From Bacteroidia bacterium (GTDB taxonomy: Bacteria > Bacteroidota > Bacteroidia > J057): 47,949 nt of DNA. Shown in pieces: positions 1 through 47,949 of the stretch. The stretch covers positions 1 through 47,949 of the forward strand of contig JAIBAH010000021.1 of NCBI GenBank assembly GCA_019695295.1. Direction: 5' to 3'. The position numbers and the translations under genes were made by a program. The notes beneath the pieces are model-generated. The model worked only from the letters and a program-made list of their open reading frames with translations. It made no database searches and had not been told where the DNA came from. How positions within the stretch are numbered: the stretch's first letter is position 1; each line of letters starts with the position of its first letter.

Positions 1-632
1 AAAAGCAGGTTTCCGCTCATATCTGTTTGAAGCACCCAGATATCCTGTCCTCCCAGAGAGCCGCTTACATCCCCGTCTGAGGACAAAGTATTGCCCATCA
101 TCGTAATTACTCCATTGCGGATGATTCCCTGTACAAGATTATCATTTCCGGTTCCACCCAGGCATTTTTGCCATACTATTCCTCCGGCGGAGTCTATCTC
201 AGCCAGCCACCCGTCTTTCCCGCCGTGATTCCCGGATATATCCCCGTTATTCGAGGTCGTGTGTCCCAGCAGCAGGTAATGTCCGTTGGGCATGGGAAAA
301 ACCTGCCTCAGGCTGTCATTTCCGCTACCGCCTATACATTTCTTCCATCCACCCGTACCGTTAGAATCCGTCTTCACTATCCAGATATCATACCCGCCGT
401 GATTCCCCACCACATCTCCGTTGGTGGAATTCGTCACCCCAAAATAGATAAATCCTCCATCATTGGTTTCCGTAACCGAAAGCACCCTGTCCGTACCACT
501 CCCTCCATATTGATACTCCCAGCTATATCCCGGAATAGACCAGTTTGCATTCAACTGACCATAACCCACACTCCAAAAAAGCCATAAAGCAATCCCAATA
601 ATACTTCGTACCCATAATACATGATTTTTCAT
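1..632 (-). CDS. Secreted repeat protein, 3' end cut by window edge
   Basis: The minus strand is open from an ATG at 632 to the left edge, giving about 210 N-terminal residues with no stop seen. Residues 1-26 form a signal peptide (MKNH then a hydrophobic stretch ending VGYGQ). After it come three copies of a repeat of about 50 residues with the pattern GGSGND...G.....G.T.S..GD..GNHGG.D.W....D..G...W.K. This resembles the beta-propeller-like repeats found in large Bacteroidota surface proteins, which usually carry a C-terminal T9SS tail; that end lies outside the window. Function is unknown; a surface or secreted structural role is inferred. The reading frame is convincing, the exact family less so. 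Confidence 0.75.
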   Translation of the reverse strand, partial: MKNHVLWVRSIIGIALWLFWSVGYGQLNANWSIPGYSWEYQYGGSGTDRVLSVTETNDGGFIYFGVTNSTNGDVVGNHGGYDIWIVKTDSNGTGGWKKCIGGSGNDSLRQVFPMPNGHYLLLGHTTSNNGDISGNHGGKDGWLAEIDSAGGIVWQKCLGGTGNDNLVQGIIRNGVITMMGNTLSSDGDVSGSLGGQDIWVLQTDMSGNLL

Positions 633-1063
633 AATCTCTCTTATTTAAACGTAAAACAAAAGCAAATCAAAATCAAAACCGCTAAAATCTCCTTTTTTCA
701 CGACTTCAATATCTATAAACAACAAAGTAAAAAAACTTTATTCTGTTTTCCAAATAAAATCCCATGTTTTAATGGAGGGAAATTCAAAAAAATCCGGCGG
801 GTTTTAGTCATAACCACCACCCCCGCCGGTATTTCCTACGCTATACCACACCCCTACTCCTTTATCACCTTCTGATGAAAAAAAGAAAAACGACTTTAAA
901 AAATAAAATAAAACGCTGCAAATTAATTATATTCAGTAATCAGATTTTGATACACTTCCCGAAAGTTCCCCCAAAAACAACAATCCAACCCCCAAAACCA
1001 ACAATTCAAACAAAAACAAACATCCCACAAAAAAAGAAAATCGTAATAAATATCAAATAACAA
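633..1063. other. Gene-poor, low-complexity interval
   Basis: I see no convincing gene in these 430 bases. Two small plus-strand open frames (621-875 and 875-1060) have low-complexity Lys/Pro/Thr-rich translations, no recognisable domain and no ribosome-binding or promoter context. The plus strand is strongly A/C-rich, especially from 950 to 1040. The promoter of the leftward gene at 632 should lie here, but I could not pick a clear TAnnTTTG box. One GC-rich inverted repeat, listed separately, interrupts the AT-rich sequence. Confidence 0.6.
794..829. repeat. GC-rich inverted repeat (CCGGCGGG / CCCGCCGG)
   Basis: Perfect 8-bp arms CCGGCGGG (794-801) and CCCGCCGG (822-829) are separated by 20 bases inside very AT-rich sequence. 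No T-run follows on either strand close enough to make it a typical intrinsic terminator. It could be an RNA hairpin, or the remnant of a palindromic repeat like those near 1.7 kb. Confidence 0.5.
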
Positions 1064-1672
1064 TCATATAACTAAATTACGGTGGTACGCCATCAAATTA
1101 CGGTGGTATGCAATCAAATTACGGTGGTACGCTATCAAATTACAGCGGTACGCCATCGAATTACAGCGGTACGCCATCGAATTACAGCGGTACGCCATCG
1201 AATTACGGCGGTACGCCATCGAATTACGGCGGTACGCCATCGAATTACAGCGGTACGCAATCGAATTACGGCGGTACGCCATCGAATTACAGCGGTACGC
1301 AATCGAATTACGGCGGTACGCAATCGAATTACGGCGGTACGCCATCGAATTACGGCGGTACGCAATCGAATTACGGCGGTATGCCATCGAATTACGGCGG
1401 TACGCTATCGAATTACGGCGGTATGCCATCGAATTACGGCGGTATGCCATCGAATTACGGCGGTACGCCATCGAATTACGGCGGTACGCCATCGAATTAC
1501 AATGGTATGCTATCGAATTACAGCGGTACGCTATCGAATTACAGCGGTACGCTATCGAATTACAGCGGTACGCTATCGAATTACAATGGTATGCAACCAA
1601 ATACAACCTCAAAATCAACCATTTAGCCAATTTGACAAAAAAAAACGACAAATCATATCCTAAAACATACAT
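1064..1672 (-). CDS. Doubtful ORF of heptapeptide repeats over the 21-bp array
   Basis: This 202-codon frame has an N-terminal non-repeat part (MYVLGYDLSFFFVKLAKW..., hydrophobic) followed by about 25 copies of a seven-residue repeat, M-A-Y-R-R-N-S with M/I, R/C and R/H variation. The array period is a multiple of three and the unit lacks stop codons in several frames, so long open frames arise in both directions: plus-strand frames read S-N-Y-G-G-T-P and I-T-A-V-R-H-R repeats. Openness alone is therefore not evidence of a gene. The M-A-Y-R-R-N-S reading is listed because its register matches the one in the array at the other end of the window. A non-coding repeat is at least as likely. Confidence 0.2.
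   Translation of the reverse strand: MYVLGYDLSFFFVKLAKWLILRLYLVAYHCNSIAYRCNSIAYRCNSIAYRCNSIAYHCNSMAYRRNSMAYRRNSMAYRRNSMAYRRNSIAYRRNSMAYRRNSIAYRRNSMAYRRNSIAYRRNSIAYRCNSMAYRRNSIAYRCNSMAYRRNSMAYRRNSMAYRCNSMAYRCNSMAYRCNLIAYHRNLIAYHRNLMAYHRNLVI
1081..1604. repeat. Tandem array of a 21-bp unit, 24 full copies plus one degenerate
   Basis: Twenty-four exact-length 21-bp units run from 1081 to 1584, and a decayed unit follows at 1585-1604. On the plus strand the constant parts are GGTAYGC (unit positions 4-10) and ATCRAATTAC (12-21). Variation is confined to positions 1-3 (GGT, GGC, AGC, AAT), position 8 (C/T), position 11 (C/A/T) and position 15 (G/A). Edge units carry ATCAAATTAC while the core carries ATCGAATTAC, as expected if arrays expand from the middle. 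There are no unique spacers, so this is not CRISPR. The 21-bp period equals two turns of B-DNA. Confidence 0.95.
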
Positions 1673-1694
1673 TTAATTTAACATTAACCCCACC

Positions 1695-1780
1695 GTTTCG
1701 TTAAGTCTTCAGCCGCAGGCGTCACTTAACGAAAACAATAATCGCAAGTCTCCAGACTTGCGTCCCCCGTTTCGTTAAGT
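1695..1780. repeat. REP-like palindrome cluster
   Basis: Three copies of an 11-base word form a nested structure. TTTCGTTAAGT (1696-1706) pairs with its reverse complement ACTTAACGAAA (1724-1734). A third direct copy of TTTCGTTAAGT lies at 1770-1780 behind a CCCCC run. Between them is a perfect 9-bp hairpin with a 2-base loop, CGCAAGTCT-CC-AGACTTGCG (1743-1762). Short palindromes next to a G/C run are typical of REP elements, which are mobilised by IS200/IS605-like tyrosine transposases (RAYTs). No such transposase is in this window. Confidence 0.65.
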
Positions 1781-1813
1781 CAATTACTTATTCCATACCG
1801 AAAAAAATACAAT

Positions 1814-1852
1814 AAAAAAAACCTGTGCAGCGATAAAGCCACACAGGGTTTT
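1814..1852 (-). terminator. Intrinsic terminator after the 708-aa secreted protein
   Basis: The arms CCTGTG (1822-1827) and CACAGG (1842-1847) form a hairpin. On the minus strand it is followed by a run of U residues (A-run at 1814-1821). It lies about 20 bases beyond the stop of the leftward gene ending at 1873. Confidence 0.7.
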
Positions 1853-1872
1853 TGGATAAAAACAGGAATGGA

Positions 1873-3999
1873 TTATTTTAATACCACTACCTTATCAATA
1901 AACAGTAAATTATTTCCGTCAGTAATACGAATCAGATAAGTACCATTTACAATCGCAGCAGTAGAAAGAACCTGAGCACCCTGAGCACCGGAAAGCGTTT
2001 GAGCATACACTGTTCTGCCCATCATATCTACCAACTGTAAAGTAGCTTTGGCATTATAGCTAAATTCATAATCCACATGAATTTCTCCGTTGGCAGGAGA
2101 AGGATATACCTTTACCTCAGCCAGATTACGGTTATCAATAGCGCTGATTCCATCACAACCCGCATCATAATTTACGTAATCGCCATTATTACGCGGAAGC
2201 AACTTCATATTGGAAAAACTATAATAAATAATACCGGTTACACTCTCCATACAATCACCATACTGAACCACCTCAACAGGCACATTCATAATCCCGTCAG
2301 TAAGTGCCCACGAAGAATCATTCACATAAGAAACGTTCAGAGAACTGTAAGCAGAACCCGTCTGACGACCAGCGATTACACGGCAACCATTATCAGGCAA
2401 CAAAGCATCCTTTCCTACACGATATTCAGCAAAATTGGCAGGAGCATCAGCATTGGTATTGATAATATAAACCTTACCATTCATAGCAGGATTTGCCAGC
2501 TCAATCAGCATAGACTCATATTGTTCATTCGCAGCAAAATCATAAGTAGAAAAAACATCCGGATCCAGCGTAAGCGGATTAATACTACCCGTTCCCGCAC
2601 TCACAATATTGGAAATATTTTCAATACGGGTACATCCGAAACTTTCCTTTACATCACCGGTTACAGTAACCTTGTCACCCACAACGAGCGTAGAAAGTGC
2701 ATTATTTCCAATACACATTACACCGCCCCATCCAAGCTGACCTTCCTGCTGAATAAAAACATAACCCAGATTTCCGGGCTGAGCAGAAGCCGTAACCACA
2801 CCCGTAACGGTAACCGTTTGGTCTCTGTAGATAGAGTTTCCATCTACAAATGGAGTGTACTGAATATCTTTAATTGTCAATCCGTTATCTGCTACTACAT
2901 ATGCCTTAGGGTTTAGATTGCCGGGCACATTCGGCTGAGTAGCAATCAGTTGATCATTATCCCAGGCCGAGATGTAATATTTTACAAATGAGCCATTAGC
3001 CTGAGCGGGAATCGTTGCTGTATAGGTAGAAGCAGCTCCGGTCATCATCAGTGGAATATAATTGGTATTGGAAACACCTACGGCATAATACACTTTAGCA
3101 GAATCCACAGTACCGTCTGCATCTGCAATTGTAGCCTGAATTGTTACTGACTGAGACGAAGTAGGAGCAGCAGGAGAATTCATAATACCGGAAATAGTAG
3201 GAGGAGAAAATCCCTGAAGCACCTGATAATCAGCCGAAGAAAAAGGATGCAACTCATATCCTCTTCCATTGTAGTTTTTACAACCATTCGGAGAGTGAAT
3301 CAAAATCCCTTTTAAAGAAGTATAGATTGTACCTACCGTAGGAGGTACAAAATTTCCGCCGCTTGCAGGCAAACGCTGTGCAAGAAATCTGTCACTTACA
3401 TTTATCAGATTTCCGTTTGCATCTTTCACATTAAAACTGACACGGGTATTATTGGAAAAATACACAACCGCTGTTACCTCTACATTCTGAAGCTCTACAT
3501 ATACGCCTTCATACTGCTCTCCCGTAGAAAGGATATTCAACTGAGTATTATCGTTAAGATCACCCAGATTTACCAGTGTAGATTGTACAGGATTTCCGGA
3601 ACCAATTATATTCACCGCAGTGATACTGATAAGTTCAGATTCCGCTTTCGGGCCTCCTGTAGGAGCAAACTCTTCTACAGTACCAGTTAACTCTACTGAG
3701 TCTCCGGCAACCAATCCATCCAGATCTACTGCTGCCGCATCAAAAATATCAAGTCCGGACCAGGGGCCAGTACCTGCCTGAATCCAAAGATTACGTCCGG
3801 ATGCAGCCTGAGCAAGTCCTGCATCCATAACTACTACTCCTCTTACTTTCACTTGCTGACCTTCCGGAGAGGACGAGTCCACACAAGTCGCAAGTGTCTG
3901 TGGGCTTACTGTCTGAATTTGTTGAATCGTAACGGCAGTCTGAGCCTGACTCAGTATAAAACCACCCATTAAAGTCGCTAATAGCGTAAATTTTTTCAT
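1873..3999 (-). CDS. Exported OB-fold-like/Ig-like protein with T9SS sorting tail
   Basis: This 708-residue protein has an N-terminal signal peptide (MKKFTLLATLMGGFILSQAQ) and a C-terminal T9SS type A-like tail. The tail starts near residue 630 with V-K-V-Y-P-S-P-A-N-G and ends in the typical beta-rich KVVVLK. Between them I read an OB-fold-like segment (about 45-165, VKVRGVVV...GDSVELTGTV), an Ig/fibronectin-like segment (about 265-370, PTISGIMNSP... KYYISAWDND), and a second OB-like segment (about 375-470, VTVTGVVTA...GYVFIQQ...GDKVTVTGDV). OB-like modules of this kind occur in Bacteroidota surface proteins and beside secreted nucleases, but no catalytic domain is visible. It probably crosses the outer membrane by T9SS and is anchored or released there. 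The larger exported protein lies 48 bp upstream, so the two may be co-transcribed. Substrate unknown. Confidence 0.88.
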   Translation of the reverse strand: MKKFTLLATLMGGFILSQAQTAVTIQQIQTVSPQTLATCVDSSSPEGQQVKVRGVVVMDAGLAQAASGRNLWIQAGTGPWSGLDIFDAAAVDLDGLVAGDSVELTGTVEEFAPTGGPKAESELISITAVNIIGSGNPVQSTLVNLGDLNDNTQLNILSTGEQYEGVYVELQNVEVTAVVYFSNNTRVSFNVKDANGNLINVSDRFLAQRLPASGGNFVPPTVGTIYTSLKGILIHSPNGCKNYNGRGYELHPFSSADYQVLQGFSPPTISGIMNSPAAPTSSQSVTIQATIADADGTVDSAKVYYAVGVSNTNYIPLMMTGAASTYTATIPAQANGSFVKYYISAWDNDQLIATQPNVPGNLNPKAYVVADNGLTIKDIQYTPFVDGNSIYRDQTVTVTGVVTASAQPGNLGYVFIQQEGQLGWGGVMCIGNNALSTLVVGDKVTVTGDVKESFGCTRIENISNIVSAGTGSINPLTLDPDVFSTYDFAANEQYESMLIELANPAMNGKVYIINTNADAPANFAEYRVGKDALLPDNGCRVIAGRQTGSAYSSLNVSYVNDSSWALTDGIMNVPVEVVQYGDCMESVTGIIYYSFSNMKLLPRNNGDYVNYDAGCDGISAIDNRNLAEVKVYPSPANGEIHVDYEFSYNAKATLQLVDMMGRTVYAQTLSGAQGAQVLSTAAIVNGTYLIRITDGNNLLFIDKVVVLK

Positions 4000-4047
4000 A
4001 AGAAACTGAAAACGATTAAAATATAAAAAAATGAAATAAATGTACTC

Positions 4048-6123
4048 TTATTTTATAATGACAAATTTTCCCCTGAAAAGTTTGCCGTTATCCAGATCTC
4101 TCACCACAAATACATATAACCCCCTTGCCACCACCTGAGTATTCGCAGACAACAAATCCCAGGCATGTTCACCTCCGGAAAAAGTCGCTTTGTCAGGATT
4201 CGAATAGGTAGAAAACCATCTTGTATCCCCTCCGTTGTAGGTTTCAGCATTATGCTCAAAAGCATCCACCAAATCCCCCGCAACAGTATAAACACTAATC
4301 TCAGCATGCTTAGGCAGGTTCGCAAATACCAATTTCCTATCCTCCTCAAACGAAGAAATCCCTTCCCAGGCTGCCCCGGCATAATAAGGATTAGGATAAA
4401 CAAAAGGCTCAGCGGTTTTTATATCACTGTTGGCAGGCTTTCCGGCAAATACATGACTCAGATTTGCCAGTGAAGCAGACTCCAATGATTCCAGATTATT
4501 CACCGCATCGCCTTCATCAAACGCCGTCAAAGAAACAATATGCTGCCAGCCGTTTACGATATTTTCAAAGGTGTATTTATAGAAATACTGAGTAGTATCT
4601 CCATCAAAAGTGACCGGTTGTGCTAACCGGACAGACTCAAACCCCGTTTCATACCCCAGGGCATTTCCTTTTTTATCCCACTCCCCTACTAATTTCAGCG
4701 AGTTGAAGATATCAGTGGTACCCTGAACATCAAATCCAACCGCAGTTTTATACAGGCGATATCCCTCAAAATCTTTTTTATTCGATATCGGGTCAATTGA
4801 GTACTCTGCATTTTCACCCCAGTAAACATCAATACTTTTATCTTTTGCAATGATTTTGGTTTGAGGAATCGCAGGAGGGGAAGGAAGTACAAACCGGGTA
4901 ATCAGCCCATCTCCGTTTTTATCTTCTCCCGGATCCAGCGTACAATTCCGGTTTGCGTCTTCACCGTAATAGGCAGTCTGAGCCCATTGCGCATTTTTAA
5001 TCAGGTTTACCCTTTGCTCAGGCGTATTGGCACTCGCAGGATTCCCATCAAAAACCCTTCTTGCCACTACAATTGCAAAGGCAATATCAACATAATCTCC
5101 CGGATTTAACCTGTCCACAGGACCGATTGAAAGCAGGTTGGAACGATTTCCCGCACCTTTTATCTGATTCTGAATCTGATCCCACTGAGCGGCAGGCAAA
5201 TCACTTAATCCGGATTTCAGTTTTCCGTATCTTTGCTTATCGGTTGTGGGATAAAAAAGAATAGGGTCTGCCGAATTCTGAAACTGCCAGGTATTATAAT
5301 GCGGTTTTACCCCCGACGGGCAACTTCCGTTTTTCTCCACCCCCAGCAATTTTGTACCCACATAACTATCCGTATAGCCAATATCCCCCAAAGCATCAAA
5401 CTCGTACCCCATCAGAAGGGAATCAATATATCCGTTTCCGCTTTTATTAAAAAAAGCCGTTCCACCCGGAGGAGTAATATTCACATTACGGATTACCCCG
5501 TCAACCCAGTATCCCAGATAAACAGAATCTACCGGGGTATTGCTGATATTATTGATTCTGAAATTAAGGATGACAAAAAAATTGGCGAAAGAATAATTCC
5601 AGTTGTAACTCTGAAAATCGATTTTTAATCCGAGCGGAGTAAGATGTTCACTGATGGGGATAGAATTACTGCCCGTAAATAATGAGGTGGCAGTATCCGT
5701 AAAAGTACTGAAAAAATCCTGATGAGAAATTGCCTGCGGATTATAAAAAGGGCTGCTTGTGAGGGAAGAACGCTCAGAAAGCGGCATTTTAGCACTAAAC
5801 TCAAACCCCGCCCGCCCGGTAGAATAGCCAGTAGGAGAATCCGAAGCACCCGTTGAAACCGCTTCCGTTCCGTTAATCAATCCTCCAACCCATAATCCCC
5901 CCTCAAAAATATGCTCTACCCCCGAACCACAGGGATATTCGCAGGAGGGATATCCCAGCACATTAAAACTCCCGCCAAAAGCATTGCCAATCAGCCCTAA
6001 GTTACTAATCGTTGTACAGATATTCGCCGCCGAGGTAACCTTTTCCTCATAAATATCTGCCTGCTGACCCAAAAGCACTGCACTCAGCCCGATTAACCAT
6101 CCAAAAACACCAAACTTTCTCAT
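4048..6123 (-). CDS. Large exported protein with Ca-loop-like motif and FlgD-like/T9SS-type C-terminus
   Basis: The 691-residue protein starts with a signal peptide (MRKFGVFGWLIGLSAVLLGQ). Near residue 390 is an acidic loop, DANRNCTLDPGEDKNGDGL, that looks like paired dockerin/EF-hand-type calcium loops. Roughly residues 415-560 look fibronectin-III-like (P-P-A-I-P-Q-T-K-I-I..., Y-R-L-Y-K-T). The C-terminal ~110 residues (FVYPNPYYAG... GLYVFVVRD...KFVIIK) match the FlgD-like/T9SS sorting fold, starting from the usual YPNP motif. No enzyme motif is seen. It may be an adhesin or scaffold. A TATCTTTG box at 6208-6215 gives a plausible promoter about 80 bases upstream of the ATG. Confidence 0.85.
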   Translation of the reverse strand: MRKFGVFGWLIGLSAVLLGQQADIYEEKVTSAANICTTISNLGLIGNAFGGSFNVLGYPSCEYPCGSGVEHIFEGGLWVGGLINGTEAVSTGASDSPTGYSTGRAGFEFSAKMPLSERSSLTSSPFYNPQAISHQDFFSTFTDTATSLFTGSNSIPISEHLTPLGLKIDFQSYNWNYSFANFFVILNFRINNISNTPVDSVYLGYWVDGVIRNVNITPPGGTAFFNKSGNGYIDSLLMGYEFDALGDIGYTDSYVGTKLLGVEKNGSCPSGVKPHYNTWQFQNSADPILFYPTTDKQRYGKLKSGLSDLPAAQWDQIQNQIKGAGNRSNLLSIGPVDRLNPGDYVDIAFAIVVARRVFDGNPASANTPEQRVNLIKNAQWAQTAYYGEDANRNCTLDPGEDKNGDGLITRFVLPSPPAIPQTKIIAKDKSIDVYWGENAEYSIDPISNKKDFEGYRLYKTAVGFDVQGTTDIFNSLKLVGEWDKKGNALGYETGFESVRLAQPVTFDGDTTQYFYKYTFENIVNGWQHIVSLTAFDEGDAVNNLESLESASLANLSHVFAGKPANSDIKTAEPFVYPNPYYAGAAWEGISSFEEDRKLVFANLPKHAEISVYTVAGDLVDAFEHNAETYNGGDTRWFSTYSNPDKATFSGGEHAWDLLSANTQVVARGLYVFVVRDLDNGKLFRGKFVIIK

Positions 6124-6207
6124 ATTTTATATAAAAATCAGTACTTTGATTATACAAAAATCCAACCTTAGTAAACCCTTCAACACAAAATCCCTTCAAT
6201 TCCGCTG

Positions 6208-6215
6208 CAAAGATA
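6208..6215 (-). promoter_or_regulatory. Candidate -7 box TATCTTTG
   Basis: Matches the Bacteroidota -7 consensus TAnnTTTG on the minus strand, about 85 bases from the start codon at 6123. No clear TTTG -33 element was found at the usual spacing. Confidence 0.45.
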
Positions 6216-6444
6216 AAGATTAAAACAGAACAGCGGTAGTTATGCGCTATATTTCACATAAAATTAACCATAAATATACCTTAAGGTATGTCTGAATTCG
6301 ATGAAAATAAGGCAAAGAGGTTAGATTTACTCAAGGGGCTACCCTTTTTGGACAGCCTCTTAAGAATTTGCATCAACACCGGCACATTTGATACATTCCC
6401 AAAGTATTTAAAACAAATATATAGGTTATTCTAAAAAATAGTTG

Positions 6445-6452
6445 TAATTTTG
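6445..6452 (+). promoter_or_regulatory. Candidate -7 box TAATTTTG for the helicase gene
   Basis: Matches TAnnTTTG and lies 50 bases before the ATG at 6502, implying a 5' leader of about 40 bases. No clear -33 element is seen. Confidence 0.5.
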
Positions 6453-6501
6453 CAGCGTTTTTCATAATTATATATAAAGCACAAGGCGAAGAGCCAAAAG
6501 T

Positions 6502-8289
6502 ATGTCAGAAAATTTGTTTAAAGATTTGGGTGTTTCTGAAGAAATACTCACCGCATTGGAAAAAAAAGGATTTGTGAATCCTACCCCCATTCAGCAGCAA
6601 ACCATCCCTTTATTACTCAATGATACAAAAGATATCATTGGTCAGGCCCAGACAGGAACAGGGAAAACCGCCGCATTTGGAATTCCGATTTTACAGAAAA
6701 TCGAGCAGGGGAAGAGAAAAGTACAAGCCCTTATATTAACGCCGACCCGGGAATTGGCGGTTCAGGTTACCGAAGAAATTGTTTCTTTCAAAGGAAAAAG
6801 CAATATCTATATCCTGCCCGTTTATGGTGGTCAGGGAATGGATTATCAGTTGAGAAGACTGAGAGAAGGAGTGGACATTGTGGTTGGTACCCCGGGAAGG
6901 GTAATTGACCATATAGAAAAAGGTACGCTGAACTTATCAGATGTTAAGTTTTTTGTACTGGACGAAGCAGATGAAATGCTCAATATGGGATTTCTTGAAG
7001 AAGTGGAAAAAATCCTTCAACACATCCCAAAAGAAAGAAGTATGCTACTATTTTCTGCTACAATGCCTGACAGAATCCGTCAGATTGCAGAAAAATACAT
7101 GGGTAAATATAACTTTGTCCGTATCGAAAAAAATACAGAAACCTCCCCTCAGATTGAGCAGGTATATTACGAAGTATATCCCGAAGACAAACTCAACATG
7201 CTTTGTCGGATTGTAGATACCGCCAAAGACATTTACGCACTGGTTTTTTGTAAAACGAGAATGGGCACCGATGATATCGCACATCAACTGATTGAAAGAG
7301 GATACGCCGTTGAAGCCCTTCACGGAGACATTTCCCAGCAGCAAAGGGAAATTATCATGCGGAAATTCAAAAACAAAAGAAGCAATATCCTGATAGCAAC
7401 CGACGTTGCAGCAAGGGGAATTGACGTGAATGATTTAACCCACGTAATAAATTATGATATCCCCGGAGACGGAGAAACCTATACACACCGTATCGGAAGA
7501 ACGGGCAGAGCAGGCAAAAAAGGATTGGCCATCACAATTCTTACCCCTACCGAATTGAGAAAATTGAACTATATGCTTCAGGGCACCAAGTTCAACATCC
7601 ATAAAGGAAAAATCCCTTCCGTAGCCGAAATCATCGAAAAGAAAAAACAGGCGATTCTGGAAGAAATTACCCTTATGGTATCCAAAGAAGACTATGAGGA
7701 CATGAATGAAATTGCAGAAAACCTCGTTGCATTCAACGAACCCGCTTTTGTAATCTCAGCCCTCGTCAAAAAACTCTATGGCAAACATTTGAATCCTTCC
7801 CGCTATACGGAAATCAAAGTTCCGATGATGAAAGAAAAACGTAAACCCGAAGACCGTTTCAAAAACGACAGAGACCGCGGTTTCCGTAACGACGACAGAG
7901 GCGGAAGAGACCGTGACAGAGGAGGAAGAGAGAGAGAAAGAAGTGGAAGCAGAGAAAGAGTCGGAGGAGGGCTTATCAAACCCACAACCGGAATCCGCAA
8001 AGACAGTTTCCATGACGCTCCCGGCAAAGACCGATTTCCTGCAAGAAAAAAGTCCCATGAAGTATTGTTCTTTGGCAAAGGGTCTAAAGATGGAATCACT
8101 TCTAAAATTTTCACTGAATACATCAAAGACGAAACGGGAGTTCCGAATCATAAAATTTATGAGGTGGATGTATTCCCCCGTTTTACCCTCTTTAAAGTAA
8201 ATCAGGAAGAAGCCGGAAAGATTCTGGAAAAATTCAAAAATTCAGGCGGGGAAAAACCCCTTGTGAAAAGAGATAAAAACAGCAACTAA
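6502..8289 (+). CDS. deaD: DEAD-box ATP-dependent RNA helicase (DeaD/CsdA-like)
   Basis: A 595-residue helicase with the full motif set: Q motif near 24-33, motif I AQTGTGKT (49-56), PTRELA (81-86), TPGR (130-133), DEAD (154-157), SAT (about 186), RGID, and HRIGRTGR. After the two RecA-like domains comes a low-complexity Arg/Gly/Asp-rich linker (about 455-490, R-D-R-G-G-R-E-R-type repeats). A C-terminal domain follows (about 515-590, EVLFFGKGSKDGIT... VFPRFTLFKV) that resembles the RNA-binding domain of DbpA/CsdA. It unwinds structured RNA; ribosome assembly or cold-adaptation roles are known for the family and inferred here. The gene is monocistronic, with its own promoter box and a terminator. 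Confidence 0.95.
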   Translation: MSENLFKDLGVSEEILTALEKKGFVNPTPIQQQTIPLLLNDTKDIIGQAQTGTGKTAAFGIPILQKIEQGKRKVQALILTPTRELAVQVTEEIVSFKGKSNIYILPVYGGQGMDYQLRRLREGVDIVVGTPGRVIDHIEKGTLNLSDVKFFVLDEADEMLNMGFLEEVEKILQHIPKERSMLLFSATMPDRIRQIAEKYMGKYNFVRIEKNTETSPQIEQVYYEVYPEDKLNMLCRIVDTAKDIYALVFCKTRMGTDDIAHQLIERGYAVEALHGDISQQQREIIMRKFKNKRSNILIATDVAARGIDVNDLTHVINYDIPGDGETYTHRIGRTGRAGKKGLAITILTPTELRKLNYMLQGTKFNIHKGKIPSVAEIIEKKKQAILEEITLMVSKEDYEDMNEIAENLVAFNEPAFVISALVKKLYGKHLNPSRYTEIKVPMMKEKRKPEDRFKNDRDRGFRNDDRGGRDRDRGGRERERSGSRERVGGGLIKPTTGIRKDSFHDAPGKDRFPARKKSHEVLFFGKGSKDGITSKIFTEYIKDETGVPNHKIYEVDVFPRFTLFKVNQEEAGKILEKFKNSGGEKPLVKRDKNSN

Positions 8290-8310
8290 TTTTTTTCGCT
8301 GAACTTTTCA

Positions 8311-8354
8311 AAACAGGACAATTCAGGAGAAATCCAGCGTTGTCCTGTTTTTTA
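8311..8354. terminator. Bidirectional terminator between convergent genes
   Basis: Perfect 11-bp arms AAACAGGACAA (8311-8321) and TTGTCCTGTTT (8340-8350) are followed by T residues on the plus strand. The hairpin ends helicase transcription. Its loop and right arm overlap the last codons of the convergent ABC gene, which stops at 8323. Confidence 0.8.
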
Positions 8355-8967
8355 TTGCTTCCTTTACCCGGCTATCGTGAGTAACAACTAAAAGTGTGCT
8401 TTGATACATTTCAGATACACTCTGAAGAAGGGAAATTACTTCATGGCAATTTTCATCATCCAAAGAAGAAGTAGGTTCATCGGCTATCAGAATCCGGGGA
8501 GAATGAATTACCGCCCTTGCAATTGCCACTCTTTGCTGCTCACCGGCACTGAGCTGACTGGGATAAGCTTTCAGTATATTACCGATATTCAGTTTTTGGA
8601 GTAATGACAGGATATCGGCTTCCTTGTATTTTTTTCCTGAAAAATAACAGGATAACTCAATATTCTCCTTCACGGTTAAATGTGGAATCAGATGGGGCTG
8701 CTGAAAAACAACTCCCATATTCTTCCCCCTGAATGTATCCCTTGCTGAACCGGATAATGCAAAAAGAGAAGTGCCGTAAATAGACACTTCTCCTTCATGA
8801 GGGCTGAGGATCCCCAGTAAAATATGTAAAAGCGTAGTCTTTCCGCAACCCGACCTGCCTGTAATAAGCCACTGCTCCCCTTTCAGGATATCCAAATCCG
8901 GAAACTGAAACATTTTCTCCGGATTATAACCAAATACAAGTCCTTTTGTCCGGATTGAAGATTCCAT
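8323..8967 (-). CDS. ABC transporter ATP-binding protein (LolD-like)
   Basis: A stand-alone nucleotide-binding domain of about 214 residues. Walker A is GRSGCGKTT, the signature is LSAGEQQR, Walker B is ILIADEP, and the H-loop is VVTHD. The best start is the ATG at 8967 (M-E-S-S-I-R-T-K), four bases past the upstream stop at 8972; a longer reading to 8994 needs a TTG and would overlap that gene. The order of motifs and the small size match the LolD/MacB-type ATPase class, which drives lipoprotein release or efflux with separate permeases. No permease is adjacent. It is translationally close to the deoxyhypusine-synthase-like gene, but a functional link is unproven. Confidence 0.85.
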   Translation of the reverse strand: MESSIRTKGLVFGYNPEKMFQFPDLDILKGEQWLITGRSGCGKTTLLHILLGILSPHEGEVSIYGTSLFALSGSARDTFRGKNMGVVFQQPHLIPHLTVKENIELSCYFSGKKYKEADILSLLQKLNIGNILKAYPSQLSAGEQQRVAIARAVIHSPRILIADEPTSSLDDENCHEVISLLQSVSEMYQSTLLVVTHDSRVKEAIKNRTTLDFS

Positions 8968-8971
8968 GAAT

Positions 8972-9955
8972 TTACCATTTAAGCAGCCATGCAAAAATCA
9001 AAGGAGCTACAATCGTAGCATCAGACTCTACTATATATTTAGGGGTTGTGATATCCAGTTTTCCCCAGGTAATTTTTTCGTTGGGCACTGCTCCGGAATA
9101 AGAGCCGTAACTCGTAGTAGAATCCGAAATCTGACAGAAATACGCCCAGAAAGGAATATTTTCAATCTCCAAATCCTGATAAAGCATCGGCACCACACAT
9201 ATCGGAAAATCGCCGGCAATCCCCCCGCCAATCTGAAAAAACCCGATACCCTGACCCCAGCAATTATCCTGATACCACTGAGCAAGCCAGGTCATATACT
9301 CAATACCCGACTTCATCGTTGAAGGCTTAATTTCCCCTTTAAAACAATAAGAAGCAAAAATATTACCCATTGTAGAATCCTCCCATCCGGGTACCACAAT
9401 CGGAAGATTTTTTTCAGCAGCCGCAAGCATCCAGCTATCTTTTGGGTCAATTTCATAGTACTGCTCCAGTTCACCCGACAGAAGAATTTTATACATAAAC
9501 TCATGCGGGAAAAACCGCTCCCCCTTATCATCCGCCCCTTTCCATATTCCATGAATATGTTTTTGAAGCCGACGAAACGCTTCTTCTTCAGGGATACAGG
9601 TATCCGTTACGCGATTAAAATGATTCTCCAGTAAGTCCCATTCATCCTGAGGGCTTAAATCCCGGTAGTTCGGAACTCTTTTATAGGAATTATGTGCCAC
9701 AAGGTTCATAATATCTTCTTCAAGGTTTGCCCCGGTACAGGAAATAATATGCACTTTATCCTGACGAATCATTTCAGCCAGGGATTTACCCAACTCGGCA
9801 GTACTCATTGCTCCTGCAAGGGTAATCATCATTTTTCCATTATTCAGCAGGTGAGTTTCATACCCTTTTGCTGCGTCCATTAATGCTGCTGCATTGAAGT
9901 GCAGATAATGTTTCTCTATAAAATGAGAAACCGGTCCTCTTTCTGTATTTGCCAT
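8972..9955 (-). CDS. Deoxyhypusine-synthase-family protein
   Basis: From the ATG at 9955 the protein has 327 residues (M-A-N-T-E-R-G-P-V-S-H-F); an in-frame ATG at 10018 would add 21 residues without family similarity. Family marks are ITLAGAMS near the N-terminus, SCTGANLEED (NAD-binding region), and GSYSGAVPNEKITWGKL. The last aligns with the segment holding the catalytic lysine of eukaryotic deoxyhypusine synthase (human SGARPDEAVSWGK), so that lysine is present (about residue 299). The GGGVVKHH segment of the eukaryotic enzyme is replaced by GGGIAGDF. Bacteria lack eIF5A, so the product is probably a polyamine: known bacterial relatives transfer the aminobutyl group of spermidine to small amines, as in homospermidine synthase. 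The real acceptor is unknown. Confidence 0.88.
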   Translation of the reverse strand: MANTERGPVSHFIEKHYLHFNAAALMDAAKGYETHLLNNGKMMITLAGAMSTAELGKSLAEMIRQDKVHIISCTGANLEEDIMNLVAHNSYKRVPNYRDLSPQDEWDLLENHFNRVTDTCIPEEEAFRRLQKHIHGIWKGADDKGERFFPHEFMYKILLSGELEQYYEIDPKDSWMLAAAEKNLPIVVPGWEDSTMGNIFASYCFKGEIKPSTMKSGIEYMTWLAQWYQDNCWGQGIGFFQIGGGIAGDFPICVVPMLYQDLEIENIPFWAYFCQISDSTTSYGSYSGAVPNEKITWGKLDITTPKYIVESDATIVAPLIFAWLLKW

Positions 9956-10018
9956 ATTTTTACTAAATACTATATTTTTTATTGTCACTTTCTGAAACCC
10001 GTACAAAAATACGGGCAT

Positions 10019-10321
10019 TTATTTCATGCGCAAAAGTAAGGATATTTTACTGAAAACAAAAAAAGGAAAGCAAACTTCGTTTCTAAAAAAAACAGAGCGC
10101 ACCTCCCACTAATCCAAAACGGATTGGGCGGGAAACGTATTTGACAAAAAATAAGCTATATTTGTGACAAGAAATTAATCGTAAGGTTCTGAATAAATAA
10201 GCTGAAAAAAGTTCAGAAATAAAAAGACCTGAAGAAAAAGCAATTTCATTTTTTTTGTTCCGCACACAAAAACTCACCACTTTTTACAGCGGTCAGTCTC
10301 AATTCTGAAATTGAAAAACTT
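10019..10321. other. Intergenic region, about 300 bp
   Basis: Holds the promoter of the leftward deoxyhypusine-synthase-like gene at its left end. A 65-codon minus-strand frame (10083-10280) has no recognisable features and I do not call it. A plus-strand TATATTTG box near 10157-10164 has no gene downstream on that strand and may be chance. Confidence 0.5.
10031..10060 (-). promoter_or_regulatory. Bacteroidota-type promoter TTTG-N18-TACTTTTG
   Basis: On the minus strand TTTG (10060-10057) is followed after 18 bases by TACTTTTG (10038-10031). Transcription would start near 10024. That leaves almost no leader for the upstream ATG at 10018 and about 70 bases for the preferred ATG at 9955. Confidence 0.6.
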
Positions 10322-10768
10322 TTACTCTTCCGCCACCGCAACCTGTGAAATCTGCTCTAACCCATCAAGCATAATTCCAAACTGTTCATCCTGCATATTA
10401 CTTGTCATTCTCACAGTAAGTTCGCGAAGAAAAGCATTGTAATCTGAAATCAGTTTTTTGCCTTTGGGCGTAATATTAACAAAAATAGAACGTCTGTCCA
10501 TTTTTGAATTCACCCTTCTTACAAGCTTTTGATTTTCAAGATTGTCCACAAGATTGGTAAGATTACTAAGTTTCACTTTCACTCTGTCCCCTATGTCTTT
10601 CATTTTCTGATCCCCGTCCGCATCCAGAAAACGTAAAATCTCTACATCTACTGAAGCGATTTTAAACCGTCGCTGAGCAATTTCCTGATATCTCTGCATC
10701 AGTTCGTTTAGTTGAAAGAGGGTTGTCTCAAGTCTGTCTAGCTGATTGGTATTCGTCATAGTATCCAT
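10322..10768 (-). CDS. MarR-family transcriptional regulator
   Basis: A 148-residue winged-helix protein. The helix-turn-helix region spans about 45-85 (VDVEILRFLDADG... IGDRVKVKLSNLTNLVDNLE), and the wing carries the hallmark D-R-R-S (RRVNSKMDRRSIFVNITPKG). An N-terminal helix and a C-terminal helix would form the dimer interface. A second ATG at 10759 is an alternative start. The 280-bp region upstream (10769-11050) is extremely AT-rich and would hold its own promoter and operator, but I could not define a palindrome. No transporter or redox gene is divergently paired, so the target is unknown. Confidence 0.9.
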   Translation of the reverse strand: MDTMTNTNQLDRLETTLFQLNELMQRYQEIAQRRFKIASVDVEILRFLDADGDQKMKDIGDRVKVKLSNLTNLVDNLENQKLVRRVNSKMDRRSIFVNITPKGKKLISDYNAFLRELTVRMTSNMQDEQFGIMLDGLEQISQVAVAEE

Positions 10769-11050
10769 AAATTTAATTTAACTCTTTGTATAATTGGTAT
10801 TTTTAAAATATTATTATTTATTTTTAATTTCTCCGCAAATAAATAAATCTATTTTAACAAATGAAATAATTTAGTAAAAAATTATATTTATTTTCATAAA
10901 ACATTGCTTTATTACATAAATATGTAGTGATTGATTTATATATATCGTTCATTTTTCCTTTTTTACTGAAATATTATTATTAATCTGCAAAAAAAGAATA
11001 TTTTTTCGATAAAAACAATAGTTAAAGTAATTTTTTAAAAAAAAATTAAA

Positions 11051-11653
11051 TCAATCAATAATTCTTGTTTTGAAAATTTCCTGTAAAAGTAGTAAATCCG
11101 GGTTTTTCTCTGCCAGCAGTTGAAACTTTTCCACCGCATTCATCGGAAGGGCAATTTGTGGCTGTAAACTCATATCTACCTGAATTTCCATATATAAATC
11201 ATTCACTTTGGTGAGTTTACGTATATGATTTAATATCATTTCCCGGTTTTGAAACAGGTATTGTTCATGCACATTTGAGGAAACCCGTATTATCCATTTA
11301 TTAAAATCAAAATCAGAGCTGGAATCCTTTAATACGGAAGAAAGGGTCAGATTTTTATTTTCGTCCAAAATTCGTATTAATTCTTTCTTGTGCCGGTCAA
11401 ATTCCTCTGCGTTAATACTCACTGCGGAGTTTAGCCGGAATGCTTCCGCTTCGGCTTCTTTTTTGTCGGATACGTCTTCTTTGGGTTTTACTTTGCCTAT
11501 ATCTTTCAGGCTTGTAATATTCGGGATATTGGTTCCGAATTTTTTGACTTTTTCCCTTTCTTCCGATATTTTAGGCGGAACCTGAAGGGGCTGCGGTGAT
11601 GGAAGAATCACGGGAGCAGCTTCTGTTACTTTATTTTCAGGCGCTAACGGGAG
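11051..11653 (-). CDS. dnaX: dnaX C-terminal part (tau-specific), reached by -1 frameshift
   Basis: This frame continues DnaX beyond the gamma stop. Just after the A10 run it reads L-P-L-A-P-E-N-K-V-T-E-A-A-P-V-I-L-P without a stop to 11051. The nearest in-frame start is a GTG at 11611, but nothing suggests independent expression. The ending, LLAEKNPDLLLLQEIFKTR, has the form of the C-terminal end of Bacteroidota DnaX. The middle is a Pro/Lys-rich linker. In the tau form this region binds the polymerase alpha subunit and the DnaB helicase. Joined to the zero frame the full protein is about 587 residues. Alternatives are a sequencing error in the homopolymer, or a true disruption leaving only gamma. 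Confidence 0.8.
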   Translation of the reverse strand, partial: LPLAPENKVTEAAPVILPSPQPLQVPPKISEEREKVKKFGTNIPNITSLKDIGKVKPKEDVSDKKEAEAEAFRLNSAVSINAEEFDRHKKELIRILDENKNLTLSSVLKDSSSDFDFNKWIIRVSSNVHEQYLFQNREMILNHIRKLTKVNDLYMEIQVDMSLQPQIALPMNAVEKFQLLAEKNPDLLLLQEIFKTRIID

Positions 11654-12813
11654 TTTTTTTTTTCATCCCCTTCATTTTGATAAGGGGTTACGGCAATCTG
11701 TACTGCTTCCAGAAGATGAGCAAGTTTATACAACATTAACTCTATCGGAAATCGGATATTGGTTGCAAATTTGATATTCCGGTCGGTTTCATTACAGATA
11801 TTGAAGGCATTCAGTAAAATCACAGGCTCTATACTACGGGACTGGGAAAGATATTGCTGCCTGATATTCTCAGAGGTTTCTAGTAATTCTACCGTTCTGG
11901 GGTCAAGACACATCAGTAAATTCCGGATATGCGCAATGAGTCCTGTAAGGAAATCTCTGGGTTCAAACCCTTTTTCTACTACTTCATTCAGCAATAAGAG
12001 TAAATCCGTATGATTTTGAGATTGAATCAGGTCCATTGCCCTGAAAAAATAATCATAATCCAGAATATTGAGATTTTCCAGTACGATTTTAAAAGTAATA
12101 TTGCCTTCCGAGTAACTCACAAGCTGATCATACAGACTCAGCGCGTCTCTTAATCCACCGTCGGCTTTTATTGCAATCTGCTGTAACCCGGACAGTTCGT
12201 ATTTTACCTTTTCTGATTCCGAAATATGTACAAGGTGATTGGCGATATCTTCTGCCTTGATTCGCTTAAAATCAAATTTCTGGCATCTGGATAGTACCGT
12301 AGGCAGCACTTTATGCCGTTCTGTAGTGGCAAGAATAAAAAGGACATGTGCGGGTGGCTCTTCCAGCGTTTTCAGGAAAGCGTTGAAAGCGGCGGTCGAA
12401 AGCATGTGTACCTCATCTATAATATATACACTTCTTTTTTCCTTTCCGCTGCTGCTGTGTGCAGGCACATAACGGGTTTGCTCTATCAGGCTCCGGATGT
12501 CGTCCACGCTATTATTGGAAGCGGCGTCCAGTTCGTGAATAATCAGGCTTTGCCCTTTGTTGAAACTCTCGCAGGATTCACAGGCATTACAGGGCTCTCC
12601 TTCAGGAGTAAGATTTTCGCAGTTGATGGCTTTGGCAAGAATCCTCGCACAGGTAGTTTTCCCTACTCCTCTGGGACCTGTAAAGAGATAGGCATGTGCA
12701 AGTTGTTTGGTAAGAATTGCGCTTCTGAGCGTACGGGTAATATGAGATTGCCCAACCACAAGTTCAAAGGTGGAAGGGCGATATTTACGTGCCGAAACGA
12801 GAAACTGCTCCAA
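11644..12813 (-). CDS. dnaX: DNA polymerase III subunit gamma/tau (zero frame = gamma form)
   Basis: The zero frame encodes 389 residues starting S-A-R-K-Y-R-P after a TTG start at 12813; a TAA lies three codons upstream, so no longer start exists. AAA+ clamp-loader motifs are Walker A GPRGVGKTT, the zinc-binding four-Cys cluster CENLTPEGEPCNACESC, Walker B VYIIDEVHML, and sensor 1 ATTERHKV. It assembles with delta and delta' to load the beta clamp. The protein stops as ...GDEKKNSR at a TAG just after an A10 run, which is about the length expected of a gamma product. The rest of tau is encoded in the -1 frame downstream. Confidence 0.95.
   Translation of the reverse strand: MEQFLVSARKYRPSTFELVVGQSHITRTLRSAILTKQLAHAYLFTGPRGVGKTTCARILAKAINCENLTPEGEPCNACESCESFNKGQSLIIHELDAASNNSVDDIRSLIEQTRYVPAHSSSGKEKRSVYIIDEVHMLSTAAFNAFLKTLEEPPAHVLFILATTERHKVLPTVLSRCQKFDFKRIKAEDIANHLVHISESEKVKYELSGLQQIAIKADGGLRDALSLYDQLVSYSEGNITFKIVLENLNILDYDYFFRAMDLIQSQNHTDLLLLLNEVVEKGFEPRDFLTGLIAHIRNLLMCLDPRTVELLETSENIRQQYLSQSRSIEPVILLNAFNICNETDRNIKFATNIRFPIELMLYKLAHLLEAVQIAVTPYQNEGDEKKNSR
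11654..11663 (-). other. A10 slippery site in dnaX
   Basis: On the minus strand GAT-GAA-AAA-AAA-AAC-TCC-CGT-TAG is read in the zero frame, so the gamma reading ends eight codons after GAT starts. Adding one A by transcriptional slippage, or a -1 ribosomal slip in the run, enters the frame that stays open for about 200 codons. A purine-rich AAGGGG sits a few bases upstream and resembles the Shine-Dalgarno-like stimulator of E. coli dnaX frameshifting. Confidence 0.75.
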
Positions 12814-12968
12814 TTGATTTTACTTTTTAATCTTTGCACAAAGGTAGCATCTTATAATGATTTTCCCAATGGATTTTTCAGTTTTTTATCAACACTTCAT
12901 CCGGCCTAAACCCTGAATCCGGAATAAAGAAAGGTATAATCCGTTTTTTTACTGAAAATCTGAAATAT

Positions 12969-13001
12969 AAAAAATGCAGGCTTTCTTCTGAAAACCTGCA
13001 T
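12969..13001 (-). terminator. Intrinsic terminator after porV
   Basis: Arms ATGCAGG (12974-12980) and CCTGCAT (12995-13001) form a hairpin followed on the minus strand by a U-run. It lies 25 bases beyond the porV stop and insulates dnaX from porV transcription. Confidence 0.8.
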
Positions 13002-13026
13002 CTGAATATCGTTAAAATATTGTTTA

Positions 13027-14202
13027 TTATTCGTTTCCGGCAGACTGAAAATCGTAAGTCAGAGAGAAACGCAGCGTATTCTGAAGCGGATGATTCTGTG
13101 CAAGCGGGGCAAGATAAGCAAAATTCACCCCAAATACATTGTACTTAATCCCAGCTCCAAGCGTAATAAAAGTACGGTTACCTTTATCTTTTGCTTCATA
13201 GAAAAACCCTGCACGCGCAGCAAATATTTTTCTGTACCAGTATTCCAGACCGTTAGCGATATTGATTTCTCTCATTTCTTCACCAAAGCCTCCTTCAGCA
13301 TCTCCAAAGCTACCAAAAATACCCTGTAAGAGTGTTTTGGAGGAATTGCCTCCGGCAGAAGGCACCAGCAATTTGTTGATATCCTGTGTCCATACAAGGC
13401 TGTTGTATTCATCCAGCTGAGCGGAAAGGGCATATCCCAATTTCATATTGGTAGGGATAAAGTTTTTAATCCCGGACTGAGGAGAATAAGTAACCTTTGC
13501 ACCGATATTGGAAATATTCAGACCCGCCTTGAGGTTGATAGGCATTCTTCCTCCTGCTCTTGCGACATTGAAGTCCTGATTATAGAGGAACGACAAGTCA
13601 CCGGCAACGCTGTTTGCCGGCTTAAGGTCAATTGCAACGCCCCCTGTCGGGTTCAGGTTGCTGTGAATATAGCGCAGCGCAACAGAAGCAGAAAGGACTT
13701 CGGTTACTTTTCTTGCATATCCGATATCGTATGCAAACTCATTCGGTTTACCATAACCTGCAGGGTCACCGTTTACATCCGTAAAGTTGATAGTACCCAA
13801 AGAGAAGTAGCGGAGAGAAGTTCCGATTGCTCCTCCTTTTTCTCCCAGATTATAATATCCGCTGATATAGGCAAGATTTACGTCAGGAATTCTGAGTGCA
13901 CGCAGCCATGGAGAGTAGGACAAACTGACTCCTCCCCTGCCCTGATAAAAGGCAAGTGCAGAAGGATTCCAGTGCATTGCATTTGCGTCATTGACCGCCG
14001 CTACGCCAGCCTCTCCCAGTCCACCGGAACGGGAATCAGGCGCAATTAATAAAAAAGGAACTGCCGTAGTGATAGTTTTAGTGGTTACAACCTGCCCTGT
14101 TGAAGGAGGAGGATTTACCTGTCCATTTGCTATCTGCATTGAAAGAGGCAAGAGAAATGCACCGACAACAAACGTAAGGAATGATTTACGAAATGTATTC
14201 AT
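13027..14202 (-). CDS. porV: Type IX secretion outer-membrane protein PorV (LptO)
   Basis: A 391-residue beta-barrel with a signal peptide (about 1-28, ending ANGQ). The family start follows: T-T-A-V-P-F-L-L-I-A-P-D-S-R-S-G-G-L-G-E-A-G-V-A, then NAMHWNPSALAFY. It ends in a barrel closing strand (LRFSLTYDF). This FadL-like fold is shared by PorV/LptO proteins. PorV shuttles T9SS cargo from the SprA translocon to the PorU sortase, which removes the C-terminal signal. Its presence explains the T9SS-tailed proteins elsewhere in the window. The other T9SS genes are not here, and in many relatives porV sits beside porU, so this is a detached copy or one of several paralogues. Confidence 0.88.
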   Translation of the reverse strand: MNTFRKSFLTFVVGAFLLPLSMQIANGQVNPPPSTGQVVTTKTITTAVPFLLIAPDSRSGGLGEAGVAAVNDANAMHWNPSALAFYQGRGGVSLSYSPWLRALRIPDVNLAYISGYYNLGEKGGAIGTSLRYFSLGTINFTDVNGDPAGYGKPNEFAYDIGYARKVTEVLSASVALRYIHSNLNPTGGVAIDLKPANSVAGDLSFLYNQDFNVARAGGRMPINLKAGLNISNIGAKVTYSPQSGIKNFIPTNMKLGYALSAQLDEYNSLVWTQDINKLLVPSAGGNSSKTLLQGIFGSFGDAEGGFGEEMREINIANGLEYWYRKIFAARAGFFYEAKDKGNRTFITLGAGIKYNVFGVNFAYLAPLAQNHPLQNTLRFSLTYDFQSAGNE

Positions 14203-14569
14203 TGGCTACTTAAAAAATTAATAGTGTAGAAATAAATTTTTAGTTTACATAAAAGTAGCACTCAAGTCATAGGCGATATTTTTTTAGATTTCAATGCAAA
14301 AATACAGGTTTTTCTTATACATGCAAACATTAACGCTCTAAAACTTAAATGTGTTGCTTTATTTTTATAATAATAATTTACAAAAATTTTCCCAAAACCC
14401 AGTATTACTTCTTTTATACCGCTGATTATCAAATAGTAAAAGCAATTAATTTATGGTTTACTTTTTATTTTGGGTATAAAAAAATGTACTTTTTTTTGGA
14501 GATTGTTTTTTTAAAAAACGGACAGATTTCCCGAATATAAAGAAATCCGTCCGTAATTTATGGTTACAA
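14203..14569. other. Intergenic region upstream of porV
   Basis: AT-rich, 367 bp. It holds the presumed porV promoter (no clear TAnnTTTG box found) and, at its right end, the terminator of the AAA+ gene. A 63-codon plus-strand frame (14349-14540) is low-complexity and runs into the terminator, so I do not call it. Confidence 0.5.
14513..14554 (-). terminator. Intrinsic terminator after the AAA+ gene
   Basis: Arms 14518-14530 (ACGGACAGATTTC) and 14542-14554 (GAAATCCGTCCGT) pair with one mismatch and are followed on the minus strand by TTTTTT. Confidence 0.8.
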
Positions 14570-17176
14570 TCAGAATCCGATTTTTCCCTGTGAACCTCCT
14601 TCGAGGAGATTATCATTGGAATTATCAAACTCCTTCACGTCTTCGACGGTCATTTGTGAAAGCATCTGAAGCGTTCTCTGCTCTCTGGGTATGTGAGCAA
14701 GTCTGAGATGCTGATTTCTCACTGCTTTTTCAATCACTTTTCTTACTGCACGGCCATTTCCGAAGAATTTATTTCTGCCTGCGTATAAATCTTCAAAATA
14801 TTTCTGCAATTTCTGTGCTGCTTCAGGGTCAAGGGTAAGCCCTTCTTCTTTGAGCATTTGCACCCCGATTTCAAGCAGCTCATTGGCGGTATAGTCGGCA
14901 AAATTAAATTTCCTGTCAAAACGGGATTTTAATCCGGGATTGGTTTCAAGAAACTCATTCATTCTGTCAGGATACCCGGCAACAATTACGATGAGTTCGC
15001 CCCTCATATCTTCCATTCTTTTGAGCAGTGTCTCAATCGCTTCGTTTCCATACTGGTCATTTGCGAGCGAATATGCTTCATCAATAAAGAGTACGCTTCC
15101 TCTTGCTTTTTCGATTAGCTCATTGGTTTTAATGGCGGTTTGACCGAGGAAGGCCCCTACCAAAGCGGCTCTGTCACATTCGATAAGCTCTCCTCTTTCC
15201 AGAATACCGAGGGCTTTAAAGATTTTTCCGATAATTCTTGCCACGGTAGTTTTACCGGTACCCGGATTTCCCATAAATACGGAATGAAGGGAAAACTTAT
15301 TCAGTACTTCTTTACCCGTTTCCTGATAGAACTTCACGAGTTTTACCAGCTCGGTTACTTCCAGTTTCACATTGGTCAGTCCGGTCATATCCTTCAGTTC
15401 ATCCAGGGCTTCCTGTAATAACCCTACATCCTGCGGAATATGTGGCTTGATTCCTTCCGTTGCCTTAAATACGTCCCTTATATCATCCAGGGTAATAGTA
15501 CTTAAATCCTCCTGAGAAATATCGGAAAGATTTTCGCTTTTCATCAAACGTAAACCCATATCCATTTTGGCTTCGTCAATCACGGAATATACAAACCTTG
15601 CATTTCCGAAAGAACGGTCTCTTTTACGATATGCATCCACGAGTTTCTGATAAAGATAGGTATCTACCCCTTCCCCGAATTTCACTGAGCGTTTTTCGGA
15701 GGCTAACTGAGCAATCGCAAATAACTCCTGAGGTGTATAATCCGGGAATTCATAATAGAGATTAAAGCGGGATTTCAAGCCGGGATTTGATTCCAGAAAG
15801 GTTTTCATCTCTCTCGGATATCCCGCCACAATGATGGCTAAATCTCCCTTTCCGTCAGACATTTCCTTAATCAGAATTTCCAGTACTTCTTTTCCGTAAT
15901 CCTTTGAATCTTCTCCGGCACGGGCAAGCGAGTAGGCTTCATCAATAAATAAAATTCCGCCTCTGGCTTTTTTGATTGCTTCTTTCACCTTTGGTGCGGT
16001 TTGCCCTATATATTCGCCCACGATATCCGCCCTGTCCACTTCATGAACGTGGCCTTTGCTTACGAGGCCCAGCCTTTTGTAAATCTGACCCAGCAAACGC
16101 GCAAGCGTAGTTTTTCCGGTACCCGGATTACCCGTAAATACAGCATGTAAACTAATAGTCTGAGCGTCCGCAAAGCCCTTTTCTTTTCTCAGTTTCAGAA
16201 ACTGAAGATACTGAGTATATTCTCTTACCCGGCTTTTGATAGATTCCAGACCGATTAATTCATCCAGGGCTTTCAGTGCTTCTTCAAGGGACTCAGGCTC
16301 TTTTTCTTCCTGATTTACCACCTGACCGGCAGCAATAATCGGAGCAGATCCCGGCTGAAGCATCTGAGGTTCCCCTTCAATATTTTCTTCGCCGGTAGTA
16401 AAGGGGATAATGGAAATCAGAGTATCCATAAATACAATTTCCAGCGTATAATTATCTACAAACCAGGTGCCTCTGTGGTCAGACCCCCAACCGGAAGTAA
16501 TCATAAACGTTTCCTGAGAAGCAGTAATCGTTACAAGTTCACTGGTTTTGCCTTTGAGCTGCCTTGCGTCATTGTAGAAATAAAAGAAGACTTCACATTG
16601 CCAGTCCCTGTTCATGAGGTTTTTAACCGTTAATTCACCCCATATATACTGAGTAGATTTAGCGTCAAACTGAGTATAATACACTCTGTCGGCGAGTGAC
16701 ACGCCTTTATCAGGACCATTGTAAAGTTTCACGCCCCTGATGTTCATATATTTATTATCACTCTGAGTAACGACCCCGGCATCATAAATATAAAACTTCT
16801 GGCTGGCGACAAACACTCCGTCAATATAGGCTTCCCAGCAGTATTCACCCTCTTCCCAGAATTTTCCGGGCTGATCCATTCCCCATCCTTCCCGGATGTA
16901 AATGATATTCTGGTCAACCGGTACCTCTTTGGATACATCAATGCTGCATAATTCTTTTTTCTTTTTTCCTGCACTCATTGAAAAGGCCTTCATCTGAATA
17001 TTTGCATTCCAGGCATTTTCATCAAACTGTTTATTGAAGAATGAAAACTCAGCATACATATACGTAGTTTCCCCTTTATCAAATACCCTGCGATATTTTT
17101 TTTGCCCATCGGCAAGCCATTCCGTTGAGGAATAAACCTTTAGTTCTTTAAATTTGTATTTTTGATCTACAGACAT
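14570..17176 (-). CDS. Tandem CbbX/SpoVK-type AAA+ ATPase with duplicated N-terminal domain
   Basis: An 868-residue protein. Two AAA+ modules of the CbbX class follow each other. The first has Walker A GNPGTGKTT (349-357) and Walker B ILFIDEAYSL (408-417); the second has the same motifs at 636-644 and 694-703. Both carry the NPGLKSRF arginine-finger segment. The N-terminal 265 residues are two copies of a beta-rich domain (about 5-132 and 145-260), each with a GWGxDxxGxW/F motif (GWGMDQPGKF at 98-106, GWGSDHRGTW at 229-238). A Glu-rich linker joins them to the ATPase. No signal peptide or membrane segment, so it is cytoplasmic. CbbX-like ATPases remodel protein partners; the N-terminal domains presumably bind the client. 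The gene stands alone with its own terminator. Client unknown. Confidence 0.88.
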   Translation of the reverse strand: MSVDQKYKFKELKVYSSTEWLADGQKKYRRVFDKGETTYMYAEFSFFNKQFDENAWNANIQMKAFSMSAGKKKKELCSIDVSKEVPVDQNIIYIREGWGMDQPGKFWEEGEYCWEAYIDGVFVASQKFYIYDAGVVTQSDNKYMNIRGVKLYNGPDKGVSLADRVYYTQFDAKSTQYIWGELTVKNLMNRDWQCEVFFYFYNDARQLKGKTSELVTITASQETFMITSGWGSDHRGTWFVDNYTLEIVFMDTLISIIPFTTGEENIEGEPQMLQPGSAPIIAAGQVVNQEEKEPESLEEALKALDELIGLESIKSRVREYTQYLQFLKLRKEKGFADAQTISLHAVFTGNPGTGKTTLARLLGQIYKRLGLVSKGHVHEVDRADIVGEYIGQTAPKVKEAIKKARGGILFIDEAYSLARAGEDSKDYGKEVLEILIKEMSDGKGDLAIIVAGYPREMKTFLESNPGLKSRFNLYYEFPDYTPQELFAIAQLASEKRSVKFGEGVDTYLYQKLVDAYRKRDRSFGNARFVYSVIDEAKMDMGLRLMKSENLSDISQEDLSTITLDDIRDVFKATEGIKPHIPQDVGLLQEALDELKDMTGLTNVKLEVTELVKLVKFYQETGKEVLNKFSLHSVFMGNPGTGKTTVARIIGKIFKALGILERGELIECDRAALVGAFLGQTAIKTNELIEKARGSVLFIDEAYSLANDQYGNEAIETLLKRMEDMRGELIVIVAGYPDRMNEFLETNPGLKSRFDRKFNFADYTANELLEIGVQMLKEEGLTLDPEAAQKLQKYFEDLYAGRNKFFGNGRAVRKVIEKAVRNQHLRLAHIPREQRTLQMLSQMTVEDVKEFDNSNDNLLEGGSQGKIGF

Positions 17177-17324
17177 GATAAAAATAACTGGTTTTTTATA
17201 ATTAAATAAATCGGTTTCTTTTCTCTTATCAGAATTACCGGGTTACAATCCGGCAAATTTAGAAAAAGAATTTACGATTAAAAAAAAATATTAAAGAAAT
17301 TAAAAAAAAATAACACTAATGAAC

Positions 17325-17354
17325 AAAAAAACACCTCCGAATAAATCAAAGGTG
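17325..17354 (-). terminator. Intrinsic terminator after the 182-aa lipoprotein
   Basis: Arms CACCT (17332-17336) and AGGTG (17350-17354) are followed on the minus strand by seven T residues. The stem is short, but position and U-run fit. It lies about 80 bases past the stop. Confidence 0.6.
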
Positions 17355-17435
17355 CTTATAATTATAATATATACATTTAAAATTTGATCCGGTAATGTTG
17401 AAATTTACCTTTTCAAAGCATCAAAGAAAATCATT

Positions 17436-17984
17436 TTACTGAATAAAAACCATTTCAGGCTTTTGATTTTGGGAAAACTCAGTGATTTCAACGAATTTAT
17501 TGGTTGAATTATCTCTTTTGTAATATTTCAGGATATTCCAGAAAAGATTACAGTCGTCTGCAGACAAACGAAATTCTACCCGGAATGCGTCTTCCTGATT
17601 TACGGCTCCTTTTTTGATATAATAATCATAAGTAAATGTTTTAGCCAGTAATTTATTCAGATTAGGCTGATTGTCTATTGGACTGAGGAAGTTTTTGGTG
17701 AAATAAAACGGACCCAACTTACCGTCAGCGAAGGTTTGAGGAAGGGTTTTGAAGCCGAGTGCACTCTTACCACCGGTAGTATCTACCCTGACCACTACGT
17801 CCTGAAGGTTCCACGCTCCGTTAGTGAGGTAATTTCCGCCTGCGGGGTCAAGATACGTAACCGTAAAAAACTGTTCTCCTATTTTTACTCCGGCATTCGG
17901 GTCACACTTATCCGCGCAGGAAGAAAAACTCGTCATGATAATTATTAAACAAACTGATAAAATCAAACTGATAGAATATTTCAT
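17436..17984 (-). CDS. Predicted lipoprotein of unknown function
   Basis: 182 residues with a type II signal peptide: hydrophobic core ILSVCLIIIMT then the lipobox S-F-S-S-C at about residue 23. The mature part (about 159 residues) is rich in aromatic and beta-forming residues and contains four Cys in all (CADKC at the start, DDCNLFW late), which might form a disulfide. I do not recognise a family. The divergent neighbour is the metal-import operon, so a role in metal homeostasis is possible but only by position. Confidence 0.75.
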   Translation of the reverse strand: MKYSISLILSVCLIIIMTSFSSCADKCDPNAGVKIGEQFFTVTYLDPAGGNYLTNGAWNLQDVVVRVDTTGGKSALGFKTLPQTFADGKLGPFYFTKNFLSPIDNQPNLNKLLAKTFTYDYYIKKGAVNQEDAFRVEFRLSADDCNLFWNILKYYKRDNSTNKFVEITEFSQNQKPEMVFIQ

Positions 17985-18109
17985 GATTCTTAAAAGATAT
18001 TTTTGTTAAATTGTGGTCAAATATAAGATAAAACGTAAAAAGAAAAAAATGATTGTACAGAATTTGCAAATTTTTATCCGAAATTCACATCATAATAAAT
18101 TTATCTCCC

Positions 18110-18139
18110 TTTTTTTAGCTGAATATATTCCTAAAAAAA
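18110..18139. promoter_or_regulatory. Inverted repeat TTTTTTTAG-N12-CTAAAAAAA
   Basis: Nine-base arms at 18110-18118 and 18131-18139 enclose a perfectly palindromic 10-mer GAATATATTC (18121-18130). It could be an operator with the same half-site as the one at 18196, or a weak bidirectional terminator. The wide spacing argues against it being the same operator type. Confidence 0.35.
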
Positions 18140-18195
18140 GCAATGATTTATGCTTTTCATTATGGTTTTAAACAGAAAAGAAATTCAGAAATTAC

Positions 18196-18217
18196 TTTTT
18201 TAGATAAACCTAAAAAA
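18196..18217. promoter_or_regulatory. Candidate metal-regulator operator TTTTTTAG-N6-CTAAAAAA
   Basis: An inverted repeat with 8-base arms lies 15 bases upstream of the -33 element of the metal-import operon. The core TTTAG-N6-CTAAA resembles operators bound by DtxR/MntR-family repressors. The sequence is AT-rich, so chance palindromes are common, and no regulator gene is adjacent. Confidence 0.4.
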
Positions 18218-18232
18218 ATATTTAAACAAATA

Positions 18233-18264
18233 TTTGTATATTACGTAAGAAGTTATTAACTTTG
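18233..18264 (+). promoter_or_regulatory. Consensus Bacteroidota promoter TTTG-N20-TAACTTTG
   Basis: TTTG at 18233-18236 and TAACTTTG at 18257-18264, 20 bases apart, match the Bacteroidota housekeeping promoter. The start codon at 18283 is only 18 bases beyond the -7 box, so the leader would be about a dozen bases. Confidence 0.8.
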
Positions 18265-18282
18265 TAAAAAAAATTGATAAAA

Positions 18283-20025
18283 ATGCAAAAAGTAGCTATA
18301 TTTATTCTGTTTTTGGTTGCTTTAGTACATAACAGCAATGCCGAGTCTCAAAAAATACGCATTGTAGCGACCACTACATTTCTGGCAGATATGGCCAAAA
18401 ATATTGCCGGCATAAGAGGGGATGTAGTCTCTCTGATGCCTTTGGGGGGTGACCCGCATATTTATGAGCCTGTCCCGGAGGACGCAGATAAAATATCAAA
18501 AGCGGACATCATTTTTAAAAATGGACTTACTTTGGAAGGATGGCTGAATGAAATGATTGAGTATTCCGGGACCAAGGGAGTGATAATTACGGTTTCGGAT
18601 GGGATAAAACCCATAGGGAGTGAAATTCACAAAGAAGCTACTGACCCTCATGCGTGGATGAGCATTAAAAATGCCCTTATTTATATTGCCAATATGAAGG
18701 ACGCTTTATCTGCCGCCGACCCTAAGTTTGCCGGTTACTATGAAAGCAATTATATTCAGTATAAAAATGAGCTGGAAAGTTTAGATGTTTATATCCGGCA
18801 GCAGGTAGCCAAAATCCCGGAAGAATACAGAGTGATTGTAACTTCCCATGACGCTTTCCGGTATTTTGGGAACGATTACGGGATGAGGGTAGAGTCTGTA
18901 CTTGGAACAAGCACAGAGTCAGAAGTACGGTTTGAAGATATAAAACACCTGACAGAAGTACTGGACAAATCAAAAATTCCTGCAATCTTTGTGGAGTCCA
19001 CCATCAACCCTAAATTAATGATGCAGATTGCAGGAGACCGGAAACTCAAAATAGGCGGGAAGTTATTTGCGGACTCACTCGGAGATACTGAAAGCGGCGC
19101 TGATACCTATATTAATATGTTAAGGCATAATATCGGTGTGCTTACCGAAGGACTGACCAATCATGCAGTAGTAGCAACTCCCCAAAAAAATGACCGGCAA
19201 TTTATTTATATCATTTCAGGACTGTTTGCGCTTGCGTTCGGATTTGTGGTGGTAAGACTCAATAAAAAAGGGAGCGAAATCAGCAACTGGGCAAACTACT
19301 CTATTGATATACAGAATTTATCGGTTTCATATGACAAAAAACCTATTTTCAAAGATACTTCCCTCACGGTTTCTTCAGGCTATGTTTATGGAATTATTGG
19401 CGGAAACGGCTCCGGAAAATCTACCTTAATCAAATCTATCGTCGGATTAATCCGGCCTGATCAGGGAAAAATTACGATTAACGGACAACCGATTGAAAAT
19501 ATCCGGAAATATGTAGCCTATATTCCCCAAAAGGAAGATATAGACTGGACTTTTCCGGCCACTGTTCAGGATGTAGTCATGATGGGAAGATACCCTTTCC
19601 GTAAGGTGTTTGAAAAATTCAGCAGGGAAGATTATCAGAAAGTCAATGAGGCACTGGAGCAAATGGGTATTGGAGACCTGAAAAACCGTCAGATTGGTAC
19701 ACTTTCAGGCGGTCAGCAACAGCGGGTTTTTATTGCAAGAGCACTGTGTCAGGAAGCCGAAGTATATTTGCTGGATGAGCCTTTTGTCGGAGTGGATGTA
19801 GTATCGGAAGAAAAAATCATGAATATTCTCAAGGATTTGACCCTTAAAGGAAAGATGGTGCTGATTATTCATCACGATTTAGGGAAGGTAGCTAATTATT
19901 TTGAAAGGGTGATTATGATTAATCAGGGTGTGATTGCAAACGGACCTACGAAAGAGGTATTTACAAAAGAAAATATTCAAAAGACCTACGGCGGAAATCT
20001 TGTATTCGGAGATTTATATGTCTAA
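18283..20025 (+). CDS. Metal ABC importer: solute-binding protein fused to ATPase
   Basis: From the ATG at 18283 (a TTG at 18274 is less likely) the protein has 580 residues. Residues 1-20 are a signal sequence. Residues 24-296 are a cluster A-I metal-binding protein with likely ligands H59 (GGDPHIYEP), H123 (DPHAWMS), H189 (TSHDAFRYFG) and D264 (FADSLG). The three-His-one-Asp set is like TroA/ZnuA, suggesting Zn or Mn. Residues 307-325 form one membrane helix. Residues 341-580 are a complete ABC ATPase: Walker A GGNGSGKST (373-381), Q416, LSGGQQQR (474-481), LLDEP, H531. The usual layout has these as two genes. The fusion puts the binding domain in the periplasm and the ATPase in the cytoplasm, provided the signal sequence is cut or acts as a first helix. 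The permease gene follows after 18 bases. Confidence 0.92.
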   Translation: MQKVAIFILFLVALVHNSNAESQKIRIVATTTFLADMAKNIAGIRGDVVSLMPLGGDPHIYEPVPEDADKISKADIIFKNGLTLEGWLNEMIEYSGTKGVIITVSDGIKPIGSEIHKEATDPHAWMSIKNALIYIANMKDALSAADPKFAGYYESNYIQYKNELESLDVYIRQQVAKIPEEYRVIVTSHDAFRYFGNDYGMRVESVLGTSTESEVRFEDIKHLTEVLDKSKIPAIFVESTINPKLMMQIAGDRKLKIGGKLFADSLGDTESGADTYINMLRHNIGVLTEGLTNHAVVATPQKNDRQFIYIISGLFALAFGFVVVRLNKKGSEISNWANYSIDIQNLSVSYDKKPIFKDTSLTVSSGYVYGIIGGNGSGKSTLIKSIVGLIRPDQGKITINGQPIENIRKYVAYIPQKEDIDWTFPATVQDVVMMGRYPFRKVFEKFSREDYQKVNEALEQMGIGDLKNRQIGTLSGGQQQRVFIARALCQEAEVYLLDEPFVGVDVVSEEKIMNILKDLTLKGKMVLIIHHDLGKVANYFERVIMINQGVIANGPTKEVFTKENIQKTYGGNLVFGDLYV

Positions 20026-20043
20026 CCTTTACATCAGAAAAAT

Positions 20044-20922
20044 ATGGAACAATTATTTGTAATTTTACAGGAAGAATACGCACTCAGAGCACTGGCGGCT
20101 TCTGCAATGGTGGGGATAGTGTGTGGCGTACTGGGATGTTTTCTGGTATTGAGAAATATGGCACTGGTGGGAGACGCGCTTTCTCATGCTATTTTGCCGG
20201 GCGTTGTGGTGGGATTCTGGATAATGGGACATAACGTCATCGGGTTGTTTACCGGCTCAGTAATAGCCGGGCTGATTGCAGCAGTACTGATAACCTGGAT
20301 TCAGCGCAACGTAAAAACCAAGGAAGACGCTGCGATAGGAATTGTATTTACCACTATGTTTGCAGCAGGAGTAGTGGGAATTTCATGGATTACCCGTCAG
20401 CAGGGAGTTCACTTAGACCTGAAGGACTTTCTATTCGGAAATATATTGGGTATCTCAGATAATGACCTGATACTCACCTTCCTGGTAATGACTTTTACTC
20501 TTTTTTGTATAATTGCGCTTTACCGGTATTTTTTCATCACTACCTTTGGCTCAGTGGTAGCCAACACTCTGGGAATCTCGGGCAGCACAATGCATTATTT
20601 CTTAATGCTTCTGCTTTCCTTTGCAGTAGTTGCTTCCCTTCAGTCGGTAGGGGTAATTCTTGTGGTAGCAATGCTGATTACGCCTGCTTCCACCGCATTT
20701 TTGTTAACCCACAGTCTCAAATGGATGCTTGTGATAGCGGCAATTACCGGTCTTGTTTCGGCTATCTCAGGGTTACTTCTGGCGATTGTATGGCAAACGA
20801 CTCCCGGACCCGTGATGACCCTCTGCGCTACTTTTCTGTATTTGCTTGCGGTATTTTTCTCCCCCTCCAAAGGACTCGTCATAAAGTATATAAGAACCCG
20901 GAAAGCGATTAGCGGAGTCTGA
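20044..20922 (+). CDS. Metal ABC importer permease (ZnuB/MntB/TroC class)
   Basis: A 292-residue membrane protein with about eight or nine hydrophobic segments. It carries the family motif G-D-A-L-S-H-A-I-L-P-G-V near residue 43-54, and late segments V-G-V-I-L-V-V-A-M-L-I-T-P-A-S-T-A that belong to the ABC-3 permease family. It forms the membrane channel for Zn, Mn or Fe import and should pair with the fused binding-protein/ATPase encoded 18 bases upstream. Two fused subunits and two permeases would make a complete transporter from only two genes. A strong terminator follows. Confidence 0.93.
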   Translation: MEQLFVILQEEYALRALAASAMVGIVCGVLGCFLVLRNMALVGDALSHAILPGVVVGFWIMGHNVIGLFTGSVIAGLIAAVLITWIQRNVKTKEDAAIGIVFTTMFAAGVVGISWITRQQGVHLDLKDFLFGNILGISDNDLILTFLVMTFTLFCIIALYRYFFITTFGSVVANTLGISGSTMHYFLMLLLSFAVVASLQSVGVILVVAMLITPASTAFLLTHSLKWMLVIAAITGLVSAISGLLLAIVWQTTPGPVMTLCATFLYLLAVFFSPSKGLVIKYIRTRKAISGV

Positions 20923-20950
20923 AATAGTAATACACTGAAAATCAAACACA

Positions 20951-20986
20951 AAAAATCCAGTCCTAAATAAATAAGACTGGATTTTT
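20951..20986. terminator. Bidirectional terminator between metal operon and tRNA
   Basis: Twelve-base arms AAAAATCCAGTC (20951-20962) and GACTGGATTTTT (20975-20986) are perfectly complementary, with a T-run on both strands. It ends the metal operon and also the leftward tRNA transcript. Confidence 0.85.
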
Positions 20987-20993
20987 GCTTAAG

Positions 20994-21067
20994 TAGGGAA
21001 GACCGGATTTGAACCGACGACCCCTTGCACCCCATGCAAGTGCGCTACCGGGCTGCGCCACTTCCCT
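20994..21067 (-). tRNA. tRNA-Pro (anticodon GGG)
   Basis: The minus strand folds as a cloverleaf. The acceptor stem pairs AGGGAAG with CTTCCCT (7 bp), the D stem is GCGC/GCGC, and the anticodon stem is CTTGC/GCAAG with loop ATGGGGT, giving anticodon GGG. The T loop is TTCAAAT. The discriminator base is A (20994), and CCA is not encoded. G37 after GGG is typical of proline tRNAs. Confidence 0.93.
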
Positions 21068-21126
21068 GACTCCTAACTTTTGAGAATCTTGGGATGGGGT
21101 CATCAATTCTCAAAAGCGTCGCAAAA

Positions 21127-21510
21127 TTACAAATTATTTTTCATATAAACCAAAAAGTTTTTTAAATTTCTTAGTAATTCTTTCACTTCGTCCTTGTCTG
21201 AAACAGAAACAGATTGTAAATCAATTCTTTTTATCCCCTCCTGTGTTTGCAATTCCTCATCAGGAATTACCTCTTCTCCGTTCAGAATGCGCTGAGCTCC
21301 TTTAATTGTAAATGCTTTTTCTTTCAATAAAAACCGGATATAGGTAAGCAACTCTATATCCTTAGGGGTATAAACTCTGTTTCCTTTACGGTTTTTACGC
21401 GGTTGAATCTGTTTAAACTCTGTCTCCCAGAATCTCAGTACAGAAGGCTGAATTTTCAACAGTTTTGAGACTTCACCGATTGTATAATATTGTTTTTGTA
21501 TTTCATCCAT
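21127..21510 (-). CDS. MerR-family transcriptional regulator
   Basis: A 127-residue protein from the ATG at 21510; a GTG at 21531 would add seven residues. The MerR DNA-binding domain fills residues 8-75 (YYTIGEVSKLLKIQPSVLRFWETEF... GNRVYTPKDIELL). A short coiled C-terminal part follows, with no recognisable effector-binding domain. This small MerR type, with W-E-T-E-F and R-K-N-R-K-G-N-R, is widespread in Bacteroidota and often lies near tRNA or housekeeping genes; its targets are not known to me. It reads away from the tRNA's upstream side and shares no clear operon. Confidence 0.88.
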   Translation of the reverse strand: MDEIQKQYYTIGEVSKLLKIQPSVLRFWETEFKQIQPRKNRKGNRVYTPKDIELLTYIRFLLKEKAFTIKGAQRILNGEEVIPDEELQTQEGIKRIDLQSVSVSDKDEVKELLRNLKNFLVYMKNNL

Positions 21511-21646
21511 AATATGCCCGATATTTTTCACCCTGAAGCATTGACTTTTTCAGAAGAGTGCTTATCCTTCACAAAATTAAGAGATTATTATCAGAAAATA
21601 ACAAAAAAATTAAAAAATTCAGGGTAAAACCCCGGTTTTATAATAA

Positions 21647-21683
21647 AAAATCTGCCGGATAAGTCTCTTTACCGGCAGATTTT
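21647..21683 (-). terminator. Terminator after the T9SS-tailed hydrolase
   Basis: Twelve-base perfect arms AAAATCTGCCGG (21647-21658) and CCGGCAGATTTT (21672-21683), with T residues on the minus strand, lie just past the stop at 21706. Confidence 0.85.
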
Positions 21684-21705
21684 CGGAAATTAACTTCGCT
21701 CTAAT

Positions 21706-22929
21706 TTACTGAAGAATGATTTTCTGAGTAAACTGACCTCCTTCTGATGTGAAATTCATGAAGTACAATCCTTTGGGTAAAGCAGCGAGTGAAACAGTAT
21801 GAGAACCTTCACTGTATGTATTTTCCCATACCTTTTTACCGGTAATGTCCAGGATTGCAATTGTATGATTTCTCATTTCAGATTCTACTCTGAATACTCC
21901 CTCTGTAGGATTAGGATATACTTTGACGGCATTCAAAGGTAAAGCAGGAGCTACAGCGGTTGCGCCACACACTCTTTCCACAAGATAGTTGGTAAAATAC
22001 TCCATCGTAGTATCCATATAGGCCTGATTACCAAGATAAGGTACGTGTCCCCCATCTACAAATGTTTTTAATGTACTGTTAATTCCAATAGAAAGGGCGT
22101 AAGGATGAAGGCTTCCACTCCCATCTACCTCTGTCACCGGAATTGGAAATCCGGGTAAATACTGAAGGGCTGTACCATAAGGCACTACATCATCCGCAGT
22201 ACCATGAACACTGACAAGCGGCACATCACCCGTATTCATCCATTCCTTATCTCCCAAAGCACCACTTCCGTTCAATACTCCGTGCACCCTGGATGAGTAG
22301 CCCGGATTTCCGCTGTTTCCTTCGTCACCACCCATATTGGCCAGAATTGTGTTCAGATAAGCCGGGGCTTCATTTTGAGTAAGGTAGGCAGTATGCAAAG
22401 AAGTAATCGCTCCGGCAGAAGAACCTCCTATAAAAATATTCATTGTATCAATTTTATAGGGATTTCCTTCCGTCACTACGGATTTTCTGAAATAACGTAC
22501 AGAAGCTTTCAGGTCATGTACTGCTCTTACTACCGCTTTCATTACCTCTATAGAATCCGCTGAGAAGATATTTAATCCGAGTCGGTAATTAATGGATGCT
22601 ACCACAAATCCTTGTTTTGCAAAATGCTCACCGAAATACGTCATGTCCTGATCCGTCTTGGAACCACCGATAAAAGACCCCCCGTGTACAAATACAATTA
22701 ATGGGCGCATTGTGGCCTGATCCCCGACAGGCTGATAAATATCCATATTCAGGGATTGATTCTGACCGGTGTAAGTGGTATTCTGACCATATACTACTGT
22801 CGTTTTATCATAGGCCGTAAACACCTCGGTCAAATATCGGGTGCCGTCACAATACAAAGCAGCAGGAGTCTGAGCCTGAAGACCTAAAAAAGTAATACAG
22901 AATAATAAAGAAAAATAAAGTGATTTCAT
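21706..22929 (-). CDS. Secreted alpha/beta-hydrolase (esterase-like) with T9SS tail
   Basis: 407 residues: signal peptide 1-20 (ending GLQAQ), hydrolase about 45-320, T9SS type A tail from about 335 (VKVYPNPTEGVFRV ... IILQ). The hydrolase has the oxyanion motif HGGSF (82-86), the nucleophile elbow GGSSAG with S171, a late acid at D246/D247 (HGTADDVVP), and H295 (GGHVPY). The HGG motif and N-Y-R-L-G following strand are typical of carboxylesterase/HSL-type enzymes. It is probably exported to the cell surface or medium by T9SS. Substrate unknown: an acetyl- or feruloyl-type ester on a glycan is possible. No glycan operon is adjacent. Confidence 0.9.
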   Translation of the reverse strand: MKSLYFSLLFCITFLGLQAQTPAALYCDGTRYLTEVFTAYDKTTVVYGQNTTYTGQNQSLNMDIYQPVGDQATMRPLIVFVHGGSFIGGSKTDQDMTYFGEHFAKQGFVVASINYRLGLNIFSADSIEVMKAVVRAVHDLKASVRYFRKSVVTEGNPYKIDTMNIFIGGSSAGAITSLHTAYLTQNEAPAYLNTILANMGGDEGNSGNPGYSSRVHGVLNGSGALGDKEWMNTGDVPLVSVHGTADDVVPYGTALQYLPGFPIPVTEVDGSGSLHPYALSIGINSTLKTFVDGGHVPYLGNQAYMDTTMEYFTNYLVERVCGATAVAPALPLNAVKVYPNPTEGVFRVESEMRNHTIAILDITGKKVWENTYSEGSHTVSLAALPKGLYFMNFTSEGGQFTQKIILQ

Positions 22930-23298
22930 ATATACGATAGATTTAAGAATGGTGAAAAAAATTTAAGTGCTCAAAGTTAATATTATTTTTAATTATTATT
23001 AATATTCTGTAAAAACTAACCCGGAAATATTTTTTCTTATGATACTGTTCAGGAATTTAGACATGCAGAAGAAGTCATTTATCAGTCATCCCCCCCTGAA
23101 AACCGATGATTAAACAGAATAAGAGGTATGTTTTTTATACTTTTTCGATTTTTTTTCATTATATTTTTTTTTGGTATTTGTTTTGCTGTAATAATATTAC
23201 AAATTAAATATCTTTATATAGTTGTATTTTTTTGAATTATATAAAATAAAGAAATTGAGTTAAAACCTTTATTGACAAACCATTAACATTATTTGATT
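22930..23298. other. Divergent intergenic region
   Basis: AT-rich 369 bp between two divergent secreted-protein genes. Both promoters must be here. I could not identify a convincing TTTG/TAnnTTTG pair, and I see no ORF or structured repeat. Confidence 0.5.
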
Positions 23299-24270
23299 AT
23301 GAAACCATTATTTTTTGCTATACTCTGTGTGACTGCTTTTATGTTTGTGAGTATTTCCGCAAATGCACAGCAATTTAATTTTCAGACGGACGCTTATGAA
23401 AATATGATAGCTAAAGCAAAAGAAGAAAATAAACCTTTTATGATTTATTTCAGCTTTAAGGAGTGTGGTGTGTGTAATCAACTGGAGAAGGAAACATTTA
23501 CCAGTACTGAATTACAGCAGTATCTTTCTGAAAATCTGACCTGCTACAAAGTGGACGCATTTAGCTTCGAGGGAATCGGGATTACGCAATTACTGAGCGT
23601 TAATCAATTCCCATCAATCATATTCTTCAATACTTATGGCGAAAGAGCCGGTACTATGAAAGGTTTTTATACTCCTGAAGGTTTTATGACTGAAACTTCC
23701 AGAATCATTGAGGTAGCTGCGGCTCAGGGTGAAATCGCTGTTTCTATTGAGGTGCCTGAAATACAGGTAGTTAGTCCGGTATTGAATGAAGAAGAATATC
23801 AGGAAAAGCTCAATACTGTAATGAGAAATGCAGAAGAAGTGAGCGAAACCACAGTGGATATTGTACAAACGTTTGAAAAAGAACTGGCTTCGCATACCGC
23901 TGAAAATATGGAAATGGAGATGGATGCTGAAGCATTTGACAAAATGGACGCAAACCTGTTTATTTTCAGTGATGTACCCGGAGTAAAACAATATTCCGTA
24001 AAAGACAAAAAACCCAGTGGTTATGCACTGAGAGTGGGACAATTCAAAACACTGGAAGCAGTGAAAAGTGAGCTAAAGGAATATGAAAAAGGATGGAAGG
24101 CAGAAATCTGGGTTTATACTCAGTCCCGTGCCAACTCAAAAATATACTGTTTAGCCCTTGGATTATATGACGACAAAGAGCAAGCCTATTATATGAGAAA
24201 ATTATTGTATAATAATTTCTTTTATCAGGGAACAGTTGTCAGGCTGGACGATATAAGATATGAAAAATAA
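23299..24270 (+). CDS. Exported thioredoxin-fold protein with C-terminal SPOR-like domain
   Basis: From the ATG at 23299 (a TTG at 23293 is less likely) there are 323 residues. Signal peptide 1-24 (ending SANAQ). Residues 28-140 form a thioredoxin-like domain with the redox pair C56-G-V-C59 and the cis-proline loop Q-F-P-S (103-106), as in DUF255/thioredoxin-7-type proteins. Residues 145-225 are an acidic, probably extended linker. Residues 240-315 (YALRVGQFKTLEAVKSEL... YCLALGLYDDKEQAYYMRKLL) have the beta-alpha-beta pattern of a SPOR domain, which in known cases binds peptidoglycan stripped of stem peptides. A periplasmic thiol-redox enzyme targeted to the cell wall or division site is inferred. 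The SPOR call is by pattern only. Confidence 0.85.
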   Translation: MKPLFFAILCVTAFMFVSISANAQQFNFQTDAYENMIAKAKEENKPFMIYFSFKECGVCNQLEKETFTSTELQQYLSENLTCYKVDAFSFEGIGITQLLSVNQFPSIIFFNTYGERAGTMKGFYTPEGFMTETSRIIEVAAAQGEIAVSIEVPEIQVVSPVLNEEEYQEKLNTVMRNAEEVSETTVDIVQTFEKELASHTAENMEMEMDAEAFDKMDANLFIFSDVPGVKQYSVKDKKPSGYALRVGQFKTLEAVKSELKEYEKGWKAEIWVYTQSRANSKIYCLALGLYDDKEQAYYMRKLLYNNFFYQGTVVRLDDIRYEK

Positions 24271-24335
24271 GTAAGTAAATTGGATGTTTAGGAAGGAAAC
24301 GGAGGTGTGACGCTATCCGTTTTTCCATATTAAAT

Positions 24336-24373
24336 AAAACACCATCAGGACAATTGGTTTCTGATGGTGTTTT
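24336..24373. terminator. Bidirectional terminator
   Basis: Thirteen-base perfect arms AAAACACCATCAG (24336-24348) and CTGATGGTGTTTT (24361-24373), with T/A runs on both sides, lie between the convergent thioredoxin-SPOR gene and fabG. Confidence 0.88.
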
Positions 24374-24419
24374 TGTATTGATAATCAGGAGAATACAGGC
24401 ATTTGATTCAATCTGCTCT

Positions 24420-25166
24420 TTACATAATCATTCCTCCGTCGCAGTGAAGCACCTGACCGGTTACGTAAGAAGATAAATCCGAAGCTAAAAACAGGCATAC
24501 ATTGGACACATCGTCTTTTGTGCCCGGGCGTTGAAGCGGGATTTTGGTTTTCCACATTTCGACTTCTTTTTCAGGCAGGACTGCGGTCATTTCTGTCTGA
24601 ATAAAACCCGGAGCAACGGCATTACAACGAATATTCCGGGAACCCAGTTCTTTTGCCACTGATTTGGTAAGCCCGATCATCCCGGCTTTTGAAGCGGCAT
24701 AGTTTGCCTGCCCTGCATTTCCATCCACACCCACTACCGAAGTGATATTAATAATAGAACCGGATCGCTGCTTCATCATGTGTCTGATTGCATGCTTTAT
24801 ATGGTAAAACGCACTGTCAAGATTTACATGAATTACTTTACTCCATTGTTCCTCAGTCATTCTGAGCAGCAGCCCGTCAATGGTAATTCCGGCATTATTC
24901 ACCAGCACATCGATTTTGCCAAATGTAGCAACAACATCATCTATTACCCGCTGAGCGTCATCAAAACTGGCTGCATTTGCTTCGTAAAACCGGGCTCTGA
25001 CTCCCTGAGATTCAATAAATGACTGAATTTCCGCTACGGTTTCAGTCTGACTGATATTAGTAAAAGCGATATCGGCTCCCTGTTGAGCAAAAGACTCTGC
25101 AAGGCCCCGTCCGATACCTCTTGTAGCCCCGGTGATTAAGACCACTTTTCCTGCTAATAATTTCAT
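24420..25166 (-). CDS. fabG: 3-oxoacyl-[acyl-carrier-protein] reductase
   Basis: A 248-residue short-chain dehydrogenase. The nucleotide motif is GATRGIG (13-19), followed by NNAG (90-93) and the catalytic set N115, S143, Y156 and K160 (YAASK). The C-terminus, VTGQVLHCDGGMIM, is the usual FabG ending. It reduces 3-oxoacyl-ACP with NADPH in fatty-acid elongation, in the cytoplasm. Length and motifs fit FabG closely, although other short-chain dehydrogenases can look alike. No other fab genes are adjacent. Confidence 0.92.
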   Translation of the reverse strand: MKLLAGKVVLITGATRGIGRGLAESFAQQGADIAFTNISQTETVAEIQSFIESQGVRARFYEANAASFDDAQRVIDDVVATFGKIDVLVNNAGITIDGLLLRMTEEQWSKVIHVNLDSAFYHIKHAIRHMMKQRSGSIINITSVVGVDGNAGQANYAASKAGMIGLTKSVAKELGSRNIRCNAVAPGFIQTEMTAVLPEKEVEMWKTKIPLQRPGTKDDVSNVCLFLASDLSSYVTGQVLHCDGGMIM

Positions 25167-25207
25167 ATTATTTTAATTGATATGTGTTTCATTTAGTTTA
25201 TCTGCAA

Positions 25208-25930
25208 TCAGGCACATTTTTTTTTGAAAAAATAATATCCAAGCCCGATACTTGCACGGGTATTATACATTCTGCTCACTTTTTGATTATTTTCATAAAA
25301 GAAAGAGTCCGGGAACAGTGTTTTCAGCGCTCTGTTTACCCTCACATCCAAAAACAAGCCAAAAGGAAAATCATAACCAATCCCCCCACAGATTCCCATA
25401 TCCATTTTTTTTATGAAGGGAAAGTTATTGTACTGATTATCCGAAGTGGTAAAATTATTGCCGATAACCAGATGGGCAAGTCCTGTATCCTGTCCTGCGA
25501 TAAGGGGAGCGATATACCCTCCGGCCATGATTTTCAGGTTTTTGACAGGGAAATAACTAACCTGAACCGGGATTGTAAGGTAATGCAGGTTCATCCGACC
25601 TTTTACGTCACCTTTAAAATAGGTAGTGACCTGAGTAGGAATTCCCAGTACATTTTGAATCAAAGTAGTATCGTTTTTGGGAATAAGAGAAGAATAGGAG
25701 GAAAATTGTCTTTCATACAATACATCCGTGCTTACTGCAAAATGCCCTTTTCTCCAAACCTCGGCGGCAACCCCAACCGTAAATGAAGGAATGACTGTGC
25801 CGGTAGCAGCAGAGTCTATCTCGGTAGGGATAGGTACTCCTCCTGTAAGACCTGCACGAAACCCTATATTCTGGGAAAACCCACACAATAAACTGGAAAA
25901 TATAAAGATGAAAACAGAAAGATTTTTCAT
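25208..25930 (-). CDS. Outer-membrane beta-barrel protein (PorT-like family)
   Basis: 240 residues with a signal peptide (1-19, ending CGFSQ) and alternating amphipathic strands. It begins G-F-R-A-G-L-T-G-G and ends A-S-I-G-L-G-Y-Y-F-F-K-K, the form of the small eight-stranded PorT/OmpA-like barrels common in Bacteroidota. Function cannot be assigned from sequence. It lies 41 bp upstream of fabG on the same strand and could be co-transcribed with it. Confidence 0.8.
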   Translation of the reverse strand: MKNLSVFIFIFSSLLCGFSQNIGFRAGLTGGVPIPTEIDSAATGTVIPSFTVGVAAEVWRKGHFAVSTDVLYERQFSSYSSLIPKNDTTLIQNVLGIPTQVTTYFKGDVKGRMNLHYLTIPVQVSYFPVKNLKIMAGGYIAPLIAGQDTGLAHLVIGNNFTTSDNQYNNFPFIKKMDMGICGGIGYDFPFGLFLDVRVNRALKTLFPDSFFYENNQKVSRMYNTRASIGLGYYFFKKKCA

Positions 25931-25994
25931 TTGGTCTGAATTAGGGCACTAAATAAAAGAAAAGTTTTAAATAAACCAATTTTTCAGGCATTAA

Positions 25995-26029
25995 AAAAAA
26001 TCGCCGGGTATATTTTCCGGCGATTTTTT
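25995..26029. terminator. Strong terminator after the LysM protein gene
   Basis: Thirteen-base perfect arms AAAAAATCGCCGG (25995-26007) and CCGGCGATTTTTT (26017-26029), with a T-run on the minus strand, lie 20 bases past the stop at 26050. Confidence 0.9.
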
Positions 26030-26049
26030 ACTATTGAAGGTCACTGAAA

Positions 26050-27150
26050 TTAATAGCGTATAGAAACATTTTTATTACCCTTGCCAATGATTCGGGCGCA
26101 ATCAGGAGACAATCCCAAAATTTCAGCCCGGTCAGCCTTGATTCTGTTTACAATTTTTACATCAATATATCCGGCATTATTGGGAATCATTAATTTCACG
26201 GTACTTCCGATAGGTAATGTTTTGTGATAAGCATAATATTTTGTTTTTTCTTCCGGATTGCTCACAACAAGAAAAGAACCACTTTCGATTTTATTTCCCA
26301 TATTTGCTGATGGTTCCACGATGGTTTCGGTAGCTACATTAGCCGGTGCGGAAACATTGACGGGAGCTGTTGCTTCTGCGGTGAGTCTTTGCGTTTCGCT
26401 ACTAACGGAGGTAGCAGGAGCAGAAATTTCAGGAGCCTCAACCGTTACCGAAGCAGTAGTCTGAGTAGCTTCTGCTGAGGGCATTTCCCTGCTGATTTCT
26501 GATACCGGCTGAAAAGAGATAAACTCCAGTTTTACTTTGAGTCTGTCTCCTACATTCATATTATCAGAGGTAATATCGTCATTCCAGGACTGAAGCTGAT
26601 CCACCGGAATACCATAATCAGAAGCGATGGAAGAAAGGTCTTCTCCGGGCTGAACCATATGATAACTCCATTTTGGGATAAGGGTAGAGGTTGTAGAAGT
26701 ACCCTGAGATTCTGAAGATCGGGTAACTGAACCGGATTCTCTTTTTACAGGGGAAGTTTCCATTTTAGGAGGCTCTACCGATGCGATCGGAGCGGATGCG
26801 GATACTTCAACGCTATTGGAAGAGGCATCAGAAACCTGACGCTCACCGCCTGAAGAGGGAATTACCAGAACCTGACCAATTTTAATATCGTTAGTAGCAA
26901 GATTATTGGATTTTTTTATTTCTTCTACACTTACTCCGTATTGTTTTGAAAGTCCATACAAAGTCTGTTTGGTTTGTACCGTATGCGTAAGATTGGTTGA
27001 CCTTACGGAAACTGCACTTCCTTTTTCCTGAGGAACACTTTGAGGAGTGATGTTTTCAAACTTAAGTTCTGATACATTTTGGGCAATCATAAATCCGAAA
27101 GAACAATAAAGCAGCGTTCCTGTGAGCACTATTTTTCTAAAAATTTGCAT
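26050..27150 (-). CDS. Secreted LysM protein with RlpA-like double-psi barrel domain
   Basis: From the ATG at 27150 (a TTG at 27156 is less likely) there are 366 residues: signal peptide 1-23, LysM 1 at 55-98 (HTVQTKQTLYGLSKQYGV), a Ser/Pro-rich linker, LysM 2 at 162-208 (YHMVQPGEDLSSIASDYG), a second Ala/Thr/Ser-rich linker, and a C-terminal domain at about 287-366 (KYYAYHKTLPIGSTVKLMIPNN... VKIVNR). That last part has the pattern of the RlpA-like double-psi beta-barrel. LysM domains bind peptidoglycan; RlpA proteins act at septal or lateral wall glycans. The catalytic Asp expected in lytic RlpA enzymes is not clear here, so enzymatic activity is uncertain. Confidence 0.85.
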   Translation of the reverse strand: MQIFRKIVLTGTLLYCSFGFMIAQNVSELKFENITPQSVPQEKGSAVSVRSTNLTHTVQTKQTLYGLSKQYGVSVEEIKKSNNLATNDIKIGQVLVIPSSGGERQVSDASSNSVEVSASAPIASVEPPKMETSPVKRESGSVTRSSESQGTSTTSTLIPKWSYHMVQPGEDLSSIASDYGIPVDQLQSWNDDITSDNMNVGDRLKVKLEFISFQPVSEISREMPSAEATQTTASVTVEAPEISAPATSVSSETQRLTAEATAPVNVSAPANVATETIVEPSANMGNKIESGSFLVVSNPEEKTKYYAYHKTLPIGSTVKLMIPNNAGYIDVKIVNRIKADRAEILGLSPDCARIIGKGNKNVSIRY

Positions 27151-27349
27151 AATCAAATGATTTAATGGTTTGTTTTAAATAAGTACAGCTATGTGCAAAT
27201 ATCAATTTTTAAATAAAAAACAATAAAAATATAATGAAAAAAATTCAATTCATGTATATTCTGTATTTATAACCTTATACTCAGAATTAATCTTTTTGTT
27301 TATTAATACGAAATTTTCCCGCAATTCTATATAAATTTCCTGCAAAACG

Positions 27350-28177
27350 TTACTCTTTCAGTGATTCTGACTTTAATTTGTGATTGGAAACAGCCCCGTA
27401 TTGCTCCTTGAGAATAGTAGATTTTATCTCATAAAAATCGCCTTCCCTGTTACTTACATCATAGAGCGCGTCTCCAATCAGAACAGGCAATACTTCATGT
27501 GTATTCCATCTCAGGCAATACTTTACTTCTTTTTGCAAATTCAGGTGAATCAGCCGGTTGTAATGAGAGGAATTTTTCATGAAATATTTTTTCCGGATAT
27601 TCGCAATAAAATAAAGCATATCCGCCATCAGTGCGCTATCCTGATAATAATAAAAATGGTTGGAAAGCTCTCTTGCTACTGCTCCTGCAAAAATCGTATC
27701 TTCGATATTGGGGTGATCCTGCCAGCCGGAACAAAGTAAACATACGTTTTCGTTTTGCTCTATCAGCCATTTACACAACAGGGAGATATTGGGGAATGCC
27801 CCTACAACCACATCCCTTGCCCCTCTTTCCTTTGCCATTTGAATTGCTTTGGTCCCGTTGGTGGTAGTCATTGCAATATTTGCTCCTTCGACCTGTTTAT
27901 TCATAAAGGAAAAAGGAGAATTGCCGAAATCAAAATCAGGGATTTGCTCGCCCTTTCTTTCTCCCGCAATCAGGAAGCCTTTCTCCTTATAAGTTCTGCA
28001 CTCTTCAATTTCTGCAACCGGAACTATTTTTTTTGCTCCGTTTGAAAAAGCAACACACATGGAAGTCGTAGCCCTTAATACATCAATTACCACTACTATT
28101 GCTCCCTTTATATCAAACTGATCAATCAAAGCCGGTGTCAAACAGACATGAAGGTATTTTTTCCGTTCTTTTGCCAT
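27350..28177 (-). CDS. comB: 2-phosphosulfolactate phosphatase (ComB family)
   Basis: From the ATG at 28177 (M-A-K-E-R-K-K-Y) the protein has 275 residues. Motifs are VVVIDVLRATTSM near residue 27-39, AGERKGEQIPDFDFGNSP, MTTTNGTKA and GAVARELS, all characteristic of the ComB family. ComB removes phosphate from 2-phosphosulfolactate, giving sulfolactate, a step of coenzyme M synthesis in archaea. Many bacteria without coenzyme M carry it; sulfolactate or another sulfonate product is then the likely fate. No phosphosulfolactate synthase (ComA) gene is nearby, so the pathway here is unknown. Confidence 0.9.
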   Translation of the reverse strand: MAKERKKYLHVCLTPALIDQFDIKGAIVVVIDVLRATTSMCVAFSNGAKKIVPVAEIEECRTYKEKGFLIAGERKGEQIPDFDFGNSPFSFMNKQVEGANIAMTTTNGTKAIQMAKERGARDVVVGAFPNISLLCKWLIEQNENVCLLCSGWQDHPNIEDTIFAGAVARELSNHFYYYQDSALMADMLYFIANIRKKYFMKNSSHYNRLIHLNLQKEVKYCLRWNTHEVLPVLIGDALYDVSNREGDFYEIKSTILKEQYGAVSNHKLKSESLKE

Positions 28178-28312
28178 AAATTTTAAGGTTATTGAATAAC
28201 TGAAATAAAAATCCAAAAACTCACATTATATAAGTTTTTTAATATTCCTTTTCGGTTTATATCGTAAATCTGCGATTCTCTCCTTCTCTGAATACAAGGA
28301 GGGAAATCCGTC

Positions 28313-29401
28313 TTATTTTTGAATAAATGGCGTTTTTACCACTTCTGCTTTAACGGGTTTGTTTCTGATCATAATATCTATGAGGGAACCGGGCTTAGAC
28401 AACTCAGTGGGTACATAAGCCATTCCAATACCGATGTTTAATATTGGGCTGATAGAACCGGAAGTTACTTTTCCTACTACATTTCCTTCAAAAGCTACTT
28501 CATAATCATGCCTTGGAATCCCGTTTTCCACCATACGGAATCCAACAAGTTTTCTTTTCAATCCTTCCGCTTTTTGTTTTTTAAGCAGGTCCGAGCCATT
28601 GAAATCGCCTTTATTCAGTTTGGTAATCCAGCCTAACCCTGCTTCGAGAGGAGAAGTTTCATCATTGATGTCGTTTCCGTACAGCATATACCCCATTTCG
28701 AGGCGAAGCGTATCCCTGCACCCCAGGCCGGTAGGAATCATTCCATACTCCTGCCCTATTTCCATCAAATCGTTCCAGGTACGGAGTGCATGCTCATTGT
28801 ACAGAAAAATCTCAAACGTTCTTTCGCCAGTGTAACCGGTTGTGGCCACAAGGGATTTTTCAGCTCCGTTATAGGTTCCTTTGTGAAAGAAATACGTCCC
28901 TAATCCCGACAAATCAAAATCGGTAAGCTTTTGAACGATGGCTTCTGCCTTTGGGCCGGAAACAGCAATCAGGGAAGTTTCTTCCGAAATATCCAGCAAT
29001 TCCGCTCCGATTCCTTTATTATTTTCAACTATCCAGTTCCAGTCTTTTTCGATATTGCTTGCATTTACCACAATCATGTATTCATTATCACGGATATAAT
29101 ACACAATGCAATCATCCACAATACCTCCGGTCAGATTAGGAAAACACGAATACTGTGCTTTTCCATGATGAAGCAAAGAAGCATCATTTGTCGTTATTTT
29201 TTGGATTAATTCCAGTGCACGAGGGCCTTTGATGATAAATTCACCCATATGAGAAACATCAAAAATCCCTGCATTATTCCTTACAGCGAGATGTTCTGCT
29301 TTATCCCCTGAATACCGAACGGGCATTTCGTATCCGGCAAAAGGAATAATTTTTGCCCCTAATTCCTGATGTACAGGATATAAAACTGTTCTTTTGGTCA
29401 T
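28313..29401 (-). CDS. gcvT: Aminomethyltransferase, glycine cleavage T protein
   Basis: 362 residues. N-terminal [16 protein letters not shown] and FDVSHMGEF are the T-protein signature, followed by TTNDAS and V-D-D-C-I-V-Y. Later [10 protein letters not shown] and the [10 protein letters not shown] segment line the folate site. With lipoylated H protein and tetrahydrofolate it releases ammonia and makes methylene-tetrahydrofolate from glycine. glyA, about 17 kb away, makes the same C1 donor from serine. The gene is leftward; comB follows after about 135 bp. Confidence 0.96.
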
Positions 29402-29610
29402 AAATCTGTTGATGGATAAATATTAAGGACGCAAATTAACTGTATTTTATGGAATAATTAAAAAATATTTTTTGAAATTAAGCTCCTTTTTGATAATCCT
29501 GTAATTCCGCCTCTGGGTTTTGGCCTCTTAAAAAACTTTTCAGGGAATTATTATTTCTGACTTATTTGCCTCTTTTACAGAAAAAAGAATGGCATTTTTC
29601 AAAAATTTAC

Positions 29611-29618
29611 TACTTTTG
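29611..29618 (+). promoter_or_regulatory. Candidate -7 box TACTTTTG for purD
   Basis: Matches TAnnTTTG, 31 bases before the ATG at 29649. The -33 element is poor. Confidence 0.5.
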
Positions 29619-29648
29619 TATAAAAATCCAAAACCAATATAAATCAAG

Positions 29649-30911
29649 ATGAATATACTACTTATCGGACAAGGAGGCAGAGAGCATGCAATCGCCTGGA
29701 AATTAGCTCAGTCTCCTCAATGCGAAACACTCTACATTGCCCCCGGAAATGCAGGAACAGCAGAAGTCGGCGTAAATGTGACCCTTGACGTAACCGATTT
29801 TGAAGCGGTGTATGAAATGATAACTGAAAAAGAGATTTTACTGGTTATCATAGGCCCGGAGCAACCGCTCGTAGATGGTCTTGCCGACTTCCTCAGAGGC
29901 ATTAATATTGCAGTAATAGGCCCTGGAAGAGAAGGTGCTCAGCTGGAAGGCAGCAAGGAGTTTTCCAAGGCATTTATGGAAAGACATAATATCAATACTG
30001 CCCGGTTTCAAACTTTTCAATCCTGGGAAGAAGGTTTTGCAAAAGAATATGTAAGAAGCTACCCTCTGCCGGTAGTCATTAAGGCGAGCGGACTGGCAGC
30101 AGGAAAAGGAGTAGTCATTTGTGAAACGTATGAAGAAGCAGATGAAACAATTGAGGGTATGCTTTCTGGCGGATGGTTTGGATTATCCGGCAAAACCATT
30201 ATCGTTGAGCAATTTCTGAAAGGAATTGAAATGTCTGTTTTTGCGCTTTCGGATGGAAAAACCTATAAATTACTTCCGAATGCCAAGGATTATAAAAAAA
30301 TCGGAGAGGGCGACACCGGTCCTAATACCGGTGGAATGGGCGCAATTTCTCCGGTTCCGTTTGCTGATATCCGTCTGATGGATAAGATTACGGAAAAAAT
30401 CATTGAGCCTACTTTTCAGGGTTTAGTGCATGACGATATTCCTTACTGTGGTTTTTTGTTTTTTGGTATTATGGTTTCTGAAGGGGAGCCTTATCTTCTT
30501 GAATACAATTGCCGGATGGGTGACCCTGAATCAGAAGTAGTATTCCCAAGACTCGAAAATGATTTGGTGGAACTTTTGCTTGCCGCTGACAGTGTTAATC
30601 TTCATAATCAGACGATTAAGGTAAAAGAAGAGGCATGCTGTACAGTAATGCTGGCTTCTCAGGGATATCCTGACCAATACGAAAAAGGGAAAGTAATTTC
30701 TGGTATTCATGACAGCAAAGACGTAATGATTTTTCATGCAGGGACAAAAGAATCCGACGGAAATATCCTCACCAATGGAGGGAGAGTACTGGCTATCAGT
30801 GCACTGGGGAAAACGCTGAATGAAGCCCTTGAAAAATCCTACCGGGCGGCCAGGGTGATTGAGTATGAAGGAAAATATTACAGAAAAGACATCGGTAAGG
30901 ATGTACTTTAA
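29649..30911 (+). CDS. purD: Phosphoribosylamine-glycine ligase
   Basis: 420 residues, the usual GARS length. The N-terminal domain begins MNILLIGQGGREHAIAWKL, then GPEQPLVDG. An ATP-grasp domain follows (VIKASGLAAGKGV, EQFLKGIEMSVF, PNAKDYKKIGEGDTGPNTGGMG, EYNCRMGDPE). It joins 5-phosphoribosylamine to glycine with ATP in purine synthesis. It is monocistronic; the convergent lipoprotein gene ends 91 bp away, separated by an imperfect inverted repeat (CATCCTGA ... TCAGGATG) that may help termination. Confidence 0.97.
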   Translation: MNILLIGQGGREHAIAWKLAQSPQCETLYIAPGNAGTAEVGVNVTLDVTDFEAVYEMITEKEILLVIIGPEQPLVDGLADFLRGINIAVIGPGREGAQLEGSKEFSKAFMERHNINTARFQTFQSWEEGFAKEYVRSYPLPVVIKASGLAAGKGVVICETYEEADETIEGMLSGGWFGLSGKTIIVEQFLKGIEMSVFALSDGKTYKLLPNAKDYKKIGEGDTGPNTGGMGAISPVPFADIRLMDKITEKIIEPTFQGLVHDDIPYCGFLFFGIMVSEGEPYLLEYNCRMGDPESEVVFPRLENDLVELLLAADSVNLHNQTIKVKEEACCTVMLASQGYPDQYEKGKVISGIHDSKDVMIFHAGTKESDGNILTNGGRVLAISALGKTLNEALEKSYRAARVIEYEGKYYRKDIGKDVL

Positions 30912-31002
30912 ATAAAAAAGAGTACCATCCTGAAGATGAGGCCTTAAACACAAAGCACCTTATCTCAGGATGTTACCCTTTCTCAGGTTGACGCAATGTC
31001 AA

Positions 31003-31506
31003 TTATTTTTTAGTTCCGGTAGCGGAACACTGATACCACGTAAAACCGGGGTTTGCCGGCGTGAGGTCAAAAGAAAGTACAATATCTCCAGTAGAAGGGA
31101 TGACAGAGCCAGAAATTCCGGAAATGTCATAAGCGATGGAATCACAATTTACATTAGAACTTACAGCCGTATTCAACTGTGTGGAAGTCGCTTTGAAAAG
31201 AGTTGCAGTAAAGAAGCCACCACACCCACCCATATTTTTCAGGGTAATCTGATTTTTGTCAGCCTTGACGATTTCGAGCTCTGCTTGCCGTGAATAAGCA
31301 GTGCCGGAACCGGTTCCGGTTTTTGGTGAAAACTGATAGGTTACGTCATACTTCCCTGCCCATTGGTCTGCCGGATAGGTACAATCCCCCTTCTCAGTAT
31401 GATTAAGCCCTTGCGGATCGGCACATCGACTACCACAAGCTGAGATTCCCAAAATAGCAGCAAAACTAAATAGCATTGATAAACACACAAAAATTTGTTT
31501 TTTCAT
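31003..31506 (-). CDS. Predicted lipoprotein of unknown function
   Basis: 167 residues with a type II signal peptide ending in the lipobox G-I-S-A-C (Cys at about 24), followed by CGSRCADPQG. Six Cys in the mature part suggest disulfides. The rest is beta-rich: W-A-G-K-Y-D-V-T-Y-Q-F, then LEIVKADKNQITLKNMGGCGG, then DISGISGSVIPSTGDI. This is similar in form to the small single-domain Bacteroidota lipoproteins with a lipocalin-like fold, but I cannot assign a family. It is downstream of gyrB with a terminator between. Confidence 0.75.
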   Translation of the reverse strand: MKKQIFVCLSMLFSFAAILGISACGSRCADPQGLNHTEKGDCTYPADQWAGKYDVTYQFSPKTGTGSGTAYSRQAELEIVKADKNQITLKNMGGCGGFFTATLFKATSTQLNTAVSSNVNCDSIAYDISGISGSVIPSTGDIVLSFDLTPANPGFTWYQCSATGTKK

Positions 31507-31546
31507 GATTTTTACGATTCATTAAAAAGTGAAAGAAAATAGTAAT

Positions 31547-31585
31547 AAAAATGGATAATGTCTAAAAAAAACACTATCCATTTTT
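31547..31585 (-). terminator. Terminator after gyrB
   Basis: Arms AAAAATGGATA (31547-31557) and TATCCATTTTT (31575-31585) with a T-run on the minus strand, just past the gyrB stop at 31617. Confidence 0.75.
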
Positions 31586-31616
31586 ATTTTTATATTACAG
31601 GCAAGCAAGCTGCCAG

Positions 31617-33602
31617 TTAAGCGTCTATTCTTGCATACTTTGCATTCAGTTCAATAAACTCTCTTCTTGGTGCAACTTCATCGCCCATAAGCGTAGAGAA
31701 AATATGATCTGCTTCAGCGGCATTTTCGATACTTACCTGAAGGAATGTTCTTTTTTCAGGGTCCATCGTAGTTTCCCAAAGCTGCTCCGGATTCATCTCT
31801 CCCAATCCTTTATATCGCTGTGTATGTGCTTTATTATCTCCTCCCAACTCTCTTACAGCAAGTTCCCGTTGCTCCTCAGTCCAGCAATAGCGTTGGTTTT
31901 TACCGGATTTTACGAGATATAAAGGAGGCATTGCAATATATACATTCCCGGCCTGAATCAGCTCAGGCATATAACGGTAAAGCAAAGTAAGGAGAAGTGT
32001 ACGGATATGGCTACCATCAATATCCGCATCCGTCATGATAATGAGTTTACTGTAACGAAGTTTTTCGAGGGATACTTCTTCATCGGCACCGATTACTACA
32101 CCAAGGGCGGTAATGATATTCCGGATTTCTTCATTTTCATAAATCTGAACGCGGTTGGCTTTTTCTACGTTCAGGATTTTTCCTCTGAGCGGTAATATTG
32201 CCTGAAAGCGGCGGTCTCTTGCCTGTTTTGCACTTCCCCCTGCGGAGTCCCCTTCTACAAGGTACAACTCACATTCATCCGGGTTTTTGCTGGAACAGGG
32301 AGCCAGTTTTCCGGGCAATCCTCCTCCAATCAGATTGGAGCGTTTCTGAACTGCTTCACGGGCCTTTTTGGCGGCAAATCTTGCTTCGGCGGCCAGTATT
32401 ACCTTCTGTACAATTTTTTGAGAAATTTTGGGATTCTCTTCCAGATAATAGGCAAGTTGTTTATTCACAATAGTCTCCACAATTCCTGCCACATCAGAGT
32501 TTCCGAGTTTGGTTTTGGTTTGTCCTTCAAACTGAGGCTCAGCCACTTTCACAGAAATGATACAGGTCAGTCCTTCGCGGAAGTCGTCACCGGAAATCGG
32601 AATTTTCACTTTTTTCAGCAATCCCTGATTTTCAGCGTAAGCCTTGAGCGTACGGGTAAGTGCTTTTTTAAAGCCGATTACGTGTGTACCTCCTTCATGC
32701 GTATTAATATTATTGACATACGAATGGATGTTTTCATTATAGGAAGAATTATACTGAATGGCGATTTCCACTGGAGTACCCCCATCTTCCGCAGACCCTG
32801 AAACATAAATCGGAGGCTCATGCAAAGGAGTTCTGCTGGAGTCGAGGTATTTGACATACTCAACCAATCCTCCCTCAGAGTAAAATATCTTGGTAAAGAA
32901 CTGACTGTTGGGATCGTCGGATTTGGATTCAATTTGTGAAACGTCTTCTCTTTCATCCACAAGGATAATTTTCACTCCTTTATTCAGGAAAGACAACTCT
33001 CTTAAACGGGAAGCCAGCGTATCAAAACGAAAATCAACTGTATTGAAAATCGAATCGTCCGGATAAAACCGGGTTTCTGTCCCTCTTTCGGTAGTTTCGC
33101 CGATTTCCTTTACTTTTTCCTTGGCAACGCCCTTGCTGTATGACTGAAAATAAATTTTATTATTTCTGTAAACCATGACGGTACAAAGAGACGAAAGCGC
33201 ATTCACACACGATACCCCTACCCCGTGAAGACCACCGGATACTTTATAGGTATCCTTATCGAATTTCCCTCCTGCACCCAGCCTTGTCATTACAAGTTCA
33301 AGTGCGGAAATGCCTTCTTTTTCATGTACATCCACTGGAATTCCCCTTCCGTTATCCCTTACACTGACAGAGTTGTCCGCATGAATAATAACAGTTATTT
33401 CGGAACAATGCCCGGCAAGCGCTTCGTCTATAGAGTTATCCACTACTTCATATACGCAGTGATGTAATCCCCTTTCCCCTACGTCGCCGATATACATAGA
33501 CGGGCGTTTTCTTACGTGTTCTATCCCTTCTAATACCTGAATATTACTGGCAGAATAATCATTTACTTCATCTGTTTGATTTACAAACGGTGTTTCTTGC
33601 AT
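31617..33602 (-). CDS. gyrB: DNA gyrase subunit B (type IIA topoisomerase ATPase subunit)
   Basis: 661 residues. The GHKL ATPase has EVVDNSIDEA (52-61), DNGRGIP (83-89) and GGLHGVG; the Toprim domain has EGDSAGG and DADIDGSHI; the C-terminus is RREFIELNAKYARID. It hydrolyses ATP to power negative supercoiling with GyrA. ParE is a possible alternative, since the two are closely related, but the length, the E-L-Y-L-V-E-G-D-S and the P-L-R-G-K-I-L-N-V-E-K segments fit Bacteroidota GyrB. A TACCTTTG box at 33632-33639 is a likely promoter element. Confidence 0.93.
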   Translation of the reverse strand: MQETPFVNQTDEVNDYSASNIQVLEGIEHVRKRPSMYIGDVGERGLHHCVYEVVDNSIDEALAGHCSEITVIIHADNSVSVRDNGRGIPVDVHEKEGISALELVMTRLGAGGKFDKDTYKVSGGLHGVGVSCVNALSSLCTVMVYRNNKIYFQSYSKGVAKEKVKEIGETTERGTETRFYPDDSIFNTVDFRFDTLASRLRELSFLNKGVKIILVDEREDVSQIESKSDDPNSQFFTKIFYSEGGLVEYVKYLDSSRTPLHEPPIYVSGSAEDGGTPVEIAIQYNSSYNENIHSYVNNINTHEGGTHVIGFKKALTRTLKAYAENQGLLKKVKIPISGDDFREGLTCIISVKVAEPQFEGQTKTKLGNSDVAGIVETIVNKQLAYYLEENPKISQKIVQKVILAAEARFAAKKAREAVQKRSNLIGGGLPGKLAPCSSKNPDECELYLVEGDSAGGSAKQARDRRFQAILPLRGKILNVEKANRVQIYENEEIRNIITALGVVIGADEEVSLEKLRYSKLIIMTDADIDGSHIRTLLLTLLYRYMPELIQAGNVYIAMPPLYLVKSGKNQRYCWTEEQRELAVRELGGDNKAHTQRYKGLGEMNPEQLWETTMDPEKRTFLQVSIENAAEADHIFSTLMGDEVAPRREFIELNAKYARIDA

Positions 33603-33928
33603 ATACCTGAATTTCTATCTGAATTAGAGTACAAAGGTACGAATAAAAAACGAAAATATAAAATTTAAAACGCAATTTTTCGGACAATTTTCAATCTGAA
33701 TCATTCCCGGAATGAATCTGTTTATTCTTAAATCCTGAACCGGAATTTTTTACAGGATATTTCAAAAAAAAGGAGGTTACCGCAGCTATTTCCCCCTGAT
33801 AAATACTTCCAATTCCTTTGTAAAATAAAATTTCTTTAAGTAATTGTTTGTATTTTTCACAAAATATTCCGAACCTTGCAGAAAATTTAATTCCTAAGTT
33901 ATATTTTTATCTTAAACCATAACAATTT
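33603..33928. other. Divergent intergenic region, 326 bp
   Basis: Contains the gyrB -7 box at its left end. To the right it is AT-rich and must hold the promoter of the ExbB/ExbD genes, for which I found no clear box. No ORF or repeat is seen. Confidence 0.5.
33632..33639 (-). promoter_or_regulatory. Candidate gyrB -7 box TACCTTTG
   Basis: Matches TAnnTTTG on the minus strand about 30 bases before the gyrB ATG. The -33 element is not obvious. Confidence 0.5.
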
Positions 33929-34588
33929 ATGCTATTCCTCCAGACTGATAATACTAAAGAGGCACTGACTTTATTTGATTTAATCATGAAAGGCGGGCCT
34001 GTTCTGATACCGATTGCAATTCTGTTGTTTCTGGCTATTTATTTATTTATTGAAAGGCTGCTTGCATTAAGAACGCTTTCCCGCTCTCCGAAAGGATTAA
34101 CAGAATATGTCAAAAAAGCACTCGTTGCCGGCGAACTGAAACAGGCAACTCAGTATTGTGAAACACAGGAAGGGGCATTGCCGATGATTCTTCATGCTGG
34201 CCTTCAAACAATGTCGGCAGGAAGCAGCATTGATGATGTGGAAAAATCCATGGAGTCTGTGGCAAATATTGCTTTTACAAGAATAACGAACCCGCTTACG
34301 TTGCTGGGTCTTATTTCCGGGATAGCTCCAATGCTGGGATTCGTAGGAACAATCCTGGGAGTGATTCGTATTTTCTATAATATTTCTCTCTCTGACAATA
34401 TCAGTATTGGTATTATCGCAGGAGGATTGTATGAGAAAATGATTACGAGTTTTGCCGGTCTCGTGGTAGGAATTCTGGCTTATACGGCTTATCATTTCCT
34501 GAGCTATCTTGTGGACAAACAGGTACTGAAAGTAGAAATGGAATCCCTGGATTTCCTTACTTTCCTCAGACAGCCTTCCAAAGTTTAA
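33929..34588 (+). CDS. exbB: MotA/TolQ/ExbB-family proton channel protein
   Basis: 219 residues with an N-terminal membrane segment (about 24-48, VLIPIAILLFLAIYLFIERL) and two more (about 125-150 and 170-195). The TolQ/ExbB core reads N-P-L-T-L-L-G-L-I-S-G-I-A-P-M-L-G-F-V-G-T-I-L-G-V, then A-G-G-L-Y-E-K-M-I-T-S-F-A-G-L-V-V-G-I. With the ExbD-like partner 21 bases downstream it forms a proton-driven motor in the inner membrane. That motor would energise TonB-dependent receptors such as the SusC protein here, or the Tol-Pal system. No tonB follows, so the partner is not settled. Confidence 0.9.
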   Translation: MLFLQTDNTKEALTLFDLIMKGGPVLIPIAILLFLAIYLFIERLLALRTLSRSPKGLTEYVKKALVAGELKQATQYCETQEGALPMILHAGLQTMSAGSSIDDVEKSMESVANIAFTRITNPLTLLGLISGIAPMLGFVGTILGVIRIFYNISLSDNISIGIIAGGLYEKMITSFAGLVVGILAYTAYHFLSYLVDKQVLKVEMESLDFLTFLRQPSKV

Positions 34589-34609
34589 TCCTTTAATGAT
34601 TCACTGAAT

Positions 34610-35002
34610 ATGAAAATCAGGAAAAAATCAAAGTTTACGGCTGAGGTTACCACCGGACCACTGAACGATATTATGTTCTTTTTGCTGCTGTTCTTTCTGA
34701 TTATCTCTACAGTAGCGAATCCGAACGTGGTCAAACTGATGCTTCCCAAAGCGCAGACTACACAGGCTATCAATAAACAGCAAATTTCTCTTTCCATCAC
34801 TGCGGATAAGAAATATTATATCAATAAAGACGAGATTCCCTTCGAGCAATTAGAAGTAAAGCTTCAGGAGGTGGTAAACGGGATGGAATCGCCTACGGTG
34901 GTTTTGCGTCCGGACCAAAGCCTGAGTGTGCAGGACCTCGTGGATGTATGGCAAATCTCAATTAAAAATAATATTAAAATGGTACTGGCTGTGCAGAAAT
35001 AA
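34610..35002 (+). CDS. exbD: ExbD/TolR-family motor protein
   Basis: 130 residues: a basic cytoplasmic start (MKIRKKSKF), one membrane helix at about 21-38 and a periplasmic domain. The helix carries the essential proton-carrying aspartate, D20 in P-L-N-D-I-M-F-F-L-L-L-F-F. The periplasmic part (VKLMLPKAQ... VVLRPDQSLSVQDLVDV) has the ExbD/TolR pattern. It works with the ExbB-like protein encoded immediately upstream, in the same operon. Confidence 0.92.
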   Translation: MKIRKKSKFTAEVTTGPLNDIMFFLLLFFLIISTVANPNVVKLMLPKAQTTQAINKQQISLSITADKKYYINKDEIPFEQLEVKLQEVVNGMESPTVVLRPDQSLSVQDLVDVWQISIKNNIKMVLAVQK

Positions 35003-35029
35003 GTTTCAGCCAGGTATATACAAACTGAC

Positions 35030-35069
35030 AAAATCCTTGCTTTGAATACGATTCACTGCAAGGATTTTT
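35030..35069 (+). terminator. Terminator after exbD
   Basis: Arms AAAATCCTTGC (35030-35040) and GCAAGGATTTT (35058-35068) are followed by T residues, 28 bases past the exbD stop. Confidence 0.8.
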
Positions 35070-35126
35070 CTTTATGGAAGACCGTAGGCGGAGCCGAAAT
35101 TGCTTCTCCTGTTTGTAAAAGCAAAC

Positions 35127-35159
35127 AAAAAGGAGGCAAACCTTTATGAGGTTGCCTCC
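35127..35159 (-). terminator. Terminator after the CBS-type gene
   Basis: Arms GGAGGCAA (35132-35139) and TTGCCTCC (35152-35159), extended by CCT/AGG inside, with TTTTT on the minus strand. Confidence 0.75.
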
Positions 35160-35215
35160 CGTAGCAGGGGAAAGAATAGCATTCCCGGTTTAAGAAGAAG
35201 TAAACTGAACTTTCA

Positions 35216-36583
35216 TTAAGAAGCCAGTATTTGTATCAAATCAAATTCAGTGATAATTTCCAGGTCTCCGTTCAGCTGAACGAGTACTGCGGGATTATTT
35301 TTATTGATTAATTTTGAAATTGCGTCAATTCTGGTAGAAGGTAATACAAAAGGGAAAGGGTCATTCATTACTGAAGAAACGGAAGCTCCCTTCATGGTAG
35401 GATTATCAATCATGATATTGAGAATTCTGCTTTCTGTAATACTTCCCACCACTCTGTTATCCATTGTTACAACGGGAAGCTGTGAAATATTTTTTTCACG
35501 CATCAGAGAAATTGCATCCACAAGGGTTTGATTCGGACTTAAAGTAGTGATTTTTTCATTTCCTTTTTGCTCAATAATTTGCTGAGCAGTTACAAAACTG
35601 CCTTCTTCCACAAAATTATGGTCTTTCATCCAAATATCATTATATACCTTACCCAGATAACGTGTTCCGTGATCAGGGAGAATGATTACCATGACATCAT
35701 TGGGTTTGAGGTTTTCTTTTGCGTATTCCAGTGCTCCATATACCGCTGAACCACAGGACCAGCCCACAAATAATCCTTCGAGACGGGCAAGTTTGCGGGT
35801 CATCAGGGCAGCGTCTTTATCGGTAACCTTGATGATTTTATCAATCACAGACATATTACAGTTTGCAGGAACGATGTCCTCCCCTATTCCCTCGGTAAGA
35901 TAGGGATAAATTTCGGCTTCATCAAAGATTCCGGTTTCATGGAGTTTTTTGAATACAGACCCGTAGGTGTCCAGCCCTATCGTTTTAAGGGAAGGATTTT
36001 TTTCTTTAAGATACTGAGAAACCCCGCAGATAGTTCCACAAGTTCCCATTCCTGCTGCGAAGTGGGTAATTTTCCCTTCTGTCTGATCCCAGATTTCAGG
36101 GCCTGTGGTTTCATAGTGTGCGGCAGTATTGCTCATATTATCATACTGATTCATCCAGATTGAGTTGGGGATTTCCTGTTCGAGGCGGCGGGCAGTGGAA
36201 TAATAAGAACGAGGGTCTTCCGGCTCTACGTTTGTAGGGCACACGATAACTTCCGCCCCTACCGCCCTGAGAATATCGATTTTTTCCTTGGATTGCTTAT
36301 CGGCCATTGTGAAAATACAGCGATATCCTTTAATCACAGCGGCAAGTGCAAGTCCCATACCGGTATTTCCGGAAGTACTTTCAATAATGGTTCCTCCCGG
36401 GCGGATTTTGCCGTTTTTTTCGGCGTCTTCGAGCATTTTTACAGCCATCCTGTCCTTGATACTCTGACCCGGATTGAAATACTCTACTTTTACCAGAACA
36501 GTTCCTTTAATACTGCCTGTGATATTATTCAGCTTTAATAAAGGAGTATTACCAATGGTTTCTAAGATATTATTATACCACAT
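35216..36583 (-). CDS. Cystathionine beta-synthase / cysteine synthase with CBS pair
   Basis: 455 residues. The fold-type II PLP domain (about 1-325) has K43 in Q-S-I-K-D-R-M-A as Schiff-base lysine, STSGNTG (69-75) and the phosphate-binding loop G-M-G-T-C-G-T, where the family usually has G-T-G-G-T. The C-terminal ~120 residues form two CBS motifs (S-P-N-Q-T-L-V-D-A-I-S-L-M..., ending E-F-D-L-I-Q-I-L-A-S). The length and the C-terminal CBS pair match cystathionine beta-synthases: serine plus homocysteine, or H2S in a cysteine-synthase role. Bateman domains often bind adenosyl ligands and tune activity. No heme-binding N-terminal extension is present. Which reaction dominates cannot be told from sequence. 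Confidence 0.9.
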   Translation of the reverse strand: MWYNNILETIGNTPLLKLNNITGSIKGTVLVKVEYFNPGQSIKDRMAVKMLEDAEKNGKIRPGGTIIESTSGNTGMGLALAAVIKGYRCIFTMADKQSKEKIDILRAVGAEVIVCPTNVEPEDPRSYYSTARRLEQEIPNSIWMNQYDNMSNTAAHYETTGPEIWDQTEGKITHFAAGMGTCGTICGVSQYLKEKNPSLKTIGLDTYGSVFKKLHETGIFDEAEIYPYLTEGIGEDIVPANCNMSVIDKIIKVTDKDAALMTRKLARLEGLFVGWSCGSAVYGALEYAKENLKPNDVMVIILPDHGTRYLGKVYNDIWMKDHNFVEEGSFVTAQQIIEQKGNEKITTLSPNQTLVDAISLMREKNISQLPVVTMDNRVVGSITESRILNIMIDNPTMKGASVSSVMNDPFPFVLPSTRIDAISKLINKNNPAVLVQLNGDLEIITEFDLIQILAS

Positions 36584-36739
36584 AAAAATAATGTATTATA
36601 TATAAAACTGGATTGCGGTTTATTTAACCGGAATTTTGCGGCAAAGTTAGGAAGGATATGACTTTAATCCTAATTTTAACCAGGAATTATCCCACTCAGA
36701 CATAAAAAGCCGTGTCATTTCCCTCTTTTTCGGGAAAAA

Positions 36740-37648
36740 TCATACCGTTTGCTGGTTTTGGGAAACGGGCATTTTATCCAGATAGTCTATCAGATTATAG
36801 ATTGTTTCGATTACGGTCACGCTTTTGGGAACCTCTTCCTTGATTTTTAATACCTGAGTACCAGAAAGAATAATTTCTTTTCCGGCAAAAGCTTTGGTAA
36901 GAATTTGAATATAATCAATGAGTTTCTGATGAGAAGGATACGTGGTAATCGCAGAAACAAGAACATCCGGATTAAAAATAGAAATCGTATCAATCAAATC
37001 ATTCAACGGGAGAGACTGACCCAGATATACCACTCTGAACCCTCTTTTTTTGATGAGAAAGCAGGCAAAGAGTAATCCTATTTCGTGCCATTCTCCTTCC
37101 GGAAGAAAGAGAATAAACTTCTTTTTATCAGTATCGGTACTGACCGGCAAGTCATCAATCGCGGCGAGCAGTTTCTGACGAATCAGGCCCGAGATAAAAT
37201 GTTCCTGAGCGGGATTGATTCCTCCGGTCATCCATAGAATGCCTACTCTTTCCAGAAAAGGCAGCAGGATATTCAGCGCAGTCTGTTCAAATCCCTCAGA
37301 ATCATTCTGCAGTTTCAATACCTGATTAAACCGGATTTCGTCCAGATTGACCATGGAAAGAATGAGCGTACTTACCTGAACAGGATAATCTGCTTTACCA
37401 ACTGAGATAGATTCTACAAGAGCCATGATTTCTGAAGCAGAAAGGCTGGCGATTTTAGAAATTTTAATTCCGTTATGATTCAGAAAGCTCACATTGAGAA
37501 TGTGCTTAAGATCTGCGTCAGAATAAGTACGTATATTCGTGCAGGTTCTTTCCGGAGAAATTATATTATAGCGTTGCTCCCAGATACGGATAGTATGCGC
37601 TTTAATGCCGGATAAATACTCTAAATCTTTAATTGAATAGCTTCCCAA
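36740..37648 (-). CDS. MerR-type regulator with cobalamin-binding domain (CarH/LitR-like)
   Basis: 302 residues from a TTG start at 37648 (a TAA lies directly upstream). The MerR DNA-binding domain covers about 1-70 (SIKDLEYLSGIKAHTIRIWEQRY). A four-helix cap follows with W139 and E149-H150 (LWMTGGINPAQEHF), matching the W-x9-EH motif that shields adenosylcobalamin in CarH. Then comes a B12-binding Rossmann domain with H188 and G191 in E-W-H-E-I-G, matching DxHxxG apart from the Asp. CarH proteins repress carotenoid genes in the dark and let go in light when the cobalamin photolyses. No carotenoid or photolyase gene is nearby, so the target is elsewhere. Confidence 0.92.
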   Translation of the reverse strand: MGSYSIKDLEYLSGIKAHTIRIWEQRYNIISPERTCTNIRTYSDADLKHILNVSFLNHNGIKISKIASLSASEIMALVESISVGKADYPVQVSTLILSMVNLDEIRFNQVLKLQNDSEGFEQTALNILLPFLERVGILWMTGGINPAQEHFISGLIRQKLLAAIDDLPVSTDTDKKKFILFLPEGEWHEIGLLFACFLIKKRGFRVVYLGQSLPLNDLIDTISIFNPDVLVSAITTYPSHQKLIDYIQILTKAFAGKEIILSGTQVLKIKEEVPKSVTVIETIYNLIDYLDKMPVSQNQQTV

Positions 37649-37744
37649 TTATATAATTATTTAAAAAAGTAAAAAACTGAGTAAACAAATCGAATACAAA
37701 AATAGAACAAAAAATTATATTGACCTAAAAATGATAATTTAAAC

Positions 37745-37790
37745 ATAAAAAACCGGACTGAGCACAAAGAACTATGCTACAATCCGGTTT
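37745..37790 (-). terminator. Terminator after the Sus-type operon
   Basis: Arms AAACCGGA (37750-37757) and TCCGGTTT (37783-37790), with six Ts on the minus strand, just past the stop at 37808. Confidence 0.75.
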
Positions 37791-37807
37791 ATATAAACTT
37801 ATAAAAT

Positions 37808-38677
37808 CTATTCGGATAAGTGCCAGACTTCGTAGAAGCCGTTCGGCATCAGGACAATATCCTCCACAGTTTCTGCAAGAGTCGGAGCTCCTGTTTTGGT
37901 TTTGATTATTTTGAAGCGCATCTGAATGATTCTTCTGCTGGGGAAAGCCTGCATTGCTTCAGCGAACAACTTCTCCGGGATAAAGCTAAACCGGTAAATA
38001 TCATTGCTTGTGGCTTTCATTTTTAACTTATCGTTAGAGCCTACCAATCCAAGGGTAGAAACCCGTACTTTTGTAGTAGAATCATCTAAAACTCCTTCTG
38101 CAAAAACACTAAACTCTGTATTGGAAATCAGTTCGGGTTTGGTTTCCAGTTTGCGGTCATAGAAAATCGTGAATGCGTCGTTCATTTTGATATAAACGGT
38201 ATCCTTTTTCACCTTATCCGGAAATACATACAGTTTTTTGGGGCCGGAAGCAGGCGGTTCAACCAAAAGAGATAAGTCTTCTGTCTGAGCAGAGCCATCA
38301 ACGGCTTTTGCGAGCATAAAAAAATCCTTTGCATAACAGGTTGCAGCATCTACCCCATAAAACGAGACGGGAACCATTTTAAAACTCCAGACATTGTCTC
38401 CTTCATACTTCATTTTCAGATTTGGGTTGGAGGCTCCCCAACTCCCCTGTGCCCACTCAGCAGGCCTGCCGGCTTCTTCGGGTTTCCATGTCCAGAGATA
38501 TACGTCTTCCGGGTCATGATTCAGTAATTGCTGATTGGTACATTGCTTTATATCAATGATAAACTTTACGGAATCCGTCGGGGAAAAATCCGCAGGCTCA
38601 GCGGTGAGTGCCTGTGCAAATAAATTTCCTGAATTTACAAGGCAAATTAATAAAAGTGAGAATATTATCTTTTTCAT
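37808..38677 (-). CDS. Exported protein of unknown function in SusC/SusD operon
   Basis: 289 residues with a signal peptide (1-22, ending NLFAQA). The mature part is beta-rich and seems to hold two related halves. An N-terminal segment (PADFSPTDSVKFIIDIKQC... DVYLWTWKPEEAGRP) has features of starch-binding-type SusE/SusF proteins, with several aromatic residues (W-T-W, W-A-Q-G-S-W, V-W-S-F). A second segment (about 140-280) repeats a P-D-K-V-K-K-D... I-F-Y-D-R-K pattern. It is the fourth and last gene of the operon, 39 bp after the preceding one, so a surface glycan- or ligand-binding role is inferred. It lacks a lipobox. Confidence 0.75.
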   Translation of the reverse strand: MKKIIFSLLLICLVNSGNLFAQALTAEPADFSPTDSVKFIIDIKQCTNQQLLNHDPEDVYLWTWKPEEAGRPAEWAQGSWGASNPNLKMKYEGDNVWSFKMVPVSFYGVDAATCYAKDFFMLAKAVDGSAQTEDLSLLVEPPASGPKKLYVFPDKVKKDTVYIKMNDAFTIFYDRKLETKPELISNTEFSVFAEGVLDDSTTKVRVSTLGLVGSNDKLKMKATSNDIYRFSFIPEKLFAEAMQAFPSRRIIQMRFKIIKTKTGAPTLAETVEDIVLMPNGFYEVWHLSE

Positions 38678-38716
38678 TCAATTTTAAGATTTACAGTTTA
38701 AAAAATTAACCGGGAC

Positions 38717-39193
38717 TTATTGTCTTTGGAAAGAAAAATTGTAGGTAATGGCTTTTTTTCCTCTGTAAAACCGGGAAACCTTGAAAGCCAGCTCATTGTC
38801 GCTCGTACGAATCGGACGCAGCAAATCCCACTCAGCCTCTCCGTTATTGATGATTACTTTTGTTGGGAATGTATTGTCATCAAAGCTCCACGCAAGATTC
38901 GTACTGCCGGTAGTAAAATAATCCGGGGTATCGTTGGCATTTACCGTTACATTTTCCGGCCCGAAGGTAACCTCCATGGGAGTAGTTCCCAGATATAGTT
39001 CGGACACATCGAGGGTTTTGTTCAGGTTAAGGGTTAGCTCATCGACCTGCTCTACTTTGGCAAGGCGGAAAGTACCCTGAATTCCTTCTACCTGACTATA
39101 AGGGTCTCCAATGGGATATTCCTGTGGTTTTTTACAACCTGAAACAGTCACAAAAGCGATGAATAACAGAATGAAAATATTTTGGATACGCAT
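38717..39193 (-). CDS. Small lipoprotein in SusC/SusD operon
   Basis: 158 residues with a lipobox V-S-G-C at about residue 20 and a predicted beta-sandwich mature part (GIQGTFRLAKVEQVDE... PMEVTFGPENVTVN ... KVSRFYRGKKAITYNFSF). Small lipoproteins of this layout (DUF5004-like) are often encoded next to susD in Bacteroidota. It sits 33 bp downstream of susD and 39 bp upstream of the next gene, so all four genes form one operon. Binding function is inferred from position only. Confidence 0.78.
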   Translation of the reverse strand: MRIQNIFILLFIAFVTVSGCKKPQEYPIGDPYSQVEGIQGTFRLAKVEQVDELTLNLNKTLDVSELYLGTTPMEVTFGPENVTVNANDTPDYFTTGSTNLAWSFDDNTFPTKVIINNGEAEWDLLRPIRTSDNELAFKVSRFYRGKKAITYNFSFQRQ

Positions 39194-39226
39194 ATTCTGA
39201 TAAATTTTTGTTTAATGTATTAAAGA

Positions 39227-40651
39227 TTAATTACAACCCCCTTCTTCATTTCTGAGAATGTCCAGGTTACCGGCAATTTCCGCATTCGGAATCTGAGCAA
39301 TCATTCCGGGGCAATTCCAGACCACCGGCTCAAGCACACGAATTGTCAAGTTGGGTTGTTCAAAAGCCCCGATTCTTTTTATGTCATGCAAGCGGTTTCC
39401 TTCGCTGAACATTTCGATACGACGCTGTTTCCGTACTTCATTTTTCAGTGCTGTGGCATCGGTTGCGGTGAAGTCTGTGAGACCTGCCCGGTTTCTGATT
39501 GCGTTCAGGTCTGCCAGTGCGGCCAGCGGATTAGAAGCCGCAAGACATTCCGCTCTCATCAGTTTCAAATCGGTCAGATGAATTACCGGAATAATGAACT
39601 TTCTGCTATTATTGAGGTAATTATATTTTTTGTTGATAACGACTGTCCTTCCGTCCACGTTGCCTGTTTCAATCCATGCAGCAGCCCTCAAATCATTGGG
39701 TTCTGAGTTTACAAGAGATAGAATTTCCTCAGAAACCGGAAGGTCTGCATTACCATTAGAGCGTTTTTTGTACCGGTCCAGCAGTTCTGTATTGATATCT
39801 TCACGGCTATACAATCCAAAAATCACTTCTTTTCCAAAAGGCTGGGCATCCGTTCCCCAGGTTGAAATTCTTTTTTCGAGGTCCATTTCAAGGTCATTTC
39901 CCTGATGCTGAATTACTTCATCCAGCAACGGAAGACAACCGGCGGTATTATTCATCTGAAAAAGTACCCTTGCTTTATAGGCTTTTGCTGCCCAGACATC
40001 GGCATACCATTTGGGTACGTTGTAATTCCCCCCTAAAGCAGAGATTGCTTCGTCAAGGTCTTTCAGTACCTGAGTATATACTTCCTGAGTGGTATTTCTG
40101 AGTCCTCTGTCCTGGCTTGGCTCTAATCTGAGGGGAATTCCGGATTGTGTTTCATTTTCTCTTCCGCTTCCGTAAGGCTGCCCAAACAGGCGTACCACTT
40201 CAAAGTGCCCTACGGCTCTCCAGAATTTGCATTGACCTTCGAACCATTTTTTATCCTGCTCTGTAAGTCCGGGAACGGATTCCAGATTTGCAAGGATGGT
40301 ATTGGCACGATAAATTACGATATAAGGGTCTTGCCAGACTTCCCCGCAGGCAGGGATAAAAATAGAAGTTCTGTGATTATAGAAGGAGCCCCAGTCGGTT
40401 GTAAACAGGGTTCCATCCAGGTCATCGGCCATCATATCGGCAAGATACCAGGTTCTTCCTCCGAAATAATTACCGGAGCGGGCTGCGTCATACGAACTGT
40501 TGAGCAGCTTCATGAGACTATCCTTATTCTTCAATGCGTCTTCTTCGAGAATTACGCCTTCCGGCTTCAACTCCAGAAAGTCTTTACAGGAAGTAAATGC
40601 CACTCCTGTGAGAAGAAATAATAAAAAGATATAATTTGATATTTTTTTCAT
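39227..40651 (-). CDS. SusD/RagB-family outer-membrane lipoprotein
   Basis: 474 residues with a lipobox F-T-S-C at about residue 22 followed by K-D-F-L-E-L-K-P-E-G, the normal SusD start. A helical TPR-like body follows, with V-Y-T-Q-V-L-K-D-L-D-E-A, K-A-Y-K-A-R-V-L-F-Q-M-N and, near the C-terminus, L-M-R-A-E-C-L-A-A... L-N-A-I-R-N-R-A-G-L and R-R-I-E-M-F-S-E-G-N-R-L-H-D-I-K-R. These match the RagB/SusD family. It sits on the cell surface as the lid of the SusC transporter and binds the oligomer to be imported. It lies 20 bp after susC. Confidence 0.95.
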   Translation of the reverse strand: MKKISNYIFLLFLLTGVAFTSCKDFLELKPEGVILEEDALKNKDSLMKLLNSSYDAARSGNYFGGRTWYLADMMADDLDGTLFTTDWGSFYNHRTSIFIPACGEVWQDPYIVIYRANTILANLESVPGLTEQDKKWFEGQCKFWRAVGHFEVVRLFGQPYGSGRENETQSGIPLRLEPSQDRGLRNTTQEVYTQVLKDLDEAISALGGNYNVPKWYADVWAAKAYKARVLFQMNNTAGCLPLLDEVIQHQGNDLEMDLEKRISTWGTDAQPFGKEVIFGLYSREDINTELLDRYKKRSNGNADLPVSEEILSLVNSEPNDLRAAAWIETGNVDGRTVVINKKYNYLNNSRKFIIPVIHLTDLKLMRAECLAASNPLAALADLNAIRNRAGLTDFTATDATALKNEVRKQRRIEMFSEGNRLHDIKRIGAFEQPNLTIRVLEPVVWNCPGMIAQIPNAEIAGNLDILRNEEGGCN

Positions 40652-40671
40652 TTTTTTCTAAATAAGATTAA

Positions 40672-43600
40672 TTAAAGTCCGACATTAATACCGACACTGA
40701 AAGAACGCTGCTGAGGTGCAGTAAGATAAGTAACCCCGACAGACATGTTTCTGTCCTGAGGGTTTTCAAAATCCCTTGCAATCTCAGGGTCAAGCCCCGG
40801 ATAGTTCGTAAGGGTAAGCAGGTTGGTAGCAATCGCATAGAAACGAAGGGATTTGATTTTTGAGGAAGAAGGCAATGTGTGTGTGTAACCTACGGTAAGG
40901 TTTTTCAGACGTGCATAGGATGCGTCATATAACCATAAAGTAGAGTTGTACTGCCATTCAGAAGACAATCCGTACATTCCGGGATCCATGGTAAGGCGCG
41001 GATAAGTAGCAACATCTCCGGGTTTTCTCCATCTGTCAAAAATCTCTGTACGCATATTCCAGTCTGTTACTACTCCAATCTGACGTTTTACGGAATTATC
41101 GTACAGGTCTCCGCCGATAGAGTAAGCAATCAGTGCATTAACATCAAATTTACCAAAAGTGAACGTATTACTGAATCCTCCTACTGCGTCAGGCAATACT
41201 TTGCCTACTACGATACGGTGAGATTCAGACCACTGTTTGGTGGGATTTCCCAGTGTATCGAGATAAATGGGTCTTCCGTCCACAGGGTCAACTCCTCCCC
41301 AGACTACTCTGAAGTGAGTACCAATGGGGTGTCCTACAAGAATACGGGTATCGTTGGTTCCTCCGGATAAAGCGTCCGGAGAAGCTCCGCCAATGTCGAG
41401 TACTTTGTTGATATTTCTGGCAATATTAAAGTTCGTTGTCCATTTGAAATTTTTAGTATCAACGGGAGTAGCAGTTACATTAAACTCCAACCCTCTGTTC
41501 ATGATAGAACCAATGTTCTGATAGTAGGTACCAAACCCTGTGGAGGACTGAACTACACCGTTAATCAACAGGTCTGTGGTTTTTTTATCATAAAATTCCA
41601 GTCCGAACTGAACGCGGTCATTCCACATTCCCACTTCAATTCCTCCGTCTAATGTACGGGTTTTTTCCCATCTCAGGTCAGGGTTGGAAAGCTGAGTAGG
41701 GAAAATGATGGCATTGTCATTATAAGAGATATTGGAATTCTGGAAATAACCAAAACGCTGATAGTTGGGAATATTGGCATTTCCGGTGTATCCCCAGCTT
41801 GCTTTCAGTTTCAGGAAGTTCAGAACGCTGTTGTCTTTCAGGAAATTTTCTTCGGAAATAACCCATGCAACTCCTACCGTAGGAAAAGTACCCCAGCGAT
41901 AATTGGAACCGAAACGGGAAGAAGCATCCCGGCGAATGGTAGCCTGTAAGAAGTATTTATCCTTGAAGGCATAGTTTAAACGGGAGAAATAACTGAGGAA
42001 TGACCATGCCTGAACCGGGGCTTTGTAGGTAGAAGTAGTATCAATGACTAAATCACCAATCGCATTGGGTCTTTGATAAATATGTCTGTCGGCATTGTCA
42101 ATACTAAGGGAATTATAACGGGAAACCGATTTTTGGGCTTCTGATCCTCCCAATATATATAATGTATGATTTTCACCAAGGTCAAAGTTGTACTGAGCCG
42201 TAATGTTTGCGCTTCTGTTGTTGGTAATTACGCGGGAACGGCTGGCTCTTGCGATATGATTGGACTGATCATAGACTGTATCTTCATAGATATTGTCGTC
42301 CCAGTTCATAAAATCATAATTTCCGGTAGCCCTGATTTCAAGGTTTCTGACAGGGGTAAGGGAAAGCACCGCATTATTGATGGAGCGCCATTCTACCGTA
42401 CGCCATTTTCTGTGATTCCTGCGGAAGTAAGGATCATCTCCGCCAAGGTAGCCATCAGCAGGATAAATATTCAGAAGAGTGGAATTGGCTGCACCAAATC
42501 CCCCTGCGTCCCAGGCCTGAGACACCCGGTTGTTTAACCCCTGTGCGAGGGAGGTATTCACAGTAGCTTTTATCCATTTGGCTACGTTCCAGTCCAGGTT
42601 ATACCGGCCGCTGTATCTTTGGAAACTGTTTCCTTTCAGGTAACTTTCGTCATTCAGATAGCCGGCTCCCAGATATGAGCTAAACTTTTTGTTTCCCTGC
42701 TTCATTCCCATTGTATATTCCTGCTTCACACCCGTACCTACGGTCATACCAACCCAGTCAGTATTGGTTTTGAGTGCGTCTTCCCAGGTAATATTTCTGG
42801 GCAAAGGAGCTCTTCCCACATTTCCGTCGTTTTCCCAGGCTTCCTGACGAAGCTGAAGCCACTCCTGATTGTTGGTAAATTTATGCAGTCTGGTAGGGGT
42901 AGATGCTCCTACTCTTGCGGAAAAATCAAACTGAGGTTTTCCGGATTGTCCTTTTTTGGTGGTGATAAGAATTACTCCGTTTGCACCACGGGAACCATAA
43001 ATCCCTGCGGCGGCGGCATCTTTTAAGACTTCAATGGACTCTATATCATTGGGATTAATACTGTTCAGGGGATTGTTATTTTGCCCTCCCCTGTTGGCAG
43101 AAGCGCCACTGGGAAAAATATCCTGTGTAATGGGAATTCCATCTACTACATACAGCGGGTCGCCACTTGCAGATATAGAATTTATCCCGCGGATACGGAT
43201 TACCGCTCCTGAACCCGCAGCACCGGAACTCTGTACAACCTGTACACCGGGGGCTTTCCCCTGAAGGTTCACTTCAAAACTGTTTCCTACATTGTCATTC
43301 ACATTTTTGACTTTGGCAATCGAACTGGTCAGGTCTCTTTTGCGCATAGTTCCATAGCCTACAATCACTACTTCGTTGGAGGTCGAAACTTCTTCCTGAA
43401 GCGTCACCTCAACGGTAGTTTCACCATTGCCTACAGTAACTGACTGAGTATAATCAGTATAACCAAAATAGTTTACTGTAAGGGTATATTCCCCGGCAGG
43501 AATTCCTTCTACCCGGAAATTTCCACCATCATCGGAGTAAGCCCCGTAATCCAGCCCCACCATTACGGTTGCACCGGACATAGGTTCTCCCTTTTCATTT

Positions 43601-43701
43601 TTCACTGTTCCTTTTACTACTCCCTGAGCATAAGAAAAAACAAAAGGAATAATAAGAAAACACAGAAGAAATAAATAATTTAACCGTAGTTTTTGATTCA
43701 T
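40672..43701 (-). CDS. SusC/RagA-family TonB-dependent transporter
   Basis: 1009 residues: signal peptide (about 1-26), a CarboxypepD-regulatory-like Ig domain (about 28-105, GVVKGTVKNEKGEPMSGATV), a TonB-box-type segment (S-N-E-V-V-I-V-G-Y-G-T), the plug domain (D-P-L-Y-V-V-D-G-I-P-I, ESIEVLKDAAAAGIYGSRGA) and a 22-strand barrel. It imports oligosaccharides or peptides across the outer membrane, driven by ExbB/ExbD/TonB, with SusD as lid. First gene of a four-gene operon. No ECF sigma factor, hybrid sensor or glycoside hydrolase is attached, so the substrate cannot be named. Confidence 0.96.
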   Translation of the reverse strand: MNQKLRLNYLFLLCFLIIPFVFSYAQGVVKGTVKNEKGEPMSGATVMVGLDYGAYSDDGGNFRVEGIPAGEYTLTVNYFGYTDYTQSVTVGNGETTVEVTLQEEVSTSNEVVIVGYGTMRKRDLTSSIAKVKNVNDNVGNSFEVNLQGKAPGVQVVQSSGAAGSGAVIRIRGINSISASGDPLYVVDGIPITQDIFPSGASANRGGQNNNPLNSINPNDIESIEVLKDAAAAGIYGSRGANGVILITTKKGQSGKPQFDFSARVGASTPTRLHKFTNNQEWLQLRQEAWENDGNVGRAPLPRNITWEDALKTNTDWVGMTVGTGVKQEYTMGMKQGNKKFSSYLGAGYLNDESYLKGNSFQRYSGRYNLDWNVAKWIKATVNTSLAQGLNNRVSQAWDAGGFGAANSTLLNIYPADGYLGGDDPYFRRNHRKWRTVEWRSINNAVLSLTPVRNLEIRATGNYDFMNWDDNIYEDTVYDQSNHIARASRSRVITNNRSANITAQYNFDLGENHTLYILGGSEAQKSVSRYNSLSIDNADRHIYQRPNAIGDLVIDTTSTYKAPVQAWSFLSYFSRLNYAFKDKYFLQATIRRDASSRFGSNYRWGTFPTVGVAWVISEENFLKDNSVLNFLKLKASWGYTGNANIPNYQRFGYFQNSNISYNDNAIIFPTQLSNPDLRWEKTRTLDGGIEVGMWNDRVQFGLEFYDKKTTDLLINGVVQSSTGFGTYYQNIGSIMNRGLEFNVTATPVDTKNFKWTTNFNIARNINKVLDIGGASPDALSGGTNDTRILVGHPIGTHFRVVWGGVDPVDGRPIYLDTLGNPTKQWSESHRIVVGKVLPDAVGGFSNTFTFGKFDVNALIAYSIGGDLYDNSVKRQIGVVTDWNMRTEIFDRWRKPGDVATYPRLTMDPGMYGLSSEWQYNSTLWLYDASYARLKNLTVGYTHTLPSSSKIKSLRFYAIATNLLTLTNYPGLDPEIARDFENPQDRNMSVGVTYLTAPQQRSFSVGINVGL

Positions 43702-43933
43702 AAAATCCTCAATTTGTTAAACAATTATTAACCAATTTTAAACGGGCGCAAATTATTAAACTTTTATGAAAACAAAAAAAAAAATCTCTTCAATCTGTTA
43801 ATTTTTAATATTTTTTTTGTTTTTTTAATCAATTTATTCTATAAAACATCAAAAATATAATAATTTCTAATTTATCAAAGGGATGTATCTCTGTTAGGGG
43901 ATAAAAACAGAATAGTTAAAACATTGTGTTACA

Positions 43934-45883
43934 TTACTTTCCGTATAACCGGGCTTGTTTAATATATATTTTCCGGGTTCTTTCTTCCAGTTTAAATTCT
44001 ATATCCAATGCGAAACTGTCGTAGTCTGTAGCATTGATTCCAAGCGGGGTGAAATAAAAATGTTTTTTCACTGCGGTGATAATGTCGGCAAGTTGAAAGA
44101 TTTCTTCCTGAGTCATGACGGGTTTTCCCTGAGTAAGATTGGATTTTGAGATATATTCTACGATTTCTTCCTCTCTTCCATTTATTCCGTAAGTAAAATG
44201 TATCAAAAACTGATCGCAGGTGATGGAATCATTTTCGGGTAAAACTACGCTGGTTTCGCCCTCCTGCGCATTTACCGTAAAGGAAGGATAATCTTTCCGG
44301 TACAGGTTTTTGGTGACAACCACACCGTTTACGGCTTCATCCCCAAAGGCCCTGTGAACCAGAATTCCCATTGCAATGGTGGAATGGTCTATTTTGTAAA
44401 ATTCTCTCTCTTCAAAGGCCCTGATGTTCCACAAACTTGCATACACTTTTTTGATGGCTTCATCCACGGGCTTGTCTTTGTCACCGGGTATTCCGGTTTT
44501 GGAGGTATAAAGCCCGGCTCCGTTGAATCCGGGAATATCTTCGGCATTGGTAGAGGAGCGAAACCGGTATGCTTCAAAGGGCAAAGCAGAACTCCGGATT
44601 TTTTTTTCGGTCATTTTCACGAGCTCCGGACTCAAAGGGGCATTTTTAATTGCTTTTTGAAGTTTTTTAAGCCTTTTCTCTAAAGAATCCCGGTTGGATA
44701 ACAGCATATTATCGTTGAGGATTTCGTCTATCAGCGGCTGAATTCCGTTTTGGGCGATGTGTTGCTGATAGAAATAAAAAGGGATGATAAATCCGCCTTC
44801 GGGTATTGTCAGGGGGGTCTTTTTGCTGGTTTTTACTTTGGCTAATTCTGCGAAATTTGCGGCTTTTCCTCCTACTTTGTTGATGTCTTTGCAACCGGTT
44901 TCTTCGAGGGTCATCAGTCTTTTGACGGAGTAATCCGGTTTGAAGCGGGTGGGTTTTTGTACAGATTTTTGTTTCTCCCAGAATTTTACTGCAAGCAGAC
45001 TGTCAGCGGTACGAAGGATGAGGGAATCCCGGTTAACGGAATAATACACCAACTTCCCCAGATACTGATCTATTTTGGGATTGTCAAATGCGTTTTTCCA
45101 TGCGGCATTGGGAGTTCCCCGGTTTGCAGAAAGGATATTGATGTGGCATAAAGGTGTCTGAAAACAACTGGTAATGATTCCCTGACAAATCGGAAATTCG
45201 TTGGGAAGGCCATTGGTGATGATGATGTCATTCGGAGAGAAAAGGGTTTTAGGAAAGTCTTTTACGTCCACTTTTCTGAGATATCCGTAACTGTAAGTCA
45301 GATTCAGGGGTTGATATACCTGATTTTTATAGAGGCTGTCCACTGAAAGGACGGGCAGGTTCAGCTTACTGATTTTTTCATTCATCAAATCTGAATTATT
45401 GAGCAGTTTTAATTTCCCCCCGAAAGCGGTCGTGGCTTTTACTTTTTCAAACAGTTCTTTTATTCTTTCGGGTGAGACTTTGTCATCGGCAAAAAACTCC
45501 AGAGTATAGATATCCGGGCCTTCGTAGTGGTTCAGGTTTGCCAGTATGTATCTCCTCCCCTTTCCTTCTGAGTATTCAATGGTGTTGAATACTGCAAGAT
45601 TGTTGTATGTTTTGAGATAATCGAAGCAAAATTCGTAATGAAATTTATATTTTACGGAGTGTATGTAGTATATTTTCTTTTTGGCAATCTCATAGACTAT
45701 TTTTATGGCGGAGACATTGCCGTATTTCTGGGAAAGCGGGGCTCCTTTTAGGATTTCAAAGTCTTTTTTGCAGAGTATTTCGGATAAATAATCTACTTTT
45801 CCGCCTTTGTATGCGCAGTTTTGTGCGAAAGCGGATATCGTAATGATGAATAAATATAAGGTTACGGCTTTGATTTTTTTCAT
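43934..45883 (-). CDS. Exported PEP/pyruvate-dikinase-like protein with glucan-water-dikinase domain order
   Basis: 649 residues. A signal peptide covers 1-20 (ending ISAFAQ). A region of unknown fold follows (about 25-210). At about 215-295 is a phosphohistidine swivel-type domain with the candidate catalytic H247 in T-P-L-C-H-I-N-I-L-S-A-N-R-G-T-P. The C-terminal ~320 residues are a PPDK/PEP-synthase N-type ATP-grasp domain (VGGKAAN 337-343, RSSTNAED 442-449, GFNGAGLY 452-459, then Y-A-S-L-W-N-I-R-A-F). The order His domain then ATP domain is that of plant glucan/phosphoglucan water dikinases, not of PEP synthase. An exported kinase is odd because ATP is scarce outside the cytoplasm. It lies 232 bp upstream of susC, same strand. 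A phosphoryl-transfer role on a glycan is only a hypothesis. Confidence 0.85.
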   Translation of the reverse strand: MKKIKAVTLYLFIITISAFAQNCAYKGGKVDYLSEILCKKDFEILKGAPLSQKYGNVSAIKIVYEIAKKKIYYIHSVKYKFHYEFCFDYLKTYNNLAVFNTIEYSEGKGRRYILANLNHYEGPDIYTLEFFADDKVSPERIKELFEKVKATTAFGGKLKLLNNSDLMNEKISKLNLPVLSVDSLYKNQVYQPLNLTYSYGYLRKVDVKDFPKTLFSPNDIIITNGLPNEFPICQGIITSCFQTPLCHINILSANRGTPNAAWKNAFDNPKIDQYLGKLVYYSVNRDSLILRTADSLLAVKFWEKQKSVQKPTRFKPDYSVKRLMTLEETGCKDINKVGGKAANFAELAKVKTSKKTPLTIPEGGFIIPFYFYQQHIAQNGIQPLIDEILNDNMLLSNRDSLEKRLKKLQKAIKNAPLSPELVKMTEKKIRSSALPFEAYRFRSSTNAEDIPGFNGAGLYTSKTGIPGDKDKPVDEAIKKVYASLWNIRAFEEREFYKIDHSTIAMGILVHRAFGDEAVNGVVVTKNLYRKDYPSFTVNAQEGETSVVLPENDSITCDQFLIHFTYGINGREEEIVEYISKSNLTQGKPVMTQEEIFQLADIITAVKKHFYFTPLGINATDYDSFALDIEFKLEERTRKIYIKQARLYGK

Positions 45884-45969
45884 TGGAATCAGATATTCTG
45901 CTATAAAATTAATCCTTTTTTAGCAAATGATTCTCATTTCCATTTTTTTCCATAGAATTACCGGAAGGT

Positions 45970-46003
45970 AAAAACGCTTCGGGGGTTTGAAATCCCCGAA
46001 GCG
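45970..46003 (-). terminator. Terminator after glyA
   Basis: Ten-base perfect arms CGCTTCGGGG (45975-45984) and CCCCGAAGCG (45994-46003) followed by TTTTT on the minus strand, 18 bases past the glyA stop. Confidence 0.9.
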
Positions 46004-46020
46004 CTGGGGGATATATGATA

Positions 46021-47289
46021 TTATTTGTATAAAGGGAAGTTTTTCATGAAAGTGTGTACTTCCTCTTTTATTCCGGCTAATTTTTTTTCATCGTCATGAT
46101 TCATCAGGGCGGAATCTATCAGTCCGGCGATGGTAATCATGTCGGCTTCTTTACAGCCTCTTGTAGTCATAGCCGGGGTTCCTATTCTTACACCGCTTGT
46201 AATCATCGGGCTTTGGGTGTCGTAGGGAACCATATTTTTATTTACGGTTATTTCTACTTTTCCGAGGGTTTCTTCGGCCAGTTTTCCGGTCAGGTTTTTG
46301 GAGCGTAAGTCTATGGAGAACAAATGATTGTCTGTGCCACCGGAAACGACCCCGTATCCTTTGGAAAGAAGGGTTGCGGCCAGTATCTGAGTATTTTTCT
46401 GAATCTGAATGCAGTATTCTTTGAATTCGGGTTGCAGGGCTTCTCCGAAAGCTACGCCTTTGGCTGCAATTGTATGCATCAGCGGGCCTCCCTGTGTACC
46501 GGGGAATACGCCTCCGTCCAGAACAGAGCTCATTTTCCTGAGTTTGTCTTTGAATTTGAGTCCCATAGGATTGTCGAAGTCTTTGCCCATGAGTATCATT
46601 CCTCCCCGGGGGCCTCTGAGGGTTTTGTGGGTGGTGGTGGTAACGATATGACAATGTTCCATGGGGTTGTTGAGCAGGCCGGTTGCTATCAGTCCTGCCG
46701 GATGTGAGATGTCTGCCAGTAATATTGCACCTACTTCGTCAGCTATTTCCCGGAATGCTTTATAGTCCCAGTCACGGGAGTAATTGCTTGCTCCTGCGAT
46801 AATCATTTTGGGGTTTTCGCGGCGGGCTACTTCTCTCAGCTGATTGTAATCGATGATATTTTCTTCTTTTGTGACTCCGTAAAAGGTAGGGCGATATAGT
46901 TTTCCGGAGAAGTTTACAGGCGAGCCATGTGTAAGGTGTCCGCCGTGCGAAAGGTCAAATCCTAAAATCGTATCTCCTGCTTTCAGACAGGCCAGCATTA
47001 CTGCGGCATTTGCCTGTGCACCGGAATGAGGTTGTACGTTTACCCATTCTGCCCCAAATAGTTTTTTGGCTCTGCTTCGGGTTTCTTCTTCTGCTTCATC
47101 TACAAACTGACAACCTCCGTAATAACGTTTACCGGGATAGCCTTCTGCATATTTATTGGTCAGGCAACTTCCTGCTGCAAGCATTACATTTTTACTCACA
47201 AAGTTTTCAGAAGCAATCAATTCAATGCCTTCTTCCTGACGGTGTAACTCTTTTTCGATGATATCAAAGATTATATCTCTATTTGCCAT
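46021..47289 (-). CDS. glyA: Serine hydroxymethyltransferase
   Basis: 422 residues, the usual bacterial length. Motifs are the N-terminal ELIASENF (23-30), [17 protein letters not shown] (45-60), and the PLP lysine K222 in [15 protein letters not shown]. It converts serine and tetrahydrofolate to glycine and methylene-tetrahydrofolate in the cytoplasm, the main C1 supply for purine (purD pathway) and methionine synthesis. A near-consensus promoter lies 25-55 bases upstream. Confidence 0.97.
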
Positions 47290-47313
47290 AAACTGAAATT
47301 ATTAAATTCGCCG

Positions 47314-47344
47314 CAAAGATATGGATTGTAAACTGAATGCCAAA
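47314..47344 (-). promoter_or_regulatory. glyA promoter TTTG-N19-TATCTTTG
   Basis: On the minus strand TTTG (47344-47341) is followed after 19 bases by TATCTTTG (47321-47314), a full match to the Bacteroidota consensus. The leader would be about 15-20 bases. Confidence 0.8.
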
Positions 47345-47534
47345 GTTATTTTTTACTGAAGGGTTGTCATTGGGATTTTTTTGTGAAGGGGGTATATTCA
47401 GGATTGGTGAGCTGTAATGAAGGCCGGAGACCCGTTTTATTATTTTCGGAAAGTGACACCTTGCTTAACATCTAACGAAATAGGGTAATTGTGGTTCATT
47501 TCCTGCATTATTTAGCCTGTTTTTTTCTTTCTGC

Positions 47535-47930
47535 ATGAAAATGAATGAAAAACGGTTGCGATTATTTGAATTTCACAGTCGATTTCCTGAGCAATCGACC
47601 CGATTTCCTGAACAATCGATGCGATTTCTTGAGTCATCGACTCGATTTCTTGAACAATCGATGCGATTTCTTGAACGTTCGACGCGATTTCTTGAGCGTT
47701 CGACCCGATTTCCTGAACAATCGATGCGATTTCTTGAACGTTCGATGCGATTTCTTGAACGTTCGACGCGATTTCTTGAACAATCGATGCGAATTCTTGA
47801 GCGGTCGAAGCGATTTCTTGAGCGGTCGGTGAGACGTTTCGTGAAACGTCTTTACAAGGGGCGTGGGAGACGTTTCGTGAAGCGTTTACGGAGGGGGGTA
47901 TTTTCGTACTATCATAATTTCCTGGTTTGA
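47535..47930 (+). CDS. Doubtful ORF of heptapeptide repeats over second 21-bp array
   Basis: 131 codons, beginning MKMNEKRLRLFEFHS, then about 12 heptads of the form M/T-R-F-L-E-Q/R-S, then an Arg/Lys-rich tail over the palindromic repeats (RRFVKRLYKGRGRRFVKRL). A second plus-strand frame (47545-47832) is also open (C-D-F-L-N-N-R heptads), as expected for a stop-free unit of 21 bases. No promoter or ribosome-binding context is seen. Coding is possible but not supported beyond openness and the M-x-F-x-x-Q-S register shared with the left array. Confidence 0.2.
   Translation: MKMNEKRLRLFEFHSRFPEQSTRFPEQSMRFLESSTRFLEQSMRFLERSTRFLERSTRFPEQSMRFLERSMRFLERSTRFLEQSMRILERSKRFLERSVRRFVKRLYKGRGRRFVKRLRRGVFSYYHNFLV
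47560..47832. repeat. Tandem array of a different 21-bp unit, 12 copies plus one degenerate
   Basis: Twelve units of exactly 21 bases run from 47581 to 47832; a decayed unit precedes them at 47560-47580. Constant parts are GATTTC-Y-TGA (unit positions 1-10) and TCGA (15-18). Variation clusters at 11-14 (ACAA, ACGT, GCAA, GCGT, GTCA, GCGG) and 19-21 (TGC, CGC, CCC, CTC, AGC). There are no unique spacers. The last unit is degenerate and runs straight into a palindromic repeat. Confidence 0.95.
47831..47885. repeat. REP-like palindromes, two direct copies
   Basis: A 19-base word beginning GAGACGTTTCGTGAA occurs at 47831-47849 and again, with one base changed, at 47867-47885. In the first copy GACGTTTC-GT-GAAACGTC is a perfect 8-bp hairpin with a 2-base loop. 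Both copies are followed by a G-run (AAGGGG, GGAGGGGGG). The design, a tight hairpin next to a G/C run, resembles the cluster at 1.7 kb. Confidence 0.65.
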
Positions 47931-47949
47931 AAACTCCTTATTGAGCGGT

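Follow-up and report, generated by a model that had tools for sequence, protein, structure and literature searches.

A predicted metal importer of Bacteroidia in which the receptor and the ABC ATPase form one chain through a transmembrane helix

Organization of the locus

The stretch of DNA analysed here (the window) comprises 47,949 nucleotides of contig JAIBAH010000021.1 from a Bacteroidia bacterium (assembly GCA_019695295.1). A single unbroken reading frame at 18283-20025 on the forward strand encodes 580 amino acids when read from an ATG (64.7 kDa; 62.3 kDa from residue 23 onward), and neither internal stops nor ambiguous bases were found within it. The ORF listing begins this frame at a TTG at 18274; translation more likely begins at the ATG at 18283. 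The first half of the protein matches the ZnuA family (PF01297) at residues 27-289 with an E-value of 2.1e-80, covering positions 1-262 of the 263 in the profile, and the second half matches ABC_tran (PF00005) at residues 357-501 (8.7e-35). The receptor carries the ligand residues H59, H123, H189, and D264, and the ATPase contains all expected motifs, namely Walker A (373-381), Q416, the signature LSGGQQQR (474-481), D498/E499, and H531. Across 15 fused homologues with 34-69% identity to the window protein, the four metal ligands, Q416, D498, E499, and H531 are invariant, as are most residues of the Walker A and signature motifs, with a few (e.g., L474, S377, and T381) nearly so. Pfam, these motifs, and the AlphaFold2 model described below agree with the earlier note on this DNA, which had read the frame as a complete cluster A-I receptor, a single helix, and a complete ABC ATPase (Table 1).

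Table 1. Features of the receptor-ATPase locus, with window coordinates and the basis of each assignment.
Feature	Position	Strand	Basis
Inverted repeat TTTAGATAAACCTAAA, candidate DtxR/MntR-family operator	18199..18214	+	Pattern search, upstream comparison
TTTG - 20 nt - TAACTTTG, Bacteroidetes-type promoter-like sequence	18233..18264	+	Read directly
Signal peptide, aa 1-20, without lipobox cysteine	18283..18342	+	Sequence; cleavage after NSNA placed by eye
Cluster A-I metal-binding protein domain, aa 25-292	18355..19158	+	PF01297; AlphaFold2 pLDDT mostly >90; VIA-align
Periplasmic linker, aa 293-304	19159..19194	+	Predicted disordered (pLDDT <50 at 295-305); conservation 0.12
Transmembrane (TM) helix, aa 305-327	19195..19263	+	AlphaFold2 helix; hydropathy 2.22; flank charges; basic RLNKK at helix end
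Cytoplasmic linker, aa 328-339, without internal start codon	19264..19299	+	AlphaFold2, alignment
ABC ATPase domain (NBD), aa 340-573	19300..20001	+	PF00005; PsaB 7kyo as best solved relative
ABC-3 permease, 292 aa	20044..20922	+	PF00950, 2.5e-71; PsaC 7kyo, 1.4e-48

Predicted structure and topology

The AlphaFold2 model, built from an alignment of 68 relatives, reached a mean pLDDT of 91.6 and returned the order of receptor, disordered linker, helix, second linker, and ATPase with the boundaries given in Table 1; its pTM of 0.61 means that the mutual placement of the receptor and ATPase domains is not to be read from it. VIA-align superimposed the receptor half on AztC (5kzj) with a Z score of 38.0 and an rmsd of 1.4 A over 272 residues, and on PsaA (3ztt) with a Z score of 36.0. 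The best solved relative of the ATPase half was PsaB (7kyo; 2.1e-67, Z 33.2, 48% identity in the structural alignment). Among the structure-comparison matches listed, each covers one half and none the two together; this does not prove that such a chain is absent elsewhere.

Because a Sec-type signal peptide precedes the receptor and a stop-transfer helix with basic residues after it precedes the ATPase, the receptor is predicted to lie outside and the ATPase inside. The topology check that the earlier note had called for bore this out, with positive-inside flanks, the signal peptide, and the single-helix model placing the two ends on opposite faces of the membrane.

Permease and transporter partners

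The next gene is, as had been noted, the permease, and its D44 and H48 align with the metal-coordinating D46 and H50 of PsaC (7kyo), which are essential in PsaBC (PMC11779740). The window genome holds a single ZnuA-family gene, so that no free receptor gene could serve as a backup, and a single strong ABC-3 permease, the second ABC-3 match scoring just 21.7 bits. With one receptor of the ZnuA type and one strong permease available, the permease should form a homodimer and each pump should contain two receptors; PsaBC and MntBC are homodimeric (PMC11779740).

The full-length PF01297 match, the fold, and the ligand set (His, His, His/Glu, Asp) place the receptor in cluster A-I, and the canonical motifs of the ATPase together with the D46/H50 pair of the permease are those of PsaBC/AztAB-type systems. 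The NCBIfam equivalog models scored 233.6 of 350 (AztC), 190.7 of 220 (AztA), and 191.9 of 280 (AztB), and none of the cut-offs was reached among the listed models for AztA/AztB/AztC, MntA/MntC, and SloB/SloC, making the window system a relative of those named subfamilies rather than a member. Among solved structures, the nearest to the ATPase and the permease are of the manganese type, and the H-H-H-D ligand set is one that we take to point to the TroA/AztC kind. The metal is likely manganese, zinc, or iron, judging from sequence.

Permeases of the window genus (292-296 aa) end without the C-terminal DtxR-like domain found in many relatives. In those Bacteroidota, the ABC-3 permease and a DtxR-like metal-sensing domain (Fe_dep_repr_C, PF02742), a putative metal sensor, occupy one chain, as at L011:3264-4526, L016:3298-4584, L020:3198-4433, L043:3939-5234, L052:5721-7010, and L089:5742-7235, the last of which also has FeoA. 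At most fused loci the permease is adjacent, and two fused genomes have it elsewhere; in G217, G331, and G159 it lies elsewhere in the genome.

Distribution of the fused gene

Reading the ORFs at every locus yielded 23 distinct fused loci, spread over six families of the class Bacteroidia (f1, f6, f8, f23, f56, and f65), and the TM helix is present in all of them. Ten of the 13 genomes examined from the window's own family carry the fusion (one of the ten being cut by a contig end), so the absence from close relatives that the earlier note had named as a possible objection does not hold. The remaining three comprise G001, with no ZnuA; G008, where a contig end holds just a fragment; and G009, with separate genes. 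The last is a different lineage of the system inside the family: its unfused receptor and ATPase lie ~20 kb apart (G009:C49:312639-313502 and 333532-334233), and C95 carries a second ABC-3 permease.

A sample of 395 genomes from the class gave 24 matches at threshold, 22 of which were fused forms or contig-end pieces spanning the junction, the other two (G159 and G217) being unfused. In a phylum sample, likewise of 395 genomes, the only fused match came from the window's own genome. Several apparent full-length matches outside Bacteroidota (in Bacillota, Alphaproteobacteria, and Cyanobacteriota) proved to be separate genes once their ORFs were read, and further fusions suggested by open-frame values in other Bacteroidia genomes were set aside because the genes proved, on reading of the ORFs, to be separated by a stop.

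Origin of the fusion

Three states of the locus occur in Bacteroidota: a lipoprotein receptor with a separate ATPase, which is the state of most other Bacteroidota examined; a TM-anchored receptor with a separate ATPase; and the fusion. A lipobox is present in most of the unfused Bacteroidota receptors and in none of the 23 fused loci; lipobox-like strings in three TM-anchored receptors were discounted, lying off the signal cleavage position. The TM-anchored unfused state defines a sister clade of 19 loci, named mostly as Saprospiraceae (one Lewinella), in which the receptor has both a signal peptide and a TM helix at its C-terminus, and the ATPase is the next gene. These receptors often end in a K/R-LN tail (MRLNK*, FKLNK*), and the fused clade has a similar helix and tail, VVVRLNKK in the window protein, that continues into the ATPase. 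A permease beside the receptor-ATPase pair was not found in 18 of the 19 loci (e.g., L039, L040, L053, L081, and L094), a few of which have short flanks.

A maximum-likelihood tree of the receptor and ATPase, with the junction left out, supported the TM-anchored clade at 100/100, the unfused TM-anchored clade at 99/98, and the fused clade at 84/65. Two changes suffice to explain the three states on this tree; for the fused clade, one change is counted in 90% of the bootstrap trees. The most likely order begins with the lipid anchor, passes through the TM anchor, and ends in fusion by loss of a stop codon: in the receptor, a TM helix at the C-terminus would have replaced the lipid anchor at the N-terminus, bringing the C-terminus beside the start of the ATPase so that loss of one stop codon could join the two. 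A basal fusion that was later split once, in Saprospiraceae, accounts for this tree less simply, and, with the fused clade only moderately supported (84/65), more than one fusion or a fission in the sister clade is possible. The three states together document how an importer could pass from a lipid anchor to a TM anchor and on to fusion.

Neighbouring genes might have been joined neutrally, with no functional consequence of the joining itself, once the receptor was TM-anchored, transport proceeding as in the unfused sister clade, which presumably imports metal without a fusion; the free drift of the linkers (below) would fit such an account. We consider this rather unlikely, since the fusion has been retained down to 34% identity in six families and the window genome has no free receptor gene as a backup, even though retention alone is no proof of advantage.

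Linkers and junction

Mean pairwise identity among the fused proteins is 0.52 and 0.55 in the two domains, 0.28 in the TM helix, 0.20 in the cytoplasmic linker, and 0.12 in the periplasmic linker. The linkers also vary in length, with 10-23 periplasmic and 11-25 cytoplasmic residues as delimited by hydropathy. Such poor conservation of both linkers speaks for a passive tether rather than a mechanical transmembrane signal.

A disordered and unconserved periplasmic linker would also suit a protease, which could cut the translated chain and leave the receptor free or shed and the ATPase anchored to the membrane at its N-terminus. This seems improbable: the shed receptor would no longer have the membrane anchor, which is retained in the sister clade as well, all 23 fused loci retain the TM helix, and the alignment shows no conserved cleavage motif. 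We regard as more doubtful still the suggestion of the earlier note that the chain carries a signal across the membrane, with receptor closure or docking relayed directly to the ATPase by way of the TM helix. The topology permits it, with receptor and motor on one chain and a single helix between them, but the linkers are short, hardly conserved, and variable in length, the periplasmic one is predicted to be disordered, and the helix itself is conserved just moderately.

No conserved start codon was found in the junction, and between the TM helix and the ATPase there is none at all in the window or in several relatives, which makes a free ATPase produced by internal initiation unlikely; we rejected separate translation of the ATPase on this ground. 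In four fused pairs the junction showed dN/dS values of 0.05-0.31, in most pairs less tight than the domains and with synonymous sites almost saturated where the pairs are more distant, indicating that the junction is translated and constrained. A stop hidden by sequencing error, raised in the earlier note, is excluded by this selection and by the 23 distinct fused loci, and an assembly or sequencing error joining two genes in this draft genome of 223 contigs is already refuted by the independent genomes with the same fusion, some of them assembled in 3-5 contigs, and by the purifying selection across the junction.

Upstream region

TTTAG-N6-CTAAA occurs once in the window (0.13 expected), as the inverted repeat upstream of the fused gene; the conserved form of this repeat is TTTAGR-N4-YCTAAA. 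A similar site, defined as at least 10 of 12 positions, lies upstream of 17 of the 23 fused genes vs. none of the 19 TM-anchored unfused genes (Fisher p=5e-7, which overstates the difference because related loci are not independent), and also at 4 of 18 unfused lipoprotein loci. The repeat resembles what we take to be SirR/MntR-type repressor sites, a resemblance on which the proposed DtxR-family link rests; a literature search did not tie it to a published DtxR-family consensus. The window genome encodes one DtxR-family protein, on contig C53. Between the repeat and the gene lies the promoter-like sequence of Table 1; the Bacteroidetes promoter consensus is TTTG at -33 and TAnnTTTG at -7. Further upstream on the reverse strand (14570-17176), an 868-aa protein has GNPGTGKTT motifs repeated in its two ATPase modules and appears CbbX/AAA-like by eye.

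Discussion

Proposed working of the importer

We think it probable that the locus encodes a manganese, zinc, or iron ABC importer of the PsaABC/AztABC kind, whose receptor and ATPase form one type-I membrane protein and are passively tethered. The Sec signal would export the receptor half, the TM helix would halt transfer, and the ATPase would fold on the cytoplasmic side; a pair of fusion chains and a pair of permeases would then assemble into a pump with two receptors hanging on flexible tethers of ~12 residues. The shared entrance could dock only one receptor at a time, while the other would stay near at a millimolar effective concentration, and capture and delivery would thus become independent of a diffusing or lipid-anchored receptor. 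In OpuA, an 11-aa linker plus a TM anchor has been estimated to give about 4 mM per receptor (PMC11065425), and the same formula applied to the 12-aa linker here would give approximately 3.2 mM.

More tentatively, the system may represent an undescribed importer class, built on a membrane-spanning receptor-motor chain with an obligate 2:2 composition, in which two permanent receptors might alternate or cooperate and their cycling would be tied to the ATPase subunits; on present evidence we lean against so strong a reading. Whether metal importers follow a type I or a type II mechanism has been stated to be unclear (PMC11779740). The fixed ratio of receptor to motor, together with the unfused TM-anchored sister clade, offers a clean pair for testing whether transport needs receptor release.

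Comparison with known systems

Fusions of receptor and permease are well known, and the receptors of ABC importers are described as free, lipid-anchored, or permease-fused. A receptor joined to the ATPase across the membrane would be a further importer architecture, one in which the number and proximity of receptors are fixed genetically. Our search of the open-access literature returned no description of such a joining, which is weak as proof of absence, and a chain of receptor, TM helix, and ATPase crossing the membrane appears to be undescribed.

The closest unfused counterparts are the TM-anchored loci of Saprospiraceae and Lewinella (L039-L041, L053, L079, L081-L089, L091, L094, and L096), which share the homologous receptor, the C-terminal TM helix, the basic tail, and the ATPase as next gene, but have a stop between receptor and ATPase, a usually non-adjacent permease, and no DtxR-type operator found upstream. 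By sequence and fold, PsaABC of Streptococcus pneumoniae (7kyo/7kyp, 1psz) and MntABC/AztABC have the same three parts, namely the receptor, the ATPase, and an ABC-3 permease with the D/H pair. In those systems, however, the receptor is a protein apart from the ATPase, PsaA being a lipoprotein, whereas the window system has one chain with a TM helix and no separate (lipo)protein receptor; furthermore, the third ligand of PsaA is Glu205, with which H189 of the window receptor aligns.

The earlier note held that known fusions in ABC importers join the receptor to the permease and not to the ATPase. This stands for OpuA and GlnPQ; it does not for NrtC and CmpC of the cyanobacterial nitrate and bicarbonate importers, in which an ABC ATPase and a C-terminal receptor-like domain share one polypeptide (PMC6603209, PMC11349869). 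In those proteins, the ATPase comes first and the receptor-like domain is cytoplasmic and regulatory, with no crossing of the membrane (PMC6603209, PMC11349869), whereas in the window protein the receptor comes first, with a signal peptide and a TM helix. OpuA and GlnPQ are alike in a different respect, having a receptor covalently tethered by a short linker, at least two receptors per homodimer, and a millimolar effective concentration (PMC11065425), all of which are predicted here. Their transporter type and substrate differ, and their receptor is fused to the permease, whereas in the window system the permease is a separate gene and the receptor is joined to the ATPase via its own TM helix.

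Follow-up and report, generated by a model that had tools for sequence, protein, structure and literature searches.

What an exported dikinase might phosphorylate, and from which donor, is the question raised by a gene on the minus strand (43934..45883) of the window, i.e. the whole 47,949-nucleotide stretch of Bacteroidia DNA analysed here. The gene starts with ATG and encodes 649 amino acids followed by a stop codon. A first-pass annotation had described its product as an exported protein in which a swivel-type histidine domain precedes a PPDK-type ATP-grasp, had likened this order to that of plant starch dikinases, had noted a neighbouring SusC/SusD pair and had suggested an assay with starch. 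The characterised His-swivel dikinases that we discuss work where ATP is at hand, in the cytoplasm or plastid, and we found no paper in the open-access literature on an exported member of the superfamily. The extracytoplasmic donor is a question common to secreted kinases such as CotH, a Ser/Thr kinase that acts on a spore coat protein (PMC7821199).

The C-terminal catalytic domain (residues 319–649; 43937..44929, minus strand) was recognised by profile and by structure, as the first-pass annotation had predicted. Within the region 330–649, for which it had proposed a profile search, hmmscan found PPDK_N (PF01326) at residues 335–645 (E 1.3e-29), and the modelled ATP-grasp aligned with that of RPH (Z 28.0, 2.5 A, 289 residues) and of PEP synthase 2ols (Z 26.8) in structure comparison. 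PPDK_N was the sole Pfam domain in the protein; the search detected neither a His/swivel domain nor the CotH domain PF08757. The NCBIfam PEP synthase models scored 92–106 bits against cut-offs of 598–740, and the RPH model 59 against a cut-off of 999, so that beyond PPDK_N and these low-scoring equivalogs no named family was returned from Pfam or NCBIfam, and the dikinase family is without a model of its own in either collection. It is also the only PPDK_N protein that we found in the window's genome, a 97 %-complete assembly in which we found no PEP synthase or PPDK.

The residues expected of a dikinase align with their counterparts in PEP synthase. K340 (44864..44866) aligns with the GGK lysine (Lys22 of PPDK and RPH) and R442 of the RSSTNAED segment (44558..44560) with the arginine that binds ATP phosphate; both, together with H247, are invariant in 24 of 24 homologues. 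E629, at the Mg-site glutamate position (43997..43999), and Q643-A-R645, the QxR motif of the ATP site (43949..43957), are invariant in all 23 homologues that reach them, the remaining one being truncated. Conservation of H247 and the ATP-site residues, a check that the first-pass annotation had called for, was therefore complete, and the putative ATP site has the ATP-grasp lysine, arginine and Gln-x-Arg of the superfamily. These residues do not weigh equally, since Lys22 is essential in RPH and the Mg-site Glu297 is dispensable (PMC4844700); the conservation of E629 accordingly counts for less.

The case for export rests on the N-terminus, which reads MKKIKAVTLYLFIITISAFA followed by QNC and was judged by sequence to be signal-peptide-like. 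The predicted signal peptide comprises residues 1–21 (MKKIKAVTLYLFIITISAFAQ; 45821..45883, minus strand), with cleavage probably after AFA. Its Kyte–Doolittle 12-mer peak is 2.29, against 0.85–1.15 for two cytoplasmic PEP synthases, and the homologues with a true 5′ end likewise have a hydrophobic N-terminus (12-mer hydropathy 2.0–3.3; the true start of one homologue in this comparison, L002, is uncertain). Signal-like N-termini recur in Bacteroidota, in Gammaproteobacteria and in one Bacteriovoracaceae MAG, and hydropathy and recurrence together support the export that had been proposed. In the gammaproteobacterial members, EF-hand-like segments follow the signal by eye. An order-wide search around the gammaproteobacterial member found the dikinase in only 1 of 293 genomes, so the gene is rare in that order.

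Identification of the swivel domain relied in part on modelling. A first AlphaFold2 model of the full-length protein, built from seven sequences, predicted the ATP-grasp well but the swivel region poorly (pLDDT about 40–60 around H247), and residues 22–325 were therefore modelled anew. The new model had a mean pLDDT of 73.9, the middle domain lying mostly at 70–93 with a few weaker blocks, and in it a helix begins exactly at H247 (model residue 226; 45143..45145, minus strand). Model residues 169–272, corresponding to protein residues 190–293 (45005..45316, minus strand), aligned in structure comparison (VIA-align) with the swivel domain of RPH (RPH residues 767–867) with Z 10.8 and rmsd 2.1–2.2 A over 96–97 residues; Z was 8.6–9.9 with Enzyme I N-terminal domains and 6.5–7.7 with the PPDK phosphocarrier/swivel domain. 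Since a pyruvate kinase domain also scored about Z 10 against the 22–325 model, the fold alone does not prove a phosphocarrier, and it is the conserved histidine that carries the argument. In profile comparisons the middle domain matched that of a second exported family, described below (hhalign 98 %, E 7e-14), and, weakly, PEP synthase swivels (P 0.0016, probability only 6 %), the histidines being in register in both cases. Thus the histidine domain that had been placed at residues 210–295 escaped Pfam, whose mobile-domain profiles had been suggested for its recognition, and was recovered by structure comparison, by the profile match and by conservation of H247 in 24 of 24 homologues. The predicted phosphocarrier histidine stands at the start of the modelled swivel helix, as is usual in the superfamily.

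Between signal and swivel lies a domain (residues 22–189; 45317..45820, minus strand) that is conserved across the family, belongs to no Pfam family and is a candidate for binding the acceptor. It had no match among the matches listed when the joint 22–325 model was compared with known structures, which is not evidence of a new fold because the domain was modelled only jointly with the swivel.

The His loop of most members reads T/SxxQTPLSH, followed in the window protein and its relatives by V or I. Plant GWD also has LSH at this position, a likeness that we treat as a lead and not as a test. In the typical loop, T/SxxGGxxxH (PMC12167813), the place of QT is taken by GG. This substitution, together with the interruption of one congener's orthologue by a frameshift or stop, might be taken to mean that the protein is a pseudoenzyme or a mispredicted cytoplasmic protein; given that H247 and the residues of the ATP site do not vary wherever they could be aligned and that signal-like N-termini recur across phyla, we consider this extremely improbable.

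The domain order was the central point of the first-pass annotation, and it stands, because a swivel followed by a C-terminal ATP-grasp is the order of the plant starch dikinases GWD and PWD and not that of PEP synthase or PPDK. In GWD the phosphohistidine domain is N-terminal to the nucleotide-binding domain (PMC6805951), which resembles that of PPDK and PEP synthase, and the N-terminal region of the window protein could, as in GWD and PWD, bind the acceptor. This likeness refers to published descriptions only: high-resolution GWD structures are missing (PMC12892837), and a PDB sequence search for a GWD relative of the dikinase returned none. The differences are considerable. GWD and PWD have about 1000–1420 amino acids, against 649 in a bacterial and apparently exported protein; they have CBM45 or CBM20, whereas a Pfam search up to E 1 found no carbohydrate-binding module in the dikinase; and they have a redox motif just after the catalytic histidine, CFATC or VFVTC with variation among plant isoforms (PMC6805951), whereas H247 is followed by INILSANRGTPNAAWKNAF, in which CFATC is absent.

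Among solved structures RPH is the closest for both catalytic domains (Z 28 and Z 10.8), yet its order is ATP-grasp, acceptor (rifampin-binding) domain and swivel last (PMC4844700). The rifampin-binding domain is absent from the dikinase, and RPH shares its reverse order and GG-type His loop with HpeHI, CreHI and PpsAB, the phenolic dikinases made of two components. PEP synthase and PPDK share homologous ATP-grasp and swivel domains, but there the ATP-grasp comes first, the swivel is in the middle and a PEP/pyruvate domain, missing from the dikinase, is at the C-terminus; they are cytoplasmic or organellar where the dikinase appears to be exported, and the regulatory threonine two residues before their catalytic histidine is replaced by leucine. 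We know of no exported form of RPH, HpeHI, CreHI or PpsAB.

Loss of the PEP/pyruvate domain has a precedent in mycobacterial VadK, a PPDK-derived protein without the pyruvate domain that autophosphorylates and interacts with other enzymes (preprint PMC12636432). The window dikinase likewise lacks this domain, and H247 might, as has been proposed for VadK, autophosphorylate and pass its phosphate to partner proteins, here outside the cytoplasm. We regard such protein-histidine phosphotransfer as unlikely: in VadK the ATP-grasp precedes the His domain (PMC12636432), and VadK is not known to be exported; moreover, the conserved N-terminal domain of the window dikinase suggests a dedicated acceptor site.

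The genes surrounding the dikinase bear directly on the idea of a glycan substrate. As had been noted, a SusC/SusD pair lies on the same strand, with 232 bp between the dikinase stop codon and the ATG of SusC; Pfam agrees on both the SusC-like TonB-dependent receptor (40672..43701, minus strand) and the SusD-like lipoprotein (39227..40651, minus strand), which we treat as neighbours and not as components of the system. SusD is followed by two small proteins with signal-like N-termini. A motif scan found a Bacteroidota-type promoter-like motif (TTTG, spacer, TAnnTTTG; 43850..43879, minus strand) in the gap before SusC, which may thus have its own promoter; the whole window has eight matches to the motif, against 2.75 expected by chance. 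On the other side, a terminator-like hairpin (45970..46003, minus strand) with a 10-bp G+C-rich stem, a 9-nt loop and a T-run follows glyA; it was read from the sequence, its loop exceeding the scanner limit of 8 nt. An operon with the upstream glyA was considered and rejected, as this hairpin separates the two genes.

The adjacency of dikinase and SusC is kept only in the window's genome and in one congener (G002, 64 % identity). In a third congener (G001) the orthologue, its frame broken by a frameshift or stop, lies elsewhere and adjoins a helicase-like gene; no SusC linkage was seen in the other lineages viewed. SusC/SusD was therefore rejected as a general functional partner; the pair is a local, genus-level arrangement. 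G001 has, besides the interrupted orthologue (contig C162, locus L048), a divergent intact paralogue (contig C391, locus L049) with 37 % identity over residues 212–647; close to it, the opposite strand carries a SusC-like start.

The domain order and the neighbouring pair, conserved as it is in G002, would fit a bacterial counterpart of GWD/PWD that adds phosphate to an alpha-glucan, or to some other glycan, outside the cytoplasm and so aids uptake or breakdown by SusC/SusD. The SusC neighbour is confined to the genus, however, and the gap before it holds a promoter-like motif; Pfam found neither a glycosidase, lyase or amylase in or near the SusC/SusD operon of the window nor a carbohydrate-binding module in the protein, and there is no CFATC near H247 (motif: PMC6805951). 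A starch or glycan role thus finds no support here, and we think it distinctly unlikely.

The survey of genomic linkage that the SusC/SusD proposal had called for led instead to DUF4956, the neighbour that recurs across lineages. In a sample of 121 genomes of one genus, presumably Flavobacterium, 19 carry the dikinase and 24 carry DUF4956. The dikinase of this genus lies between mnmA and a DUF4956 gene, and in all 19 dikinase genomes, which as members of one genus are not independent, the DUF4956 gene is convergent (tail-to-tail) with it, the matched parts being −1 to 337 bp apart. Any DUF4956 was found in only 5 of the 102 genomes without dikinase, as VTC-DUF4956 (three), as DUF4956-CotH (one) or alone at the usual site beside mnmA, with no dikinase there (one). 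The association extends beyond the genus: in a phylum-wide draw of 395 genomes DUF4956 was present in 9/9 dikinase carriers versus 79/386 others (Fisher 1e-6), and by genus in 4/4 with dikinase versus 48/167 others (p 0.008). A genus of another family (g58) has the convergent pair at a different chromosomal site, with a DUF4956 that falls in the same clade as the dikinase-linked DUF4956 of the presumed Flavobacterium. The two genes are adjacent in G074 as well. In G054 the order is VTC-DUF4956-dikinase, all on one strand, with DUF4956 within 1.4 kb of the dikinase. Being convergent elsewhere, the two genes do not there form an operon.

Counting DUF4956 anywhere in the genome, 11 of the 13 dikinase carriers checked, other phyla included, have it; none was found in G002 (86 % complete) or G565. 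Gammaproteobacterial carriers have a VTC-DUF4956-CotH cluster elsewhere in the genome. Five genomes that have the convergent pair were sampled for CotH and VTC, the usual partners of DUF4956, and neither was found. A published accessory set of Pel polysaccharide loci, known from streptococci, clostridia and bifidobacteria, comprises DUF4956, CotH and a polyphosphate polymerase (PMC7112168). In our reading, the partner of DUF4956 is either VTC/CotH or the dikinase. In G517 (L089:7595-8251) the dikinase is cleanly missing, and a DUF4956 gene of the dikinase-linked clade lies between a MORN-repeat-like gene and mnmA, about 99 bp from the latter.

In the window's own genome the single DUF4956 gene is on another contig (C128), as are, on contigs other than the window's, one VTC and eight CotH matches, and none of these adjoins the dikinase. 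The DUF4956 link for the window protein therefore rests on its homologues, and a simple replacement of CotH cannot apply in this genome, where DUF4956, VTC and CotH are all present away from the dikinase. These matches lie on contigs C42, C53, C112 and others, and CotH, VTC and DUF4956 were not clustered in the neighbourhoods viewed on C42, C67 and C128.

Since relatives of the dikinase adjoin a membrane protein that accompanies a secreted kinase elsewhere, an envelope target is suggested rather than starch. Our working hypothesis, held tentatively and at a little below an even chance, is that the protein is an exported dikinase-type phosphotransferase that acts on an extracytoplasmic acceptor, beside or in place of CotH, in a DUF4956(-VTC) envelope module. 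By sequence and structure models the parts that it would need are in place, namely a signal-like N-terminus, a swivel with H247 and an ATP-grasp with its ATP-site residues kept. The CotH kinases of the VTC-DUF4956 module resemble it in exported or envelope location and, in other lineages, in DUF4956 neighbourhood, but they are a different protein family, and the dikinase adjoins DUF4956 in some lineages only, the window's genome not among them. By analogy with characterised relatives, the ATP-grasp would move the beta-phosphoryl group of ATP onto H247, releasing AMP and Pi; the swivel would then swing to the N-terminal domain with phospho-H247, and the phosphate would pass to an acceptor hydroxyl held there. 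Genomic context points to a surface protein or exopolysaccharide as the putative acceptor, and to an enzyme that may act alongside the secreted kinase CotH or in its stead. With DUF4956, an exported dikinase acquires a partner that can be put to the test and a possible setting.

That exported families keep their catalytic residues so strictly implies that ATP, or a donor equivalent to it, is available outside the cytoplasm. The second exported swivel/ATP-grasp family, of about 960–970 amino acids and found in other Bacteroidota (e.g. L050, L051, L052, L076 and L098), is instructive here. It shares with the dikinase the signal-like N-terminus, the swivel before the ATP-grasp and the middle-domain profile (98 %), but is about 29 % identical to it where the two align and has a different N-terminal region; none was found in the window's genome. 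Six genomes (G004, G006, G010, G119, G158 and G173) have enough flanking sequence to show the setting, and in these the family clusters with a HEAT-repeat fusion of an NTT/TLC-like translocase and with exported beta-lactamase-fold proteins, usually one beside the dikinase and one beside the translocase, although a contig end hides the first in G006. The loci of this cluster include L099 besides the five just named. In G004, G158 and G173 the translocase reaches the Pfam cut-off for TLC (ATP/ADP transporter); in G119 it does not. NTT-HEAT fusions occur in free-living bacteria (PMC5381601), and the cluster suggests a candidate role for them, as the ATP source of the exported enzyme. No other finding hints so directly at a supply of nucleotide to exported dikinases, but it is not evidence on the window protein; a TLC translocase as the ATP source of the latter was rejected, there being no TLC match in its genome.

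Were the enzyme to run in reverse or as a scavenger, with H247 loaded from extracellular ATP or from a phosphorylated substrate and phosphate or nucleotide recovered, ATP of that origin would settle the question of the donor. PPDK is reversible (PMC12636432), and HpeH by itself transfers phosphate from one acceptor to another (PMC12167813). Nothing else favours this possibility, and in the window there is no nucleotidase or phosphate-uptake gene beside the dikinase; it seems to us very unlikely. Returning to a phosphotransferase of the DUF4956 module, a broader proposal, possible but doubtful, is that two unrelated exported phosphotransferases, CotH and the swivel dikinase, serve DUF4956. The dikinase would be the sole one where CotH and VTC are missing and would thus modify envelope polymers or proteins through phosphohistidine, fed by exported ATP (in the sister family possibly by way of NTT-HEAT) or by exported polyphosphate.

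Apart from the dikinase, the window contains, at 47579–47828, tandem units of 21 and 63 bp (about 12 copies of 21 bp) that can be read as an open frame with many RFLE(Q/R)S repeats, and similar repeat-like frames were seen at loci L094 and L089.
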